DNA from: Brachyspira sp. G79
GTDB taxonomy: Bacteria > Spirochaetota > Brachyspiria > Brachyspirales > Brachyspiraceae
Reading direction: 5' to 3'
Length of the DNA stretch: 61,033 nt
Assembly (NCBI RefSeq): GCF_002379365.1
Contig: NZ_JQIU01000008.1
Span: 983,257-1,044,289, forward strand
Part shown: positions 1-61,033 of the stretch, piece by piece
Layout of the letters: each line of letters begins with the position of its first letter
How positions within the stretch are numbered: the stretch's first letter is position 1
Notes under the pieces: model-generated
What the model saw: only the letters and a program-made list of their open reading frames with translations
Database searches by the model: none
What the model was told of the DNA's origin: nothing
Translations under genes and position numbers: made by a program

Positions 1-44
1 ACAAATAATATTTTAAACAATTATAATTATCATAAAAATTGATA

Positions 45-599
45 ATGTATAATGATCATAATAGAATTACTAATATTTCATATTATGATATCAATGATGA
101 TAAAATCAATGCCTATGTATACAGCCATGAATATTTATGTTATGAAAGTTATGCTTCTCATTCAATAGAATATGATAAAAAAGGTAATATTATAGAAAAT
201 GCTTATTTAGATGAAAACGGAAACTATAAAAATATATCATCAGGATATGCAATATGCAGATACAGTTATAATGATATAGGACTGCCTACTGAAGAAACTT
301 ATTATGACAGTAATGAAAATAAAACTGTTTATCTTAATTCAAAAAAATTGTTTTTTGGATTTCATAAACTTACACGTGAATATGATGATAACGGTAATGT
401 TATAAAAATCTTATTTTATGATATAGATAATAATCTATGTATGGCAGATGTAAAATATGAACATTCCGCTTTTGACAAAATAAAATGTGCAGGACTTATA
501 TATGAATATAATAATTCAACAAGAAGTAAAATTACATATTTAGGTACTAATCAAAAAGAAATAAATGTCACGAAATGTATATCTATAATAAAATTTTAA
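45..599 (+). CDS. Hypothetical protein with YD-like repeats, possibly 5'-truncated
   Basis: The protein of about 184 residues carries at least three loose repeats of roughly 30 residues with the pattern EYDxxGNxIxxxYxDxxxN (for example EYDKKGNIIENAYLDENGN and EYDDNGNVIKILFYD). They resemble the YD/RHS-like repeats of surface or toxin-related proteins. There is no signal peptide, no membrane segment and no convincing ribosome binding site, and an in-frame stop lies at 33-35, just upstream. The start is therefore uncertain (TTG at 39 or ATG at 45). It may be the C-terminal remnant of a longer repeat protein whose 5' part lies outside the window. Function unknown. Confidence 0.5.
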   Translation: MYNDHNRITNISYYDINDDKINAYVYSHEYLCYESYASHSIEYDKKGNIIENAYLDENGNYKNISSGYAICRYSYNDIGLPTEETYYDSNENKTVYLNSKKLFFGFHKLTREYDDNGNVIKILFYDIDNNLCMADVKYEHSAFDKIKCAGLIYEYNNSTRSKITYLGTNQKEINVTKCISIIKF

Positions 600-1083
600 T
601 ATGAGGAAATAAATAATAAAAATAATATATAAAAATATAAGATGCAATAGATTTTAAAATAAAAGAGTGTTTATAAATATTAATTTCATTATAATAATTT
701 TTTAAATTTAATATAAGACATTATATAAAAATATGATAATAGTAACATAATAATTAAATATGTTTCCATAATTTAAATAATAATCTTACTGAAAACCGAT
801 TTTGATATGCCAAAATGACTATTTATTATTGCCCCAACAGAAAATCATATAAAAACTACTATAATAAAACTAATGGTATAATAAATAATTATAAATAAAA
901 ATTATAAATATATAATTTTTTATACAATATTTTATTTATTTATAAAAATTACATAAATAAAATATTTTACTTGAAGTTTTATAAAAATATGTTAATTAAT
1001 ATATAAAGATATTTAATTAAATATACTATAATACTATTAATATATTTAATTAAATATAGTTTTTGATAAAGGTATTATATAAT
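600..1083. other. AT-rich intergenic region
   Basis: I see no gene here. Near its right end two copies of the palindrome TATTTAATTAAATA (1010-1023 and 1043-1056) lie 33 bp apart and flank a TATAAT at 1027-1032. No good -35 box is visible. This is a possible control region for the GAF gene, although palindromes arise easily by chance in such AT-rich DNA. Confidence 0.4.
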
Positions 1084-1839
1084 ATGGATGGTTTAAATCT
1101 GGATTCACTTATAAAGCAGATGGATTTTGCTCTTTTAATTACAGCTTCAAAGCAGGAAGAGGATTGTTTTAATATAATCATAGATACTGCTGTATCAATA
1201 ACAGATGCTGAAGCAGGACATTTACTTCTATTAGATGATGATATGGAATATTTAGTATTAAAAGCATATAAGACAATAAACAATGAAAAGGTTGAAGATT
1301 TTAAAGTACATATAGGCAGAGGTATTGCAGGAAATGTATTTATGTCTGGACAGGCTTTAAATATTGCAGATATATCAGAGAACAAAGATATGTATAAATC
1401 AGTAAGTTCTGCTTTGCATGATACAGAAAATACTATAAAAATAGAAATAGATGATATAGCAATAGTACCTATAAAAATAAAAGATGAAGTTATAGGAGTT
1501 TTGGAAGTTATAAATAAAAAAGATAATTCTCATTTTTCACAGCAGGATATGAATCATTTATATTCTTTTGCAAAAATAGCTTCTATTGTTATTGAAGATA
1601 ATTATACTGATAGAAATATAAGAGAAATATTAGCCTCATCTCTTAAAGATATTTCTAAAAGAGAAAAAGTTATTGAAAAGCTTGATTCATATACTAAAAA
1701 CCCAATATTAAAAGAGGCACTGGAAATTTCAAATCTTTTAAATAAAATAGGAAATATAGATGAAAGAGAACTAGTTTTCTGTAAACAATTTTTGAATAAT
1801 TATTTAGTACATTTAGAAAAAATGCTGTTAAGGAAATAA
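1084..1839 (+). CDS. GAF domain protein
   Basis: The protein has 251 residues. A single GAF domain fills roughly residues 15-175: AEAGHLLLLDDD, then IGRGIAGNVFMSGQ, then IVPIKIKDEVIGVLEVINK. A helical tail of about 70 residues follows, ending NNYLVHLEKMLLRK. GAF domains bind small ligands or sense redox state; the ligand is unknown. There is no output domain, signal peptide or membrane segment. ATG 1084 is preferred to TTG 1063 because AAAGG at 1068-1072 precedes it. The subtilase gene starts 3 nt after the stop, so the two are co-transcribed and the GAF protein is a plausible regulator or partner of the protease. Confidence 0.8.
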   Translation: MDGLNLDSLIKQMDFALLITASKQEEDCFNIIIDTAVSITDAEAGHLLLLDDDMEYLVLKAYKTINNEKVEDFKVHIGRGIAGNVFMSGQALNIADISENKDMYKSVSSALHDTENTIKIEIDDIAIVPIKIKDEVIGVLEVINKKDNSHFSQQDMNHLYSFAKIASIVIEDNYTDRNIREILASSLKDISKREKVIEKLDSYTKNPILKEALEISNLLNKIGNIDERELVFCKQFLNNYLVHLEKMLLRK

Positions 1840-1842
1840 ATT

Positions 1843-2601
1843 ATGAAGTCTGAAATATTCCATATAAATAAAGATGATATATTAAAAGGTTTGAGCGGAA
1901 AGGGAGTAAAAATTGGAATTATAGACAGCGGTATAGAAGCCTCTCATAATGCATTTAAAGATAATAACCCAATAAAAGGAGGTGTTGTAGTAGAATACGA
2001 AAATGATGAAGCTGTTATTAAAGATTATAAAGGATATGATCAGTACGGACATGGAACTGCATGTGCTGGAATAATACATTCTATAGCTAAAGATGCTGAA
2101 CTCTACAGCATACAGGTATTGGGAAATAAATTGTCTGGAAAAGTAGATGTATTTTTAAAAGGTTTAGAGTGGGCTATAGAAAACAAAATGGATATTATAA
2201 ATTTGAGTTTAGGAACTACAAATAAGACATACAGTAGCAATTTTTATAATTTATTAGACAAAGCATATTATAAAAATATAACTTTAGTTGCTGCTGATAA
2301 TAATGAGCCCATACCAAGCATACCGTCAATATTTTCTTCTGTAATATCTGTTGAAGCTATAGCAAGCGATGATAAATATGAGTTTTATTTCAGAGACAGC
2401 AACTGCATAGAGTTTTTGGCAAGAGGTTTATATGTAAAAGTACCTTGGGTTAACAATTCATATATGACAATGCTTGGAAACAGTTTTGCTGCTCCGCATA
2501 TATCTGGAATAGTCGCTCTTCTTAAAGAAAAAAATAAAAATCTCTCCCCATTTGAAATAAAGAGTATATTAAAAAATATAAGCAGTAATGATAGTATATA
2601 A
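1843..2601 (+). CDS. Subtilisin-like (S8) serine protease, cytoplasmic, minimal
   Basis: The 252-residue protein is essentially a bare S8 catalytic domain. The triad is visible as Asp28 (IGIIDSG), His70 (YGHGTACAG) and Ser214 (GNSFAAPH). The oxyanion-hole Asn sits in VAADNNEP, where most subtilases have AAGN. There is no signal peptide, propeptide or C-terminal extension, so it is probably an intracellular enzyme that needs neither secretion nor pro-domain removal. It begins 3 nt after the GAF gene with its ribosome binding site inside that gene's end, which implies tight coupling. The substrate is unknown. Confidence 0.85.
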   Translation: MKSEIFHINKDDILKGLSGKGVKIGIIDSGIEASHNAFKDNNPIKGGVVVEYENDEAVIKDYKGYDQYGHGTACAGIIHSIAKDAELYSIQVLGNKLSGKVDVFLKGLEWAIENKMDIINLSLGTTNKTYSSNFYNLLDKAYYKNITLVAADNNEPIPSIPSIFSSVISVEAIASDDKYEFYFRDSNCIEFLARGLYVKVPWVNNSYMTMLGNSFAAPHISGIVALLKEKNKNLSPFEIKSILKNISSNDSI

Positions 2602-2674
2602 TTCTTAATTAATAAAAACTATTTGCAAATATAAATATATATATTATAATCACTAAAAATATATTGGAGAACAT

Positions 2675-3697
2675 ATGAAAATATTAGGCATAGATACTTC
2701 CTGCGATGATACTTCTGTGGCAATAGTTGAAGATGGAAATAAAGTTTTATCATCAGTATTAAGCTCATCAATAGACGCTCATAAAGATTTTCAAGGAGTA
2801 GTTCCAGAAATTGCAGCAAGAAAACATTTGGAAGCTATACTTTATGTAATAGATAAAGCTATAAAAGATGCTGATACCTCATTAGAGGAAATAGATTTAT
2901 TTGCAGTTACAAACAGACCAGGGCTTTTAGGTTCTCTTCTTGTTGGAGTAGGAAGTGCAAAGGCATTGGCTTTTTCACTAAATAAACCATTACTAGCATT
3001 AGACCATATAGCAGCACATATTTACTCACCTCATCTTACAAATAATATAGAGTTTCCATATATAGCATTAGTTGTATCTGGAGGACATACTATAATAACA
3101 GAAGTTCATGACTACGGAGAATATAAAGTTGTAGGTACTACATTAGATGACGCTGTAGGTGAGGCTTTTGATAAAGTAGCCAAGTTTTTAAATCTAGGAT
3201 ACCCAGGAGGACCTATAATAGATAAACTTGCAAAAGAAGGAAATAAAGAAGCAATAAAATACCCTGTTATTTTACTTAACGGTATAGATGAATACAATTT
3301 CTCATACAGCGGACTTAAAACAGCATGCGTATACTCTACAAAAAAATATTTAAAAGAAGGATACAAAGCTACAAATGAAAATATAGCTACCGCCTTTCAA
3401 ATAAGTGCTATAGAGCCTTTATATATAAAAACTCTTAAATACTCACAAAAAAGCGGTATAAAAAGAGTTACATTATCTGGAGGGGTTGCCTGCAATAGTT
3501 ATCTTCGTGAGAGATTTGGAAACTCAAAAGATTTTGAATGCTATCTTCCAGCTTTAAAATACACTACCGACAATGCCGCTATGGTAGCAGGACTTGCATA
3601 CTATATGAAAGATAAAGAAAGTTTTGCTGATTATAGTTTGGACTGCTCTTCTAGGGTGCTTAATAAAAAGTATAATAAGAATAAAAGTATTAAATAG
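2675..3697 (+). CDS. tsaD: tRNA N6-adenosine threonylcarbamoyltransferase TsaD
   Basis: TsaD transfers threonylcarbamoyl from threonylcarbamoyl-AMP to A37 of ANN-decoding tRNAs, working with TsaB and TsaE. The 340 residues match the family length. Visible features are the N-terminus MKILGIDTSCDDTSVAIV, the metal-binding HxxxH (LDHIAAHI) near residue 110, the ASKHA nucleotide-binding pieces VVSGGHT and LSGGVACN, and a C-terminal TDNAAMVA. GGAG lies 5 nt upstream of the ATG. A strong hairpin follows. TsaB and TsaE are not in the window. Confidence 0.96.
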   Translation: MKILGIDTSCDDTSVAIVEDGNKVLSSVLSSSIDAHKDFQGVVPEIAARKHLEAILYVIDKAIKDADTSLEEIDLFAVTNRPGLLGSLLVGVGSAKALAFSLNKPLLALDHIAAHIYSPHLTNNIEFPYIALVVSGGHTIITEVHDYGEYKVVGTTLDDAVGEAFDKVAKFLNLGYPGGPIIDKLAKEGNKEAIKYPVILLNGIDEYNFSYSGLKTACVYSTKKYLKEGYKATNENIATAFQISAIEPLYIKTLKYSQKSGIKRVTLSGGVACNSYLRERFGNSKDFECYLPALKYTTDNAAMVAGLAYYMKDKESFADYSLDCSSRVLNKKYNKNKSIK

Positions 3698-3717
3698 TAT
3701 TTTTTGAATTTATAATT

Positions 3718-3768
3718 AAGGCTTTACCATTACAAATTAAGTAATTAAGTAAAGCCTTATTTTTTTAT
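3718..3768 (+). terminator. Rho-independent terminator after tsaD
   Basis: A perfect 10-bp stem, AAGGCTTTAC at 3718-3727 with GTAAAGCCTT at 3749-3758, is followed by a T-rich run. It sits between the convergent tsaD and lipoprotein genes. Confidence 0.85.
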
Positions 3769-3794
3769 TAAAAAATTTATATTATTTGTTTTAT

Positions 3795-5279
3795 TTATTT
3801 TTCAATAAGCCATTCATCACCATATTTTTTAACCTCTAAAATTACAGACTCTCCTGCATCACTCCTTATGCATAGAGAATCTCCATCATAATTTACTATA
3901 TCTTTAAGCGTCATTTCATTAGTTATAATATTAAGATAATAATCAATTTCCTGTGTAGCTAAAAACCAGTCTGCTTCCATACCCTCAACAGCTCCGTCAT
4001 TTTGTTTATTTTCTTCCAAATGCTTTTTTATTTCTTCAAAACTATTTTCTAAATTTTTAATATAATTGTCAGAAAAATATCCTGAATTTTCAAATTTAGC
4101 TATATAGAGATATACATTCTCCATGTTAATCTCATAATATCCGCCGCCCTCAAAATCAAAATCTACAGTTTTATTAAAAATATCATTTAATTCACTGTAA
4201 TTTTCAGCATACCATCTGCAGGCATTATAATACGCTTTTTCTTTAGTGCTTTTATCATCAGCATTTATTATTTCAGGAGCTTTTTTATATATACCAGTAA
4301 ATCCATAGCTTCCGTTAGGCTCTGTTACCATAATAGTATCAATATTTATAGGCTGAATAGATATAATATAACCTCCATCAGCACCTACAACCTCTTCATA
4401 ATCTAAAGTCTGAGAACCTATACCGCAATAAGGTTCAACATACTGATTTTCTGATAATAACATTTTACTAACATCTGTACTTTGAATATTGGTTACTGTT
4501 TGTCCATTTTCATCTGTAGTTATGTTAACAGCATAGAAATAGAATGTTCCGTCATCATTTTTCTTTAATTCGATAGAAGCATTATAACCATTTGTATATA
4601 CATTATCAAAATTATAATTATTAATATCCCCTACTTCTTCTGGTCTGTAATCTGATTTTGATATTAATATGCCTCTTGATATTCTATTGTACTCATCAAA
4701 AGTTACATCGGCTTTATTCTCATAAGGAAAATTATCAAAATTAGGATTTTCTTTTACTTCTCTGTAGTAATAATTAGAATAATAATTTTCTTTTTCCCAT
4801 TTAGTCATTATTGTTTCAATAGGGTCGCCTTCATAGCCTGCATAATTATCTTCATAAAGAATTCCGTTTATTACTGAAAAGCCTTTATAATTTGTAGCTA
4901 TATTGCTTGGTCCTTCTTTGTATCTATCTTGTATATTATAAGTTTCATAATAGTAGGCATTAGTTCCATCTTTTGAAGATTCAAATATGTAATTTTTATC
5001 TTCTCTATAACTTCCATGCTCAAATACATACTCTATATCTCCGTTATCTTTGAAAGTATATTGAGAATTTCCGCCTATTAATATTTTATTTTTTACTTTT
5101 TCTAAAAATGCTGCATCTTCTTTTGATAATATTTCTGTTGCTGGTATAGTTTTATTTGACTGTACTGACTCATTTGTATTAACAGTATTTACATTAACAT
5201 TTGTTTGATTATCAGTTTTATTACCACACTGAATTATAAATAAAGACATAATTGTAATTAATAAAAGTATTTTTTTCAT
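3795..5279 (-). CDS. Putative spirochaetal lipoprotein
   Basis: The protein has about 494 residues. The N-terminus MKKILLLITIMSLFIIQCGN is a lipoprotein signal with the relaxed lipobox (FIIQC) common in spirochaetes, so it is probably lipidated at Cys18. A Thr/Asn-rich linker follows, then a Tyr- and Asp-rich body with no domain I recognise. The ATG at 5279 is preferred to the one at 5291 because GGAG lies just before it. It seems to be a single-gene unit, with a terminator downstream and the phosphatase fragments upstream on the same strand. Surface or periplasmic location is inferred; function unknown. Confidence 0.8.
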   Translation of the reverse strand: MKKILLLITIMSLFIIQCGNKTDNQTNVNVNTVNTNESVQSNKTIPATEILSKEDAAFLEKVKNKILIGGNSQYTFKDNGDIEYVFEHGSYREDKNYIFESSKDGTNAYYYETYNIQDRYKEGPSNIATNYKGFSVINGILYEDNYAGYEGDPIETIMTKWEKENYYSNYYYREVKENPNFDNFPYENKADVTFDEYNRISRGILISKSDYRPEEVGDINNYNFDNVYTNGYNASIELKKNDDGTFYFYAVNITTDENGQTVTNIQSTDVSKMLLSENQYVEPYCGIGSQTLDYEEVVGADGGYIISIQPINIDTIMVTEPNGSYGFTGIYKKAPEIINADDKSTKEKAYYNACRWYAENYSELNDIFNKTVDFDFEGGGYYEINMENVYLYIAKFENSGYFSDNYIKNLENSFEEIKKHLEENKQNDGAVEGMEADWFLATQEIDYYLNIITNEMTLKDIVNYDGDSLCIRSDAGESVILEVKKYGDEWLIEK

Positions 5280-5344
5280 ATTAATCTCCATAACAAATAT
5301 AATTTAGTATAGTATAATATAATTACAAATATATCAACAAAATA

Positions 5345-6655
5345 TTATAATAATCTTGCAACTAAAAGAGTGATATCATCAAACTGAGGAGTTTTTCCTC
5401 TGAAAGAAATAGTTTCATTAACTATATCATCAACTAATTCTTTAGCATCATCATAATCATTTTTAAGAATATTTTTAAGCCTTTCTTCGCCATATTCTTC
5501 TTCATCTTTATTGAAAGTTTCAGTGATACCGTCAGTATATAAAATAATAGTATCTCCGTTAGAATAAGAAATCTGCTTATTTTGATATGAAGCATCTTCA
5601 ATAAATCCTAAAGGCTTACCATGAGTGTGCATTTCATATATAGAATCTAAAGAACTAATTTGATATTTTTTAATTAAATACTGGGTTAAATGTCCTGCAT
5701 TAGAATATGTAAGAGTTTTATTTTCAGTATCAATAACAAGAAGGAAACAAGTAACAAACATACCATTATTGGAATCTTTGTATATATGCTTATTGGCAGA
5801 TTCTAATATTTTGGCAGGATCGTCCATCTCAGAAAAATACACTCTAAGTATAGAGCGTGTCATAGTCATAAAAAATCCAGCCCCCAAACCTTTACCAGAT
5901 ACATCAGCTATAACAAGAGCATATTTAGTATTACTTATCTTTATATAATCGTAGAAATCGCCACCTACATTTTTACTTGGTATGCTTACCGCTGCTATAT
6001 CAAATAAACCATCATTAGGGAACTCTTTAGGAAGTACGCTTTTCTGAAGCTGTTCTGTAAAATTAATCTCTTCTGTTAAAGATTCTTTTATTTTTGATTC
6101 TTCAGATAATAATACATGCATATAATTCTCGCCTATCTGCTGAGCAAGCATCTCTAAAAGCGATAAATTACTTAAATTAAATGCCTTATCAATATTTCTC
6201 TCTGTAGCAGAAAGAAAACCTATTATCTCATCTTTCGCTACTATAGGAGCTACCATAAAACTATTTCTTTTATATCTAAGATTTTTATTAGGTCTGAATC
6301 TGCTATCTCTGTCTACATCATAAGAATAAACAGGCTTTCCAGTACGAAGAACTTCTGAAAGTACATTGTCATCAACAGTTACAACTCCATATTTAAGAAC
6401 ATCTTCATCAATACCAATACCAGCCTTAAACTTGAAAACTCCATTCTCTTTTAATATTACAGATACCCGATGAGCTTCAAACGCCTCACACACTATACTA
6501 ATATTATCATTGAGTATCTCTTCTATAGTTTCGCATTTATTAATAGAAATAGACATCTGATACAAAGCACCAACCTCATAAGCCCTTGACTGTGCTCTGT
6601 CATATACCATTTTATTAACTAAAGCTAAAGATACAATATTTGCAAATAATGACAT
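5345..6655 (-). CDS. SpoIIE-type PP2C phosphatase with GAF, 3' part of a frameshifted gene
   Basis: This 436-residue frame starts inside the end of one GAF domain, continues with a second GAF domain (about residues 25-180) and ends with a PP2C/SpoIIE serine phosphatase domain (about 205-436). Metal-site motifs are visible: VGGDFYDY, ALVIADVSGKGLGAGFFM, YSNAGH, ILYTDGITE and FDDITLLVARL. Such enzymes dephosphorylate anti-sigma-factor antagonists or similar regulators. The frame stays open back to the T8 tract at 6720-6727 and would join the upstream fragment if one base were added. The ATG at 6655 is internal to a GAF domain, so it is not the natural start. Confidence 0.85.
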   Translation of the reverse strand: MSLFANIVSLALVNKMVYDRAQSRAYEVGALYQMSISINKCETIEEILNDNISIVCEAFEAHRVSVILKENGVFKFKAGIGIDEDVLKYGVVTVDDNVLSEVLRTGKPVYSYDVDRDSRFRPNKNLRYKRNSFMVAPIVAKDEIIGFLSATERNIDKAFNLSNLSLLEMLAQQIGENYMHVLLSEESKIKESLTEEINFTEQLQKSVLPKEFPNDGLFDIAAVSIPSKNVGGDFYDYIKISNTKYALVIADVSGKGLGAGFFMTMTRSILRVYFSEMDDPAKILESANKHIYKDSNNGMFVTCFLLVIDTENKTLTYSNAGHLTQYLIKKYQISSLDSIYEMHTHGKPLGFIEDASYQNKQISYSNGDTIILYTDGITETFNKDEEEYGEERLKNILKNDYDDAKELVDDIVNETISFRGKTPQFDDITLLVARLL

Positions 6656-6714
6656 TACAACTGTATCCTGCTCTATAAACTTACCATTTTTTTTATTTAT
6701 TAAAAATAATGAGC

Positions 6715-7116
6715 CTATATTTTTTTTCTTACTTTTAGAGGTACAAATAATATATTTTTAAGCTCTTCTCCTAATACTTCTTTCATAGGAATAAAAGCAG
6801 AATCGTCCTGAGGATCATTAGAATATAATGAAGATGATGTAGTATAAGCTCTTACAGCTAGAGGTCTTTCACTATCTATAATATTTCCGAAAAATTTACT
6901 CCCTAAAGGACCTATGGACATTTCGTAGTGAAGATTATACAATTCCTGATCTACCAAATATAAAAGAATAGAATCTGTATACATTATAGTTTTTATTTCT
7001 GATATGATTGTAACCAAAGTTTCATCATGATCACTGCTGGCATTCATTCTTTTGATAATACCTGAAAATACTTCAAGCTGCTTTTCTGGATTATCTACTA
7101 TATCATATATATCCAC
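6715..7116 (-). CDS. N-terminal GAF fragment of the frameshifted SpoIIE phosphatase
   Basis: The 133-residue frame covers the first two thirds of a GAF domain (SDHDETLVTIISEI to LKNILFVPLKVRKK) and then stops at 6715-6717. On the coding strand the break falls in a run of eight A residues (6720-6727). With nine A residues the protein would read VRKK-N-IGSLFLINKKNG, the normal end of a GAF fold, and would run into the SpoIIE frame for a total of roughly 590 residues. It is either a true inactivating or phase-variable frameshift, transcriptional slippage, or a sequencing error. A promoter region without other genes lies upstream. Confidence 0.75.
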   Translation of the reverse strand: MDIYDIVDNPEKQLEVFSGIIKRMNASSDHDETLVTIISEIKTIMYTDSILLYLVDQELYNLHYEMSIGPLGSKFFGNIIDSERPLAVRAYTTSSSLYSNDPQDDSAFIPMKEVLGEELKNILFVPLKVRKKI

Positions 7117-7316
7117 ACAATACCTCTAACGTTATTAGTACATACTATTTTATTATATCATAGTGTATTTTATAGTCAACATATATTTATAATTAATTAT
7201 ATTTGCTGCAAAACTTGATTAATTAAGATTAGTTTTATTTAGTGATATGATATTGAAGTTTTTTTATTAATTGTATATATTATAGAGAAAAATTTATATA
7301 TATTTTTAAGGAAAGT

Positions 7317-8291
7317 ATGAAAAGAGGCATAACAATAGAAGGTATAAATATACCATCAAGATTTTTTCTAGCACCAATGGCTGGATATACTGATTATGTA
7401 TTTAGAAGATTGTCAAGAAGATTTGGAGCAGGACTTCTTATAACAGAGCTTGTAAGTGCTGCTGCTTTGGCAAGACAGGTTAAAAAAACTTACAGATATA
7501 TGGAGCATAAAGAAGATGAATACCCAATATCTCTTCAGCTATTCGGAGCTAATGAAGATGATTATAAAAAAGCAATAGAAATAACCAATTTAAGCGGATT
7601 TTCATTTATAGATATTAATATGGGCTGCCCCACAAAAAAAGTAGTAAAAAATAACGGAGGGGCTGGACTTTTAGAAGATACAGATAAAATGATTTCTATA
7701 TTAAAAGCAGTAAAAAGCGTATCGCCTTTACCTGTAAGCGTAAAAATAAGACTTGGATTAAAACGAGGAGAAGGCGGGGAAATAGAAAGAGCATTAGCAT
7801 TAAAAGAAAATGGAGCATGCTTTCTTACATTGCATGGAAGATATGCAAGCGATTTATACAGAGGCACTGCTGACTGGGAGGCTATAGCAAAAGTAAAAGA
7901 TGCACTTGGAAAAGATTATATACTAATAGGAAATGGGGATATAAAAACAAAAGAAGATGCATTAAAAGCATTTAATATATCAAATGTAGACGGCATAATG
8001 GTGGGAAGAGGTGCTGTTGGCAATCCTTGGATATTTAGAGAGCTTAATACAATATTTGAAGATAATGATTATTATAATAATGATATAACAGAAAATGACA
8101 GCTTAAAAAACATTATTAAAGAACATATAAACGGATGCTGTGAGTTGTATGGTGAAATAAGCGGCATACATTTTATGCGTAAATTTGTTATGAAATATCT
8201 TACTGGATATAAAATGGAAAAAAAAATTGATCTTATGAAATGCGAAAGTAAAGAAGAATTATTTAAAATATTAGACAGCATAATATCTTAA
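7317..8291 (+). CDS. dusB: tRNA-dihydrouridine synthase (DusB/NifR3 family)
   Basis: This FMN enzyme reduces uridine to dihydrouridine in the D-loop of tRNA. Its 324 residues form a TIM barrel with FLAPMAGYTDYVFR at the N-terminus, the catalytic Cys in DINMGCPTKK, the Lys of SVKIRLG and the FMN-phosphate loop GNGDI/VGRGAVGNPW, followed by the helical C-terminal domain. The start is supported by AAGGAA 4-5 nt upstream. It is a monocistronic unit with a hairpin downstream shared with the convergent ABC gene. Confidence 0.94.
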   Translation: MKRGITIEGINIPSRFFLAPMAGYTDYVFRRLSRRFGAGLLITELVSAAALARQVKKTYRYMEHKEDEYPISLQLFGANEDDYKKAIEITNLSGFSFIDINMGCPTKKVVKNNGGAGLLEDTDKMISILKAVKSVSPLPVSVKIRLGLKRGEGGEIERALALKENGACFLTLHGRYASDLYRGTADWEAIAKVKDALGKDYILIGNGDIKTKEDALKAFNISNVDGIMVGRGAVGNPWIFRELNTIFEDNDYYNNDITENDSLKNIIKEHINGCCELYGEISGIHFMRKFVMKYLTGYKMEKKIDLMKCESKEELFKILDSIIS

Positions 8292-8314
8292 TAATTTAAA
8301 TATTTATAATAAAT

Positions 8315-8350
8315 AAGGCTCTGCATCAAAAAGCAAAGCCTTATTTTAGT
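8315..8350. terminator. Bidirectional terminator between dusB and the ABC ATPase gene
   Basis: The arms are AAGGCTCTGC at 8315-8324 and GCAAAGCCTT at 8333-8342, with one mismatch and a short loop. T-rich sequence leaves the hairpin on both strands, which suits the convergent gene pair. Confidence 0.75.
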
Positions 8351-8369
8351 ATTACTATTTTATTATTAC

Positions 8370-9485
8370 TTACTGCTCTACTAAAATATTTTTCTGAGTA
8401 TCTTTGTCAAATATATGAAGTCTATTTAAATCAAAATCCATAAATGCCTGCTGATCTCTTTCATAATCATCACTTGTATTTATCCTTATAGTAATTTGAG
8501 AATCTCCAAAGTTCATATATAAATAACTTTCAGAACCTATCATCTCAATAACATCAATAATAGCCTGTATTAAATTTGGAGAACTGCTTTCTGATTTATC
8601 TTTATATAAAGAAATATTTTCTGGTCTTATTCCAAGTACAACTTCTTTTCCATCGTAAGAATCATCAACTTTTGAAATTCTTTCGTTATTAAGTTCAATT
8701 TCATATCTGTCAAAACTAGCATACCACTTTCCACTTTTTTTAGTTAAAACAGCATTTATAAAATTCATCTGAGGAGCCCCAATAAATCCAGCTACAAATA
8801 AATTTTTAGGACTATTATAAAGTGTTTTAGCATCATCAACTTGCATAATATCGCCATCTTTCATAACAACAATCCTAGTACCCATAGTCATGGCCTCTAC
8901 CTGGTCATGAGTTACATATACAAAAGTAGTTTGAAGCTGTTTATGAAGTTTAATTAATTCTGTACGCATCTGCACTCTCAATTTGGCATCAAGGTTTGAT
9001 AAAGGCTCATCTAATAAAAATACAGATGGATTTCTTACCATAGCTCTTCCTAAAGCTACCCTCTGACGCTGACCTCCTGATAATGCTTTGGGCTTTCTGT
9101 CTAATAAATGAGCTATATCAAGAACCTTAGCTGCCCATTCAACACGTTTTTTTATTTCATCTTTCGGAGTTTTTCTTAATTCCAGACCAAATGCCATATT
9201 TTTAAATACTGACATATGCGGATATAAAGCGTAGTTCTGAAAAACCATCGCAATATCCCTATCTTTTGGAGCTACATCATTAACTAATCTATCCCCAATA
9301 TAGAGTTTACCATCTGTTATATCTTCTAATCCTGCTATCATACGAAGTGTAGTAGATTTTCCACAGCCAGATGGACCTACGAGAATAACAAATTCCTTAT
9401 CTTCTATATCTAAACTAAAATCCTTAACTACTTCTACCTTATTATCATATACTTTTCTTACATGCTCAAATTTTATACTTGACAT
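8370..9485 (-). CDS. Sugar ABC transporter ATP-binding protein (MalK/UgpC/MsmX type)
   Basis: The 371-residue protein is an ABC ATPase with a C-terminal TOBE/OB regulatory domain, as in MalK, UgpC and MsmX, which energise carbohydrate importers at the inner membrane. Walker A is GPSGCGKST, the signature is LSGGQRQRVALGRA, Walker B is VFLLDEPLSNLD and the switch is VTHD. Residues about 235-371 form the TOBE part (LGIRPENISL). No permease or binding protein is nearby, so it is likely a shared ATPase serving several importers, as MsmX does (inference). A good promoter lies about 120 bp upstream. Confidence 0.92.
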   Translation of the reverse strand: MSSIKFEHVRKVYDNKVEVVKDFSLDIEDKEFVILVGPSGCGKSTTLRMIAGLEDITDGKLYIGDRLVNDVAPKDRDIAMVFQNYALYPHMSVFKNMAFGLELRKTPKDEIKKRVEWAAKVLDIAHLLDRKPKALSGGQRQRVALGRAMVRNPSVFLLDEPLSNLDAKLRVQMRTELIKLHKQLQTTFVYVTHDQVEAMTMGTRIVVMKDGDIMQVDDAKTLYNSPKNLFVAGFIGAPQMNFINAVLTKKSGKWYASFDRYEIELNNERISKVDDSYDGKEVVLGIRPENISLYKDKSESSSPNLIQAIIDVIEMIGSESYLYMNFGDSQITIRINTSDDYERDQQAFMDFDLNRLHIFDKDTQKNILVEQ

Positions 9486-9604
9486 AATGTAGCCCTTCCT
9501 TTTGTTTATAAAATATTATTATTTTAGTCATGCATATACTTAATATATCAAAATTATTTTAAGCAAAAAAAATTACAAATTATTAAAAAATCATATATCT
9601 TTAA

Positions 9605-9633
9605 AGTTTAATAGCTTTTTATATAATTGTCAA
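9605..9633 (-). promoter_or_regulatory. Sigma70-type promoter of the ABC ATPase gene
   Basis: Read on the minus strand: TTGACA (9628-9633), a 17-bp spacer, then TAAACT (9605-9610). The predicted leader is about 110 nt long. The -35 box and spacing are ideal; the -10 box is fair. Confidence 0.6.
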
Positions 9634-9843
9634 GTTTTTATAACATATAAATAGATTTTTATTGTTATATTTCACATTTATAATCAATAACATGAAAATA
9701 AATATGAAATTATGTATTTTTCACTTAAAACATAATAAGAAGTTTAATCATAATAGAAAAAGTTAATTATTTTACAGAGTATAAATTATAAAACTTAATA
9801 TTATATCAAAAAATTATTTAATTTTAAATTGAAAATATAATAT

Positions 9844-10040
9844 ACTGAAACAATTTTATTTTGTCAATTTAAATTGCTCAATGTATTATCAACTTTTTGC
9901 CGCACACACATGCATAAAACATACATAAAAGGCTACTTCGTCAAAGTTTTTATCCTTTGAATACTATTCGCTAAAAACTCAATTGATACAGCTTTATATG
10001 TAGGTATTACATATTAAATGTATGATAATACCCAAATTTA
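9844..10040 (-). repeat. Decayed dispersed intergenic repeat, copy 1
   Basis: Read on the minus strand, this stretch shares an ordered series of blocks with the copies at 35860-36205 and 55190-55490: ATTATCATACATTTAAT, a block with AAGGATAAAAACTTT, GTGCGGCAAAAAG, then AATTGACAAAATAAAATTG close to CAGTATA. The order and spacing are alike, so these are homologous sequences rather than chance matches. No coding capacity is preserved. Confidence 0.65.
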
Positions 10041-10270
10041 ATCTAAAAATTTAGTTTTTTACATAACAAAGTGGAGTTGGCATAGACTTAGTTCTAGCAG
10101 AAGGTGTACCATACCCATACATAGCAGTATTTCCTTCAGTTACGGATGGATAGCATCTAAGAACTGGTATTAGGTGCTAGCATAACTTCGCAGCAAAGTA
10201 CAGCAAATATACAAATTTAAAAAATTATTTTTTGAAAAACTATGTTTATTTGAGTATATACTTTTTATTT

Positions 10271-11281
10271 TTATAAAGTAAATGTTTTAAACTCATTAGC
10301 AAGTAAATTAGCGTCTGTACCTACTACTATATGAAGTTCATTATTATTTATTTTTTCTAAAGCTGGATAATACTTCATTATCTCTTCTGTATTAACTTTA
10401 CTCATATCTTTCACTTCAAGTCTTAATCTAGTAGCACAATTATCTACTTTTACTATATTCTCTATTCCTCCAACCAAAGGAAGGAGCAAAACTGTTTTTA
10501 CTTTCTGACTTTCTAATAATTTTTTCAAAGCTTCAGCAAGCAAACTAGCATCAGTGCCTACTACTATATGTAGTTCTGTATCACTTATTTTTTGTACAGC
10601 TGGATAATATTTTTTTATTTCTTCAGCATCAACTTTATTTATGTCTTTTACTTCAAGTCTAAGTCTAGTAGCACAGTTATTCACTTTTACTATATTCTCT
10701 ATTCCTCCAATAAAAGGAATAATAGCCCAAGCTCTGCTTCCATAGCAGTTTTCATTACTATCTTCACCAGAAGAAGTATTAGGAATATTCAATACTTTTT
10801 CAAGCTCCTCAGCCAAAGAAAAAGCCTTAGTACCTACTACTATATGTAGTTCTGTATCACTTATTTTTTGTACAGCTGGATAATATTTTTTTATTTCTTC
10901 AGCATCAACTTTATTTATATCTTTTACTTCAAGTCTAAGTCTAGTAGCACAGTTATTTACTTTTAATATATTTTCTCTGTTTCCAAGCAAAGGAATAAGC
11001 AGTAATGCCCTATTGCATGAACTATCATCAGAAGCCAATATTCTTTCTAAAGATTCTGCAAGCAAACTGGCATTAGTACCTACTACTATATGTAGTTCTG
11101 TACCACTTATTTTTTGTACAGCTGGATAATATTTTTTTATCTCTTCAACATCAACTTTACTTATATCTTTTAATTCGAGTCTCAATCTAGTAGCACAATT
11201 ATTCACTTTTAATATATTTCCTCTTCCTCCTAACAAGCTTAAAGGAAGTATAAATTTTATATTTTTTTTATTATCTTTCAT
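10271..11281 (-). CDS. Stand-alone protein of four tandem PTS EIIB domains
   Basis: The 336-residue protein consists almost entirely of four glucose-family PTS EIIB domains, each about 80-90 residues. The phosphorylatable Cys of the NNCATRLRLE (or DNCATRLRLE) motif is kept in all four, at residues 29, 111, 203 and 282, and each repeat ends with ELHIVVGT. There is no EIIC or EIIA domain and no membrane segment, so it is a soluble protein. Residues 109-151 and 201-243 are identical and nearly identical in DNA, which points to recent duplication or gene conversion. It follows the EIICB gene on the same strand, past a strong terminator. GAGG supports the start. A role as phosphoryl acceptor, buffer or regulator is inference; conventional PTS proteins have one EIIB. 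Confidence 0.9.
   Translation of the reverse strand: MKDNKKNIKFILPLSLLGGRGNILKVNNCATRLRLELKDISKVDVEEIKKYYPAVQKISGTELHIVVGTNASLLAESLERILASDDSSCNRALLLIPLLGNRENILKVNNCATRLRLEVKDINKVDAEEIKKYYPAVQKISDTELHIVVGTKAFSLAEELEKVLNIPNTSSGEDSNENCYGSRAWAIIPFIGGIENIVKVNNCATRLRLEVKDINKVDAEEIKKYYPAVQKISDTELHIVVGTDASLLAEALKKLLESQKVKTVLLLPLVGGIENIVKVDNCATRLRLEVKDMSKVNTEEIMKYYPALEKINNNELHIVVGTDANLLANEFKTFTL
10553..10681 (-). repeat. Internal near-identical EIIB-coding repeat, unit 3
   Basis: These 129 bp encode residues 201-243 of the four-EIIB protein and match 10829-10957 at all but a few bases, with identical protein. The other two units are clearly more diverged at DNA level. Confidence 0.85.
10829..10957 (-). 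repeat. Internal near-identical EIIB-coding repeat, unit 2
   Basis: This is the partner of 10553-10681 and encodes residues 109-151. Synonymous differences are almost absent, so the two units were duplicated or homogenised recently. Confidence 0.85.
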
Positions 11282-11354
11282 TATTAAGCCTCATAATATT
11301 TAATTATTATAATATTAACACAATATTTATTTTATTTCTATATAATATACACAT

Positions 11355-11389
11355 AAAAAACCTGCAGTAAAATAATAATACTGCAGGTT
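11355..11389 (-). terminator. Terminator between the EIICB and four-EIIB genes
   Basis: A perfect 11-bp stem, AACCTGCAGTA (11359-11369) with TACTGCAGGTT (11379-11389), is followed on the minus strand by a run of six T. It separates the two PTS genes, so the tetra-EIIB gene needs read-through or its own promoter. Confidence 0.85.
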
Positions 11390-11418
11390 ATAATACTTTT
11401 AAATGTTATAATAATTAA

Positions 11419-12879
11419 TTATTTCTTAGCTATTTTCTTAAACTCATCAGCCAAAAACTGTACTTTAGGTCCTACAATTACTTGTACAGAAGTTTTTCCA
11501 GGAGTTAAAACACCAGGGAACAATTTTTTAATTTCAGAAGCCTGTATAATAGTATTATCTTTAACTTCTAATCTTAATCTAGTAGCACAATTATCAATAT
11601 CAACTATATTTTCAATACCTCCAAGTAAAGGAAGAAGTAATAATGCTTTTTCTGCATAAGAAGCATCACCTGAAACAGTAACTTCTATTTCTGCTTCATC
11701 ATCATCTTCTCTTCCCGGAGTTTTAAGATTAAATTTTCTAATAGCAAAATCAAATATAACAAAATAAAGTATAAAGAATACTATACCCTGTACAATAAGC
11801 ATGTACCAATGAGTAGCTAGAGGGTTTTTAGTAGATAATAACAAGTCTATTAAACCAGCAGAGAATCCAAAACCAGCCATCCATTTCATACTAGCAGAAA
11901 TAATCAAAGATATACAAGTAAGCAAAGCATGTATAACATATAATACAGGAGCTACAAACATAAATGAAAACTCTATAGGTTCAGTAACACCAGTAAAGAA
12001 ACTAGCAAAACCAGCTGCAAGCATTATAGATTTAATTTTATTTTTATTTTCAGGTTTAGCATTTTTTACAAAAGCCACACAAGCACCTAAAAGACCAAAC
12101 ATCATAATAGGGAAAAATCCTGCCTGATACATACCAGTAACACCTATAGTAGCAGTACCAGCATCTATGGAAGCCTGACCGCCTAAGAAATTGGGTATAT
12201 CATTAATACCAGCAACGTCAAACCAGAATACTGAGTTAAGAGCATGGTGCAAACCAACAGGGATTAAAAGTCTGTTGAAGAAGCCGTATATACCAGCACC
12301 TATAGGACCAAGACCTATTATAGCCTCACCAAAAGCTACCAAAGCACCATAAATTGCAGGCCAAATAACCATTAAGATGAAAGATACTACCATCATAACT
12401 ACAGAAGTAATTATAGGTACAAACCTTCTTCCGCTGAAAAATGCCAAAAATTCAGGCAGTTTTACCTCAGCAAACTTATTATACAAACCTCCAGCTATAA
12501 CTCCGCAAAGTATTCCTATAAATTGGTTATTAATTTTAGCAAAACCTGCAGGTACTTCAGCAACATCTTTACTTTGAATCATAGCAACTGTAGCAGGTGC
12601 TAAAAGAGTTGTTACAACCAAAAAAGCAACAAGTCCTGCCAAAGCAGCAGCTCCGTTTCTATCTTTAGACATACCAAATGCCACACCAATAGCAAACAAT
12701 ATAGGCATATTATCAATAATAGCTCCGCCTGCCTTAATAAAGAATGCCGCAACAGGGCTTCCTCCTCCCCAGCCATTAGGGTCAATCCAATAACCAATAC
12801 CCAACAAAATAGCTGCAGCAGGAAGTACAGCTACTGGAACCATTAGAGATTTACCTATTCTTTGTAGATAATTAAACAT
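11419..12879 (-). CDS. PTS glucose/N-acetylglucosamine-type transporter, EIICB
   Basis: This membrane permease takes up and phosphorylates a hexose or GlcNAc. It has 486 residues: EIIC (about 1-390) starts MFNYLQRIGKSLMVPVAVLP and contains GLHHALNSVFWF and the conserved GVTEPIEF loop, with about ten membrane spans. A short linker with DDDEAE leads to EIIB, whose phosphorylated Cys431 lies in DNCATRLRLEVKD. EIIA is missing but is encoded divergently at 13170. The exact sugar cannot be told from sequence alone. A promoter and an inverted repeat lie upstream, a terminator downstream. Confidence 0.93.
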   Translation of the reverse strand: MFNYLQRIGKSLMVPVAVLPAAAILLGIGYWIDPNGWGGGSPVAAFFIKAGGAIIDNMPILFAIGVAFGMSKDRNGAAALAGLVAFLVVTTLLAPATVAMIQSKDVAEVPAGFAKINNQFIGILCGVIAGGLYNKFAEVKLPEFLAFFSGRRFVPIITSVVMMVVSFILMVIWPAIYGALVAFGEAIIGLGPIGAGIYGFFNRLLIPVGLHHALNSVFWFDVAGINDIPNFLGGQASIDAGTATIGVTGMYQAGFFPIMMFGLLGACVAFVKNAKPENKNKIKSIMLAAGFASFFTGVTEPIEFSFMFVAPVLYVIHALLTCISLIISASMKWMAGFGFSAGLIDLLLSTKNPLATHWYMLIVQGIVFFILYFVIFDFAIRKFNLKTPGREDDDEAEIEVTVSGDASYAEKALLLLPLLGGIENIVDIDNCATRLRLEVKDNTIIQASEIKKLFPGVLTPGKTSVQVIVGPKVQFLADEFKKIAKK

Positions 12880-13016
12880 ATATCCTCCATAAAAAATAAA
12901 AAAAATAATTATCTTTTATTATTAAAAATTATTTACAATTATATTTTCGTCATTAATATAAAAAATAATTTTATAAATTACAATAATAAAAAACAATAAT
13001 TTTTACATATATTACT

Positions 13017-13045
13017 AGTATAGTACTTATTTATGATATTATCAA
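13017..13045 (-). promoter_or_regulatory. Promoter of the EIICB gene
   Basis: On the minus strand: TTGATA (13040-13045), a 17-bp spacer and TATACT (13017-13022). The leader of about 130 nt is long enough for attenuation or antitermination, but I see no clear structure there. Confidence 0.65.
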
Positions 13046-13051
13046 GCACTT

Positions 13052-13076
13052 TTTGTTAGTTTTGTTAACTAACAAA
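13052..13076. promoter_or_regulatory. Inverted repeat, candidate operator shared by divergent PTS genes
   Basis: Perfect 10-bp arms, TTTGTTAGTT and AACTAACAAA, are separated by 5 bp. The site lies just upstream of the EIICB -35 box and overlaps the -35 box of the EIIA promoter. The position suits a regulator acting on both promoters. No regulator gene adjoins it. Confidence 0.6.
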
Positions 13077-13090
13077 CAAATAGTTATATA
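13062..13090 (+). promoter_or_regulatory. Promoter of the EIIA gene
   Basis: TTGTTA (13062-13067), a 17-bp spacer and TATATA (13085-13090), back to back with the EIICB promoter. The -35 box lies inside the inverted repeat. Confidence 0.5.
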
Positions 13091-13169
13091 TTTTACTTAT
13101 TTTACATATAAGGTTATTTACTTTAAAAACTTTTATGATAAAATTATAAAAAATATGAGGAGGCATTAT

Positions 13170-13634
13170 ATGGGTTTATTCTCTAAAAAAATTGAAATAA
13201 AAAGTCCTGTAAAAGGAAAATTGATTGATGTTACTGAAGTAAAAGATGAAGCTTTTTCAAGCAAGGCACTTGGAGATGGAATGGCTATTATTCCTTATGA
13301 AGGAAAAGTTTATTCTCCTGTTGATGGTGAAGTTGTTACTATGGTAGACAGTAATCATGCTATAGGAATATCTGCTAAAGGTGTAGAAATACTTGTGCAT
13401 ATAGGAATGGATACTGTTAAATTAAAAGGAAAACATTTCAAAGCTCATGTTAAGGAAGGAAGTAAAGTAAAAGCTGGAGCCTTATTAATAGAATTTGACA
13501 AAGAAGAAATTGAAAAAGAATATGATATCACTTCACCTATTATAATACCAAACTTCTCAGAATTAAAATCATTAGAAAAAACTGAACATAGAGATGTTGA
13601 AGTTGGCGATGTTATAATGACTATAGTTAAATAA
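13170..13634 (+). CDS. crr: PTS glucose-type EIIA component
   Basis: This soluble 154-residue protein passes phosphate from HPr to EIIB. The family motifs are SPVDGEVV, SNHAIGI with His63, and VEILVHIGMDTV, whose His77 is the expected phosphorylation site; the fold ends GDVIMTIVK. The start at 13170 is preferred to earlier in-frame codons because GAGGAGG lies at 13157-13163 and the promoter overlaps the upstream extension. Its likely partners are the divergent EIICB and the four-EIIB protein. HPr and EI are not in the window. Confidence 0.93.
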   Translation: MGLFSKKIEIKSPVKGKLIDVTEVKDEAFSSKALGDGMAIIPYEGKVYSPVDGEVVTMVDSNHAIGISAKGVEILVHIGMDTVKLKGKHFKAHVKEGSKVKAGALLIEFDKEEIEKEYDITSPIIIPNFSELKSLEKTEHRDVEVGDVIMTIVK

Positions 13635-13675
13635 TATTTTTTTAATAGATTTAATAAAAAATAAAATAATTTTAA

Positions 13676-13702
13676 GGAGGAGTGTTTTTTATTAGCTCCT
13701 CC
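13676..13702. terminator. Hairpin between the convergent EIIA and response-regulator genes
   Basis: GGAGGAG (13676-13682) pairs with CTCCTCC (13696-13702) across a T-rich loop, with AT-rich flanks on both strands. It probably terminates both genes. Confidence 0.6.
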
Positions 13703-13723
13703 AATTTATTATTAATAAAATAA

Positions 13724-15067
13724 TTAATCTTTAGAATCTTCTTTTAACTTTCTATAAAGTGTAGCCCTCTCAATACCCAATATTTTTGCAACCTGAGCTT
13801 TATTAAAATTATTATGGCTAAGAAGATAGTTAATATACATCTTTTCAAGCTCTTCCAAAGTAACATTTTCTTCAACAACAAAATCATCATTACTGCTGCT
13901 TTTCAATGCCCAATCAGGAATACTGTTTTCATCTATTTTACCATCTCTGCACATTACAACCATAGTTTCTATTGTATTTCTAAGCTCTCTAACATTACCA
14001 TCCCATTGTAAAGACGATAATATTTTATAAACTTTTTTATCAACAGAATTTATTTCTATAGAATGTACCTTTGAAAACTCTTTAATAAAATTATCTATCA
14101 AAAGCGGTATATCCTCTCTTCTCTCTCTAAGAGGAGGCATCTCTATTTTTATAACATTAAGTCTATAATATAAATCCTCTCTAAACTTACCTGCTTTTAT
14201 CTCTTCAGACAATTTTTTATTTGTAGCAGCAATCACTCTTATATCAACATCAATAGGAGTGTTAGAACCTACCCTCTCAATTACCCTCTCTTCAAGCACC
14301 CTTAAAAGTTTAACCTGAACAGCCTGATTAATCTCCCCTATTTCGTCCAAAAATATAGTGCCTTTATTTGCTGCCTCAAATCTACCTATCTTTTTATCAA
14401 CTGCACCTGTAAAAGAACCTTTTTCATGACCGAATAATTCACTTTCAAGTACACCTTCAGAAAGTGCCGCACAGTTTACAGTAATGTATGGCTGTTTCGC
14501 TCTGTCAGATATTTGATGAATAGCACTTGCTACTAATTCCTTACCTGTTCCACTTTCTCCCTCTATAAGAACTGTAGCTTTAGTTCTAGCCACCTGTTTT
14601 ATTGCTTCATAAACTTTTAATATCTTAGCACTATGACCTATCATTCCGTAAAAACTTTCATTGTAGTCAACACGTTTTTCTAAAGTTTCATTAGTCTTTT
14701 TTATATTTTTGCTCTCTAATGCTCTAGCTATTATTAAAAGCATTTTATCAAGATTAAAAGGCTTAGTCATAAAGTCATAAGCTCCTAACCTCATCATCTC
14801 AACTGCAGTTTCAACATTGCCATGCCCTGTGAGAACTATAACTGGTATATGCTTATCAAACTCAAGTATATCTTTTAAAAATTCCTCTCCTGTTTTTTCA
14901 GGCATTTTTAAATCCGTTATAACTAAATCTATTCCGCCTTTATAAACGGTTTCTATACCCTTTTCTCCGTTTTCTGCAGTTACTACTTCATAACCCTCAA
15001 ACTCTAATGATTTTTTGATACCATCTCTTATATTTTTTTCATCATCTATTACTAATATCTTAGGCAT
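13724..15067 (-). CDS. NtrC-family sigma54-dependent response regulator
   Basis: The 447 residues contain a receiver domain with phospho-acceptor Asp52 (VITDLKMPE), a central AAA+ domain with Walker A GESGTGKE and a GSFTGA loop (the sigma54-contacting GAFTGA with one change), and a C-terminal Fis-type HTH (AQVAKILGIERATLYRKLK). It activates sigma54 promoters when phosphorylated. It overlaps the histidine-kinase gene by 8 bp, so the two form a two-component operon. The regulated genes are unknown; no sigma54 gene or clear -24/-12 site was recognised here. Confidence 0.93.
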   Translation of the reverse strand: MPKILVIDDEKNIRDGIKKSLEFEGYEVVTAENGEKGIETVYKGGIDLVITDLKMPEKTGEEFLKDILEFDKHIPVIVLTGHGNVETAVEMMRLGAYDFMTKPFNLDKMLLIIARALESKNIKKTNETLEKRVDYNESFYGMIGHSAKILKVYEAIKQVARTKATVLIEGESGTGKELVASAIHQISDRAKQPYITVNCAALSEGVLESELFGHEKGSFTGAVDKKIGRFEAANKGTIFLDEIGEINQAVQVKLLRVLEERVIERVGSNTPIDVDIRVIAATNKKLSEEIKAGKFREDLYYRLNVIKIEMPPLRERREDIPLLIDNFIKEFSKVHSIEINSVDKKVYKILSSLQWDGNVRELRNTIETMVVMCRDGKIDENSIPDWALKSSSNDDFVVEENVTLEELEKMYINYLLSHNNFNKAQVAKILGIERATLYRKLKEDSKD

Positions 15068-16265
15068 AATCTAATAAATCCGTATTTAAAAATTTTTGAT
15101 TTTCTTGCTTTAAAGGCAATTTTATTATAACCTCACTGCCCTTTTCATATTCGCTTTCTATTGTTATATTGCCATTATGTGCCTCTATTATACGCACTAC
15201 ATTTGTAAGTCCAAGTCCTGTACCATGTCTTTTGGTTGTAAAGTAAGGTTCAAATATTTTATTTAATGTCTCTTCTTTCATTCCAATGCCAGTATCTTTT
15301 ATACTTATAATAGCATAGTTATCAATAGTTTTTAATTTTATATAAATCTCTTTTTTATTATGATCTTTTTCATTATCTTTATTATCATTCATAGCATCAA
15401 TAGCATTCTGTATTATGTTAATTAAAGCCTGTTTTATATATCTTTCATCTAATTTTAGTATTAAATTGTCTTTATCAAATTTTATATCTATACTAACATT
15501 ATTTTTCTCTATCTCATATTTTAAAAATGAAACTGTAGAAAGAATAAGTGCATTTATATTAACATCTTCAATATTTAATTCTAGTTTACGTACAGAAAAC
15601 AAAAATGAGTTAATTGTATCTTCAAGCCTCCCAATTTCTTCTTTGATAATATCAGAATATTCTTTAAAATCCTTATAGCATTGACAGTCATTATCCATAT
15701 TCTTTTTTATTATCTTATCTATAAGCTGAACATATATAGAAATAGATCCAAGCGGATTTTTTATTTCATGTGCAACACCAGCAGCAAGAGTTGTAAGAGA
15801 AGCAAGCTGTTCTGCACGTTTAAGTTTCTGAGCACTCTCATAAGTTTTTGTTATATCGAATGCTTTTATAAGCGTACCTATAATTCTTCCGTTCTCTCCT
15901 ATAGGAAGTATATTTATCTGAAGTATTCTTTCATTTTCATTATCTTTTAAAAGTTTAGTTTCTAAGTCGCTGCTATTAATAAGCTCAAGTATAGTTTTTC
16001 CTATATCATTATCAGGCATACATTTTGAAAGAGATTTTCCTTCGGAGTTTCTAGGTATTGAAAATAAGAAGCAAGCCTTTTTATTTATTCCCTGTATCAT
16101 TCCTTCATTATCTATTGCTATTATACCCTCTTCGAGATTTTCTATGATAATATTTTGCGAATACCAAAGCGTAGATAATCTTTGAAATACTTTCTTCTTT
16201 TCAGTATCAGAAACCTTATCGAAATTCTGAAAAATTTTATCAAAAAACTGATTAGTTCTATTCAT
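15060..16265 (-). CDS. NtrB-like PAS sensor histidine kinase
   Basis: The 401-residue soluble kinase has a PAS domain (about 40-140, NLEEGIIAIDNEGMIQGINK), a HisKA domain with His166 in AAGVAHEIKNPLGS, and an HATPase domain with the N box INIIQNAIDAM, the G1 box DTGIGM and the G2 box GTGLGLT. No membrane segment is seen, so the signal is cytoplasmic, as in NtrB or AtoS-like kinases that lost their sensor. It is the first gene of the operon with the sigma54 activator. Confidence 0.92.
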   Translation of the reverse strand: MNRTNQFFDKIFQNFDKVSDTEKKKVFQRLSTLWYSQNIIIENLEEGIIAIDNEGMIQGINKKACFLFSIPRNSEGKSLSKCMPDNDIGKTILELINSSDLETKLLKDNENERILQINILPIGENGRIIGTLIKAFDITKTYESAQKLKRAEQLASLTTLAAGVAHEIKNPLGSISIYVQLIDKIIKKNMDNDCQCYKDFKEYSDIIKEEIGRLEDTINSFLFSVRKLELNIEDVNINALILSTVSFLKYEIEKNNVSIDIKFDKDNLILKLDERYIKQALINIIQNAIDAMNDNKDNEKDHNKKEIYIKLKTIDNYAIISIKDTGIGMKEETLNKIFEPYFTTKRHGTGLGLTNVVRIIEAHNGNITIESEYEKGSEVIIKLPLKQENQKFLNTDLLDYA

Positions 16266-16328
16266 TTTATAAAGTATAATAAAAATAAAAAAAACTTCAA
16301 TAGATATACTTTATAATTTGACATAATT

Positions 16329-16883
16329 TTATACTTCATCATTTATTATAGTCATATGAATATGGTCTTCCCATTTACCGTTAATATTTAAATATTTTTT
16401 TGCAAGTCCCTCATATTCAAAACCCAATCTTTTTGCCAATTCTAATGAAGGTTTATTATGAGGCATAATATTCGCTTCCACTCTATGAAGTTTTAACTCT
16501 TTAAAAACTATTATTACTGCTGCTTTTAATGCTTCTGTCATATACCCTTTATGCTGTTCAAACTCATCTAATTTATAGCCTACAGTAGATGATAAAAAAC
16601 TTCCCATAAATATATTAGTAAAATTAATCATTCCTATAATTCTTTTTTTATCTTCTATTTTATAAATCCAAAATTTAAGCATTCTTCCTGCTTTAATTTC
16701 TTCAAGTTCTCTTTTTATGATGTTTTTATGAGTATTAACTTTATAAAAAACTTCAGGTCTTTGAGGGTCAAACTGCTTAAAAAAATTTCTGTTTCTGCTG
16801 TAAAAATCGGTTATACTCTCTGCCATATTTATGCTCGGCTGAACTAAAAAAAGTCTGCTGGTTTTATAAGTCTTTTTAAGCAT
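16329..16883 (-). CDS. GNAT acetyltransferase, RimJ/RimL type
   Basis: The protein of 184 residues acetylates an amino group using acetyl-CoA; RimJ/RimL relatives modify ribosomal-protein N-termini, but others act on small molecules. Family features are SRLFLVQPS at the start, GYKLDEFEQHKGYMTEALKAAV (the CoA-loop region), LHRVEANIMPHNKPSLELAKRLGFEYEGLA and a conserved DHIHM end. ATG 16883 is chosen over TTG 16892 because AGAGG at 16893-16897 is well spaced for it. It closes the HD-pncA-ogt gene string. Confidence 0.85.
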   Translation of the reverse strand: MLKKTYKTSRLFLVQPSINMAESITDFYSRNRNFFKQFDPQRPEVFYKVNTHKNIIKRELEEIKAGRMLKFWIYKIEDKKRIIGMINFTNIFMGSFLSSTVGYKLDEFEQHKGYMTEALKAAVIIVFKELKLHRVEANIMPHNKPSLELAKRLGFEYEGLAKKYLNINGKWEDHIHMTIINDEV

Positions 16884-16911
16884 AAAAAACAACCTCTTTA
16901 AACAAAAATCA

Positions 16912-17445
16912 TTAAGGCATAATTTTAAGATTTACGATATTAAATCCTTCATGAGAAAGCAGATATTCTTTTTTATCCAATCCTCCAGCATAACCAGTTA
17001 ATCTTCTGTTAGAACCTACAACCCTATGACAAGGTATTATAATAGCTATATTGTTTTTTCCTTCAGCTGTGCCTACAGCCCTTGCTATACTTCCTTTTTT
17101 ATCTGAAATATTTTTCGCTATATCAGAATATGTCAAAACTTTTCCGAAAGGTATTTTTGAAGTTTCAATCCAAACTTTATATTGAAAATCTGTACCATAT
17201 ACTCCTAAATCTACAGTAAATGTACTGCTGTTTTTAGAAAAATAATTATCAAGTTCTTTTTTTACTCTTTTTATAATGGAAGGCTCTTCATCTTTTATAA
17301 TAATTTGATTATCATTTAAATCGAATGTTAATGAAGTAATATATTGACAGTCATCATTAGAAGTAATTATTAAATCCCCTATAGGACTTTTATAAATATA
17401 GGCTTTTTTAGAATATTCTTTTTTATCAAGCCTAATAATCTTCAC
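16912..17445 (-). CDS. ogt: Methylated-DNA--protein-cysteine methyltransferase
   Basis: This suicide repair protein removes O6-alkyl groups from guanine. It has 177 residues, with the acceptor Cys139 in IIIPCHRVVGSNRRLTGYAGG and an N-terminal ribonuclease-like fold (SPIGDLIITSNDD). It overlaps pncA by 4 bp, so it is translationally coupled. It lacks an Ada-type regulator domain. Confidence 0.94.
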   Translation of the reverse strand: MKIIRLDKKEYSKKAYIYKSPIGDLIITSNDDCQYITSLTFDLNDNQIIIKDEEPSIIKRVKKELDNYFSKNSSTFTVDLGVYGTDFQYKVWIETSKIPFGKVLTYSDIAKNISDKKGSIARAVGTAEGKNNIAIIIPCHRVVGSNRRLTGYAGGLDKKEYLLSHEGFNIVNLKIMP

Positions 17446-18083
17446 AGTCTAACCTTTTTAAGATTAATAAGAGGGCATGATGAATAAAGCCCTTCTATTA
17501 CATCTGGATTAACAGCAGCTGATGCATATTCAAGCACATTAACACTGACTAAATACTCAGCATCAATAGAAGCTACATATTCTGCAGTATCTCTTGCGGT
17601 ATAAAATACACAGTAATCCAAAGCAACTCCAACAAAATCAAGTATCAGCGTTTCTTTATTTTCTCTTGCAGCATCGATAAACTCTTTATGCATATAAGAA
17701 AAACCAGAATTTCCCTCATCATCAGGATCAACACCCTTTTGAACATATATGTAGTCTCTCTTCTTTCTAAGCCCATCAACTATAGCCGATCCGTAAGTCC
17801 TTGCAACACAATGACGAGGCCAAAGAGTTAATATCTCTTCATCTCCTGTATCCTGATCTATTACTTTTATTTTTGAAAAAGGCTCTTTTTCATGAGTAGA
17901 GGCAAATGATATATGATTGGAAGGATGCCAATCCTGAGTGGCAATTATAGCATCATATTCTCCATTTTTTATAAGATCATTGATTATAGGTACAAGTTTT
18001 ACAGCACCTTTTACTGCCATAGGACCGCCTTCCATATAATCATTTTGCATATCCACTATTGTCAATATCTTTATTTTACTCAT
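17442..18083 (-). CDS. pncA: Nicotinamidase
   Basis: It hydrolyses nicotinamide to nicotinate for NAD salvage. In 213 residues the triad is visible as Asp11 (IVDMQNDYMEGG), the Lys in VQKGVDPDDEG and the nucleophilic Cys in GVALDYCVFYTARD. Metal-binding His residues occur in TQDWHPSNHISF. It lies 17 nt after the HD-domain gene and overlaps ogt by 4 nt. Confidence 0.95.
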   Translation of the reverse strand: MSKIKILTIVDMQNDYMEGGPMAVKGAVKLVPIINDLIKNGEYDAIIATQDWHPSNHISFASTHEKEPFSKIKVIDQDTGDEEILTLWPRHCVARTYGSAIVDGLRKKRDYIYVQKGVDPDDEGNSGFSYMHKEFIDAARENKETLILDFVGVALDYCVFYTARDTAEYVASIDAEYLVSVNVLEYASAAVNPDVIEGLYSSCPLINLKKVRL

Positions 18084-18100
18084 AGCACAAAATCCGTAAT

Positions 18101-18673
18101 TTAGGAAATTTTCTTAAGACCTATACTCTCCTGTATAGGTATAAGTGCCTGTATAGTTTCTTTAATAAGTTCATCAATGGGAACTCCTAACATATCAGCA
18201 CCATTATTTATTACTGTTCTATCAACTTTAGCTGCAAATGCTTTATCTTTTAATTTCTTCTTTACTGATTTTACTTCCATATCGTCCAAACTCTTTGAAG
18301 GTCTCACTAAAGCACATGCTGTAATAAAACCTGCAAGCTCATCAACCGCATATAATGTTTTCTCCATATTGTTTAAAGGCTCAATATCAGTACAAAGTCC
18401 GTAACCATGACTTTGAATAGCACGTATAAAATCTCTTGGAAGTCCCTCTTCTTCAAGTATCTCTTTAACTTTTATACAATGTTCATCTGGATATTTCTCA
18501 TAATCCATATCATGCAAAAATCCAACCATACCCCACTCATCTTCATCTTCGCCGTATTTTTTAGCAAAATATCTCATAACTGCCTCTACAGATAAAGCAT
18601 GTTTAAATAGAGACTGCTCTTCATTGTATTTTTTAAATAATTCAATAGCTCTTTCTCTTTCTATGCTTGCCAT
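18101..18673 (-). CDS. HD-domain phosphohydrolase-like protein
   Basis: The 190-residue protein has the metal-dependent HD signature: LFKHALSVEAVMRYF, GFLHDMDYEKYPDEH (the HD pair), then AIQSHGYG. Such proteins hydrolyse phosphate esters, often of nucleotides. It leads the pncA-ogt-acetyltransferase operon, so a nucleotide or NAD housekeeping role is plausible (inference). The substrate is unknown. Confidence 0.85.
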   Translation of the reverse strand: MASIERERAIELFKKYNEEQSLFKHALSVEAVMRYFAKKYGEDEDEWGMVGFLHDMDYEKYPDEHCIKVKEILEEEGLPRDFIRAIQSHGYGLCTDIEPLNNMEKTLYAVDELAGFITACALVRPSKSLDDMEVKSVKKKLKDKAFAAKVDRTVINNGADMLGVPIDELIKETIQALIPIQESIGLKKIS

Positions 18674-18849
18674 TTAAAAACCTCCAAAGATTAGCATAAG
18701 TATATATTATATTTTCCTATTTTTCAATATTTTTATTCTTATATTTACATAAATTAAAATAAATATCACAAAAAAATTATAATAAAAATTAATATAAAAA
18801 CGATTATTATATAGTATTAGTATACATAATATTATTAATAGGACTAATA

Positions 18850-20130
18850 ATGAAAAAAATTATAATAGCTCTTATATTTATAAATATCATAAATCTATAC
18901 GCTGTAACTGAAAATGAAAACAAAATGATAAATGCTGTCAAAATAGGAGATGTAAGAACTATACAAACATTATTATCTCAAAATGTAAGCCCTAATACTA
19001 AAGATGAAAGAGGATATTCTCTGCTGCATATAGCTGCAGAAAATAATCAAACCTCTTCTATAAACGCATTAAAAAACTCCCCATATACCGATTTAAACAT
19101 ACTTTTAGATAAAAATACAAATATCACAAATAATAATAAAAATATAAATGTTTCATACTATTCTGCTATGGACATTGCTGCTATTAATAATAACTTTGAA
19201 AGTGTAAAATTGTTAATAGATTCTGGGGCTAATATTAATTTTCAAATGAAAGAAAAACCAAGAAGTGAGTTTCTAGCTTCAGAATATGCAAACCCAAAAA
19301 TATTAGAGCTTTACTTAAATAAAAATATATATCTTCTTATGAACAGTGAAGATGTTATATCATTAATAAAATCTGCTTCTATTGGAAATAATGCTCAAAA
19401 TATAAACTATTTGGTAAAAACTTTGGGGATAGATGTAGATACAAAAGATACAAATACAATGCTTCATTATGCTGTAGGTGCTGGTTCCATTCAAGCAGCG
19501 GAAGAATTAATAAAATTAGGTGCTAATGTTAATAATACAAATGCCAATTTCAAAACACCTTTGCAGTATGTAATAGAAAATGATTCTAATAAATTACTTG
19601 AAAGTGTAAGTCTTTTACTATCAAAAAATTCTGATCCTAATATACAAGATAAAAACGGTAATACCGCTATGCATTTAGCAGTAATGAACTTAAACAAATC
19701 AATAGAATATACAAATGTCATGAACTTGCTCATAAAATACAATGCTAATCTTAATATATTAAATAATAATAATGCAATGCCTATAAATATCGCAGCTGAA
19801 AATAACTATACTGAAGCTATGAATATACTAATAAATTCAAAGACAGAATTAAACAATATTTATAAAGGATATGCTCCTATTCATATGGCAGTGAAAAATA
19901 ATAATATATATGCTGTAAAAAAATTATTGTCAAATGGAGCGTATGCTGATATAAAAGATGAAATAAGGGGATATACTCCATTATGCATATCAATAGAAAA
20001 TAATAATTACGAAATGTGCAGAACACTTATAATAAATAATGCCTCTATAGATAATAATGCCATAAACCTAATAAATAACTCAGCAAATGAAGAGATAAAA
20101 AAATTATTAGAAAGTCAGAAAATGGATTAA
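18850..20130 (+). CDS. Secreted ankyrin-repeat protein
   Basis: The 426-residue protein begins with a signal peptide (MKKIIIALIFINIINLYA) and continues with about ten ankyrin repeats, such as GYSLLHIAAENNQ, TMLHYAVGAGS and GNTAMHLAVMN. Ankyrin repeats bind other proteins. Export to the periplasm or beyond is expected. AGGA precedes the ATG. A second, shorter exported ankyrin protein occurs at 51253. The partner is unknown. Confidence 0.92.
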   Translation: MKKIIIALIFINIINLYAVTENENKMINAVKIGDVRTIQTLLSQNVSPNTKDERGYSLLHIAAENNQTSSINALKNSPYTDLNILLDKNTNITNNNKNINVSYYSAMDIAAINNNFESVKLLIDSGANINFQMKEKPRSEFLASEYANPKILELYLNKNIYLLMNSEDVISLIKSASIGNNAQNINYLVKTLGIDVDTKDTNTMLHYAVGAGSIQAAEELIKLGANVNNTNANFKTPLQYVIENDSNKLLESVSLLLSKNSDPNIQDKNGNTAMHLAVMNLNKSIEYTNVMNLLIKYNANLNILNNNNAMPINIAAENNYTEAMNILINSKTELNNIYKGYAPIHMAVKNNNIYAVKKLLSNGAYADIKDEIRGYTPLCISIENNNYEMCRTLIINNASIDNNAINLINNSANEEIKKLLESQKMD

Positions 20131-20135
20131 ATTAT

Positions 20136-20708
20136 TTAAAACCAATATCTAAATCCAAAATCACCAGAAAATCTAAAAAATTTGGCAAAAGTCCAGCCTG
20201 TATGACTAGGATACCAACCAAAAGTACCAAATCCCTCACTACCTACAGCTATTACATTAAGTCCAGGTGCAATCTGCAAAAATATCTCCCAATCTCTATC
20301 AACTATAAAAGAAACACCAAGAGGAACTCTAAAACCTAAACCTATATTCCAATAATTATTACCAAACTCTGCAACAGCCTCAGCCCCCGCCCCAAAATAA
20401 AGCCAAGCATCTGATTTTCCAGCCTCTCCAAGTCTATGCTTTAATCCCCACCAATCTGCACTAGCACTTAATCCTATCCATGCCCAGCCTTTAGAAGATA
20501 TACCTACATTAAATATACCGCTGAACATAAAAGGAACAACATCAAATTTTCCTGTTACACCTAAAGATACCTGACTTGGGAAACTAAATCTAAGAAAAAA
20601 TCCAGCACTGCTTCCATCTGGGTAATCGGCATATAATTTTGATGATAATGAAAAAATAGAACAAAAAGAAATTATTATAAAAGCATAAACTGCCATTTTT
20701 CTAAACAT
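20136..20708 (-). CDS. DUF3996/BAPKO_0422-like outer-membrane beta-barrel protein A
   Basis: About 190 residues with a signal peptide (MFRKMAVYAFIIISFCSIFSLSSKLYA), alternating beta strands rich in aromatic residues and a terminal Phe (FGFRYWF), as in outer-membrane barrels. The block DWWGLK and the ending are shared with the neighbour at 20853, so they are tandem paralogues. ATG 20708 is preferred to TTG 20723. A porin or adhesin role cannot be decided from sequence. Confidence 0.85.
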   Translation of the reverse strand: MFRKMAVYAFIIISFCSIFSLSSKLYADYPDGSSAGFFLRFSFPSQVSLGVTGKFDVVPFMFSGIFNVGISSKGWAWIGLSASADWWGLKHRLGEAGKSDAWLYFGAGAEAVAEFGNNYWNIGLGFRVPLGVSFIVDRDWEIFLQIAPGLNVIAVGSEGFGTFGWYPSHTGWTFAKFFRFSGDFGFRYWF

Positions 20709-20796
20709 AGTATAAAAGTCCAAATTAGTATTTAATTATTATTTTTAATAAATATAAAAAATAATATCGAAAAGTAAAGAAATTATCTTTACAAAA

Positions 20797-20827
20797 AATA
20801 AAGCCCCGCTTAAATAAAAAGCGAGGC
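20797..20827 (-). terminator. Terminator of barrel gene B
   Basis: On the minus strand, GCCTCGCTT and AAGCGGGGC form a 9-bp stem with one G-U pair, followed by TTTATTTTTT. Confidence 0.8.
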
Positions 20828-20852
20828 CATTAATTTCAATTACATTTTTATA

Positions 20853-21434
20853 TTAGAACCAATATCTGAATCCGAACTGGAATGTTAGATGTAGAAAATG
20901 TCCAAAATTCCAGCGATTTCTATGTCTATCATCAGTATCTCCAAGATATAGACCTAACAAAGATACACCATAACTATCAGCATGTATAACATTAAGAACA
21001 GGTGCAGGTTCTAAGAAAATCTCCCATTTTTGTTTTATTAAGAAAGAGAAACCTATAGGCATTCTTAATCCTGCATTAATAGACCAATAATCTGAACCAA
21101 AAGCAGTATCAGCAGCAAGTCCAGGTCCTAAATAAAAATGAACATCTGACTCCCCTGCTTTACCCAAAGGTATTTTTAATCCCCACCAATCCATAGTTAA
21201 ACCAACACCAAAATATTGATAACCAGTATTAACTATATTGGCAACAGCCTGAACACCAAACATCAAAGGTACACCTTTAAATTGTCCTACTAAAGTTAAA
21301 CCCTGATTTGGATATCCAAAAAATAATGAAGCTCCTATTGCTGCACCATCAGAATAAGCAGCTTCTGCCTTTTTTGGCATAGCAGCAGCTAAAACTAATA
21401 TCATAGCTGCTACAAGCGTAATCTTTTTAAACAT
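20853..21434 (-). CDS. DUF3996/BAPKO_0422-like outer-membrane beta-barrel protein B
   Basis: The protein of 193 residues has a typical signal peptide (MFKKITLVAAMILVLAAA, cleavage near KKAEA) and a barrel body ending FGFRYWF. DWWGLKIPLGKAGESDVHFYLG matches the paralogue at 20136 closely. ATG 21434 is preferred to 21446 because GGAG precedes it. A terminator lies between the paralogues, so they are separately transcribed or only partly linked. Confidence 0.87.
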   Translation of the reverse strand: MFKKITLVAAMILVLAAAMPKKAEAAYSDGAAIGASLFFGYPNQGLTLVGQFKGVPLMFGVQAVANIVNTGYQYFGVGLTMDWWGLKIPLGKAGESDVHFYLGPGLAADTAFGSDYWSINAGLRMPIGFSFLIKQKWEIFLEPAPVLNVIHADSYGVSLLGLYLGDTDDRHRNRWNFGHFLHLTFQFGFRYWF

Positions 21435-21637
21435 AATATTCTCCATGTTTTATTTATAGACACTATACTATTTATGTATAAAAATGTCAATAATTAACAT
21501 AATATTATTTAATAAAAGTTTCATTTATATGATAAATAGTAAAATTTATTTTACTAAAACTACATAAAGCATAAAGTTTTTTTGATTATTTTATAATAAA
21601 AGATTATATTAGTAATTTTAAATTATATAAAAAATTG

Positions 21638-22742
21638 TTATTTTTTTATTTGCTGTTTAAGATATGCTGATATAAACTCATCAATATTACCGTCCATAAC
21701 TGAGTTCATATTTCCAGTTTCATGCCCAGTTCTTAAATCTTTAACTAGCTGATAAGGCTGAAAAACATAACTTCTAATTTGGTTTCCCCAAGCTATATCA
21801 GTTTTCTCTCCAGCTATTTTTTGTTTTTCTTTATCAAGTTTCTCTTTTTCAAGCTGATAAAGTTTTGCTTTAAGCATTTTCATAGCCATATCTTTATTAT
21901 TATGCTGACTTCTTTCTGCCTGACACTGAACAACTATATTAGTAGGTATATGTGTAATTCTTATAGCTGATGAAGTTTTATTAACATGCTGTCCGCCTGC
22001 CCCTGAAGCTCTATATGTATCTATTCTCAAATCTGAAGGGTTTATTTCTACTTCAATATCTTCATCTATATCGGGCATAACACTAACTGCCACAAAAGAG
22101 GTATGTCTTTTAGCATTGGCATCAAAAGGAGATATTCTCACCAATCTATGAACACCTATCTCAGAACGTAAATAACCATATGCATAAAGCCCCTGAACAT
22201 AAAAACTTATCTGTTTTATTCCAGCCTCATCACCTGGAAGTTCATCAGTAGTTTCAACAGTAAAACCATGTCTTTCACAAAAACGTACATACATTCTTGA
22301 AAGCATAGAAGCCCAATCGCAGCTTTCTGTTCCGCCTGCACCCGCATTCAAAGTTAAATATGCATTCTTACTATCAAATTCTCCAGAAAATAGATTTTTG
22401 GTTTCAAGTTCATCAAAAATACGCTGAAGTTCTAAACATTCGCCTTCAAGTTCTTTTTCCATTTCTGTATCATTAGACTCTATAGCCATTTCTACAAGTT
22501 CATATATATTATTAGAATTTTTTATTAGATTTTCTACAGGCTCTATCTTATCGAGAAGAAGCATTCTCTCTTTCATTAATTTTTGAGCTTTTATATTATC
22601 ATTCCAAAAGTCATCTTTAGCTGATATTTCATCTATCTCTTTAACCCTTTTATAAATAGAATCAGGGTCAAAGATACCCCCTTAATATTTCAGACTGTTC
22701 CTTAATATTTGATACTGTATTTTTTATCTCAGATAATGTCAT
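21638..22742 (-). CDS. prfB: Peptide chain release factor 2 (programmed +1 frameshift)
   Basis: RF2 ends translation at UGA and UAA. The gene is read in two frames. A 24-codon leader starts at ATG 22742 and meets TGA at 22670-22668 within CTT-TGA-C, preceded by the SD-like AGGGGG at 22682-22677. This is the classic autoregulatory frameshift site. After a +1 shift the frame runs to 21638. The main body shows the GGQ motif (GAGGQHVNKTSS) and the RF2-type SPF motif (RISPFDANAKRH). When RF2 is scarce, ribosomes pause at UGA and shift, so the protein regulates its own level. Confidence 0.96.
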
Positions 22743-22896
22743 AAAACCACTTCCTATTATAATATAACTAACTATTATATATTAAAAAGTCATAATATAC
22801 AAATTTATATGCAGATTTAATATATACAAAATTTTAATTTTACTATATTTAATTATTAATAAAATGATAATGTATAATTTATAGTCACTAAAAAAA

Positions 22897-24078
22897 TTAT
22901 TCCTCAGTAGGAAGAACTCTTGTGCCATTAGAAGGCTTTAATATATAAACATCAGCATCTCTTCTTGTTCTTTCTTTATAATGAGCATATAAATTTTCTA
23001 TAACGTTTTCAACTTCAGTTTTCTTCAGAAATAATAAAACTCCGCCTCCAAACCCAGTACCTATCATTCTAGCACCCAAAACTCCGTCCATATTAGTGGC
23101 TTCTTCAACCAATATATCAAGTTCAGCAGTAGATACCTCATATAATTTACTCAAACCATCATGAGTTTTAAGTATCAAATTAGCCAAATCTTTTACAGAA
23201 CCCTTTTTAATAGCTTTTACCGCCTGATTTACTCTGTCCTGCTCTGCTGAAACATATAAAGCACGTCTCTGCTCTTTATTTTGAAGGGTATCTTTTATAA
23301 AATCAGCATCTTTAGGCTTTAAATCTGATAGAGATTTTAAATTTGGCTTTTTATCCTTAAGTTTTTTTAATGCATTTTCACATTCTCTTTTTCTGGCATT
23401 ATATTCACTGTCGCTTGAAGTTCTTTTTTTATTACTATTAACAACAGCCATACAATAGTCACCTAAATTAAAATCAAAATATTCATATTTAAGTGTTTTC
23501 ATATTAAAGAAAAATAATGTATTTTCTTTAGACATAAATATTGTAACATGATCACTTAAAGAAGTTCTATGAGAAGCATATTTTATTTCGCCTTCATAAG
23601 AAAGTTTTGCCATTTCTATAGGATCAACATCTTTTATATTATTAATATCCAAAACAGCATACGTTAAACAAGCACATAATGAACTTGAAGATGCCAAAGA
23701 TGTATTAAAAGGCAAATCGGTATAAACAAAAATATCCATACCATGTATTTTGTACTCTTTTTCCAAAATAACAAAAAAAACGCCCTTAAAATAAACAGCC
23801 CATTCATCTTCTTTATTCCTTTCTAAATCATCTAAAGTAAATGATTTTTTTGCCTTAAAAGAATGGGCATATATATTAACTTTATTATCAGGTCTCTTTC
23901 TTGTAACTATATAAGTACCTCTGTCTACAGCAGTAGTTATAGTATCTCCGCCTGAATAATCTATAAGCTCCCCTATTATTGTTACTCTTCCGGGAGCAAA
24001 GTATAATTTTGTATCGCCTTTGTGTCCGAAAACTTCTCTAAATCTTGCTACTATTTTTAAATGTAATCTAGGTATCAT
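22897..24078 (-). CDS. Galactokinase-like GHMP kinase with altered signature
   Basis: The 393-residue protein has the galactokinase layout: motif 1 PGRVTIIGELIDYSGG, motif 2 LASSSSLCACL (usually GLSSSA) and motif 3 GARMIGTGFGGG. Galactokinases phosphorylate galactose at C1 using ATP. The usual GEHTDYN sequence is GELIDYS here, losing the His that contacts galactose, and the MDQ catalytic-Asp region reads LSDHV. The kinase fold and Asp are kept, but the sugar may not be galactose. No other Leloir gene is nearby. GAGAG precedes the ATG. Confidence 0.8.
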   Translation of the reverse strand: MIPRLHLKIVARFREVFGHKGDTKLYFAPGRVTIIGELIDYSGGDTITTAVDRGTYIVTRKRPDNKVNIYAHSFKAKKSFTLDDLERNKEDEWAVYFKGVFFVILEKEYKIHGMDIFVYTDLPFNTSLASSSSLCACLTYAVLDINNIKDVDPIEMAKLSYEGEIKYASHRTSLSDHVTIFMSKENTLFFFNMKTLKYEYFDFNLGDYCMAVVNSNKKRTSSDSEYNARKRECENALKKLKDKKPNLKSLSDLKPKDADFIKDTLQNKEQRRALYVSAEQDRVNQAVKAIKKGSVKDLANLILKTHDGLSKLYEVSTAELDILVEEATNMDGVLGARMIGTGFGGGVLLFLKKTEVENVIENLYAHYKERTRRDADVYILKPSNGTRVLPTEE

Positions 24079-24246
24079 AATTTAATTCTCTCAAAAATTA
24101 TCTGTTATAAATATCATAAAATAGAAAAAAATCAATAGTGTAAACAATACTATTATAAAAAAAATAATATTTTCATAAAATAAATCATTTAATTTTATAA
24201 ATCGTAAATTTTTTATAAAACTAAAATAAATAATTTATTAAAAATA

Positions 24247-24275
24247 TTGATTTTGAATATAAAGAATAATATAAT
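24247..24275 (+). promoter_or_regulatory. Promoter of the cysteine desulfidase-like gene
   Basis: TTGATT (24247-24252), a 17-bp spacer and a perfect TATAAT (24270-24275). Transcription would start near 24283, which excludes the upstream in-frame start at 24247. Confidence 0.7.
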
Positions 24276-24312
24276 ACTAATTATAATACATTTATTGAAA
24301 GGACAAATAATT

Positions 24313-25581
24313 ATGGATAAAACTTTATATGGTAGTTATATAAATATATTAAAAGAAGAACTAATACCTGCATTAGGCTGTACCGAACCAATAGCTATAG
24401 CTTTTGCAGGTGCTAAAGTAAGAGAAGTACTTGGAAATATGCCTGATTCTGTAAATGTAAAATGCAGTGGTAACATTATTAAAAATGTTAAAGGTGTTAC
24501 TGTACCAAACTCAGGCGGATTAAAGGGTATTGATGTAGCTGCTGTTTTAGGTATAGTGGGAGGAGATGCTAATAAAAATCTTGAAGTTTTATCATCAATT
24601 AAAAAAGAAGATATAGAAAAAACTAAAGAACTTATAAGTAATAACTTTTGTCAATGTGATTTGATAGAAGGTTCTGAAAATTTGCATATTATAATAGAAG
24701 CTAAATACAAAGATTCTTCTGCATTAGTAGAAATAAAAAATGCACATACCAATATAACAAGGATTATAAAAGATGGTAATGAACTATTTTCTGCTGATAA
24801 TTCTTTAAAACAAAAAGAACATGATGACAGAGAACTTTTAAATATAAAAGACATATTAAACTTTGCAAATGAAGTCAATATAGAAGATATTAGAGAAACC
24901 ATTAAAAGACAAATTGATTTAAACTCTGCAATAGCCGAAGAAGGATTAAAAAATGATTACGGTTCTGGTGTAGGAAAAACATTAATAAAATATTACGGTG
25001 AAGATGTACGCAACAGAGCTAAGGCATATGCTTCTGCAGGTTCTGATGCCAGAATGGGCGGCTGTCCTATGCCTGTAGTTACAAACTCTGGAAGCGGAAA
25101 TCAGGGTATAACTGTATCTGTACCTGTTATAATATATGCTAAAGAAATGAATGCCTCTGAAGAAAAACTATACCGTGCCTTGGTACTTTCAAATTTGATT
25201 GCAATACTTCAGAAAAAACATATAGGAAAACTTTCAGCATTCTGCGGAGTTGTTTGTGCTGCAACTGGTGCTGCTTCTGGTATAGCATATCTTAATAATG
25301 CCGATTACAAAATTATTTGTGATACTATTACAAATGCTTTATGTACTATAGGAGGTATGGTCTGCGATGGTGCTAAATCCTCATGTGCTTCAAAAATATC
25401 AGAGGCTCTTGACTGCGGAATACTTGCTTATAATTTAGCAAAAGACGGAAAAGTGTTCAAATCTGGAGACGGTCTTGTAAAAGATAATATTGAAGCTACT
25501 ATTGACAGCATAGGAAGAATGGCTAAAGAAGGTATGAAAGGTACGGACATCGAAATACTCAATATAATGATAGATAAGTAA
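24313..25581 (+). CDS. L-cysteine desulfidase-like protein (UPF0597/CyuA family)
   Basis: The 422-residue protein belongs to the family of CyuA (YhaM) and the archaeal cysteine desulfidase, related to the iron-sulfur serine dehydratase alpha domain. It probably breaks L-cysteine down to pyruvate, ammonia and sulfide. Conserved pieces are ALGCTEPIAIA with a likely cluster Cys, VTVPNSGGLKGI, DARMGGCPMPVVTNSGSGNQG and CDGAKSSCASK. ATG 24313 follows GAAAGGAC. In an anaerobe this would serve energy and sulfur metabolism. Family assignment is firm; the exact substrate is inferred. Confidence 0.87.
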   Translation: MDKTLYGSYINILKEELIPALGCTEPIAIAFAGAKVREVLGNMPDSVNVKCSGNIIKNVKGVTVPNSGGLKGIDVAAVLGIVGGDANKNLEVLSSIKKEDIEKTKELISNNFCQCDLIEGSENLHIIIEAKYKDSSALVEIKNAHTNITRIIKDGNELFSADNSLKQKEHDDRELLNIKDILNFANEVNIEDIRETIKRQIDLNSAIAEEGLKNDYGSGVGKTLIKYYGEDVRNRAKAYASAGSDARMGGCPMPVVTNSGSGNQGITVSVPVIIYAKEMNASEEKLYRALVLSNLIAILQKKHIGKLSAFCGVVCAATGAASGIAYLNNADYKIICDTITNALCTIGGMVCDGAKSSCASKISEALDCGILAYNLAKDGKVFKSGDGLVKDNIEATIDSIGRMAKEGMKGTDIEILNIMIDK

Positions 25582-25742
25582 TTAAAAAATAATAATAAAT
25601 TTGTGTACTGCTTATTAATTAAAAAGTATAATATTTTTTTATACTGGATTTATTTTTAAAAAATTGTATAATCTATTAATGATAGTTTTCGATATATTGT
25701 AATAACATTTTACAAATTAGAAATATTTTTAAGGAGTCTGCA

Positions 25743-26585
25743 ATGGCGAGTTTAAGCGATAAAGAAATTAATACCACCTTGGCAAAAATAAGAAGAGAAT
25801 ATGAACAAGGTGCTGAAAAATATGGTAATAAAATATACAATCTAAACAGTTTTAATGACAGATATAGAGAAGCTTTACAAAACAGACAAGATTTATCAAA
25901 CTTTCTAATAGTAGAAATAAAAATATTGGAAGACATAAAAACTACATTAAGAGATAGAGAATTAGAACGCCAAAGAAAAAAAGCAGAAGAAGAAAAAGCT
26001 AAAGAAAATTCTTTTATGAATAAAGTTGACAATATGATAGAAAAATTCAAAAGTGCAACAGAAAAATACCCGTTAGAAGATATTCACCCTAAAGCTGATG
26101 ATGAAATAAGACATTTATATGGTGCTTTTAAAGAATTATATAACTGTTTCTCTGTTATTAGATTCTTCTGCTGCGGACCTGCAAGCGACTATGTTGTGGA
26201 AACTGCTATCAAAGATTATGATAATCAATTCCAAAAGTTTATTATACCTGTGGGTGAAACAAAAGTTCCTCAGATATTTGTTGATTATGTTTATGCTTTA
26301 AACAATGGAGATAACTCAAGCAGAGCTGAACAATTTATACTTAAAGAATCTGGATTTTTCCTTCATGCATTTATTGAAAAAATGAACAATATTAAAACGA
26401 TAGCACTAAAAGCTAGCAATGACGGAGAAATAGTACTTCCAGACTATTTAAATGTTCAGTCTCCTAGAGTATACAAATTCTTTAAAGGAAAAAGTAAAGA
26501 AGAAATGTATGATGCTACTATAGCTTATGCTAATGCTATGATAAACGATTTCAGACTTCAAAGTTTCAAAAAAGATGCTCATTAA
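25743..26585 (+). CDS. Hypothetical coiled-coil protein
   Basis: I do not recognise this 280-residue protein. The first 90 residues are strongly helical and charged (RDRELERQRKKAEEEKAKEN), forming a likely coiled coil. The rest is a mixed region containing FFCCGPASDYVVE. There is no signal peptide or membrane segment, so it is cytoplasmic. AAGGAG precedes the ATG. It overlaps the next gene by 11 bp and probably forms an operon with the TPR protein. Confidence 0.8.
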   Translation: MASLSDKEINTTLAKIRREYEQGAEKYGNKIYNLNSFNDRYREALQNRQDLSNFLIVEIKILEDIKTTLRDRELERQRKKAEEEKAKENSFMNKVDNMIEKFKSATEKYPLEDIHPKADDEIRHLYGAFKELYNCFSVIRFFCCGPASDYVVETAIKDYDNQFQKFIIPVGETKVPQIFVDYVYALNNGDNSSRAEQFILKESGFFLHAFIEKMNNIKTIALKASNDGEIVLPDYLNVQSPRVYKFFKGKSKEEMYDATIAYANAMINDFRLQSFKKDAH

Positions 26586-27525
26586 TAAGGTACTAATAGC
26601 TCTTTTTTTTATTACATTATCATTATACCCTCAAACTAATGAAGTATTTACTTACAATAGAAAAAATTTATCTAATGCATACCGTTATTATAATGCTAAA
26701 AACTATAAAAAAGCAGCCGAATTATTTGAATATGAAATAGAAAACTCCCCTATATTAAAAATAGAATACTTTGAAAATCTCGCCAATTCATATATGAATC
26801 TTAGAGATTATACAAATATGCTTAGGGCAGCAAGAAGCGGAATAATAGTTAATAGATTCTCACCAAAACTTCATTTCCAAAAAGGTTATGCATTATATAA
26901 ATTGGGGGATACTAATAAGGCTATAGAATCTATAAGATATTCTATAAGTTTAGACCCTAATGATGCTTATATGAATAATTTTTTAGGGCTCTTATATTTA
27001 TATGTAGAAGATTATAAACAGGCAGAATCTTCTTTTCTTAAAGCAACTGTATATAGCCCTAATAATGTAGTTTATATGGTTAATCTCGCTGCTACTTATG
27101 AAAGAGACAGAAATTTTAGTTCTGCTTTAAATGTATACGAGGAAGCATATAAAATAAATCCTAATTACAGAGGTTTAGGAGATTCTGTAATTAGAGTAAA
27201 AGGCATAATAAACAGAATATCTGGTAAAAATACGGAAACAGACAATGAAATAAATGAAATAGCAGAAAATAAAACTGTATCTACAAATAAAAATATCAAT
27301 ATCACTTATGATGAAGATGTTGAAGTTAAACCCATAGAAATGGACAATATATATACCAACGAAATATATACTAATGCAATAAATACAAACAATATAATCC
27401 TTAATACCAATAATATAATAACTAATTCTATAATCACAAATAATAATATTATAACAAATGATATAAATAATATTTCAACCAATACTACATCATCAACAAA
27501 TATTCAAAATAATACTAATAATTAA
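26575..27525 (+). CDS. Exported TPR protein with Asn/Thr/Ile-rich tail
   Basis: The 316-residue protein starts with a signal-like segment (MLINKVLIALFFITLSLYPQ) and has about four TPR units from residue 30 to 210, such as GYALYKLGDTNKAIESIRYS. The last 75 residues are low-complexity, dominated by Asn, Thr and Ile (TNNIILNTNNIITNSIITNN). TPRs mediate protein contacts. It overlaps the preceding gene by 11 bp and lacks a clear ribosome binding site, so translation is probably coupled. Confidence 0.85.
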   Translation: MLINKVLIALFFITLSLYPQTNEVFTYNRKNLSNAYRYYNAKNYKKAAELFEYEIENSPILKIEYFENLANSYMNLRDYTNMLRAARSGIIVNRFSPKLHFQKGYALYKLGDTNKAIESIRYSISLDPNDAYMNNFLGLLYLYVEDYKQAESSFLKATVYSPNNVVYMVNLAATYERDRNFSSALNVYEEAYKINPNYRGLGDSVIRVKGIINRISGKNTETDNEINEIAENKTVSTNKNINITYDEDVEVKPIEMDNIYTNEIYTNAINTNNIILNTNNIITNSIITNNNIITNDINNISTNTTSSTNIQNNTNN

Positions 27526-27574
27526 TTGATTATATAAAAAATTATTGTATTATATATCATTAGGATTATTGTAT

Positions 27575-28034
27575 ATGCACACTATTAAAAATACATTAGA
27601 AGAATACTCTGATAATAAATTGTATCAAAATATCAATTTAGCAAGTTATATAAAAATATCTCAAAAATGGAATGATATTATGGGAGAAGTTTTATCCAAA
27701 ATATGCTATCCTCTATTTTTTTAGAAATGCCGTTCTTACTATAGCTGTAAGAGACAGCGTATGGGCTAATGAAATATTTATGAACAGAACAAACATATTC
27801 AAAAATATAAAAAAAGAAACCAATATAGAAGTAGCAGAATTAAAGACAAGAATCGGAGAGATTAATAGCAATAAACTATCAGAAAATTTAAATAAAAAAT
27901 CTGATATACATAAAGAACCTACTAAAGAACATAAAGAATGGATGGATAAAATAATAAAAGAAGCAAATATCAAAGATGAAAAAATGAAAGAGATGTTTTA
28001 TAATATATTAAAGTATGAGGACGACAATGATTGA
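27575..28034 (+). pseudogene. DciA-like (DUF721) gene broken by a frameshift
   Basis: Two frames together give one DUF721/DciA-like protein. Frame 1 (27575-27724) reads to KWNDIMGEVLSKICYPLFF and then meets TAG. The continuation RNAVLTIAVRDSVWANEIFM lies in the next frame and runs to 28034. Joining them recreates the family pattern (W, then IxG, then P, then LxVxVxxxxWaxE). The break is at a T7 tract (27716-27722); six T would restore the frame. DciA loads the replicative helicase in many bacteria. AGGA precedes the ATG. It may be a real mutation, a slippage site or a base-calling error. Confidence 0.75.
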
Positions 28035-28911
28035 TGATGAGTTTATGAAAAAGAAAATTTCTGAGTACAAAGCTACAAAAAGTATAATAGCTTTAAGAGA
28101 AATCAATGAACATTTATCAAACTATATTTATAACTACCCTAGAAAAGTTTTCGGAGCTTATCATGAAAAGGCTTTGGAGTTTTACTCATACTATATTGAA
28201 AGAATAGATAATATAATACTTAAATACAATGAAACAAATGCTAAATTTATTACTTGGTTTACATATACCCTAAGAACGCATTACATTAATTTTTTGGACT
28301 TCAAAAAAAGAAAGAAAAATACAATAAAAAGAAATATCAATGGACGCTCCATTATATAAATCATTATATGAAAGAGAGGCTATTACTCTTCATGATGTGC
28401 TTTATGAAACAAAATCATACTCTATAAATGAATATATTGAAAATTATAATGATGACAGCAATATAGAAAAATAGCTTTAAATATATTTAACTATATAGAA
28501 AAAGAGTTTAAAAGTAGAGATTCCATAGCATTCTTTATACATAATCTCGAATTATTTATAAATCTTATTATATCTCCATTAATGAAGTATTTTAATATAA
28601 ACTATGAAGAAGCATATTCTATAATAGAAAAAGCAAGAGCAACATATATAAATAAATATAATGAAATATTAAAACAGCAGGATAAAATAGCAAAAGTTAA
28701 TGCTAAGATAGAAGAAAATAATAAAAAGGGAATATTTACTGTGCATTTGGCAAGCAAAAACAAGATTATATAAAAAGCTGCACAAAATAAAATAAATGTA
28801 CCTTATGGTTTTATAGCAAAACTTTTAAATATCACAAGCAATACAGTTACAAAAATAATTAATAAGATTAAATCTGATTTAAAAGAAAATTTTAAAAATT
28901 TAATGGAATAA
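28027..28911 (+). pseudogene. Decayed sigma-factor-like gene
   Basis: The reading frame is interrupted at least three times: a frameshift at an A5 run (28326-28330), another at an A5 run (28467-28471) and an in-frame TAA at 28771-28773. Joined, the pieces give about 290 residues. NAKFITWFTYTLRTHYINFLDF looks like sigma-70 region 2, and the end VPYGFIAKLLNITSNTVTKI looks like a region-4 HTH. The start overlaps the DciA-like gene by 8 bp. A sigma-like role is inferred from weak similarity only. An intact possible partner follows 3 nt later. Confidence 0.6.
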
Positions 28912-28914
28912 TAT

Positions 28915-29412
28915 ATGAATAAAAAGAATTATACAGAAGAAGAAATCATAAACTATGTTAATGGAATAAAAGTTTCTGATAACTTTTTAAGTATGCTTGA
29001 AACAGATGAAGAGCTTCAGAGAAAAGTAAGCAGCCTAAAAAATGATTTGTTTATTATGGAAAATATAGAGGATTCAAATATGTTTATAGAATCAAAGAAA
29101 AAATCAGTTATCAATATAAAAGACGGTATAATAGATTATATGCTTTATTTCAGCAGAATATCTCCTATGGCATCAAGAGGAGATGATAATAATAATAATG
29201 ATATTTATGTTTATAAAAATATAGAAATAAGTAAAAGCTGTAACGAATATTTTATTAATATAAACGATATAAAAAACTGGTGTGTTATAGAGCATAACGG
29301 AGAGAAAATAGTAAATATATTTGGTCAAAAGGATAACTATTCTGCAGCTTTAAAAAAAGGATTGTATAACATAAAAATAGATAATGATGAATGCAGCATT
29401 AATATAGAATAA
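28915..29412 (+). CDS. Hypothetical protein, possible partner of the sigma-like gene
   Basis: The 165-residue protein has no recognised domain. The first 50 residues (YTEEEIINYVNGIKVSDNF) are helical and resemble in layout the N-terminal sigma-binding part of anti-sigma factors, but no zinc-binding HCC motif is present. There is no obvious signal peptide or membrane span. It starts 3 nt after the decayed sigma-like gene, so an anti-sigma or accessory role is only an inference from position. Confidence 0.7.
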   Translation: MNKKNYTEEEIINYVNGIKVSDNFLSMLETDEELQRKVSSLKNDLFIMENIEDSNMFIESKKKSVINIKDGIIDYMLYFSRISPMASRGDDNNNNDIYVYKNIEISKSCNEYFININDIKNWCVIEHNGEKIVNIFGQKDNYSAALKKGLYNIKIDNDECSINIE

Positions 29413-29444
29413 ACAAATAAAATAAATTAGGATATATAAAATAA

Positions 29445-30014
29445 ATGAATAATATTTGCAAATGGGCTAAAACAGATATAGAAATAAAATATCATAATGA
29501 AGAATGGTGCAGAATATGCCATGATGAAAATAAATTATTTGAAATGCTTATATTAGAAGGTATGCAGGCAGGCCTTAGCTGGAGATGCATATTAAATAAG
29601 CGTGAGAATATGAGAAAGGCATTTGATAATTTTGACTATAAAAAAATAGCTGAATATGACGATAAAAAAATAGAAGAGCTATTAAATAATAAAGGCATAA
29701 TAAGAAATAAAAGAAAAATTAATGCTCTTATAGTAAATGCTAATAAATTTATAGAAGTTCAAAAAGAGTATGGAAGTTTTGATAAATATATATGGTCTTT
29801 TACAAATAATAAACAAATAGATAATAAATTAGATGATGAATCAGCTATTCCCGCAAGAAATGAATTATCTGACACTATAAGTAAAGATTTGACAAAAAGA
29901 GGCTTTAAATTTGTGGGAAGTATTATTATATACAGCTATATGCAAGGTATTGGTATAGTAAATGATCATTCGGTAAACTGTGATTTTTACAAAAAAACTG
30001 AATATGACAAATAA
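29445..30014 (+). CDS. tag: DNA-3-methyladenine glycosylase I
   Basis: This base-excision enzyme removes 3-methyladenine. Its 189 residues keep the zinc-binding set Cys5, His17 (KYHNEEW) and the His/Cys of NDHSVNCDF near the C-terminus, together with the helix-hairpin-helix region (LEGMQAGLSWRCILNKRENM). AGGA lies 13 nt before the ATG, a long spacing. It has no connection to its neighbours except direction. Confidence 0.95.
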   Translation: MNNICKWAKTDIEIKYHNEEWCRICHDENKLFEMLILEGMQAGLSWRCILNKRENMRKAFDNFDYKKIAEYDDKKIEELLNNKGIIRNKRKINALIVNANKFIEVQKEYGSFDKYIWSFTNNKQIDNKLDDESAIPARNELSDTISKDLTKRGFKFVGSIIIYSYMQGIGIVNDHSVNCDFYKKTEYDK

Positions 30015-30085
30015 AAATAAAAACTAAATATTGACTAATAATGATAATAAATTAGAATAAAGTAATATAACTACGGATAAAACAT

Positions 30086-31270
30086 ATGCACGGATATAAT
30101 ACTATACATTTTAAAAAATCAACTATTATTTACATTAAAGATCAAATACCTAAAGATGTATTTTATATAATAACAAAAGGCAAAGCTATATCATACGGTA
30201 CTTTTAACTATAATATAGAATTCAATCAAGGCGACATTTTAGGACTAGTAAATATTTTATTAAATGAGCCCTATTTCTTTAATGTAAAGGCAATGGAAGA
30301 TGTAGAAGCTATAGAAGTGGATATAGAAGAAGTTGTCAAAACAAAAAATGAAGAGTTAATGATAAAAATAGCTGAAAATTTAGATGCTTCATTTGAAACT
30401 TGGCTTGGAAGATATTATATGCAGCTTTCAAAAAATAAAGAAATTTCTCATATAAGAACAAAAGAAGAAATAATGAATATGGCAGATGTTTATAATAAAA
30501 ACGGATTTAAACATATTGCATACAAACTATATAACGAATATACAAAACTATTCCCAGAAAATGCTGATGATGTAAAAGATAAACTATCAGAAATAACTCC
30601 AATAGAAGAACCGCAAAAAAATGATGATAATGTATACTATTATAAAAAAGGATATTGTTTATATACAGAATTGGAATATACTAATGCACTTTATATTATA
30701 AAATCTGGAATAATTGGAATATACAATATAATAAATTCTAAACAAATTACAAGAGCCATTTATTCAAAAAATACTATGATAGACGGATACAAGCCAGTTT
30801 TGCAGTATCTTCCGCTTTCAACTTGTGCTATAGCTTTAGAAGACACTACAGTAAAAAAAGTAACAAGAAATGAATTAATAAATATGTCAGAACATGACCC
30901 TGAACTTAATCTTTACTATATAAAAATGGTAAGCGTGAAAATAAGGAATACCATATTAAAGCTAATGGTTCTTACTATAGATGATATATTATCAAAACTT
31001 CTTATAACACTTTATTATATATTAAAAACAGAAATACTTACAGAAGATGTTAATTCTGTAAATTTACTATATACATTAAATGATATAAAAACTTTAACAG
31101 ATATAAAAGATGTAAAACTTATAGAAAGAGAATTAAACAGAGTAAGAGGCGTATCAATATCTTCAGATGGGTATATTAATATAACGGATATGAAAAGCCT
31201 TATAATAGAATACCGAAACTGTATTAACAGACTAAGCAGTACTCATCATCATAGCATGATGTATTTTTAA
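30086..31270 (+). CDS. Protein with two cyclic-nucleotide-binding-like domains
   Basis: The 394-residue protein has two CRP-type beta-roll domains, at about residues 5-95 (DVFYIITKGKAISYG, FNQGDILG) and 190-280 (ALYIIKSGIIGIYN). Between them lies a helical linker with a TPR-like stretch (NGFKHIAYKLYNEYTKLFPE). The C-terminus is helical and could form a winged-helix. The usual phosphate-binding RxA arginine was not clear in either domain, so cyclic nucleotide binding is uncertain. Signalling role inferred. Confidence 0.78.
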   Translation: MHGYNTIHFKKSTIIYIKDQIPKDVFYIITKGKAISYGTFNYNIEFNQGDILGLVNILLNEPYFFNVKAMEDVEAIEVDIEEVVKTKNEELMIKIAENLDASFETWLGRYYMQLSKNKEISHIRTKEEIMNMADVYNKNGFKHIAYKLYNEYTKLFPENADDVKDKLSEITPIEEPQKNDDNVYYYKKGYCLYTELEYTNALYIIKSGIIGIYNIINSKQITRAIYSKNTMIDGYKPVLQYLPLSTCAIALEDTTVKKVTRNELINMSEHDPELNLYYIKMVSVKIRNTILKLMVLTIDDILSKLLITLYYILKTEILTEDVNSVNLLYTLNDIKTLTDIKDVKLIERELNRVRGVSISSDGYINITDMKSLIIEYRNCINRLSSTHHHSMMYF

Positions 31271-31411
31271 TATTATTAGTGTAATTCACAACCTTCAGTA
31301 TAGAACGCCAAACTAAGTAATCAAATATCAATAAAAATTATAAAATAAAATATTTTACTTTTATATATACTTATTTTATAATATAGTCATATAATTTTTC
31401 AGGAGTTTTAA

Positions 31412-32848
31412 ATGCCAACATTAAAAACAAGCATATCAGGAATAAGAGGAATAATAGGAGATGGTTTAGATATAAGAACTATAGTAGATTATACTTCGGC
31501 ATTTGCATGTCTATTCCCAAAAAAGGCAAAAGTTTTGGTAGCAAGAGATACAAGAATAACAGGAGAATCTATATTAAATGCTGTTGCTTCTACATTAATG
31601 GCATCAGGCATAAATGTAATAGATATAGGAATAACACCTACACCTACCGCATTATATATGGTTGAAAAACTAAAAATACATGGCGGTATAATGATATCTG
31701 CAAGTCATAATCCTATAGAATGGAATGCTTTAAAACTTATAGGTAAAGGCGGACATTTTTTAGATGAGAAAGCTGTTAATGAACTTATGAAACTTTATGA
31801 GAAAAAATCTTCAAGATTTGTTAAAGCATTAGAAACAGGAACATATGAAAAAATAGATAATGCTATAGAAGAGCATATAAAACGTATTATAAGATTTATA
31901 GATGTTGATGCTATAAAAAAAGCTAATTTTAAAGCGGCATGCGATTATGTCAATGGTACAGGTTTATTTGCTACCCCTCAACTATTAAAAGAATTAGGAG
32001 TAAAAGAAGTTTCAATAAATAATGAGCTTACAGGAAAATTTGCCCATGTTGCTGAACCTTCTGCTGCTAGTATGAAGAGTTTGTCAGAGTTAGTGAAAAA
32101 AAATAAGGTCAATATAGGATTTACTCAAGACCCAGATGCTGACAGACTTGCTATAGTTCTTGATGACGGCACTATAATAAGCGAAGAGTATACTTTGGCT
32201 TTATGTGCTAAATATTTATGGCTTGTAGGAAAAGGAAATGCTGCGGTAAACTTATCTACTTCAAGAATGATAGATGATTTGGCAAAAGAAAAAGGATATT
32301 CTGTTGACCGTACAAAGATAGGAGAAATAAATGTTTCTTCTCATGTTGTAAAAAATAAATTATACTTCGGAGGCGAAGGCAATGGTGGAATAATAGTTCC
32401 TGCTGTAACACCGGGAAGAGATTCGCTTTTGGGTATAGCATTAATATTAGAATTAATGGCTAAAACAGGAAAAACTATAACAGAGCTAGTTCATGAAATA
32501 CCTAAATATGAAATAGTAAAAGAAAAATTAGAAGTATCAAAAATTGATGAAGATAATTTCTTAAAACAAGTAAAAGAAGAGTACCCTAAAGCTAAAATAA
32601 CAGCTATTGACGGAATAAAAATAGATTTGGAAGAAGGCTGGCTTCATGTACGTTCTTCAAATACAGAGCCTATTGTGCGTATCATTGCAGAAGCTAAAAC
32701 TAAAAAAGAGGCTAAAGAATTGATAAATGCAGCAATGGACATGATAAAAGGTGAAAAAACTTTAAAAAAATCATCTGAAAATAAAACATCTAAATCATCT
32801 AAAACTAGAAAAGAGGATAAACCAAAAGAAGTAAAAACTAAAAAATAA
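31412..32848 (+). CDS. Phosphoglucomutase/phosphomannomutase family protein
   Basis: It interconverts hexose 1- and 6-phosphates (glucose, mannose or glucosamine type). The phosphoserine is Ser98 in MISASHNPIEWN, the metal loop is DPDADR, the sugar loop is GGEGNGG and the phosphate loop is RSSNTEPIVRII. The family length is about 450; an extra Lys/Ser-rich tail of about 30 residues (KSSKTRKEDKPKEVKTKK) follows. AGGAG precedes the ATG. Substrate preference cannot be read from sequence. Confidence 0.9.
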   Translation: MPTLKTSISGIRGIIGDGLDIRTIVDYTSAFACLFPKKAKVLVARDTRITGESILNAVASTLMASGINVIDIGITPTPTALYMVEKLKIHGGIMISASHNPIEWNALKLIGKGGHFLDEKAVNELMKLYEKKSSRFVKALETGTYEKIDNAIEEHIKRIIRFIDVDAIKKANFKAACDYVNGTGLFATPQLLKELGVKEVSINNELTGKFAHVAEPSAASMKSLSELVKKNKVNIGFTQDPDADRLAIVLDDGTIISEEYTLALCAKYLWLVGKGNAAVNLSTSRMIDDLAKEKGYSVDRTKIGEINVSSHVVKNKLYFGGEGNGGIIVPAVTPGRDSLLGIALILELMAKTGKTITELVHEIPKYEIVKEKLEVSKIDEDNFLKQVKEEYPKAKITAIDGIKIDLEEGWLHVRSSNTEPIVRIIAEAKTKKEAKELINAAMDMIKGEKTLKKSSENKTSKSSKTRKEDKPKEVKTKK

Positions 32849-32871
32849 TATTTAATAATTAATATATAAAT

Positions 32872-32908
32872 AAAACAAGAGTATGTATTTATCTCTTGTT
32901 TTATTTTA
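32872..32908 (+). terminator. Terminator of the phosphohexomutase gene
   Basis: AAAACAAGAG (32872-32881) pairs perfectly with CTCTTGTTTT (32893-32902), followed by T-rich sequence. Confidence 0.8.
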
Positions 32909-32919
32909 TCAAATATAAA

Positions 32920-33143
32920 TAGACTTGTTTCAAAACTAATTTTATTTATAATTGTAGGACTAGCTCCCACACCCTCACTTCTTTTGCCGTACGCTCTGCG
33001 TGCCGTAGGCAGGCGAGAAGCAGGCACAGCCCGCAGTCGTGAAAATATATCAAAATAATAGTTTATAAAACATGTAAAACATTATTTTTATAATTGTTAA
33101 ATTTTTATATATAATCTTGTCAAGTAGTTTTGAAACAAGTCTA
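32920..33143. repeat. MITE-like element with perfect 19-bp terminal inverted repeats
   Basis: The ends are TAGACTTGTTTCAAAACTA at 32920-32938 and its exact reverse complement at 33125-33143, giving an element of 224 bp. The interior has a GC-rich patch (32957-33040) with the hairpin TGCCGTAGGCA and no open frame. Flanking bases show no clear target duplication. The same end sequence occurs alone at 44470 and 60741. Confidence 0.75.
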
Positions 33144-33194
33144 ATGTGAAACACTATCAATTTATATAAAATCTTAATAGTAAAAATTAACTAC

Positions 33195-33221
33195 TTCGAC
33201 TTTTAAACCAAAAAAGTCGAA
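33195..33221. promoter_or_regulatory. Perfect inverted repeat upstream of fabG
   Basis: TTCGACTTTT (33195-33204) and AAAAGTCGAA (33212-33221) form 10-bp arms around a 7-bp loop, ending 23 bp before the fabG -35 box. It may be an operator for fatty-acid genes or part of the adjacent repeat debris. Confidence 0.4.
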
Positions 33222-33244
33222 CATTTTAAAGTTATGATTTTTGC

Positions 33245-33273
33245 TTGACAAATTTATCATATTTTGTTTTAAT
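33245..33273 (+). promoter_or_regulatory. Promoter of fabG-acpP-fabF
   Basis: TTGACA (33245-33250), a 17-bp spacer and TTTAAT (33268-33273); TAATAT two bases further is an alternative -10. Confidence 0.6.
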
Positions 33274-33322
33274 ATAGGCGTATATTTATTATATATCTTT
33301 TATACATATAAAAAGGATAAAT

Positions 33323-34072
33323 ATGGACTTAAATCTTAAAAATAAAACAGCTATAGTAACAGGTTCCAGCAGAGGAATAGGTAAAAAAATAGCTGAAGCC
33401 TTAGCCAAAGAAGGAGCTAATATAGTAGTTACAGCTACAAATCTTGATAAAGCTTCTCAGGTCGCTGAAGAGTTAAAATCATCTTATAATATAGAAACTT
33501 TAGCATTACAGCATGATGCAAAATCAAGCGAATCCTGCAAAGAAGTAATAGCTAAAACTATAGAAAAATTTAACTCTATAGATATACTTGTAAATAATGC
33601 AGGTATAACTAAAGATATGCTTGTTATACAAATGGACGATAGTGCTTGGAATGATGTAATATCAACAAATCTTTCAGGTGCTTTTTATATGTCAAGAGAA
33701 GCTGCAAAAACTATGCTAAGAGCTAGAAAAGGAAAAATAATTAATATATCAAGCGTTATAGGTAAAATGGGTAATGCTGGACAAGTTAATTATGCTGCTG
33801 CTAAAGCTGGTATTATTGGTATTACTAAGTCTATGGCTAAAGAGTTTGCTCCTAGAAATATATGTGTAAATGCTATAGCACCGGGATTTATTCAAACAGA
33901 TATGACAGATGTACTTCCTGAAGATACTGTTAAAGGAATTATGAGTATAACTCCTTTAAAAAGATTAGGTACTTCAGAAGATGTTGCCAACTTAGTATTA
34001 TTTTTATCATCAGATATGAGCAGCTATATTACTGGGGAAGTTATTGCTGTTGACGGCGGAATGTCTATGTAA
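33323..34072 (+). CDS. fabG: 3-oxoacyl-ACP reductase
   Basis: This short-chain dehydrogenase reduces 3-oxoacyl-ACP with NADPH in fatty-acid elongation. In 249 residues it shows the nucleotide-binding TGSSRGIGK, the NNAG motif, the catalytic Ser in INISSVIGKMG, the YxxxK motif in NYAAAKAG and a C-terminal GEVIAVDGGMSM. AAAGGA precedes the ATG. It heads the fabG-acpP-fabF cluster, which supports the assignment over other SDR enzymes. Confidence 0.95.
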   Translation: MDLNLKNKTAIVTGSSRGIGKKIAEALAKEGANIVVTATNLDKASQVAEELKSSYNIETLALQHDAKSSESCKEVIAKTIEKFNSIDILVNNAGITKDMLVIQMDDSAWNDVISTNLSGAFYMSREAAKTMLRARKGKIINISSVIGKMGNAGQVNYAAAKAGIIGITKSMAKEFAPRNICVNAIAPGFIQTDMTDVLPEDTVKGIMSITPLKRLGTSEDVANLVLFLSSDMSSYITGEVIAVDGGMSM

Positions 34073-34162
34073 TTATTTAATAAAATATAGAAAAGGTATA
34101 TAACGTGCTTAATAAAAATAGGCACTTTATTATAAATTATAAAAAATTAAGGAGATTAAAAA

Positions 34163-34399
34163 ATGGCATTAATCGATGAAATTAAAGATGTTGTTGCTAA
34201 TCAATTAAACATCTCAGACAAAAGCAAAATTACTGATACAGCTTCTTTTGTAGATGACTTAAACGCTGATTCACTTGATTTAGTAGAATTAATCATGGAA
34301 TTAGAAAAACGTTATGACATCAAAATTCCTCAAGAAGATCAGGAAAAAATCAAAAATGTAGCAGATGCTGCTAAATATATCGAAGAACATAAAAAATAA
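34163..34399 (+). CDS. acpP: Acyl carrier protein
   Basis: This 78-residue acidic protein carries growing acyl chains on phosphopantetheine at Ser37 (DDLNADSLDLVELIMELE). Length and sequence are typical. A strong AAGGAG lies upstream, and hairpins flank it on both sides (a weak one near 34105-34126 and a strong one at 34415-34455), which suits the separate high-level expression ACP usually needs. Confidence 0.97.
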   Translation: MALIDEIKDVVANQLNISDKSKITDTASFVDDLNADSLDLVELIMELEKRYDIKIPQEDQEKIKNVADAAKYIEEHKK

Positions 34400-34414
34400 T
34401 TAATATATTATATT

Positions 34415-34461
34415 TTTCCCGTAAACAGATATATATTAAAATCTTTTACGGGAAATTTTTT
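34415..34461 (+). terminator. Terminator/attenuator between acpP and fabF
   Basis: TTTCCCGTAAA (34415-34425) and TTTACGGGAAA (34445-34455) form a perfect 11-bp stem followed by six T. It lies inside the fab cluster, so it probably lowers fabF relative to acpP. Confidence 0.8.
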
Positions 34462-34491
34462 AATATATTGTAAATCATAGGAGTTTTATAT

Positions 34492-35745
34492 ATGAGTGAA
34501 CGCAGAGTTGTAATAACAGGACTTGGAATAGTAAGTTCTTTAGGAAATGATGTTAAAACTTTTTGGAATAACTTACTTAATGGAGTTTCTGGAATTAAAA
34601 CATTAAGCAAATATTTTGATCCAGAAAAAGAGCAGCTTATTACTAAAATCGGTGCTGAAGCTTTACCATTAGAAGGCGATTATTATTCTGATAAAAAGAT
34701 GTTAAGGAGATTAGATCCTTTCATTAACTTTGGAGTATATGCAGCTTATCATGCTTTTAAACAAGCTGGTATAGAACCTAAAACAGGCTTTGATCCTCTA
34801 AGAGCAGGATGTGTTCTTGGCAGCGGTATTGGCGGAATAACTACTCTTCTATCCAATCATAATGTTATACTTGCTGATGGTCCTAGCAGAGTTTCACCTT
34901 TCTTTGTACCAATGCAGATAATTAATATGACACCAGGACTTATTTCTATGGAATATGGAATGAACGGACCTAACTACAGTACTGTTACTGCCTGTGCTTC
35001 TTCAAACCACTCTATAGGTTTGGGATATAAACATATAAAAGATAATGAAGCTGATATTATGGTAGTAGGCGGTTCTGAAGCTACTATCAATCCTCTTACT
35101 ATAGCTGGTTTTAATAATGCCAGAGCTTTATCTACTAGAAATGATGAGCCTTCAAAAGCATCAAGACCTTTTGATAAAGGAAGAGACGGATTTGTTATTG
35201 CTGAAGGTGCTGGTATATTGATACTTGAAGAATATGAACATGCCAAAAAAAGAAATGCTAATATACTTGCTGAAGTTTGCGGTTACGGCTTTACTGCTGA
35301 TGCTAATCATATCACTGCTCCTTTAGAAGACGGTGCTATGGGAGCAAGAGCTATGTCTTTGGCTATAGAAAGTGCTAAAATTTCACCTGATAAAATCAGC
35401 TATGTTAATACTCATGGTACTTCTACTCCTGTAGGAGATATTGCTGAAATAAAAGCTATTAAAAAGGCTTTAGGCGAAGATCATGCTAAAAAAATAAAAA
35501 TAAACTCTACTAAATCTATGACAGGTCATGCTTTGGGTGCTGCAGGCGGTATAGAAGCTATTGCTACAATTATGAGTATGATTGAAGGAAAAGTTCACCC
35601 TACTATCAATGTAGATGAACAAGATTCTGAATGTGATTTAGATGTTGTTGCTAATACTGCTCAAGATTACAAAATAGAATATGCCATAAGTAATTCTTTC
35701 GGTTTTGGCGGACATAATGCTTCTATAGTATTTAAAAAAATATAA
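34492..35745 (+). CDS. fabF: 3-oxoacyl-ACP synthase II
   Basis: It condenses acyl-ACP with malonyl-ACP. The 417 residues carry the Cys-His-His triad: Cys168 in TVTACASSNHSIG, a His in NTHGTSTPVGD and a His in MTGHALGAAGG, followed by the SNSFGFGGHNAS ending. Length matches the family. AGGAG precedes the ATG, and a terminator follows. Together with fabG and acpP it forms the elongation core. Confidence 0.97.
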   Translation: MSERRVVITGLGIVSSLGNDVKTFWNNLLNGVSGIKTLSKYFDPEKEQLITKIGAEALPLEGDYYSDKKMLRRLDPFINFGVYAAYHAFKQAGIEPKTGFDPLRAGCVLGSGIGGITTLLSNHNVILADGPSRVSPFFVPMQIINMTPGLISMEYGMNGPNYSTVTACASSNHSIGLGYKHIKDNEADIMVVGGSEATINPLTIAGFNNARALSTRNDEPSKASRPFDKGRDGFVIAEGAGILILEEYEHAKKRNANILAEVCGYGFTADANHITAPLEDGAMGARAMSLAIESAKISPDKISYVNTHGTSTPVGDIAEIKAIKKALGEDHAKKIKINSTKSMTGHALGAAGGIEAIATIMSMIEGKVHPTINVDEQDSECDLDVVANTAQDYKIEYAISNSFGFGGHNASIVFKKI

Positions 35746-35765
35746 TAAAAAATCGTAAAAATAAT

Positions 35766-35797
35766 AAGCTCTGTTTTATATAAACAGGGCTTTTTTA
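35766..35797 (+). terminator. Terminator of fabF
   Basis: AAGCTCTGTTT (35766-35776) and AAACAGGGCTT (35782-35792) form a stem with one G-U pair and a 5-bp loop, followed by T6. Confidence 0.85.
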
Positions 35798-35859
35798 TTT
35801 GTAAAAAATAAATATTTTATTCATAAATAAATTTAACTTCTAAAATAGAGAATATACTT

Positions 35860-36205
35860 AAATAATTACAATTTGTAAAAAATTAATTTTTTAATTTTAA
35901 ATATTGCAGGGTTTCACAGTTGTGTCCCAGTTCTTTTATGACACCTGTACACTCGTGGAGTATAAACCTCGCTCTGCGTGCAGTAGGCAAGGTGTAACCT
36001 GAATCTTATGTATTATTAAATACATATTTTAAAAATATAAAGTTCTACCAATTATATTTTTAGCGAAGCGTATCCGAATATAAAAACTTTTACGAAGTCC
36101 GAATAGCATGGGCATCAAAAAACTCGATAATTCTATATAAAGTGCATCAGTTGATAAAATAAAATTATTACAGTATATACTGAAAATTTTTAAGTTTGTC
36201 AAAAA
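35860..36205 (+). repeat. Decayed dispersed intergenic repeat, copy 2
   Basis: It shares ordered blocks with copy 3 at 55190-55490: AATTACAATTTGTAAA, a TTGCAGGG block with CCCAGTTCTTTTAT, TATAAAGTTCTA.CAATT, ATAAAAACTTTT, ATAATTCTATATAA, then GATAAAATAAAATT. It carries an insert with GCTCTGCGTGCAGTAGGCA (35971-35989), which also occurs, with one change, in the element at 32920-33143. Confidence 0.75.
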
Positions 36206-36533
36206 TTGTTTTTCATGTTTTTAATATTTTCTGAGGCTAGCCCCCGAATCCCCACTTCTTTTGGTGACAAAAAGAATGCATTTTTTAAGCAAAACATAGT
36301 TATTATAATACATTTTAAACTTATTTTATTAATACTAAATAATACTTTATACTATTTATAAGTCATCATTACATTTTTAAATAATTGAAATTTGACAAAA
36401 TATAGTTGTTTAGCTATATACTTAAAAATAATTTTAATTATTATTTAAAATTATTTAATAATAACATCAATATATACAAAAATGTAATATATCATACTAT
36501 TAAATACTTAACAAAATAACAAATATTATAATA

Positions 36534-38792
36534 CTAATCCTTATAATACTTACTGTAAAACTCATAACTCTTTATAACACGCTCTACATAATACTCAGTT
36601 TCTTCTATATCAATAAATCTTCCTGTACGGTACATATTATTAGTTCCGTATTCAGCTTTCCACCTTCTTCCGCGTCCTGAACCTGCATTATAGCTTGCTG
36701 CCACAAGTATATAATTGCTTGCTTTCTGACTGCTGAAAAGCCAGCCCAAATGCGAAACTCCCAAATTAATATTTTGTTTAGGGTCTGTTAAATCTAAAGG
36801 ATCATATCTGTATCTTGCTTTTTTGTTCTCAGCAGCGGCTGTTGTAGGCATAAGCTGCATAAGCCCCATAGCTCCAACCCAAGACCTAGCCTTAGGATCA
36901 AATAAACTCTCCTCTCTCATTATTCCGTATACAAATGCAGGCTCTATCTTATAATACTTAGCCTCTGGTACTACATACTCATCAAAATATCTAGGATAAA
37001 CTTTTCTTCTAAGCTCATCTGGAAGCAAGTCAGTATTATCTGAATATGGATATCCGAAATATTTACCTATATTAGCTGATATCTGCATAAGCCTTTTTGT
37101 ATTTTCAGAACTTATAAATATTTTCTCAGCAAAATAATATAATGGATATGTTACCTGAGTTTTTTTGAATACTTTATCAAACTCTGTATATGCATTGTCA
37201 TAATCTCCGTAATAATAAAGCACTATAGCCTTATTAATTTCTCTTCTAGTTTGAAGAGACAGTTCATTAAAGAGATCATTCTCACTCATTTTAGAATACA
37301 TCTCTTTTACAAATCTGCTTTGCATAAGTATATTTTTTGCTATACTTCTAGCCTCTTTTTCAGTTTTATCTTCCTTCCCTGTAGCAGCATAATTTAAAAA
37401 CTGCACTTTATCAAGCATCTCCATAGATTTAGTAAAATTAGAGTCAGCATAATACTTTTTAGCTTCATTTAAATAATAAGTATTGCTAAGTTTTACATTA
37501 CTAATCATCTCATCGCTTGCAAGACTTAATGCCCCTTTAATAAAATAATGACTTTTACTGCTTAAAAGGCTTTTCATTATATAGTCATCTCTTTTTTCAT
37601 CATCTCCAAACTCTTCAGCAGTCCACATATTCCAAGATAAAGCAAAATCATGCCTAAAACTAGGATATCTATCTTCTAAAGCCTTAGTTGCAAAATAAGT
37701 TTCTGTTTTGTTTTTTAACTTAAATGATTTTCTTAAATATGATTTTAAAGCAAGTTCTGTCTGCCAGCTTTTTGGAAATTTTGTCATAACATTTGTTAAA
37801 TAAGTTTTTGCCTGAACAAGATTATTTCTATTTAAACTTACACTCACAAAATTATTATATATTCTAGGCACATAATCATCTCTTGGGTATTCTTTCAAAA
37901 AAGTATTATAAAGTTCAAGCGATTTATCATAGTTTTTTAATCTGTTATAATTATCAGCAGAATAATAAATACCTAATCTTCTATGAGTTTTATTATTTGC
38001 ATTTGACAAATACTCATCAAATAATTTTGCCGCATCTTCTCTCTCTCCTGCCTGCTGTTTTATTCTTGCCATATAGTAAGTAGAATTTGCTTTATATAAA
38101 TTATTATCATAAAAATATTCAAAATATTGTAAAGATGCTTTTCTATAACCAGCCTCATAAAGCTCAGTAGAAACTTTATATTTCAAATCATTATCAAATG
38201 ACATTATATCTTCTTCATAATTATTATTATAATATATAATAGCTTCTCTATTTAAAAATCTGCTTAAAAGCTCATAAGCTATCATCTTAGCCTTATTGGT
38301 ATCATCAGTATCTCTTAATGCTCTAATACCTACAAACTCTTTAATCCATTTCTGTGCTTTACTGTTAAAAAAATTACTCACTGGATAATCATCTCTATAA
38401 AACTCCGCCAATGCCTTATACTGTTCTGCATAAGGATACAAAGATGAACGCGGATACTCTTTCATAAGTAATGAATACAAATCTATAGCTTCATTATACA
38501 TATTAGTATATAATGCACTTTTAGCCCCATAATATATAATATAATCTTTTATAAGCAAATCTTCTTGAGTATTCATTATATTTGTAAATTGATTATAAGC
38601 CTCTAAATATTTCTCTCTGTTATAGAGTTCTAAAGCAGTTCCATAATTAATCTTGTTTTTTGATATAATATTCTCTTTTAACGATATTCCCTTAGCATCT
38701 AACATAGAAGTCATTATTATAATAATAGCTTCAAAAAAAACGGCAAATAATAATACTCTTTTATTAAATATATGAAGAATTTGATTTTTCAT
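36534..38792 (-). CDS. Soluble lytic murein transglycosylase (SLT domain with TPR-like superhelix)
   Basis: The 752-residue protein has an N-terminal membrane anchor or signal (RVLLFAVFFEAIIIIMTSML), a long helical TPR-like region (about 50-600) and a C-terminal SLT domain: FVYGIMREESLFDPKARSWVGAMGLMQLMP with the catalytic Glu, then NINLGVSHL and ASYNAGSGRGRRW. It cleaves peptidoglycan between MurNAc and GlcNAc in the periplasm. The layout is that of Slt70-type enzymes. It is the only gene of its unit, divergent from the aldehyde dehydrogenase. Confidence 0.92.
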   Translation of the reverse strand: MKNQILHIFNKRVLLFAVFFEAIIIIMTSMLDAKGISLKENIISKNKINYGTALELYNREKYLEAYNQFTNIMNTQEDLLIKDYIIYYGAKSALYTNMYNEAIDLYSLLMKEYPRSSLYPYAEQYKALAEFYRDDYPVSNFFNSKAQKWIKEFVGIRALRDTDDTNKAKMIAYELLSRFLNREAIIYYNNNYEEDIMSFDNDLKYKVSTELYEAGYRKASLQYFEYFYDNNLYKANSTYYMARIKQQAGEREDAAKLFDEYLSNANNKTHRRLGIYYSADNYNRLKNYDKSLELYNTFLKEYPRDDYVPRIYNNFVSVSLNRNNLVQAKTYLTNVMTKFPKSWQTELALKSYLRKSFKLKNKTETYFATKALEDRYPSFRHDFALSWNMWTAEEFGDDEKRDDYIMKSLLSSKSHYFIKGALSLASDEMISNVKLSNTYYLNEAKKYYADSNFTKSMEMLDKVQFLNYAATGKEDKTEKEARSIAKNILMQSRFVKEMYSKMSENDLFNELSLQTRREINKAIVLYYYGDYDNAYTEFDKVFKKTQVTYPLYYFAEKIFISSENTKRLMQISANIGKYFGYPYSDNTDLLPDELRRKVYPRYFDEYVVPEAKYYKIEPAFVYGIMREESLFDPKARSWVGAMGLMQLMPTTAAAENKKARYRYDPLDLTDPKQNINLGVSHLGWLFSSQKASNYILVAASYNAGSGRGRRWKAEYGTNNMYRTGRFIDIEETEYYVERVIKSYEFYSKYYKD

Positions 38793-38972
38793 TGAACCTC
38801 ATCAAAAATAGTTTTTATATAGTAATTATTATTTTATTATTTTTTTCATTTTTTGCAAACAAATTTTACATTTTGACTTACCATAATGATTATATATTTA
38901 ATTAAAATTTTATAAAAAAGTATGTAATTTTCTTATTATTTTTTATATATTTAAACAAAAAACGGAGGGAAA

Positions 38973-40343
38973 ATGAATTTAACAGAATTAAGAGATAAAC
39001 AAAAACAATTTTTCAAAAGTTCAAAAACATTATCATACGATTTTAGAATAAAACAGTTAAAAAAATTACAATCAATGCTGATAAAATATGAAAGAGATTT
39101 TATAGACGCTCTGTATAAAGATATGCAGAAGTCAGAATTTGAAGCTATAGGTACAGAATTATTTTTTGTAATGGAAGAGATTAAAACATTCATAAAAAAT
39201 CTAAAAAAATGGATGCATAATAAAAATGCAAAAAGGAATATGGTAACTATAGATTCAAAAACCACTATAATAAATAAACCATTTGGAGTATCATTAATAA
39301 TATCGCCTTGGAATTATCCAATACAATTAACTTTTCTTCCACTTGTAGGTGCAATAGGAGCTGGCAATACCGCTATAATAGCACCTTCTCAATTAACACC
39401 TACTGTTTATGATGTAATATATAATTCTATTAAAGATACATTTGATGAAGAATATATTGCTGTTGTAGATAAAAGTATACCGCCAGAAAATGTAAGCAAA
39501 ATAGAATATGATAAAATATTTTTTACAGGTTCTCCAAGAGTTGGAAAAATTATTATGTCAAACGCTTCAGAGTTTCTTACACCTGTAACATTAGAGCTTG
39601 GTGGAAAATCACCTGTTATAATTGATGATATAAAAGGAGATAATTTTAATAAGGCTGTAAAAAGAATTATATGGGGCAAGTTTATAAACTCGGGTCAAAC
39701 TTGCGTATCCCCAGACTATATACTAATTAGAGAAGACTTAAAAGAAAAATTTTTAAAAGCATTTAATGATGAAATAAAATTATTCAATGATGAAAAAAAG
39801 CTACACAGAATAATAAATGAAAACCACTATAAAAGATTAAAATCATATTTAAATGACGGCAAAATTATTTACGGCGGGGAATATGATGATAATAATTTGT
39901 CTATTTCTATAACATTAGTAGAACCAAAAAACTTAGAAACTAATATTATAAAAGATGAAATATTCGGTAGCATTTTCCCAATACTTTATTATAAAACAAA
40001 AGAAGAAGCCAGAGATATAATAGAAAAAGTATGTCCTAATCCTCTTGCTATGTATATATTCTCTGAAGATATTGATTTTAATTATTATTTTATAGAGAAG
40101 ATAAGTTACGGAGGCTGCTCTGTTAATGATACTATAAGCCATATATTAAATTCTAATGCCCCATTTGGAGGAGTTGGAAACAGCGGAATGGGTAATTATC
40201 ATGGTTATTACAGTTTTAAATGCTTTTCAAAAGAAACAACCGTTTTAACTAAAGGATATGGTTTTGAAGTAAAAACAAAATATCCGCCTTATTCTACAAA
40301 AATTAAGGAAGTTAATTTATTATATAATTTGGTAAAGAAATAA
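38973..40343 (+). CDS. Aldehyde dehydrogenase (class 3-like)
   Basis: It oxidises an aldehyde with NAD(P). The 456 residues match the short class-3 family. Visible are IISPWNYPIQL, FFTGSPRVGKIIM, the catalytic Glu of TLELGGKSPV, the nucleophilic Cys of NSGQTCVSPDYIL and APFGGVGNSGMGNYHG near the end. A strong GGAGGG precedes the ATG. The substrate is unknown; fatty or short-chain aldehydes are possible. Confidence 0.93.
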   Translation: MNLTELRDKQKQFFKSSKTLSYDFRIKQLKKLQSMLIKYERDFIDALYKDMQKSEFEAIGTELFFVMEEIKTFIKNLKKWMHNKNAKRNMVTIDSKTTIINKPFGVSLIISPWNYPIQLTFLPLVGAIGAGNTAIIAPSQLTPTVYDVIYNSIKDTFDEEYIAVVDKSIPPENVSKIEYDKIFFTGSPRVGKIIMSNASEFLTPVTLELGGKSPVIIDDIKGDNFNKAVKRIIWGKFINSGQTCVSPDYILIREDLKEKFLKAFNDEIKLFNDEKKLHRIINENHYKRLKSYLNDGKIIYGGEYDDNNLSISITLVEPKNLETNIIKDEIFGSIFPILYYKTKEEARDIIEKVCPNPLAMYIFSEDIDFNYYFIEKISYGGCSVNDTISHILNSNAPFGGVGNSGMGNYHGYYSFKCFSKETTVLTKGYGFEVKTKYPPYSTKIKEVNLLYNLVKK

Positions 40344-40363
40344 TTTTATTTAATAATAAGAAA

Positions 40364-40403
40364 AAAGGCTTGCATTAAAATTCATTAATACAAGCCTTTA
40401 ATT
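40364..40403. terminator. Bidirectional terminator
   Basis: AAAGGCTTG (40364-40372) and CAAGCCTTT (40391-40399) form a stem with a run of six A on the left and T-rich DNA on the right. It serves both the aldehyde dehydrogenase and the SpoIID-like gene. Confidence 0.85.
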
Positions 40404-40422
40404 TTTATCTAGCTATAAAGTT

Positions 40423-41574
40423 TTATTTTCCCCAAACATCAGGTTCAAATTCTTTATTAACTCTATTATAATCAACAATATCAATACCATTATAATAGAA
40501 CTTTAAAATCTCTTTATAATCTTTTTTAACCTGAGCCATACCGTAAGCACCCCATTGGCACATACCTACACCATGTCCACTTCCTTTACCAGTGATTATT
40601 ATACCATTGTCTACTTTTTTAATAGTAAAATTAAGTGATGGTACCAATTTAGGAGAAAGCGTACTTCTAAAATCTCTTGAAGTAATATCGCTATCATCTA
40701 TTTTTATATTAGTAGCCTTTCCAGATTTAGGATCAGTGCTAATACCAATAGAAGATTTTTCGCTTGCATGTACAGAATAATTAGCTAAATCATCATTAAG
40801 TTCATTATAGCTTAAAGCATTAGTCCAAGGTTTAATCTGAGCATTGCAGTAAGGGCAAGAAACACCTTCCAAATAAGGCACAGCAACACCGAATACATTT
40901 TCAGCACTATCAGTATGTCCGCCGCATAAAGCACTGAAATATGTAGCTATAACTTTACCTTTATAAACGGCAATCTCATATCTTGTTCTGTCAACAGCCT
41001 GTTCTACAGACCAGCTCATTTTTTCTTTGCCATTATAAACCTGATATTTTGTAGTATTATCAACATCAAAAGGAAGTTTATTAGCATTTTTTAATATATG
41101 ATACATTGCATAAGTGCGGGCTGCAACTGCCTGAGCTTTTAATGCTTCCATAGGCCAATCTGGAGACATCTCATGAGGTAAAACACCTTTAACATAGTCT
41201 TCAATATTAAGCTCATTAACCACTATCATGGTATCATTATATGGAATAAACATTAAAGAACCATAATATTCTTTTCCGTTTAAAGTAAATCCGTCTTGTG
41301 TTTCAAATACTATTCCTTCTTTATAAACACCTACTTCATTAACTTTTAAACCTAATCTGTTTTCTACAACCATTACAGTTTCATTAGTTAAAGCTGATAT
41401 TATTTCGCTTTCATATTTGTAATTGTACGCTTTATAAGGACCTTTGATATTAATAGTATATGGAGCTTTTACATCTGTTAATTGTACTCTGATAATATTT
41501 TGATTTGCAAATGCATATATACTATTCATTGCCAATAATACTAGCAATAAAAAGAAATACTTTTTGACTCCCAT
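40423..41574 (-). CDS. SpoIID/LytB-like peptidoglycan-associated protein
   Basis: The 383-residue protein has a signal peptide (MGVKKYFFLLLVLLAMNSIYA) and a SpoIID domain: GVLPHEMSPDWPMEALKAQAVAARTYAMY, ATYFSALCGGHT and GSGHGVGMCQWGAYGMA. In sporulators SpoIID cuts glycan strands stripped of stem peptides; in a non-sporulating spirochaete it is probably a periplasmic cell-wall remodelling enzyme or amidase enhancer. AAGGAGGCG precedes the ATG. Confidence 0.92.
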   Translation of the reverse strand: MGVKKYFFLLLVLLAMNSIYAFANQNIIRVQLTDVKAPYTINIKGPYKAYNYKYESEIISALTNETVMVVENRLGLKVNEVGVYKEGIVFETQDGFTLNGKEYYGSLMFIPYNDTMIVVNELNIEDYVKGVLPHEMSPDWPMEALKAQAVAARTYAMYHILKNANKLPFDVDNTTKYQVYNGKEKMSWSVEQAVDRTRYEIAVYKGKVIATYFSALCGGHTDSAENVFGVAVPYLEGVSCPYCNAQIKPWTNALSYNELNDDLANYSVHASEKSSIGISTDPKSGKATNIKIDDSDITSRDFRSTLSPKLVPSLNFTIKKVDNGIIITGKGSGHGVGMCQWGAYGMAQVKKDYKEILKFYYNGIDIVDYNRVNKEFEPDVWGK

Positions 41575-41630
41575 AATTTTAACGCCTCCTTGCTGTAAAT
41601 AAAATTATTCGTTAAAATTATCGGCTATTT

Positions 41631-41700
41631 AAAAACTTGCTTTACAATATAATTTCATATAGTTTTCTCAAATTATACTGCATGCAAGTTATTTAATTTT
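41631..41700 (-). terminator. Probable terminator of the MDR oxidoreductase gene
   Basis: On the minus strand AACTTGC (41694-41700) pairs with GCAAGTT (41634-41640) around a long, partly paired loop, followed by T5. Confidence 0.45.
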
Positions 41701-41714
41701 TTATTAAAAAATAA

Positions 41715-42716
41715 TCACATAGATATGATGATCTTACCTTCAATACCGCCTTTAGACATAGTTTGAATAGCTTCTTTTGTATCTTCAATATTAAATACTT
41801 TAGAGAATATTTTAGGCTTTATATTTTTATCTTCTACTATTCTTGTAATTTCTTTAAGCTCTCTGCCGTCAGCTCTTACAAACATAAATCTATACTCTTT
41901 TCCTTCTTTCATAGCTTTTTTATCATATTTAGAACCTGCCAAAGAAAATAAACTTCTTTTTAAGAAAGGAAATTGATGAACTTCAGCAAATTTTTTATTA
42001 GGACTTGTTCTTAAACTCAATATACGTCCGCCTTTCTTTAAAACAGATAACTCTTTATCAAACTCTTTTGCCCCAAGAGTATCAATAACATAATCAACGC
42101 CTGAAACTAACTCCCAATAATTTTCTTTACGGTAATCAATATATTTATCAGTACCCAAACTTATAAAATGCTCTTTAGATCTATCATTACCAGAAATTAT
42201 GACATTAAGCCCGAAATATTTAAAAATAGGCACTGCCATCTCTCCGAAACTTCCAGACCCTCCTGTTATCAATACAGTTTCACCTGCTTTGGCTTCTAAT
42301 TCTTCTTTAAGTGCCTGATAAGCTGTAAGTGCCGTAAGAGGTATTGCTGCCGATTCAATAAAACTGCAATTATTAGGCATAGAGGCTAAAAACTTACTTT
42401 CTACCGCAGCATAATCCGCAAAAGCACCTATTTTTTGTATAGGCATACGAGTATAAACTTTATCGCCAACATTAAAATCTTTTACATTTTTACCTATTTT
42501 TTCAACTATACCAGAAAATTCATTTCCTAATGTAAGAGGCATTTTATAATCCTGTATAAGTCTTACACTGCCTGTTAGTATTAATATTTCAAGCGGGTTT
42601 ACTGCAGCTGCCTTTACTTTAACCAATACTTCATCATCAGTTATATCTGGTATTGCTATATCTCTAATTTTTATATCAATGTCTTTTGAATATTTGTCAA
42701 TCTGTGCTGATCTCAT
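41715..42716 (-). CDS. Medium-chain, zinc-independent oxidoreductase (quinone oxidoreductase type)
   Basis: The 333-residue protein has a GroES-like N-domain (VLVKVKAAAVNPLEILI, LGNEFSGIVEKIG) and a Rossmann domain (GETVLITGGSGSFGEMAVPI). Zinc ligands of alcohol dehydrogenases are absent. It probably reduces quinones or other carbonyls with NADPH. It lies between SpoIID-like and aroF genes on the same strand, with spacers containing hairpins, so it is likely transcribed separately. Confidence 0.9.
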   Translation of the reverse strand: MRSAQIDKYSKDIDIKIRDIAIPDITDDEVLVKVKAAAVNPLEILILTGSVRLIQDYKMPLTLGNEFSGIVEKIGKNVKDFNVGDKVYTRMPIQKIGAFADYAAVESKFLASMPNNCSFIESAAIPLTALTAYQALKEELEAKAGETVLITGGSGSFGEMAVPIFKYFGLNVIISGNDRSKEHFISLGTDKYIDYRKENYWELVSGVDYVIDTLGAKEFDKELSVLKKGGRILSLRTSPNKKFAEVHQFPFLKRSLFSLAGSKYDKKAMKEGKEYRFMFVRADGRELKEITRIVEDKNIKPKIFSKVFNIEDTKEAIQTMSKGGIEGKIIISM

Positions 42717-42790
42717 AATATCTCCTAAATTTTTATTTGAAAGATTTTATAATATATTTTATATAAATCAATATAAAATATTATTCAAAT

Positions 42791-42823
42791 AAAAAAGATG
42801 AACAGAACAAAATATATTCATCT
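42791..42823 (-). terminator. Terminator of the DAHP synthase gene
   Basis: On the minus strand AGATGAA (42817-42823) and TTCATCT (42796-42802) form a stem followed by five T. Confidence 0.65.
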
Positions 42824-42877
42824 CTTAAAAAAGATAATAATAATTATATAAATTAATTATTTAGTATAATTTTACCG

Positions 42878-43897
42878 TTATGTTTTCTTTATTTTTTGAA
42901 CTGTATCAGATATCATATTAACACTTTCCATAATATCATCAAATACATCGGGTTTTATAGATTGTGCTCCATCACATAAAGCATGCTCTGGATCATTATG
43001 CACCTCTATAATCATACCGTCAGCACCTGCAGAAATAGCTGCCAATGTTAAGGGAAGAGCCATCCATGATTTTCCGCTGGCATGCGAAGGATCTCCTATA
43101 ACAGGCAAATGACTTAAACGTTTTATTGCAGGTATTGCACTCACATCAAATGTATTTCTAGTATAAGTTTCAAATGTTCTTATGCCTCTCTCACATAACA
43201 CAACATTTTCATTGCCTTGATTAAGTATATACTCAGCACTCATAAGCCATTCTTCTATAGTGTTTGACAAACCTCTTTTCAAGAGTATAGGCTTTTTTAA
43301 TTTTCCTACTTCTTTTAAAAGTTCAAAGTTCTGCATGTTTCTTGCCCCAATCTGAATCATGTCCACTGTATTATCAAAATCTTCTAAATGTCTTATAGAT
43401 ACAATCTCACTTACAATAGGTATTCCAACCTCTTCTCTTGCAAGTTTTAATATTTTAAGTCCGTCCAAAGCTAACCCCTGAAATGCATAAGGGGAAGTTC
43501 TAGGTTTGAAAGCCCCGCCTCTAAGTATAGAAGCACCAGAAGCCTTTACACTTTTAGCTATATTAATAACCTGCTCCTCGCTTTCAACAGAACAAGGTCC
43601 TGCAATAATTGTAGGTTTGCCATCTCCTATCTTTACACCGCTTACATCAACTACAGTATCTTCTTTTTTGAATGCTCTATTTGCTCTTTTAAATGGTTCC
43701 TGCACTTTTAATACTTTAGATACTCCTGGTAAAGATGAAATTAAATCTCTGTCTATCTTTGAAGTATCCCCAACCATACCTATTACTGTATAGTCTACTC
43801 CTACACTTTTATTGATGCCAAGACCTGCATTTTTTAATCTTTCTATAATATTATTAATATGTTCTTCTTTAGTATTTGGTTTCATTACTACTATCAT
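42878..43897 (-). CDS. aroF: 3-deoxy-7-phosphoheptulonate synthase with N-terminal ACT-like domain
   Basis: This enzyme starts the shikimate pathway from PEP and erythrose-4-phosphate. The 339 residues comprise a ferredoxin/ACT-like regulatory domain (about 1-70) and a TIM barrel with IIAGPCSVES, RGGAFKPRTSPYAFQG, IGARNMQNFELL, LLKRG and VIGDPSHASGK. The layout matches the Thermotoga-type I-beta enzyme, which is inhibited by tyrosine or phenylalanine through the N-domain. No other aro gene is in the window. AAGGAG precedes the ATG. Confidence 0.94.
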   Translation of the reverse strand: MIVVMKPNTKEEHINNIIERLKNAGLGINKSVGVDYTVIGMVGDTSKIDRDLISSLPGVSKVLKVQEPFKRANRAFKKEDTVVDVSGVKIGDGKPTIIAGPCSVESEEQVINIAKSVKASGASILRGGAFKPRTSPYAFQGLALDGLKILKLAREEVGIPIVSEIVSIRHLEDFDNTVDMIQIGARNMQNFELLKEVGKLKKPILLKRGLSNTIEEWLMSAEYILNQGNENVVLCERGIRTFETYTRNTFDVSAIPAIKRLSHLPVIGDPSHASGKSWMALPLTLAAISAGADGMIIEVHNDPEHALCDGAQSIKPDVFDDIMESVNMISDTVQKIKKT

Positions 43898-44015
43898 AAT
43901 AAATTCTCCTTAAATAAAATAATTAATTTAAAATCGATAAGCTAAAATATAAAAATTAAGTATTGATAAAAAGTTTAAATATATAAATTTGTTTTAATTA
44001 GAAAAATAGATACTC

Positions 44016-44032
44016 TGGCGTCTTAAACGCCA
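44016..44032. promoter_or_regulatory. Compact inverted repeat upstream of aroF
   Basis: TGGCGT and ACGCCA are separated by 5 bp. The site lies about 120 bp upstream of the aroF start. It is GC-rich against an AT-rich background, so it may be an operator or a leader hairpin. Confidence 0.35.
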
Positions 44033-44469
44033 TAGTAGAAGAAGTAATAAGCATAGATACTTTTAAAAGTAAGTGAAATTAAATTACCTTTCATAGTAAG
44101 AAATTATATATAAAAAATATAAAAAGTCAAGCACTTATAATTTTCATGACTTATACAATATACTGAAAATTTTTAAGTTTGTTAATTTTTTTATTCAACT
44201 TTTGGTGAAGCCAGCCTCACACCATACCTAATCATACTTCCTTTAGTAGCGGTCGTACTTCGATACTTCAGATATGCTTCATAAAAGTACAAGTGTAAAA
44301 TAATACTAAATTATATTTTATATGCAGGATAAATTTCTAAATTTAGTATCAAGTATAGATTTTTTCTGACTACGGTACACAGAGCGTTGGAAAAAAGTAC
44401 GCACAACTGTGAAGTCCAAGCTATAATTAAAAAATGTGAAATTAAAAAGCTATAAGTATTAATAAATTG

Positions 44470-44487
44470 AGTTTTGAAACAAGTCTA
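44470..44487 (-). repeat. Solo copy of the MITE-like terminal repeat
   Basis: AGTTTTGAAACAAGTCTA matches 18 of the 19 bases of the right end of the element at 32920-33143. No matching left end was found within several hundred bases. Confidence 0.7.
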
Positions 44488-44513
44488 TTATAATTATTTA
44501 GGTATATAAAATA

Positions 44514-44547
44514 CACCGAGCAAATAAAAGCATTTTTCTGCTCGGTG
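44514..44547 (-). terminator. Terminator of hydG
   Basis: CACCGAGCA (44514-44522) and TGCTCGGTG (44539-44547) form a perfect 9-bp stem. The minus-strand tail is T-rich. Confidence 0.75.
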
Positions 44548-44615
44548 CAATAAATATCTCATAAAATTAAATCAATAATTTATATCCCAATATATAAAAT
44601 TAGATAATATACAAA

Positions 44616-46040
44616 TTAAAATTTAAAATCTCTTCTTCCCTCATCTATGCCTTTTAAAGCATCTACTAATTTCATTTTAACCTTTTCATTAGGTACTCTC
44701 TCTATTTCATTTGCCATAACTTTATCTATAGATTTTTTAGTTTCGTCTTTGGCATAATCGTTTTCATATTCTTTTAAAGTTATTATAGCATTGGCCTGAC
44801 AGAAATTTTTTATTTGTCCACTCTTAGCAAAAGCCATAAATCTGTCTCCTGTTCTTCCTTCCCTATAACAAGCAGTACAAAAGCTAGGAAGATATCCTAT
44901 ATCAGAAAGCCATTTAATAATATCATCAAGAGAACGGTTATCAGATATTTCAAACTGCTTTGAATTCTCCTCTTCCTCTTCAACATATCCTCCTACGCTA
45001 GTTCTTGATCCTCCGCTTATTTGAGAAACTCCAACCTCTAATGCTTCTTCTCTTGATTTTTGGCTCTCTCTTGTAGAAACTATTATTCCAGTATAAGGAA
45101 CAGCAATTCTTAAAACAGCAACTATTTTTTTGAATAAACTATCAACAATAGCATTAGGGAAACTTTTAACATCTACATCATCAGCAGGTCTTATCCTAGG
45201 AACACTTATAGTGTGAGGTCCGCATCCGAAAGTATCTTCTAAATGTTTAGCATGATAAAGCATAGCAGTAAAATCATATTTATAATCATAAAGCCCAAAT
45301 AATACACCTATACCTACATCATCAATACCGCCTTCCATAGCTCTGTCCATTGCCTCAGTATGATATTCATAATTGCTTTTAGGTCCGCTTGGGTGAACTT
45401 TCTCATAAGTAGGTTTATGATAAGTCTCTTGGAATAATACATAAGTACCAATTCCTGCATCTTTTAGCTTTTTATAATTTTCAACTGTCGTAGCAGCAAT
45501 ATTTACATTAACTCTTCTAATAGCTCCGTTTTTATGTTTAATGCTGTATATTGTTTTTATAGATTCAAGTAAATATTCCATACTAGCATAATCAGGGTCT
45601 TCTCCAGTTTCTAATGCAAGTCTTTTATGTCCCATATCCTGTAATGCTGTAACTTCTGCTCTAATCTCATCTTGACTCAATTGCTTTCTTGCTATATGGC
45701 TATTTTTAGCATGATAAGGACAGTAAACGCATCCGTTAATACAATAATTTGATAAATAAAGCGGAGCAAATAAAACTATTCTTTTACCATATATCTCTAA
45801 TTTAATTTTCTTTGCTATCTCAAACATTTCATTTTCAGCATCTTTATCATTGCAAAGAAGTAAAGCTAATGCTTCATAAGGTTCAAGGCCTTTCATCAGA
45901 CTTGCTTTATCTAATATCTCTCTTATATTATAATCGCCGCTTTCTACTTTGGATATTGTTTTTAATATCTCTTCATCATTAATAAACTCATTTGCATTTT
46001 TTGATTTTGAATCGTACTTGAATAAAGTTTCTAAAGACAT
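44616..46040 (-). CDS. hydG: [FeFe]-hydrogenase maturase HydG (tyrosine lyase)
   Basis: This radical-SAM enzyme splits tyrosine to make the CO and CN ligands of the hydrogenase H-cluster. Its 474 residues show the radical-SAM motif CxxxCxxC (CINGCVYCPYH) and the C-terminal cluster motif with CTACYREGRTGDRFM and a later Cys (NFCQANA), which hold the second cluster where CO and CN form. It is preceded 34 bp upstream by the TM1266-like regulator. HydE and HydF are not in the window. The target hydrogenase may be the one at 51966. Confidence 0.96.
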   Translation of the reverse strand: MSLETLFKYDSKSKNANEFINDEEILKTISKVESGDYNIREILDKASLMKGLEPYEALALLLCNDKDAENEMFEIAKKIKLEIYGKRIVLFAPLYLSNYCINGCVYCPYHAKNSHIARKQLSQDEIRAEVTALQDMGHKRLALETGEDPDYASMEYLLESIKTIYSIKHKNGAIRRVNVNIAATTVENYKKLKDAGIGTYVLFQETYHKPTYEKVHPSGPKSNYEYHTEAMDRAMEGGIDDVGIGVLFGLYDYKYDFTAMLYHAKHLEDTFGCGPHTISVPRIRPADDVDVKSFPNAIVDSLFKKIVAVLRIAVPYTGIIVSTRESQKSREEALEVGVSQISGGSRTSVGGYVEEEEENSKQFEISDNRSLDDIIKWLSDIGYLPSFCTACYREGRTGDRFMAFAKSGQIKNFCQANAIITLKEYENDYAKDETKKSIDKVMANEIERVPNEKVKMKLVDALKGIDEGRRDFKF

Positions 46041-46074
46041 AAAATATACTCCTATTTTATAATTAAACTGTTAA

Positions 46075-46326
46075 TTATTTTTTACTTGCATAAAGTGCTT
46101 TAGCAGAAACACCTTCAATCATGCCAAGTCTGCCTGTTAAACTATTAATTTTATCGATAGGAGCATTTAATACTATGCTTATAATATTTATATTTTCTTC
46201 TCTGTAAGGTATACCCATTCTTCCTATAACAAAATCACTGTAGCTATGAAGAATTTCATTCACCTTTGCCGCAGCATTGGTGTCTTCAATTATTATACCT
46301 ATAACAGCAATTCTATTATTTTCCAT
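46075..46326 (-). CDS. TM1266-type putative iron-only hydrogenase system regulator
   Basis: This 83-residue protein has an ACT-like ferredoxin fold, MENNRIAVIGIIIEDTNAAAKVNEIL, with GRMGIPYREENINIISIV, as in Thermotoga TM1266, which is found beside hydrogenase maturation genes. It has no DNA-binding domain of its own, so regulation is inferred from family naming and from its place before hydG, with which it forms an operon. Confidence 0.88.
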   Translation of the reverse strand: MENNRIAVIGIIIEDTNAAAKVNEILHSYSDFVIGRMGIPYREENINIISIVLNAPIDKINSLTGRLGMIEGVSAKALYASKK

Positions 46327-46458
46327 AAACCACCAAAAAAGATAAATATAATTAAAAAATATATTCCTTTATGATAAACATTAACAGTTATTCATTTAGG
46401 CTATTTTATTATAAAACTATGAATTATTTTGTAAATAGCTTTTATTAATTTTTTATAA

Positions 46459-48285
46459 TTATTTTTCTATATGGAAAAAGCTCACAACATTCTGCAGTTC
46501 TTTAGCATCATTATAAAGCGATATAGAAGAAGCCGTAGACTCTTCCACCAAAGCAGCATTTTCCTGAGTAATAGTATCCATTTCCATAACTGCTTTATTA
46601 ACCTGAGCTACTCCAGACTGCTGTTCTACGGCAGCGGCACTTATATCTTTTATAATATTTGCTGTATTTTCTATTTGCTCTTTTATTCCTATAAATAATT
46701 GTTCCTGACTCTCTACAATTTCATTAGCCTTATTAATTTTATCATATACCTGATTAATCAATTCTGTAATATCTTTTGCTGAAGTCTGACTATTTTGTGC
46801 CAAACTTCTAACCTCGCTTGCTACAACAGCAAAACCTTTACCTTGATCTCCTGCACGTGCTGCCTCTACAGCCGCATTAAGTGCTAAAATATTAGTCTGA
46901 AAAGCAATTCCTTCTATAACTTTTATTATATCTTTAATTTTTTCACTATCATTATTAACTTCATTCATACTTTTTACCGTTTCTGATACTACTGAAGCTG
47001 CATTCTCTATAGATTCTTTACAGCTATTCATCATATTATTCCCTTTTACAGAATTATTCGTAGCCATAGATATTGCTGAAGATATTTCTTCCATAGAAGA
47101 CGCAGTCTCTTCAAGGTTGGCTGCTGTATTTTCTGCTTTTGCAGCTAAATTCTTATTTCCAGAAGCAAGGGCATTAGCCGCATGAGACATCTTATCAGCA
47201 TTATTCAAAGTGGTTTCTATCACTTCTATTAATTTATATTTCATATTATGGAAAGAATGTGATAATTCTCCAAGTTCATCTTTTCTATTCAACTTTCTTC
47301 TATGCATAATAAGTCTACCGCTTTCTATCTCTTTGGCTTCCTCAACTATAATATTAAGAGGTTTTATTATGCTTCTAGTAAATAAAAATACTACTAATGT
47401 CATAATAACCATGGATATAATGCCTATTATTACACTTATTACAATAATAGATCTATTAACTTCGTATATCTCTTTAGTATCCATAGCATAAGCGACTATC
47501 CAAGGCTGAGCAGTCATTTTTTTATAAAATCCTTCTCTTACACCATATCTTAACTTTCCAGATACAGATGTACCTTGCATTATATTATTATATTCACTTG
47601 GGGCTTGTTTATTTATTTCTGCAGGATCAGTATCCATTATAACTACAGATTTATTATTAACAGTTACTATTCTACCAGACTGTCCTAATCGTACATTACT
47701 AAAATAAGTATCATATATAGACATTATTTTTATAATAGAAACTAAATAACCTATTAATTGATCATTATAATCAAGTATTCTAACACCTAAAGATATTGTA
47801 AGATCTCCTGTAGCAGCTGATTTAACAATATCATCTCCAAATGCCACTTCTTCACCTGCTAATAATTTATTCATCATAGTAGGTCTTAAATCCATAAAAT
47901 TTCTGCCTATTAATTGTGAGTTTCTATCAAAAACTATTACACCTCTTGTATCCATAATAGAGATATTTTCTATAAAATTATTATTTTCTACAAATGAAGT
48001 TATATCTAAATAAACATTATTACTATATGCTGTCATATTTGAAAAGAAATTCTTAATATTAGCACCGCTTGTATATGATTTGTTAACCATTACCTGAGCA
48101 TTTAATATAGAATCAAATAAGTTAGCATAACCCTCAACAGTATTTTCAAATCCTGTATTTGTACTTTCGGTTATACCTTTATTTGAAAAATATACTGAAG
48201 CCGATAATAAAAATAATAACATCAATATAGACATTACACTAATAGTAACTGGAAGTTTAAAAGATAAACTATGGATTTTCTTCAT
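46459..48285 (-). CDS. Methyl-accepting chemotaxis protein
   Basis: The 608-residue transmembrane receptor has an N-terminal span, a periplasmic Cache-type sensor (about 40-275), a second span (IIVISVIIGIISMVIMTLVVFLF), a HAMP domain and a cytoplasmic signalling domain with the hairpin tip IEGIAFQTNILALNAAVEAARAGDQGKGFAVVASEVRSLAQ. It passes ligand signals to CheA/CheW for periplasmic flagella. The Cache sensor often binds amino acids or carboxylates; the ligand is unknown. AGGAG precedes the ATG. Confidence 0.95.
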   Translation of the reverse strand: MKKIHSLSFKLPVTISVMSILMLLFLLSASVYFSNKGITESTNTGFENTVEGYANLFDSILNAQVMVNKSYTSGANIKNFFSNMTAYSNNVYLDITSFVENNNFIENISIMDTRGVIVFDRNSQLIGRNFMDLRPTMMNKLLAGEEVAFGDDIVKSAATGDLTISLGVRILDYNDQLIGYLVSIIKIMSIYDTYFSNVRLGQSGRIVTVNNKSVVIMDTDPAEINKQAPSEYNNIMQGTSVSGKLRYGVREGFYKKMTAQPWIVAYAMDTKEIYEVNRSIIVISVIIGIISMVIMTLVVFLFTRSIIKPLNIIVEEAKEIESGRLIMHRRKLNRKDELGELSHSFHNMKYKLIEVIETTLNNADKMSHAANALASGNKNLAAKAENTAANLEETASSMEEISSAISMATNNSVKGNNMMNSCKESIENAASVVSETVKSMNEVNNDSEKIKDIIKVIEGIAFQTNILALNAAVEAARAGDQGKGFAVVASEVRSLAQNSQTSAKDITELINQVYDKINKANEIVESQEQLFIGIKEQIENTANIIKDISAAAVEQQSGVAQVNKAVMEMDTITQENAALVEESTASSISLYNDAKELQNVVSFFHIEK

Positions 48286-48665
48286 AATAGACTCCTAAAT
48301 AAAACACTAAATTTGTATTAAATGAATGATAAATGTAAAATTTATAAATTTAGTATAGTACAATTATATATAAGTGTCAATAAAGTAAATTAATTTTATA
48401 TAATTATGAAATTGTAAAAGTTTTATTAATGAATATGTAAAATATACAACAAATATATGAAATGTATAATAAAAATAGGTAATAATCTTAATATTATACT
48501 TGCTTCAAAACTAATGATTATTTTATTAATTAAATTATTCTGACAAAATATAATTATTTATATATCAGTAATTCTATTATTTTGTAAAATAATAGAGTTA
48601 AGATATATAATTCAGATTTATAATAAAAGATTTTATTATAAATAATTTTAGAAATAAAGTATTAT
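48286..48665. other. Intergenic region before the MCP gene
   Basis: It contains the MCP promoter and at 48498-48514 a partial copy (ACTTGCTTCAAAACTAA) of the 19-bp repeat end. Nothing else was recognised in this AT-rich stretch. Confidence 0.5.
48352..48380 (-). promoter_or_regulatory. Promoter of the MCP gene
   Basis: On the minus strand: TTGACA (48375-48380), a 17-bp spacer and TATACT (48352-48357). This is a housekeeping rather than a flagellar sigma28 promoter. Confidence 0.75.
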
Positions 48666-49529
48666 TTAATATACACATACTTTCTCTTCATAAACTTCTT
48701 TAGCTTTAGAATAAAACTCTGCAGCTTTTTCATAATTTCCATTGATAAATTCAATATTGCCTAAATGGAAATAAGAACTAGAATCAGGATTTTCTTTTAT
48801 TTTTTTAGTATATTTAGCCTTGCTTTCTTCCAAATTAGGATAATTATCTCTCAAACTTTTGCTTCTAAGGTTTTTAAGAGCAAGAATTTCAGGCGTATCA
48901 GCAGGATACATAGCCAAAGCCTGCAAATACATATTTTCAGCTCTTTTATAATCTTTAATTTCATGAAGACATACGCCATAATAATGATAATCATTATGGT
49001 CAGCCAAATTATTATCTACTAATATTTTATAAAAATTCATAGCTTCTTTATAAAGTTCATTTCTAAAGAAGTAATTAGCCATATAAACTAAAGCAACTCT
49101 GTCTTTTGAATTAATTTTAAGTACATTTTTAGCAGCTTCTAATCCTTTGTCCTCTTCCTTAAGCATAGTACATAAAGATAAAAACTCATAATAAGGATCA
49201 AGATTCTGAGAAGTATATAATGTAATTCCTTTTCTATAAAGTTCAAAAGCATCCTGAAGTCTGTATTCTTTTTTGGCAATAGCCCCCAAAATAAAATATG
49301 CTTCAGCTGCCATCCAATATTCTAAGAAAGTGTTTAAAAATATTTTAGCATGTTCATAATCACCGTTTTCAAATAAGGAAACTGCTACCTGTAAATACGA
49401 CTTCATGTCTTCAGAAGTACTTAATCTCATACTTCTTTTTAAAGCCTCAATAGCTTCTTCATTTACTCCTTTCTTTAAAAGTTCCTCTGCAAGATTACTT
49501 AATTTCATTGCTTTAGTATTAGTAGACAC
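48666..49529 (-). CDS. TPR-repeat protein
   Basis: The protein of about 287 residues consists of tandem TPR units (AVSLFENGDYEHAKIFLNTF, YHYYGVCLHEIKDYKRAENM, YFHLGNIEFINGNYEKAAEF). There is no signal peptide, so it is cytoplasmic. I choose GTG 49529 as the start because AAGGAG lies just before it; the ATG at 49568 would place this site inside the gene and overlap the upstream gene by 20 bp. It follows the LamG/FN3 gene closely and is likely co-transcribed. Confidence 0.83.
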   Translation of the reverse strand: MSTNTKAMKLSNLAEELLKKGVNEEAIEALKRSMRLSTSEDMKSYLQVAVSLFENGDYEHAKIFLNTFLEYWMAAEAYFILGAIAKKEYRLQDAFELYRKGITLYTSQNLDPYYEFLSLCTMLKEEDKGLEAAKNVLKINSKDRVALVYMANYFFRNELYKEAMNFYKILVDNNLADHNDYHYYGVCLHEIKDYKRAENMYLQALAMYPADTPEILALKNLRSKSLRDNYPNLEESKAKYTKKIKENPDSSSYFHLGNIEFINGNYEKAAEFYSKAKEVYEEKVCVY

Positions 49530-49548
49530 GTTAATCTCCTTTTTTATT

Positions 49549-50970
49549 TTAATGAACTGGTCTGACATAAACTTCTTTAGAAAAACCGCTCTCTATATTC
49601 CCGCCTTCTCCACCTATAGCAGTTATAGTAAAATAATAAACCTCATTTGTATTAAGTCCTTCTATATAGTATTCAGTCTGATTTCCTATCCGTATAGGAG
49701 TATACTCAGCATCGTTATAAACTCCTGGCTTTGTGCCGTAATATATTTTATAGCCAGCAACATCTTCATGAACACTATCCCATTTTAACATAACAGAATT
49801 ATTATTAACTGCTGTTGCCGTTAAATTAACAGGTGTCTGCGGAAGTCTTCCCTTATGGTATAAAATATCAACATTATTTAATATAGGAGTTATATTTCTA
49901 TCAGCATTACTATTCAATACAGCTCTTATCTGAAGATATCTTACATTAGATGTAATAGCATTAGTATTATTATCTAAATACTGCCAAGCTATATTATTAT
50001 CATCTGGGGCAAAATAATAATCTGAAGTTCTATAATAAAGGTCTATATAGCAGCCATTCGTAAAACTTCCTGTATAATTTATAGAGTCTATAAATGTATT
50101 TTTATCTTCAAAATCTATAACTCTGCTTATTATTTCTCCATTTGATGAATACCTATATAAATTAAAATCATGTTTATAATCAGGTGTAAAATAGAAAGAA
50201 TCTAACCCTCCTATAAAACCCTGTCCCAAATACAGCGGATCTAATTTGATATTTTCAAATTCAGCAACATAAGGAGATCCGTTTCTATCCCCTGTACTTG
50301 TTAAATATATAACTTCTTCTTCAAGTCCGTCTATATATTTTACTAATTTTCCTGTAGAAGCATCAAAACTAACACTATGATGTCTCCATTCATTTTCCTT
50401 TAAATACTCTCCTCCTGATAAAGTAACATTTGTATACTGACCATTATAAGAAAATAAATTATTAAACTGCCAAACTAATCTGCCATTAATAATATTTGCT
50501 CTTATACCTGCATATTTTGTAACACCATTATCATTATATATAGCCATTTTTGAAAGAACTTTAGAATTCATTCTTACTCTATAAGGATTTAAATAAAATT
50601 CAAAAGTAAAACTTGACATAGAAACATCATCAGAACTATCTAAATAATGATCTATTTTTACATAAGACCTAATATTTGGAAAAAATACAGCCTTTCCTCC
50701 ATTAGCACCAGTTATATATTTTATATCTGAACTGTAGCTTAATCCATGAAAATATGAAGACCCTAAAATAGTTCTCTCAAATATCAATGTCATATCATTT
50801 GATACTTCATCTGAATTACCATTATTTAATACAAAACTATTAGTAATATTATCTACTGAACTGTAATAAATATTATTTGTATCAGAAAAAACATTAATAA
50901 CAGCCGCATTTAGATTGACTGTACAAAATAAAATAAACGCTATAAAACTGCCTATATAACGCACTTTCAA
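49549..50970 (-). CDS. Exported LamG-like/fibronectin type III protein
   Basis: The 473-residue protein has a signal peptide (MKVRYIGSFIAFILFCTVNLNAA), a concanavalin/LamG-like region (about 90-260, FTFEFYLNPYRV, EWRHHSVSFD, GLDSFYFTP) and a C-terminal FN3 domain (about 375-470, PQTPVNLTATAVNNNSVMLKWD, TNEVYYFTITAIGGEGG). These domains bind carbohydrates or proteins, so it is probably a cell-surface or periplasmic adhesin-like protein. The stop is 19 bp from the GTG of the TPR gene. Confidence 0.85.
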   Translation of the reverse strand: MKVRYIGSFIAFILFCTVNLNAAVINVFSDTNNIYYSSVDNITNSFVLNNGNSDEVSNDMTLIFERTILGSSYFHGLSYSSDIKYITGANGGKAVFFPNIRSYVKIDHYLDSSDDVSMSSFTFEFYLNPYRVRMNSKVLSKMAIYNDNGVTKYAGIRANIINGRLVWQFNNLFSYNGQYTNVTLSGGEYLKENEWRHHSVSFDASTGKLVKYIDGLEEEVIYLTSTGDRNGSPYVAEFENIKLDPLYLGQGFIGGLDSFYFTPDYKHDFNLYRYSSNGEIISRVIDFEDKNTFIDSINYTGSFTNGCYIDLYYRTSDYYFAPDDNNIAWQYLDNNTNAITSNVRYLQIRAVLNSNADRNITPILNNVDILYHKGRLPQTPVNLTATAVNNNSVMLKWDSVHEDVAGYKIYYGTKPGVYNDAEYTPIRIGNQTEYYIEGLNTNEVYYFTITAIGGEGGNIESGFSKEVYVRPVH

Positions 50971-51252
50971 TTCCTAATTATTTTTATAATTCTTTAATAA
51001 TTATTCGGATATTTTTTTAATTCCATTATTAAAAATATAATAAAAACGTCTATTAAAAACTATATATTTATACTAACTGTAAAAATATATCAAAATAAAT
51101 ACTATATTTTAAATATAAAAAAAAATTAAAATATGTTATCATAATTTTTATATTTGGAAGTATTTTTCAGTTATTTTAATAGTAATGTTATTTTAGCAAT
51201 ATAAAAATATATTGTTTGACTTGGCAAAAAGACTACAATTTAAGGATTTAAT

Positions 51253-51888
51253 ATGAAATTGTTAATTATTATCAGTTTATTAATATCAAATGCAATATTA
51301 TTTGCAGATATAAAAATAGGTTTCTTTTCAGCTGTACATAGTGGAGATATAAAAACAGTACAGGAATATATAGAAATGGGTATTAATGTTAATATACAAG
51401 ATGATATGAAAAGAACTCCATTAATGATAGCAATATATAAAAATGATATGAAAATGGCTAAACTTTTTATTGATAATGGGGCAAATGTTAATATACAAGA
51501 TAATAAATTTAATTCTCCTTTTTTATATGCCTGCGAGAAAGGATATATAAATACAATAAAAATAATGTATGTTAATGCTGATACTAAAGTAGTTAATATA
51601 TATGGAGCAAATGCTTTAACACTGGCATGCGAAAAAGGACATTGGGAAACAGTAAAATTTCTGCTTGAAAATACTGATATAAATGTTAATCATGCAGATA
51701 ACTTATCAAGAACCGCTTTACTTGAAATAGCAATATTTGGAAAAGACACTATTAACTATGTAGAAATAGTAAAACTTCTATTAGAGCATAATGCTGACAA
51801 AAACATAAAAGACAGTAAAGGAAATGATGCTTTATACTATGCTAAAGAAAGAAATTTGAAAAATATAGAAAAATTATTGACAGAATAA
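51253..51888 (+). CDS. Secreted ankyrin-repeat protein, short
   Basis: The 211-residue protein has a signal peptide (MKLLIIISLLISNAILFA) and about five ankyrin repeats (DDMKRTPLMIAIYKNDMKM, GANALTLACEKGHWETVKFLL). It resembles the longer protein at 18850 in design. AAGGA precedes the ATG. An export and protein-binding role is inferred. Confidence 0.9.
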   Translation: MKLLIIISLLISNAILFADIKIGFFSAVHSGDIKTVQEYIEMGINVNIQDDMKRTPLMIAIYKNDMKMAKLFIDNGANVNIQDNKFNSPFLYACEKGYINTIKIMYVNADTKVVNIYGANALTLACEKGHWETVKFLLENTDINVNHADNLSRTALLEIAIFGKDTINYVEIVKLLLEHNADKNIKDSKGNDALYYAKERNLKNIEKLLTE

Positions 51889-51901
51889 TTAAATACATAA
51901 A

Positions 51902-51940
51902 AAAGGCAAGAGCCATTGTATTAAACTCCTGCCTTTAATT
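51902..51940. terminator. Bidirectional terminator between the ankyrin and hydrogenase genes
   Basis: AAAGGCAAGAG (51902-51912) and CTCCTGCCTTT (51926-51936) pair with one mismatch. The minus-strand side ends in six T, serving the hydrogenase gene. Confidence 0.75.
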
Positions 51941-51965
51941 ATTACTTATTTATTTAACAAAACTA

Positions 51966-53438
51966 TTAGTCTTTTTTAACTTCAGTACCAGTAGAAGCGT
52001 ATCTTTGTAATTGAACAGCAGCAGCTTTAGGATTTTTTACTACGCAAGGACCTCCTACACAGCCTCCGTTACAAGCCATAACCTCAACAAGATTAGGTGT
52101 ATCAGCGGTAACAGGGGTTTCTCCCGACTGAACTTTACCATATCCTTTAAGCTGTTTCATACCTTCTTTATCTAGTCCGTTAATAACAGCAGATTTTAAT
52201 TTTTCAGGGTGTTTTAATCTTATTTTAACAGCTTCAGCTACACCGCCGCTCATGGCATATTTTCTTCCAGAAGCAGTAGGAACAGTTTCTATATCCAAAT
52301 CAGGCTCCTTAGCAACTTCTGTACCAGTAGCTATAAATAAAGCATCAAGCTCTTCCATAGATAAACAATAATCTACCAAATCATCATCTATGCTCTCTCT
52401 TCTCTTAGCGAGGCAAGGACCTATAAAAACATTAACAGCCTCAGGATCTTCAGCATGCATCATTTCAGCAGTATAATGCATAGGAGTTTTAGTTTCGGAT
52501 ACACAAGGTATCAATTCAGGTACATGTTTTCTAACAGCTTTAACATAAGCAGGACAGCAGGAAGTAGTCATAAGTTTATCTCCTCTCTCCATCCTCTCTT
52601 CAAACTCAGCTGCCTCTCTGTCAGAAGTAACATCAGCACCCAAAGCTACCTCCCAAACTTTATTAAATCCTATTTTTAATAAAGCACTTTTTAATTGTCC
52701 TGGTTTAGCATTAAATTGTGAAGCTATGGCTGGAGCATACATAACATTAACTTTTTTATCTTCTTTTAGATGTTTTAAAACATCTAAAAGCTGCCCCTTA
52801 TCCATCATAGCACTAAAAGGACATTCTCTCATACAATTTCCGCAGAATATACATTTATGATAATCTATTACTTCTTTACCCTGTTCATTTTTATTAATTG
52901 CTCCTACAGGACATGATTCCTCACAAGGAACAGGTATATATATTATAGCATGATAAGGACAATTTTTTAAACATAATCCGCAGTTTATACATTTGCTGCT
53001 GTCTATATGTGCCCTTTTTTCATCTAAAATGGTAATTGCATTTTTAGGACAGTTCATCATACAAGGTCTTGCTAAACAAGCCTGACAAGCATTAGTAACC
53101 ATAAAATTTGCCCTAACACAAGCATTGCATGCCTCATCAAGTACTGTAAGCATAGGCCAAGTTGGTTTTTCTCTCTCTAATGCTAATTTAGCATATTCAG
53201 ATAATGGTATTCCGCTGTCTTCTTTACCTTCAACACTTATTCCAAGTCTAGCCATAATTCTATTTTTTATGATTTCCCTGTCGTTATGTATACAGCATCT
53301 TATAGATTTACTATCTCTTGGTATAATTTCTATAGGCAATCTATCTATATCCTCTATCAATCTGTCTTCAATAAACATTAATGCTATTTTTACCAAAATT
53401 TCCTTTTTTAATTGAGAGGCATTATTATTAATATTCAC
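51966..53438 (-). CDS. Monomeric [FeFe]-hydrogenase
   Basis: The 490-residue enzyme makes or uses H2. The N-terminal half has Cys-rich ferredoxin clusters (ACNACVRANF, CQACLARPCMMNCP, CINCGLCLKNCP, CIFCGNCMRECP). The C-terminal half has the H-cluster motifs L1 TSCCPAY, L2 GPCLAKRRE and L3 ACNGGCVGGPC. L1 has CCPAY where group-A enzymes have a Trp, suggesting a group-B-type sequence. The start is a GTG with GGAG 8 nt upstream. Maturase hydG lies 6 kb away. No partner subunit is encoded beside it, so a ferredoxin-linked function is likely. Confidence 0.93.
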   Translation of the reverse strand: MNINNNASQLKKEILVKIALMFIEDRLIEDIDRLPIEIIPRDSKSIRCCIHNDREIIKNRIMARLGISVEGKEDSGIPLSEYAKLALEREKPTWPMLTVLDEACNACVRANFMVTNACQACLARPCMMNCPKNAITILDEKRAHIDSSKCINCGLCLKNCPYHAIIYIPVPCEESCPVGAINKNEQGKEVIDYHKCIFCGNCMRECPFSAMMDKGQLLDVLKHLKEDKKVNVMYAPAIASQFNAKPGQLKSALLKIGFNKVWEVALGADVTSDREAAEFEERMERGDKLMTTSCCPAYVKAVRKHVPELIPCVSETKTPMHYTAEMMHAEDPEAVNVFIGPCLAKRRESIDDDLVDYCLSMEELDALFIATGTEVAKEPDLDIETVPTASGRKYAMSGGVAEAVKIRLKHPEKLKSAVINGLDKEGMKQLKGYGKVQSGETPVTADTPNLVEVMACNGGCVGGPCVVKNPKAAAVQLQRYASTGTEVKKD

Positions 53439-53511
53439 CTTATATTCTCCTATTATTTTTAAGTGATTTGATATTAAATTAAATTAACTAATACCATTTT
53501 TATTATCATAT

Positions 53512-53539
53512 ATTATAATATGAAATTTAATTTTTTCAA
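53512..53539 (-). promoter_or_regulatory. Promoter of the [FeFe]-hydrogenase gene
   Basis: On the minus strand: TTGAAA (53534-53539), a 16-bp spacer and TATAAT (53512-53517). Confidence 0.6.
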
Positions 53540-53660
53540 GTATAATATTCAAATTATGTACAAAAATTTATTGTATATAGTATTCATATTAAATATGTAA
53601 TAATCAAACAAAAATACAAAATAAAAACATATTAAATTAAATAAAAAACTAATTTATTTC

Positions 53661-53689
53661 TTGACAAACCATAATTAAATAACTATATT
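53661..53689 (+). promoter_or_regulatory. Promoter of alanine dehydrogenase
   Basis: TTGACA (53661-53666), a 17-bp spacer and TATATT (53684-53689): a near-consensus sigma70 promoter, consistent with strong expression. Confidence 0.8.
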
Positions 53690-53764
53690 GTATATATATA
53701 GAATTTTATATATAATATAATATACTTCTATATGAAGTAATTTTAATTTTAAAGGAGTTTTTAT

Positions 53765-54877
53765 ATGCTTATAGGATGCCCAAAAGAAATTAAAAATCAA
53801 GAGTACAGAGTTGGATTAACACCAGCTAATGCTGCTGATTATATACTGCATGGCAATAAAGTAATTATGGAAAAAGGTGCAGGTGAAGGTTCAGGATTTA
53901 GCGATGAAGAATATAAAAAAGTTGGTGCTGAAATAGCTGATAAAAAAAGAGTATTTGAAGCAGATATGATTATTAAAGTAAAAGAACCTATAGAAGAAGA
54001 ATATGAATATTTTAGAGAAAATCAAATATTATATACATATCTGCATTTAGCTGCTGATAAACCTTTAACTGAAATGCTTTTAAAGAAAAAAATAAGATCA
54101 ATAGCATACGAAACTATGAAAGATGAAATGAATCAGCTGCCTTGTTTAGCTCCTATGAGCGGAATAGCTGGAAGGTTATCTATTCAGGAAGCTGCTAAGT
54201 ATATGGAAAAGAAATTCGGAGGAGAAGGTGTATTATTAGGCGGTGTTCCGGGTGTTCAAAAAGCGAATGTTGTTATATTAGGTGCTGGTGTTGTAGGTCT
54301 TAATGCAGCTCAGATAGCTATGGGATTTGGGGCTAATGTATCTATTACTGATATTAATGTAGCAAGACTATCGTATATAGATCAAATATTCAATATGAGA
54401 ATAAATACATATTTTAGTGCTCCTTCAACTTTAGAAGAGTTATTTAAAACTGCTGATGTTGTAATTGGAAGCGTACTTATACCGGGTGCTAAAGCTCCTA
54501 AACTATTAAGAAAAGAACATTTAAAAATTATGAAAAAAGGGGCTGTAATAGTAGATGTTGCTATTGACCAAGGCGGATGCTTTGAAACATCTCACCCTAC
54601 TACTCATGATGATCCTATATTTATAGTAGATGATATTGTTCATTACTGTGTCGCCAATATGCCGGGGGCTGTGGCAAGAACTTCTACTATAGCACTTACC
54701 AATTCTACAACTCATTATGGAATAATGCTTGCAGAAAAAGGATTAGAAGAAATTTGCAAAACAAATAATACTTTGCTTACTGGACTTAATACTTATAATG
54801 GAAAATGTACATTTAAAGGTGTTGCTGAAGCATTTGGAATTGAATATACAGATCCTAAAGCTGCATTAGCAAGTTAA
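53765..54877 (+). CDS. ald: Alanine dehydrogenase
   Basis: It converts L-alanine to pyruvate and ammonia with NAD, or the reverse. The 370 residues are typical. The N-terminus MLIGCPKEIKNQEYRVGLTP, Lys73 (IKVKEP), His94 (YLHLAADK) and the NAD site VVILGAGVVGLNAAQIA are present. AAAGGAG and a near-consensus promoter lie upstream, and a terminator downstream. In a fermenting anaerobe it may assimilate ammonia or regenerate NAD. Confidence 0.96.
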   Translation: MLIGCPKEIKNQEYRVGLTPANAADYILHGNKVIMEKGAGEGSGFSDEEYKKVGAEIADKKRVFEADMIIKVKEPIEEEYEYFRENQILYTYLHLAADKPLTEMLLKKKIRSIAYETMKDEMNQLPCLAPMSGIAGRLSIQEAAKYMEKKFGGEGVLLGGVPGVQKANVVILGAGVVGLNAAQIAMGFGANVSITDINVARLSYIDQIFNMRINTYFSAPSTLEELFKTADVVIGSVLIPGAKAPKLLRKEHLKIMKKGAVIVDVAIDQGGCFETSHPTTHDDPIFIVDDIVHYCVANMPGAVARTSTIALTNSTTHYGIMLAEKGLEEICKTNNTLLTGLNTYNGKCTFKGVAEAFGIEYTDPKAALAS

Positions 54878-54909
54878 ACAAATTAAAAATAAAATTTTAT
54901 TACACCATT

Positions 54910-54945
54910 GCCGTAAAGTTTAATCAGCTTTACGGCTTTAATTTA
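54910..54945 (+). terminator. Terminator of ald
   Basis: GCCGTAAAG (54910-54918) and CTTTACGGC (54928-54936) form a perfect 9-bp stem followed by a T-rich tail. Confidence 0.85.
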
Positions 54946-55007
54946 AAATTATAAAAAAATGCATATAAATATATTGACTTTAATACTTATTTAATATAGT
55001 ATTACTA

Positions 55008-55131
55008 CTAAAAATAATAGTTTATTTAATTTACTAAAAGCTCTTTATTAAAAAAGAAAATTATCAATTTTTTATAAGTACATAAAACTCCAAAATCGCT
55101 ATAAGTTATTCTTGTAGCGATTTACTTTTTT
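55008..55131 (+). ncRNA. Candidate small RNA
   Basis: TTGACT (54974-54979) and TAGTAT (54997-55002) lie 17 bp apart, about 90 bp before an intrinsic terminator that has no gene of its own: AAATCGCTATAA (55093-55104) with TTGTAGCGATTT (55112-55123), then a T-rich tail. The transcript would be about 124 nt. The -10 is only fair and the spacer has no recognisable RNA family, so this is a hypothesis. Confidence 0.3.
55093..55131 (+). terminator. Orphan intrinsic terminator
   Basis: A 12-bp stem with one G-U pair and a 7-nt loop is followed by TTTACTTTTTT-like sequence. The nearest upstream gene already has its own terminator. Confidence 0.65.
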
Positions 55132-55189
55132 AAAGTTATAAATTATTATTTATTAATAAAAATTGATTACCGATTCATATATACCTAAA

Positions 55190-55490
55190 CAATTACAATT
55201 TGTAAAGATTAATTGTTTAAATTTAAAATATTTGCAGGGCTTTGCCAACCATGCTGTGTGCTACGCAGCACCCCAGTTCTTTTATTGGTATAAAATAACC
55301 AAAAAAACTGCATTTTTAACCCAAATTTTAGAGATTATCATACATTTAATGCATATTTTTAAAATATAAAGTTCTAGCAATTGCATTTTTCATGAAACCT
55401 ATACAAGGATAAAAACTTTTTGTGCGGCAAAAAGGTTAATAATTCTATATAATATGTACCAATTGACAAAATAAAATTGTTCAAGTATAA
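55190..55490 (+). repeat. Decayed dispersed intergenic repeat, copy 3
   Basis: This is the best-preserved copy. It shares ordered blocks with copy 2 (35860-36205), including AATTACAATTTGTAAA, CCCAGTTCTTTTAT, TATAAAGTTCTA and ATAATTCTATATAA, and with copy 1 (9844-10040, reversed), including ATTATCATACATTTAAT, GTGCGGCAAAAAG and AATTGACAAAATAAAATTG. Confidence 0.75.
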
Positions 55491-55520
55491 ACTAGTAATG
55501 GACAGATAATTTTTTATAGT

Positions 55521-56258
55521 TTATTTTCTATTTTTAAGCTCATTATAATTCTTATCCATAATTTCATACCAATAATTTAATTTGGTATTATCATCTCCCT
55601 CTATATCTTTTAAATAGAAAGGTTTTAAAAATCTTACTTTTATTTTTCTAAAAGGATTAATTCTAATACTCTTTGCTTTCATAATATCTCTAGTTCCATA
55701 TATAACAACAGGCAGTATTTCTATATCAGGGCATCTCTCTGCTATTTTTAATATTCCTCTTTTAGGCTTTCTTATTTCTCCATCAACACTTCTGCTTCCT
55801 TCTGGATATATAACTATACTAGTACCATTTTTTAATCTGTCTTCCATATCATCTATAGATTTTACAGCACCCACAGTACCTCTTTTTACAAATATATAAT
55901 TGGCAAGCGACATACCAAAACCTATTAAAGGTACTTTCCCATAAGTATCTTTTGAAACAAAAGCATATGACTTTTTAAATATTGAAAAACATGCAAATAT
56001 ATCAAATGAACTTTGATGATTAGGAGTGAGGAGATATGTTTTATTAGGATTATAATTTTCTTTTCCCTCCAAATCAAAAGAGATAAAAGCCATTTTCATG
56101 AGTCCTCTTCCCCAAACTTTTGCCATTGAATGCACCCAATATTTTGCTTTCTTTTTACTAAATATACGTATAAACGGATAAATAGGAAATGCTATAATAA
56201 TGCATAATAATGTATGGATAAATCCCAACAAAAAATAAATTAAACTAAACAATATCAT
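55521..56258 (-). CDS. plsC: 1-acyl-sn-glycerol-3-phosphate acyltransferase
   Basis: This inner-membrane enzyme makes phosphatidic acid by acylating lysophosphatidate. The 245 residues begin with a hydrophobic span and contain the acyltransferase motifs NHQSSFD (NHx4D) and YPEGSRS, plus FVKRG between them. The length fits the family. It is transcribed away from nadK. Confidence 0.9.
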   Translation of the reverse strand: MILFSLIYFLLGFIHTLLCIIIAFPIYPFIRIFSKKKAKYWVHSMAKVWGRGLMKMAFISFDLEGKENYNPNKTYLLTPNHQSSFDIFACFSIFKKSYAFVSKDTYGKVPLIGFGMSLANYIFVKRGTVGAVKSIDDMEDRLKNGTSIVIYPEGSRSVDGEIRKPKRGILKIAERCPDIEILPVVIYGTRDIMKAKSIRINPFRKIKVRFLKPFYLKDIEGDDNTKLNYWYEIMDKNYNELKNRK

Positions 56259-56364
56259 ATCAATAGTTTATTATAAAAATAAAAAATTATCAATATATAA
56301 CTTGATATATTGGAAACAGTTTGATATAATCAAATGAATTATTTTTTGAGTTTTGATTATTAAT

Positions 56365-57234
56365 ATGAACAACAAAGCAAAAAAGCAAATAGGAATTATA
56401 GTAAATACGCTTAGGGGTGATCCTGCTTGCATTCTAAAAAATATTAAAAAGATATTAAAAAAATACAATATAGAACCTATCATAATAGATTATGATATAT
56501 CTACTTATATGAATATCAAAAAAGCAATAAGAAAATTAAAAGATGTATCAATGCTTATATCTATTGGCGGAGACGGTACATTATTATCCGCTTTAAAAAT
56601 AGCCATAAAATATGATATTTCTGTACTTCCAATATATAACGGCACACTTGGTTTTATATCAGAGATTCCTCCAAATGAAGCATATATGATACTTAATGAA
56701 TATTTTGAAGGAAAAAAAACCCTTTATGAAATAGAGCCTAGAACTTTATTATCTGTAAGTCTATATTCTTCTAATAAGAAAGTTATTAAAGAATATTTAG
56801 CTGTTAATGAACTTGTACTTAGCAAATGTTCTGGAAGGGCTATATATATTAATATTATGATATCAGGCAAACTTATATCTTCAATAGTAGCAGACGGAGT
56901 AGTAATAGCTACACCTACAGGCTCTACTGCATATGCATTAAGTGCTGGAGGTCCTATAGTGTCGCCTAGTATTGATGCCATATCTTTTGTACCTATAGCT
57001 CCGCATTCGCTTACGTTCAGACCGCTTGTTATTCCAAAACATGATACTATAGAATTAGAATTAACAGAAAAATCTCTAAAAGCTATGGTTATTATAGATG
57101 GATATGATATATGCCAATTTAAAAATTATGATAAAATAAAGGCACAAATAAGTGATAAAAGCTGTTATATATTTCAAAGTGCTAACAGACTGTTTTATGA
57201 TATACTTAGAAATAAACTTAATTGGGGCAGATAA
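56365..57234 (+). CDS. nadK: NAD kinase
   Basis: It phosphorylates NAD to NADP. The 289 residues show the GGDG motif (SIGGDGTLLSAL), the NE motif (AVNELVLS) and the TPTGSTAYALSAGGPIV block. ATG 56365 is taken as the start; no good ribosome binding site is visible, and TTG 56353 is an alternative. Its stop overlaps the recN start (TAATG), so the two genes are coupled. Confidence 0.94.
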   Translation: MNNKAKKQIGIIVNTLRGDPACILKNIKKILKKYNIEPIIIDYDISTYMNIKKAIRKLKDVSMLISIGGDGTLLSALKIAIKYDISVLPIYNGTLGFISEIPPNEAYMILNEYFEGKKTLYEIEPRTLLSVSLYSSNKKVIKEYLAVNELVLSKCSGRAIYINIMISGKLISSIVADGVVIATPTGSTAYALSAGGPIVSPSIDAISFVPIAPHSLTFRPLVIPKHDTIELELTEKSLKAMVIIDGYDICQFKNYDKIKAQISDKSCYIFQSANRLFYDILRNKLNWGR

Positions 57235-58958
57235 TGCTTAAGTATCTTGAAATAAGAAATTTTGTTTTGATAGATAAATTAAAAATTAATTTCAGTAGCG
57301 GTTTTAATGTACTTACTGGAGAAACTGGAGCTGGAAAAAGTATTATAATCAGTGCTTTAGAACTTATTACTGGTGAAAAAGGCTCTATAAGAATGGTAGG
57401 CTCTAACGGAGACAGACTCATTGTTACTGGAAACTTCAAACTTCAGTCATCTTCAGAAATAGTAAAAAATAAATTAAAAGAATGGAATATAGAAATTAAT
57501 AATGATGAACTTACTATAAAAAGAGAAATTACTAAAGACGGAAAAAGTAAATCATTTATAAATAATGTCGGGGTAAAAGTTGCTGAATTAAAAGAACTTG
57601 GAGATTTAATAGTTGATATTCATGGGCAGCATGAACATCAGTCGCTTTTTAATCCTGCAAATCATATTAATTTTTATGACAGCTATTTAAATATAGAAGA
57701 TAAACTTGAAAATTATAAGAATCATTATTATAAGTTAACAAAACTTATAAGACAATATAATGAAATATCACAAAATAAAAACTCTATTCTAAAAGAAAAA
57801 TCATTTTTAGAATATGCAATAGATGAAATAGAAAAAGCAAAATTAAAACCCAATGAAGATGAAGATATAAAAAACGATATAACAATGATGTCAAATGCTG
57901 AGAGCATAGCTTCATCGCTTTCTTCTATAAATAAAGATATATTTGGGAGTGAATCTGGAGCTTATACAAAACTTACAAGAAGTATAGGAGCATTACAGGC
58001 AGTATCAAAATATGACAGCAGACTTTCGGATATTGCTTCGCAGATAGAAGGAATAACATTAAACCTTGAGGATATAAAAAGCGTATTAACAGAAATAAGA
58101 TCCAAAACAAAATTTGACCCTGAAGAGCTCCAGATGCTTAATGAAAGGCTTTTCTTTATAAATAATCTTAAAAAGAAATATGGGTCTAATATTAAAGAAA
58201 TTATATCATATGCTAAAGATGCAAAAGAAAAACTAGAGTCTTTAAATTTCTCAGAAGAGGATATTGAAAATTTAAAAAAAGAAATAAAATCTTTAAGAGA
58301 AAAAACTTCAATACTTGCTAAAGAAATATCGGATATAAGACATAACAGAAAAGATGAATTTATAAAAGCAATAGAAAGCGAAATGAATGATTTAGGAATG
58401 TCATCTACAAAATTTGATGTTGAAATAACTTTAGATGAAGATGATGAAGGCATACTAAATATTGACGGCTCTAACATAAAAGCTAATTCCAACGGAATAG
58501 ATAATATAGAGTTTATAATAGCACCAAATAAACAGAGCATATATCAGCCTCTTAGAAAAATAGCTTCTGGAGGTGAAATATCAAGAATAATGCTTTCATT
58601 AAAAAATGTACTTTCTTTAGGTGACTACTGTGAAACATGCGTTTTTGATGAGATAGATGTCGGAGTTGGAGGAAGAATAGCTGAAGTAATAGGAGAAAAA
58701 ATAGCTGCTCTTTCAAAAAGAAAACAGGTATTAAGTGTTACTCATTTGGCACAAATTGCAATATATGCTAATAATCATTTTAAAGTTACCAAAAATGAAG
58801 GTGAAGATATTGTAACTTCTACTATTGAAGAACTAGATAATTCTATGCGTGTTAATGAAATAGCAAGAATGATAACTGGAAAAGAAATTACAGAAGCAAG
58901 TATAAAGCATGCTGAAGAACTATTAGAACATGCTAAAAATAATAAAAAAATTATATAA
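57234..58958 (+). CDS. recN: DNA repair protein RecN
   Basis: This SMC-like ATPase acts in double-strand-break repair. In 574 residues: Walker A GETGAGKSII at the N-terminus, a long coiled coil (about 150-380), the signature KIASGGEISRIMLSLK, and Walker B CVFDEIDVGVGGR. The ATG at 57234 overlaps the nadK stop, implying translational coupling, which is a common arrangement of these two genes. Confidence 0.95.
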   Translation: MLKYLEIRNFVLIDKLKINFSSGFNVLTGETGAGKSIIISALELITGEKGSIRMVGSNGDRLIVTGNFKLQSSSEIVKNKLKEWNIEINNDELTIKREITKDGKSKSFINNVGVKVAELKELGDLIVDIHGQHEHQSLFNPANHINFYDSYLNIEDKLENYKNHYYKLTKLIRQYNEISQNKNSILKEKSFLEYAIDEIEKAKLKPNEDEDIKNDITMMSNAESIASSLSSINKDIFGSESGAYTKLTRSIGALQAVSKYDSRLSDIASQIEGITLNLEDIKSVLTEIRSKTKFDPEELQMLNERLFFINNLKKKYGSNIKEIISYAKDAKEKLESLNFSEEDIENLKKEIKSLREKTSILAKEISDIRHNRKDEFIKAIESEMNDLGMSSTKFDVEITLDEDDEGILNIDGSNIKANSNGIDNIEFIIAPNKQSIYQPLRKIASGGEISRIMLSLKNVLSLGDYCETCVFDEIDVGVGGRIAEVIGEKIAALSKRKQVLSVTHLAQIAIYANNHFKVTKNEGEDIVTSTIEELDNSMRVNEIARMITGKEITEASIKHAEELLEHAKNNKKII

Positions 58959-59015
58959 ATAATACATATCATAAAAAATAATACAATCAATTTATAAAAT
59001 ATCAGGAAGTAAAAA

Positions 59016-60578
59016 ATGTATACATTGGGAATAGATTTAAGCACTCAAAGTGTAAGTCTAAGTATTTTAAATTATGAAACTAAAAAAAATGAATTAAATA
59101 TATCTATAGCTTTTAATTCACTAGAAGAAATAAAAAAAACATCTATGAATAAAAATAGCCTTTTAATTTATTCTAATGTAAGAGGAAAAGCTGAACAAGA
59201 CCCTAATATATTTTTAGCAGCACTAAATAAAGCATTTGATGAACTTAAACAAAAATACAGTATAAAATATATAAAAGCAATACAAATATCAGCACAACAG
59301 CATGGACATGTTTATTTAGCTGAAAAATATAAATATAATTTAGAGAAGTTAAGAGATAAATCATCAGCAAATCAAACTTTAATGGATATGTTTAAAGATT
59401 CATATTCATATAATGCTACCCCTATATGGAGAACTTCCTGCACACAGAAAGAAGCCAATGAATTAAGAGAAGCGGCAGGCGGAAAAGAAAAAATGATACA
59501 AATAACAGCTTCAAATTCCCCGCTTAGATTTACAGGTGCTGTTATAAAATACTATTTTGACCATAATAAAGGCTTATCAGAGAATACATACAAAATATTT
59601 TTATTGAATACATTTATAGCCTCAATATTAACTGCCAAAGATAATATACCTGCCGATTTTGGTAATGCTTCAGGTACAAGTTTAATGGACTATAATAAAA
59701 GAGAATGGAATGATACTTTATTGAACACTATATCAAGTGATTTAAAACAAAAATTAGGAGAGATTGATGCTCCTTCTAGTTTTGCAGGATACATATCTGA
59801 ATACTTTATAGAAAGATACGGTTTTGACAGTGAATGTATAGTAGGTATAGGAAGCGGAGATAATCCTCAGACAAAAGTTTTATATAAAGGCGATATATTA
59901 TCATTAGGAACGAGTTTTGTTTATATGCTTGATATAGATGAAAACACAAGAGATTATTCAGGTGCTGCTAATAATATGTATGATGGTATAGACAATCCTT
60001 TTATGATATTATGCAGAACAAACGGAGGCATAGTTTTAGATGAAATTATGAACTCTTATGATAGAACATACAAAGAAGCTGAAAAATCTTTAGAAAAAAA
60101 TACTGATAATCTCCCAATAATGCTGTGGCAAAAAGAATACGAATCAGCACCTATAAGCAAGGCATTTCCTATAAAAAGATATTATGAAAAACCTTCATTT
60201 GATGATGATTATAAGGGTATAGTTTTAAGTTCTCTAGGATTATTAGAAATATATTTAAGCTATTTTACTCATAAAAATAGAGATGATAATAAAATAGATC
60301 TTGCTGTTACAGGCGGAGGTTCAAAAAATAAAGAAATAGTAAAAATAATAGCAAATATTTGGGAATCTCCTATAAGAATACTGCCTTCAGCTGGGGCTTC
60401 TTTAGGTGCTGCTTTGTCTGCTATACTTCTTTTGAAAAAACAAGTTTCTTTAGATGAAATTAGAGACTCTTTAATTGATAATAATGTAATAGAGCCTGAT
60501 TTGATGCTTGCAAATAAATATCATAATTACATGAAAATTTTAAAAGAAAGATATGAAGATATTATTAAGCAGTTATAA
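59016..60578 (+). CDS. FGGY-family carbohydrate kinase (xylulokinase-like)
   Basis: The 520-residue protein has the two FGGY domains: LGIDLSTQSVSLSILN at the start, AIQISAQQHGHVYL in domain 1, and the ATP-site blocks LGTSFVYMLD and LAVTGGGSKNKEIVKIIANIWESPIRIL in domain 2. Xylulokinases act in pentose use; the exact sugar is uncertain. AGGAA precedes the ATG. It is close downstream of recN but separated by about 57 bp. Confidence 0.88.
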   Translation: MYTLGIDLSTQSVSLSILNYETKKNELNISIAFNSLEEIKKTSMNKNSLLIYSNVRGKAEQDPNIFLAALNKAFDELKQKYSIKYIKAIQISAQQHGHVYLAEKYKYNLEKLRDKSSANQTLMDMFKDSYSYNATPIWRTSCTQKEANELREAAGGKEKMIQITASNSPLRFTGAVIKYYFDHNKGLSENTYKIFLLNTFIASILTAKDNIPADFGNASGTSLMDYNKREWNDTLLNTISSDLKQKLGEIDAPSSFAGYISEYFIERYGFDSECIVGIGSGDNPQTKVLYKGDILSLGTSFVYMLDIDENTRDYSGAANNMYDGIDNPFMILCRTNGGIVLDEIMNSYDRTYKEAEKSLEKNTDNLPIMLWQKEYESAPISKAFPIKRYYEKPSFDDDYKGIVLSSLGLLEIYLSYFTHKNRDDNKIDLAVTGGGSKNKEIVKIIANIWESPIRILPSAGASLGAALSAILLLKKQVSLDEIRDSLIDNNVIEPDLMLANKYHNYMKILKERYEDIIKQL

Positions 60579-60740
60579 TCTTGCTTTGTGATAGTTGTAT
60601 AGATATTCATAAAAAATTACTATATATAATATTGTAAATAAAGGTATAGTAATTGCAGATATTGCATTTAAGTATTTCTTAATTTTTTGAGATAAATAAA
60701 TAGAATATCATAATTTAAATATGAATGTATGTGTTTGTAA

Positions 60741-60759
60741 TAGACTTGTTTCAAAACTA
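60741..60759 (+). repeat. Solo copy of the 19-bp terminal repeat
   Basis: TAGACTTGTTTCAAAACTA is identical to the left end of the element at 32920-33143. It lies 22 bp upstream of the next start codon, inside the probable leader. No partner end is seen before the window closes. Confidence 0.75.
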
Positions 60760-60781
60760 TTTTAATGTTTAAGGATATATT

Positions 60782-61033
60782 ATGAATAGATATGCATCTC
60801 CAATTTATAGATATAAGGGAAGAATTAATTTAATAATCTCTTTAATATCAGCTTTAATAAATTTAACAGCATTACTCAATATAAATAACTTTAATTTAAC
60901 AACATTTAATGCAGTATATTTATTTAGTTTCTTTTCAGTATTTATGTTTATTAATTCCCGTACAGTTTATACTAATATTTTTAAAAATTACAAGAAAGAA
61001 ATAAAAAATAAAACACTATTCTCTTTTATTGGT
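60782..61033 (+). CDS. Membrane protein, 3'-truncated by window end
   Basis: The first 84 codons are visible and the frame is open to the end of the window. They show MNRYASPIYRYKGRINLIIS and two hydrophobic stretches (LIISLISALINLTALL and VYLFSFFSVFMFI), so at least two membrane spans. AAGGA (60771-60775) precedes the ATG. Function cannot be stated. Confidence 0.7.
   Translation, partial: MNRYASPIYRYKGRINLIISLISALINLTALLNINNFNLTTFNAVYLFSFFSVFMFINSRTVYTNIFKNYKKEIKNKTLFSFIG

Follow-up and report, generated by a model that had tools for sequence, protein, structure and literature searches.

The window, by which we mean the whole 61,033-nucleotide stretch of Brachyspira sp. G79 DNA that was analysed, encodes a soluble protein built from four free glucose-family EIIB domains, each of which keeps its active-site cysteine and carries His, 35 residues beyond that cysteine (Cys+35), in place of a nearly invariant Gln. 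EIIB is a known domain; what is new is its occurrence in a free, four-site, His-type protein, and our strongest new fact is this residue change, which sets free and extra EIIBs apart from nearly all sampled transport EIIBs. Bacteria use the phosphorylation state of the PTS as one of their main nutrient signals, and the literature searched contained neither a description of dedicated soluble multi-site acceptors in the PTS sugar branch nor an account of tandem soluble glucose-family EIIBs or of IIB components in Brachyspira, which are gut spirochaetes. We tentatively propose that the protein is an EIIA-loaded, soluble, non-transport phosphocarrier with four sites that would buffer or report the phosphorylation state of EIIA, its phosphate chemistry being a prediction.

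The open reading frame at 10271-11281 (336 amino acids and a stop) had been recognised in an initial annotation, and we correct its strand to minus, the plus strand over this interval being full of stops. The four tandem EIIB domains described there are borne out by four stretches matching PF00367 of Pfam (189.6 bits against a cut-off of 27, E 4.5e-57) and by the NCBIfam model TIGR00826, EIIB_glc (133.4 bits, cut-off 45.75); the cysteines of their CATRLR motifs lie exactly where they had been placed, at residues 29, 111, 203 and 282, and the Pfam search found no fused EIIC or EIIA domain, again as described. With approximate limits taken from Pfam and the structural model, all on the minus strand, domain 1 covers about residues 9-85 (11027-11257; Cys29, His64), domain 2 about residues 91-166 (10784-11011; Cys111, His146), domain 3 about residues 183-258 (10508-10735; Cys203, His238) and domain 4 about residues 262-336 (10274-10498; Cys282, His317). 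The DNA of the four units is a 208-nt direct repeat family whose members share 80-88% identity with one copy; a fifth, more distant copy (62% identity) encodes the EIIB of the neighbouring EIICB.

The structure prediction that the annotation had proposed gave an AlphaFold2 model (mean pLDDT 80.4) of four alpha/beta units, alike in strand pattern and connected by linkers, its weak stretches being residues 1-8 and 169-177. By Foldseek the model has the EIIB fold: it matches EIIB of 1o2f, the E. coli EIIAGlc-EIIBGlc complex, with a TMt of 0.86 and 1.1 A over 73 columns. All of its meaningful PDB matches are to EIIB structures, among them 1o2f and also 3bp8, in which EIIB is bound to Mlc. Profile matches, fold and the Cys and Thr-Arg-x-Arg found in 75 of 75 free domains thus make these domains glucose-family EIIBs, like E. 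coli PtsG EIIB (1o2f, 3bp3, 3bp8; PF00367/TIGR00826) in fold, CxTRLR site and arginine pair. Elsewhere, glucose-family EIIB normally occurs in one copy on EIIC with Gln at Cys+35, whereas Brachyspira has four free copies with His. Stand-alone single EIIBs are exemplified by GlvB and by NagF of Streptomyces; like the four-EIIB protein they have no fused EIIC, but they consist of one EIIB domain, and the NCBIfam GlvB model PRK09702 scored 132 of 321 bits against the four-EIIB protein, far under its cut-off. The window's own genome also contains a single Gln-type EIIB standing alone, an 88-aa open frame (L133) near G000:C8:823354-823437.

An alignment of 75 free EIIB domains of Brachyspira with the 26 attached to neighbouring EIICBs shows the Cys, Thr, Arg and Arg of the active site to be invariant in both groups (75/75 and 26/26), whereas Cys+35, in strand 4, is His in all 75 free domains and Gln in all 26 attached ones. 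Among 80 other EIIBs from Spirochaetota, Pseudomonadota (including E. coli PtsG) and the window's own genome, with Bacillota not sampled systematically, the position is Gln in 77, Glu in one, His in one and cut short in one, and the sole His among the 79 scorable sequences belongs to the first, extra EIIB of a double-EIIB transporter in G316, a spirochaete of another family. Gln at Cys+35, which this work uses as an empirical mark of transport EIIBs, is absent from the free domains, and Lys at Cys-4 occurs in 70 of the 75 free domains versus one of the 80 other EIIBs. As residues alternate along the strand, the side chain of this His is predicted to face away from the helices.

In the tree all free domains group together (SH-aLRT 93), only the divergent extra G316 domain joining them next, and the clade is related to the EIIB of the neighbouring NagE-type EIICB. 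Domains 1 and 4 mostly cluster by position across species and domains 2 and 3 show exchanges, single forks being weak with so few columns; from this positional grouping, the four-domain form is probably old within Brachyspira and has been maintained. Pairwise dN/dS of the free-EIIB genes ranges from 0.12 to 0.37, indicating purifying selection.

A free tandem EIIB protein is encoded in 18 of the 26 Brachyspira genomes, as a complete four-domain frame in 16; G017 has a three-domain form, and in G008 the gene is split over contig ends. The assembly artefact that the annotation had named as a possible refutation is ruled out, as is chance, by recurrence in 18 independent assemblies, among them the single-contig genomes G004 and G010. 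The remaining eight genomes contain no four-EIIB protein, and on the EIICB tree two changes explain presence and absence of the tandem gene. Two genomes have extra free EIIB genes beside EIICB with the same upstream block, one of two domains (L045:8140-8628, G009) and one of three (L044:375-1106, G015). In three species (L052:6575-7585, L055:6847-7857 and L056:6202-7212) the protein begins MLFNLFNKKEK, a possibly amphipathic N-terminus not found in the others; these three genes sit apart from EIICB, directly upstream of the MsmX/MalK-type ATPase gene.

To look beyond the genus, 84,980 species genomes were scanned for two EIIB sites spaced as in tandem domains; the DNA pattern, which demanded TGT as the first Cys codon, then Ala or Val, and a fixed spacing, so that other codings and spacings can escape it, matched only Brachyspira and three Pseudovibrio. 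Of the three Pseudovibrio proteins, the two with complete frames fuse EIIC to two EIIBs (EIIC-EIIB-EIIB), and the one truncated where its locus ends has the same appearance; they share with the Brachyspira protein tandem EIIBs that both have the Cys, and differ in having two domains, fused to EIIC and both Gln-type. The EIIC-EIIB-EIIB of G316 (L114:451-2520), whose gene is followed by one for an EIIA-HPr-EI fusion, resembles the free domains in its first, extra EIIB, with Cys and with His at Cys+35, and differs in its fusion to EIIC, its two domains and its Gln-type second EIIB; double EIIBs thus occur in at least one spirochaete outside Brachyspira among the matches listed. The annotation's statement that EIIB occurs once, attached to EIIC, holds as a rule, with these double EIIBs on EIIC as exceptions, and the search for multi-EIIB proteins in other genomes that it had suggested returned the free tandem form in Brachyspira and, elsewhere, only the Pseudovibrio EIIC fusions. 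A mobile origin was considered and rejected: plasmid and phage records contained no tandem EIIB protein, the apparent 60-90% coverage of the best matches being about 210-340 nt, one domain length, matching several repeats.

Upstream of the four-EIIB gene, on the same strand, lies a NagE-type EIICB of 486 aa (11419-12879, minus; TIGR01998, N-acetylglucosamine type, 640 bits, cut-off 553), which carries the closest attached EIIB, followed by a stand-alone EIIA (PF00358; about 13170-13634, plus; Pfam/NCBIfam and alignment) as the likely phosphate donor; both had been correctly noted as neighbours. This EIIA adjoins EIICB, divergent from it, in 18 of 18 carriers, and the tandem gene adjoins EIICB in 15 of 18, lying elsewhere in three species. 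The stand-alone EIIA and the tandem gene do not occur in step: non-carriers such as G011 also have a close EIIA, elsewhere in the genome. Downstream is a gene for a 371-aa ABC ATPase of MsmX/MalK/UgpC type (8370-9485, minus), which is next downstream of the tandem gene in 11 of 18 carriers, including the three with EIICB elsewhere; a search of the 18 carriers found no close homologue of it in four. The gap between the four-EIIB and ATPase genes, 785 bp here (window 9486-10270), is 61-94 nt in four relatives, and parts of it match about 36035-36098 and 55302-55489 of the window, which suggests that it contains a dispersed intergenic repeat.

The spacer between EIICB and the four-EIIB gene folds into a terminator-like hairpin (11359-11389, minus) with an 11-bp stem, a 9-nt loop, outside the loop limit of 8 in our consensus terminator scan, and a T tract; comparable hairpins fold in 14 of 14 intergenic regions compared. 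Between the hairpin and the start codon stands a conserved, putatively promoter- or operator-like block, AAATAAAATAAATATTGTGTTAATATTA (11310-11337, minus), which occurs only once in the window. A block like AAATAAAATAAATATTATGTTAGTATTA precedes 19 of 19 free-EIIB genes, 28-36 nt from the end of the ATG, including genes located elsewhere and both copies where two exist; Rfam matched no RNA element in the window. Given the hairpin after EIICB and the gene's own conserved upstream block, the four-EIIB gene looks separately transcribed from EIICB. In G007, the NagE-type EIICB (L053:6381-7838) has an in-frame TGA at codon 125, a Cys codon in the window's gene.

In E. coli, phosphate passes from His90 of EIIAGlc to the Cys of EIIBGlc, and two EIIB arginines pair with Asp38 and Asp94 of EIIA. 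The arginine pair is present in 75 of 75 free domains, and in the alignment the window's EIIA matches EIIAGlc at these His and Asp positions. Because these residues are kept and glucose-family EIIAs phosphorylate non-cognate EIIBs (PMC6148471), we consider it likely that EIIA loads the free EIIB domains with phosphate, while recognising that His at Cys+35 could equally impair that loading. Onward transfer from the free domains to sugar is less likely than loading by EIIA, since there is no fused EIIC, no orphan glucose-family EIIC was identified, the Gln is replaced, and in B. subtilis PtsG separation of EIIB from EIIC lowered sugar phosphorylation. The EIICs in the window's genome comprise three with their own glucose-family EIIB, two of cellobiose type and one weak 632-aa match, so that service to an orphan EIIC was rejected, no glucose-family orphan having been identified among the five classified EIICs of this genome; on the same scope, the four-EIIB protein has neither the linked nor the matching separate EIIC expected of a transport EIIB. 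The annotation had suggested a buffer, sensor or relay competing with sugar uptake. Such a role is plausible because the transfer residues are kept on both the EIIA and the EIIB side, but simple competition with uptake is less favoured than a non-transport role, given the clade with His at Cys+35, the promoter-like block of the gene itself and the ATPase gene in 11 of 18 carriers.

In the mechanism that we tentatively favour, the four domains would descend, through duplication, from one resembling the EIIB of the NagE-type EIICB next to them, and EIIA~P, from the nearby EIIA gene, would probably load each of the four cysteines. Because the free domains are untied to EIIC and have His for the nearly invariant Gln, sugar would probably receive little or no phosphate from them; phosphate would instead return to EIIA or be slowly lost, making the protein a reservoir or sink by which the ratio of EIIA~P to EIIA would be set and smoothed. 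A multi-site phosphate buffer or sink shaping EIIA~P is the simplest function, and we count in its favour that the four-EIIB gene of G007 is intact and under constraint beside an EIICB with an in-frame stop. The absence of the protein from eight species counts against this function, and buffering capacity would be limited in proportion to the amount of the protein. Elsewhere EIIA signals through the ratio of EIIA~P to EIIA, with MalK-type ATPases as one target, in inducer exclusion by EIIAGlc; 4jbw, presumably the EIIAGlc-MalK complex, is among the structure matches of the window's EIIA. If the MsmX/MalK-type ATPase encoded next door read out the EIIA~P level, this would parallel such inducer exclusion, and we regard the link as a lead only, since its basis is adjacency in 11 of 18 carriers and four carriers yielded no close homologue.

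More speculatively, and with appreciable doubt, we suggest that His-type EIIBs may be a separate class, loaded by EIIA and uncoupled from sugar transfer, that serves to store phosphate at several sites, like a capacitor, or to carry a signal, the free four-domain form of Brachyspira tuning EIIA~P and thereby the MsmX/MalK-type ATPase or other targets. Loading by EIIA, if it occurs, would make the four-EIIB protein a naturally occurring buffer or decoy for phosphate, with the Gln/His position as a one-residue handle on phosphate acceptance versus sugar transfer in EIIB.

The alternative that survives best, though we think it unlikely, is a regulatory partner or sensor whose phosphorylation state governs binding to a putative partner (the MsmX/MalK-type ATPase, a transcription factor or an enzyme), four copies giving avidity or a graded response. 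Precedent for such binding comes from unphosphorylated EIIBGlc, which binds the repressor Mlc and whose complex 3bp8 is among the structure matches, and the ATPase gene lies next downstream in 11 of 18 carriers even where EIICB is elsewhere. Weighing somewhat against a Mlc-like target, of the two ROK matches in the genome one is a 324-aa kinase-like protein that lacks a helix-turn-helix, and the other, which includes a helix-turn-helix-like piece, appears split over two overlapping frames (L136:927-2116); one PRD protein was found, partly masked. A further precedent is the fructose permease FruA, which has a duplicated IIB, the extra one beside the working IIB (PMC2405797, PMC6872149), and this extra domain acts in protein interaction, reportedly without part in phosphoryl transfer (PMC6872149), whereas all cysteines of the four-EIIB protein are kept; being free and of the glucose family, where the FruA domain is permease-fused and of the fructose family, the protein falls outside the FruA IIB' type. 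SacX of B. subtilis, a glucose-family EIIB protein that gives no growth on its sugar, acts via an antiterminator (PMC6148471), but it is a membrane EIIBC with a known regulator, whereas the four-EIIB protein is soluble and any target of it putative.

Less probable still is that the free domains dock on the NagE EIIC, or another glucose-family EIIC, as auxiliary donors that add phosphorylation capacity for transport. The catalytic Cys and Arg are kept and the tandem gene adjoins EIICB in 15 of 18 carriers, as such a donor would predict, yet EIICB already comes with an EIIB, every free domain has His where Gln is nearly invariant, the gene lies apart from EIICB in three species, and in B. subtilis PtsG sugar phosphorylation fell once EIIB was separated from EIIC. 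A drifting by-product of domain duplication with no specific function, to which the two-, three- and four-domain forms and the absence from 8 of 26 species might point, is highly improbable given cysteines and arginines kept in 75 of 75 domains, dN/dS of 0.12-0.37, the largely positional clustering of domains 1 and 4, and an upstream block kept in 19 of 19 genes.

In G237, a 1177-aa open frame (L116:1040-4570) joins EIIC, EIIB, EI-like and EIIA-like sequence within a single protein, as read by eye.
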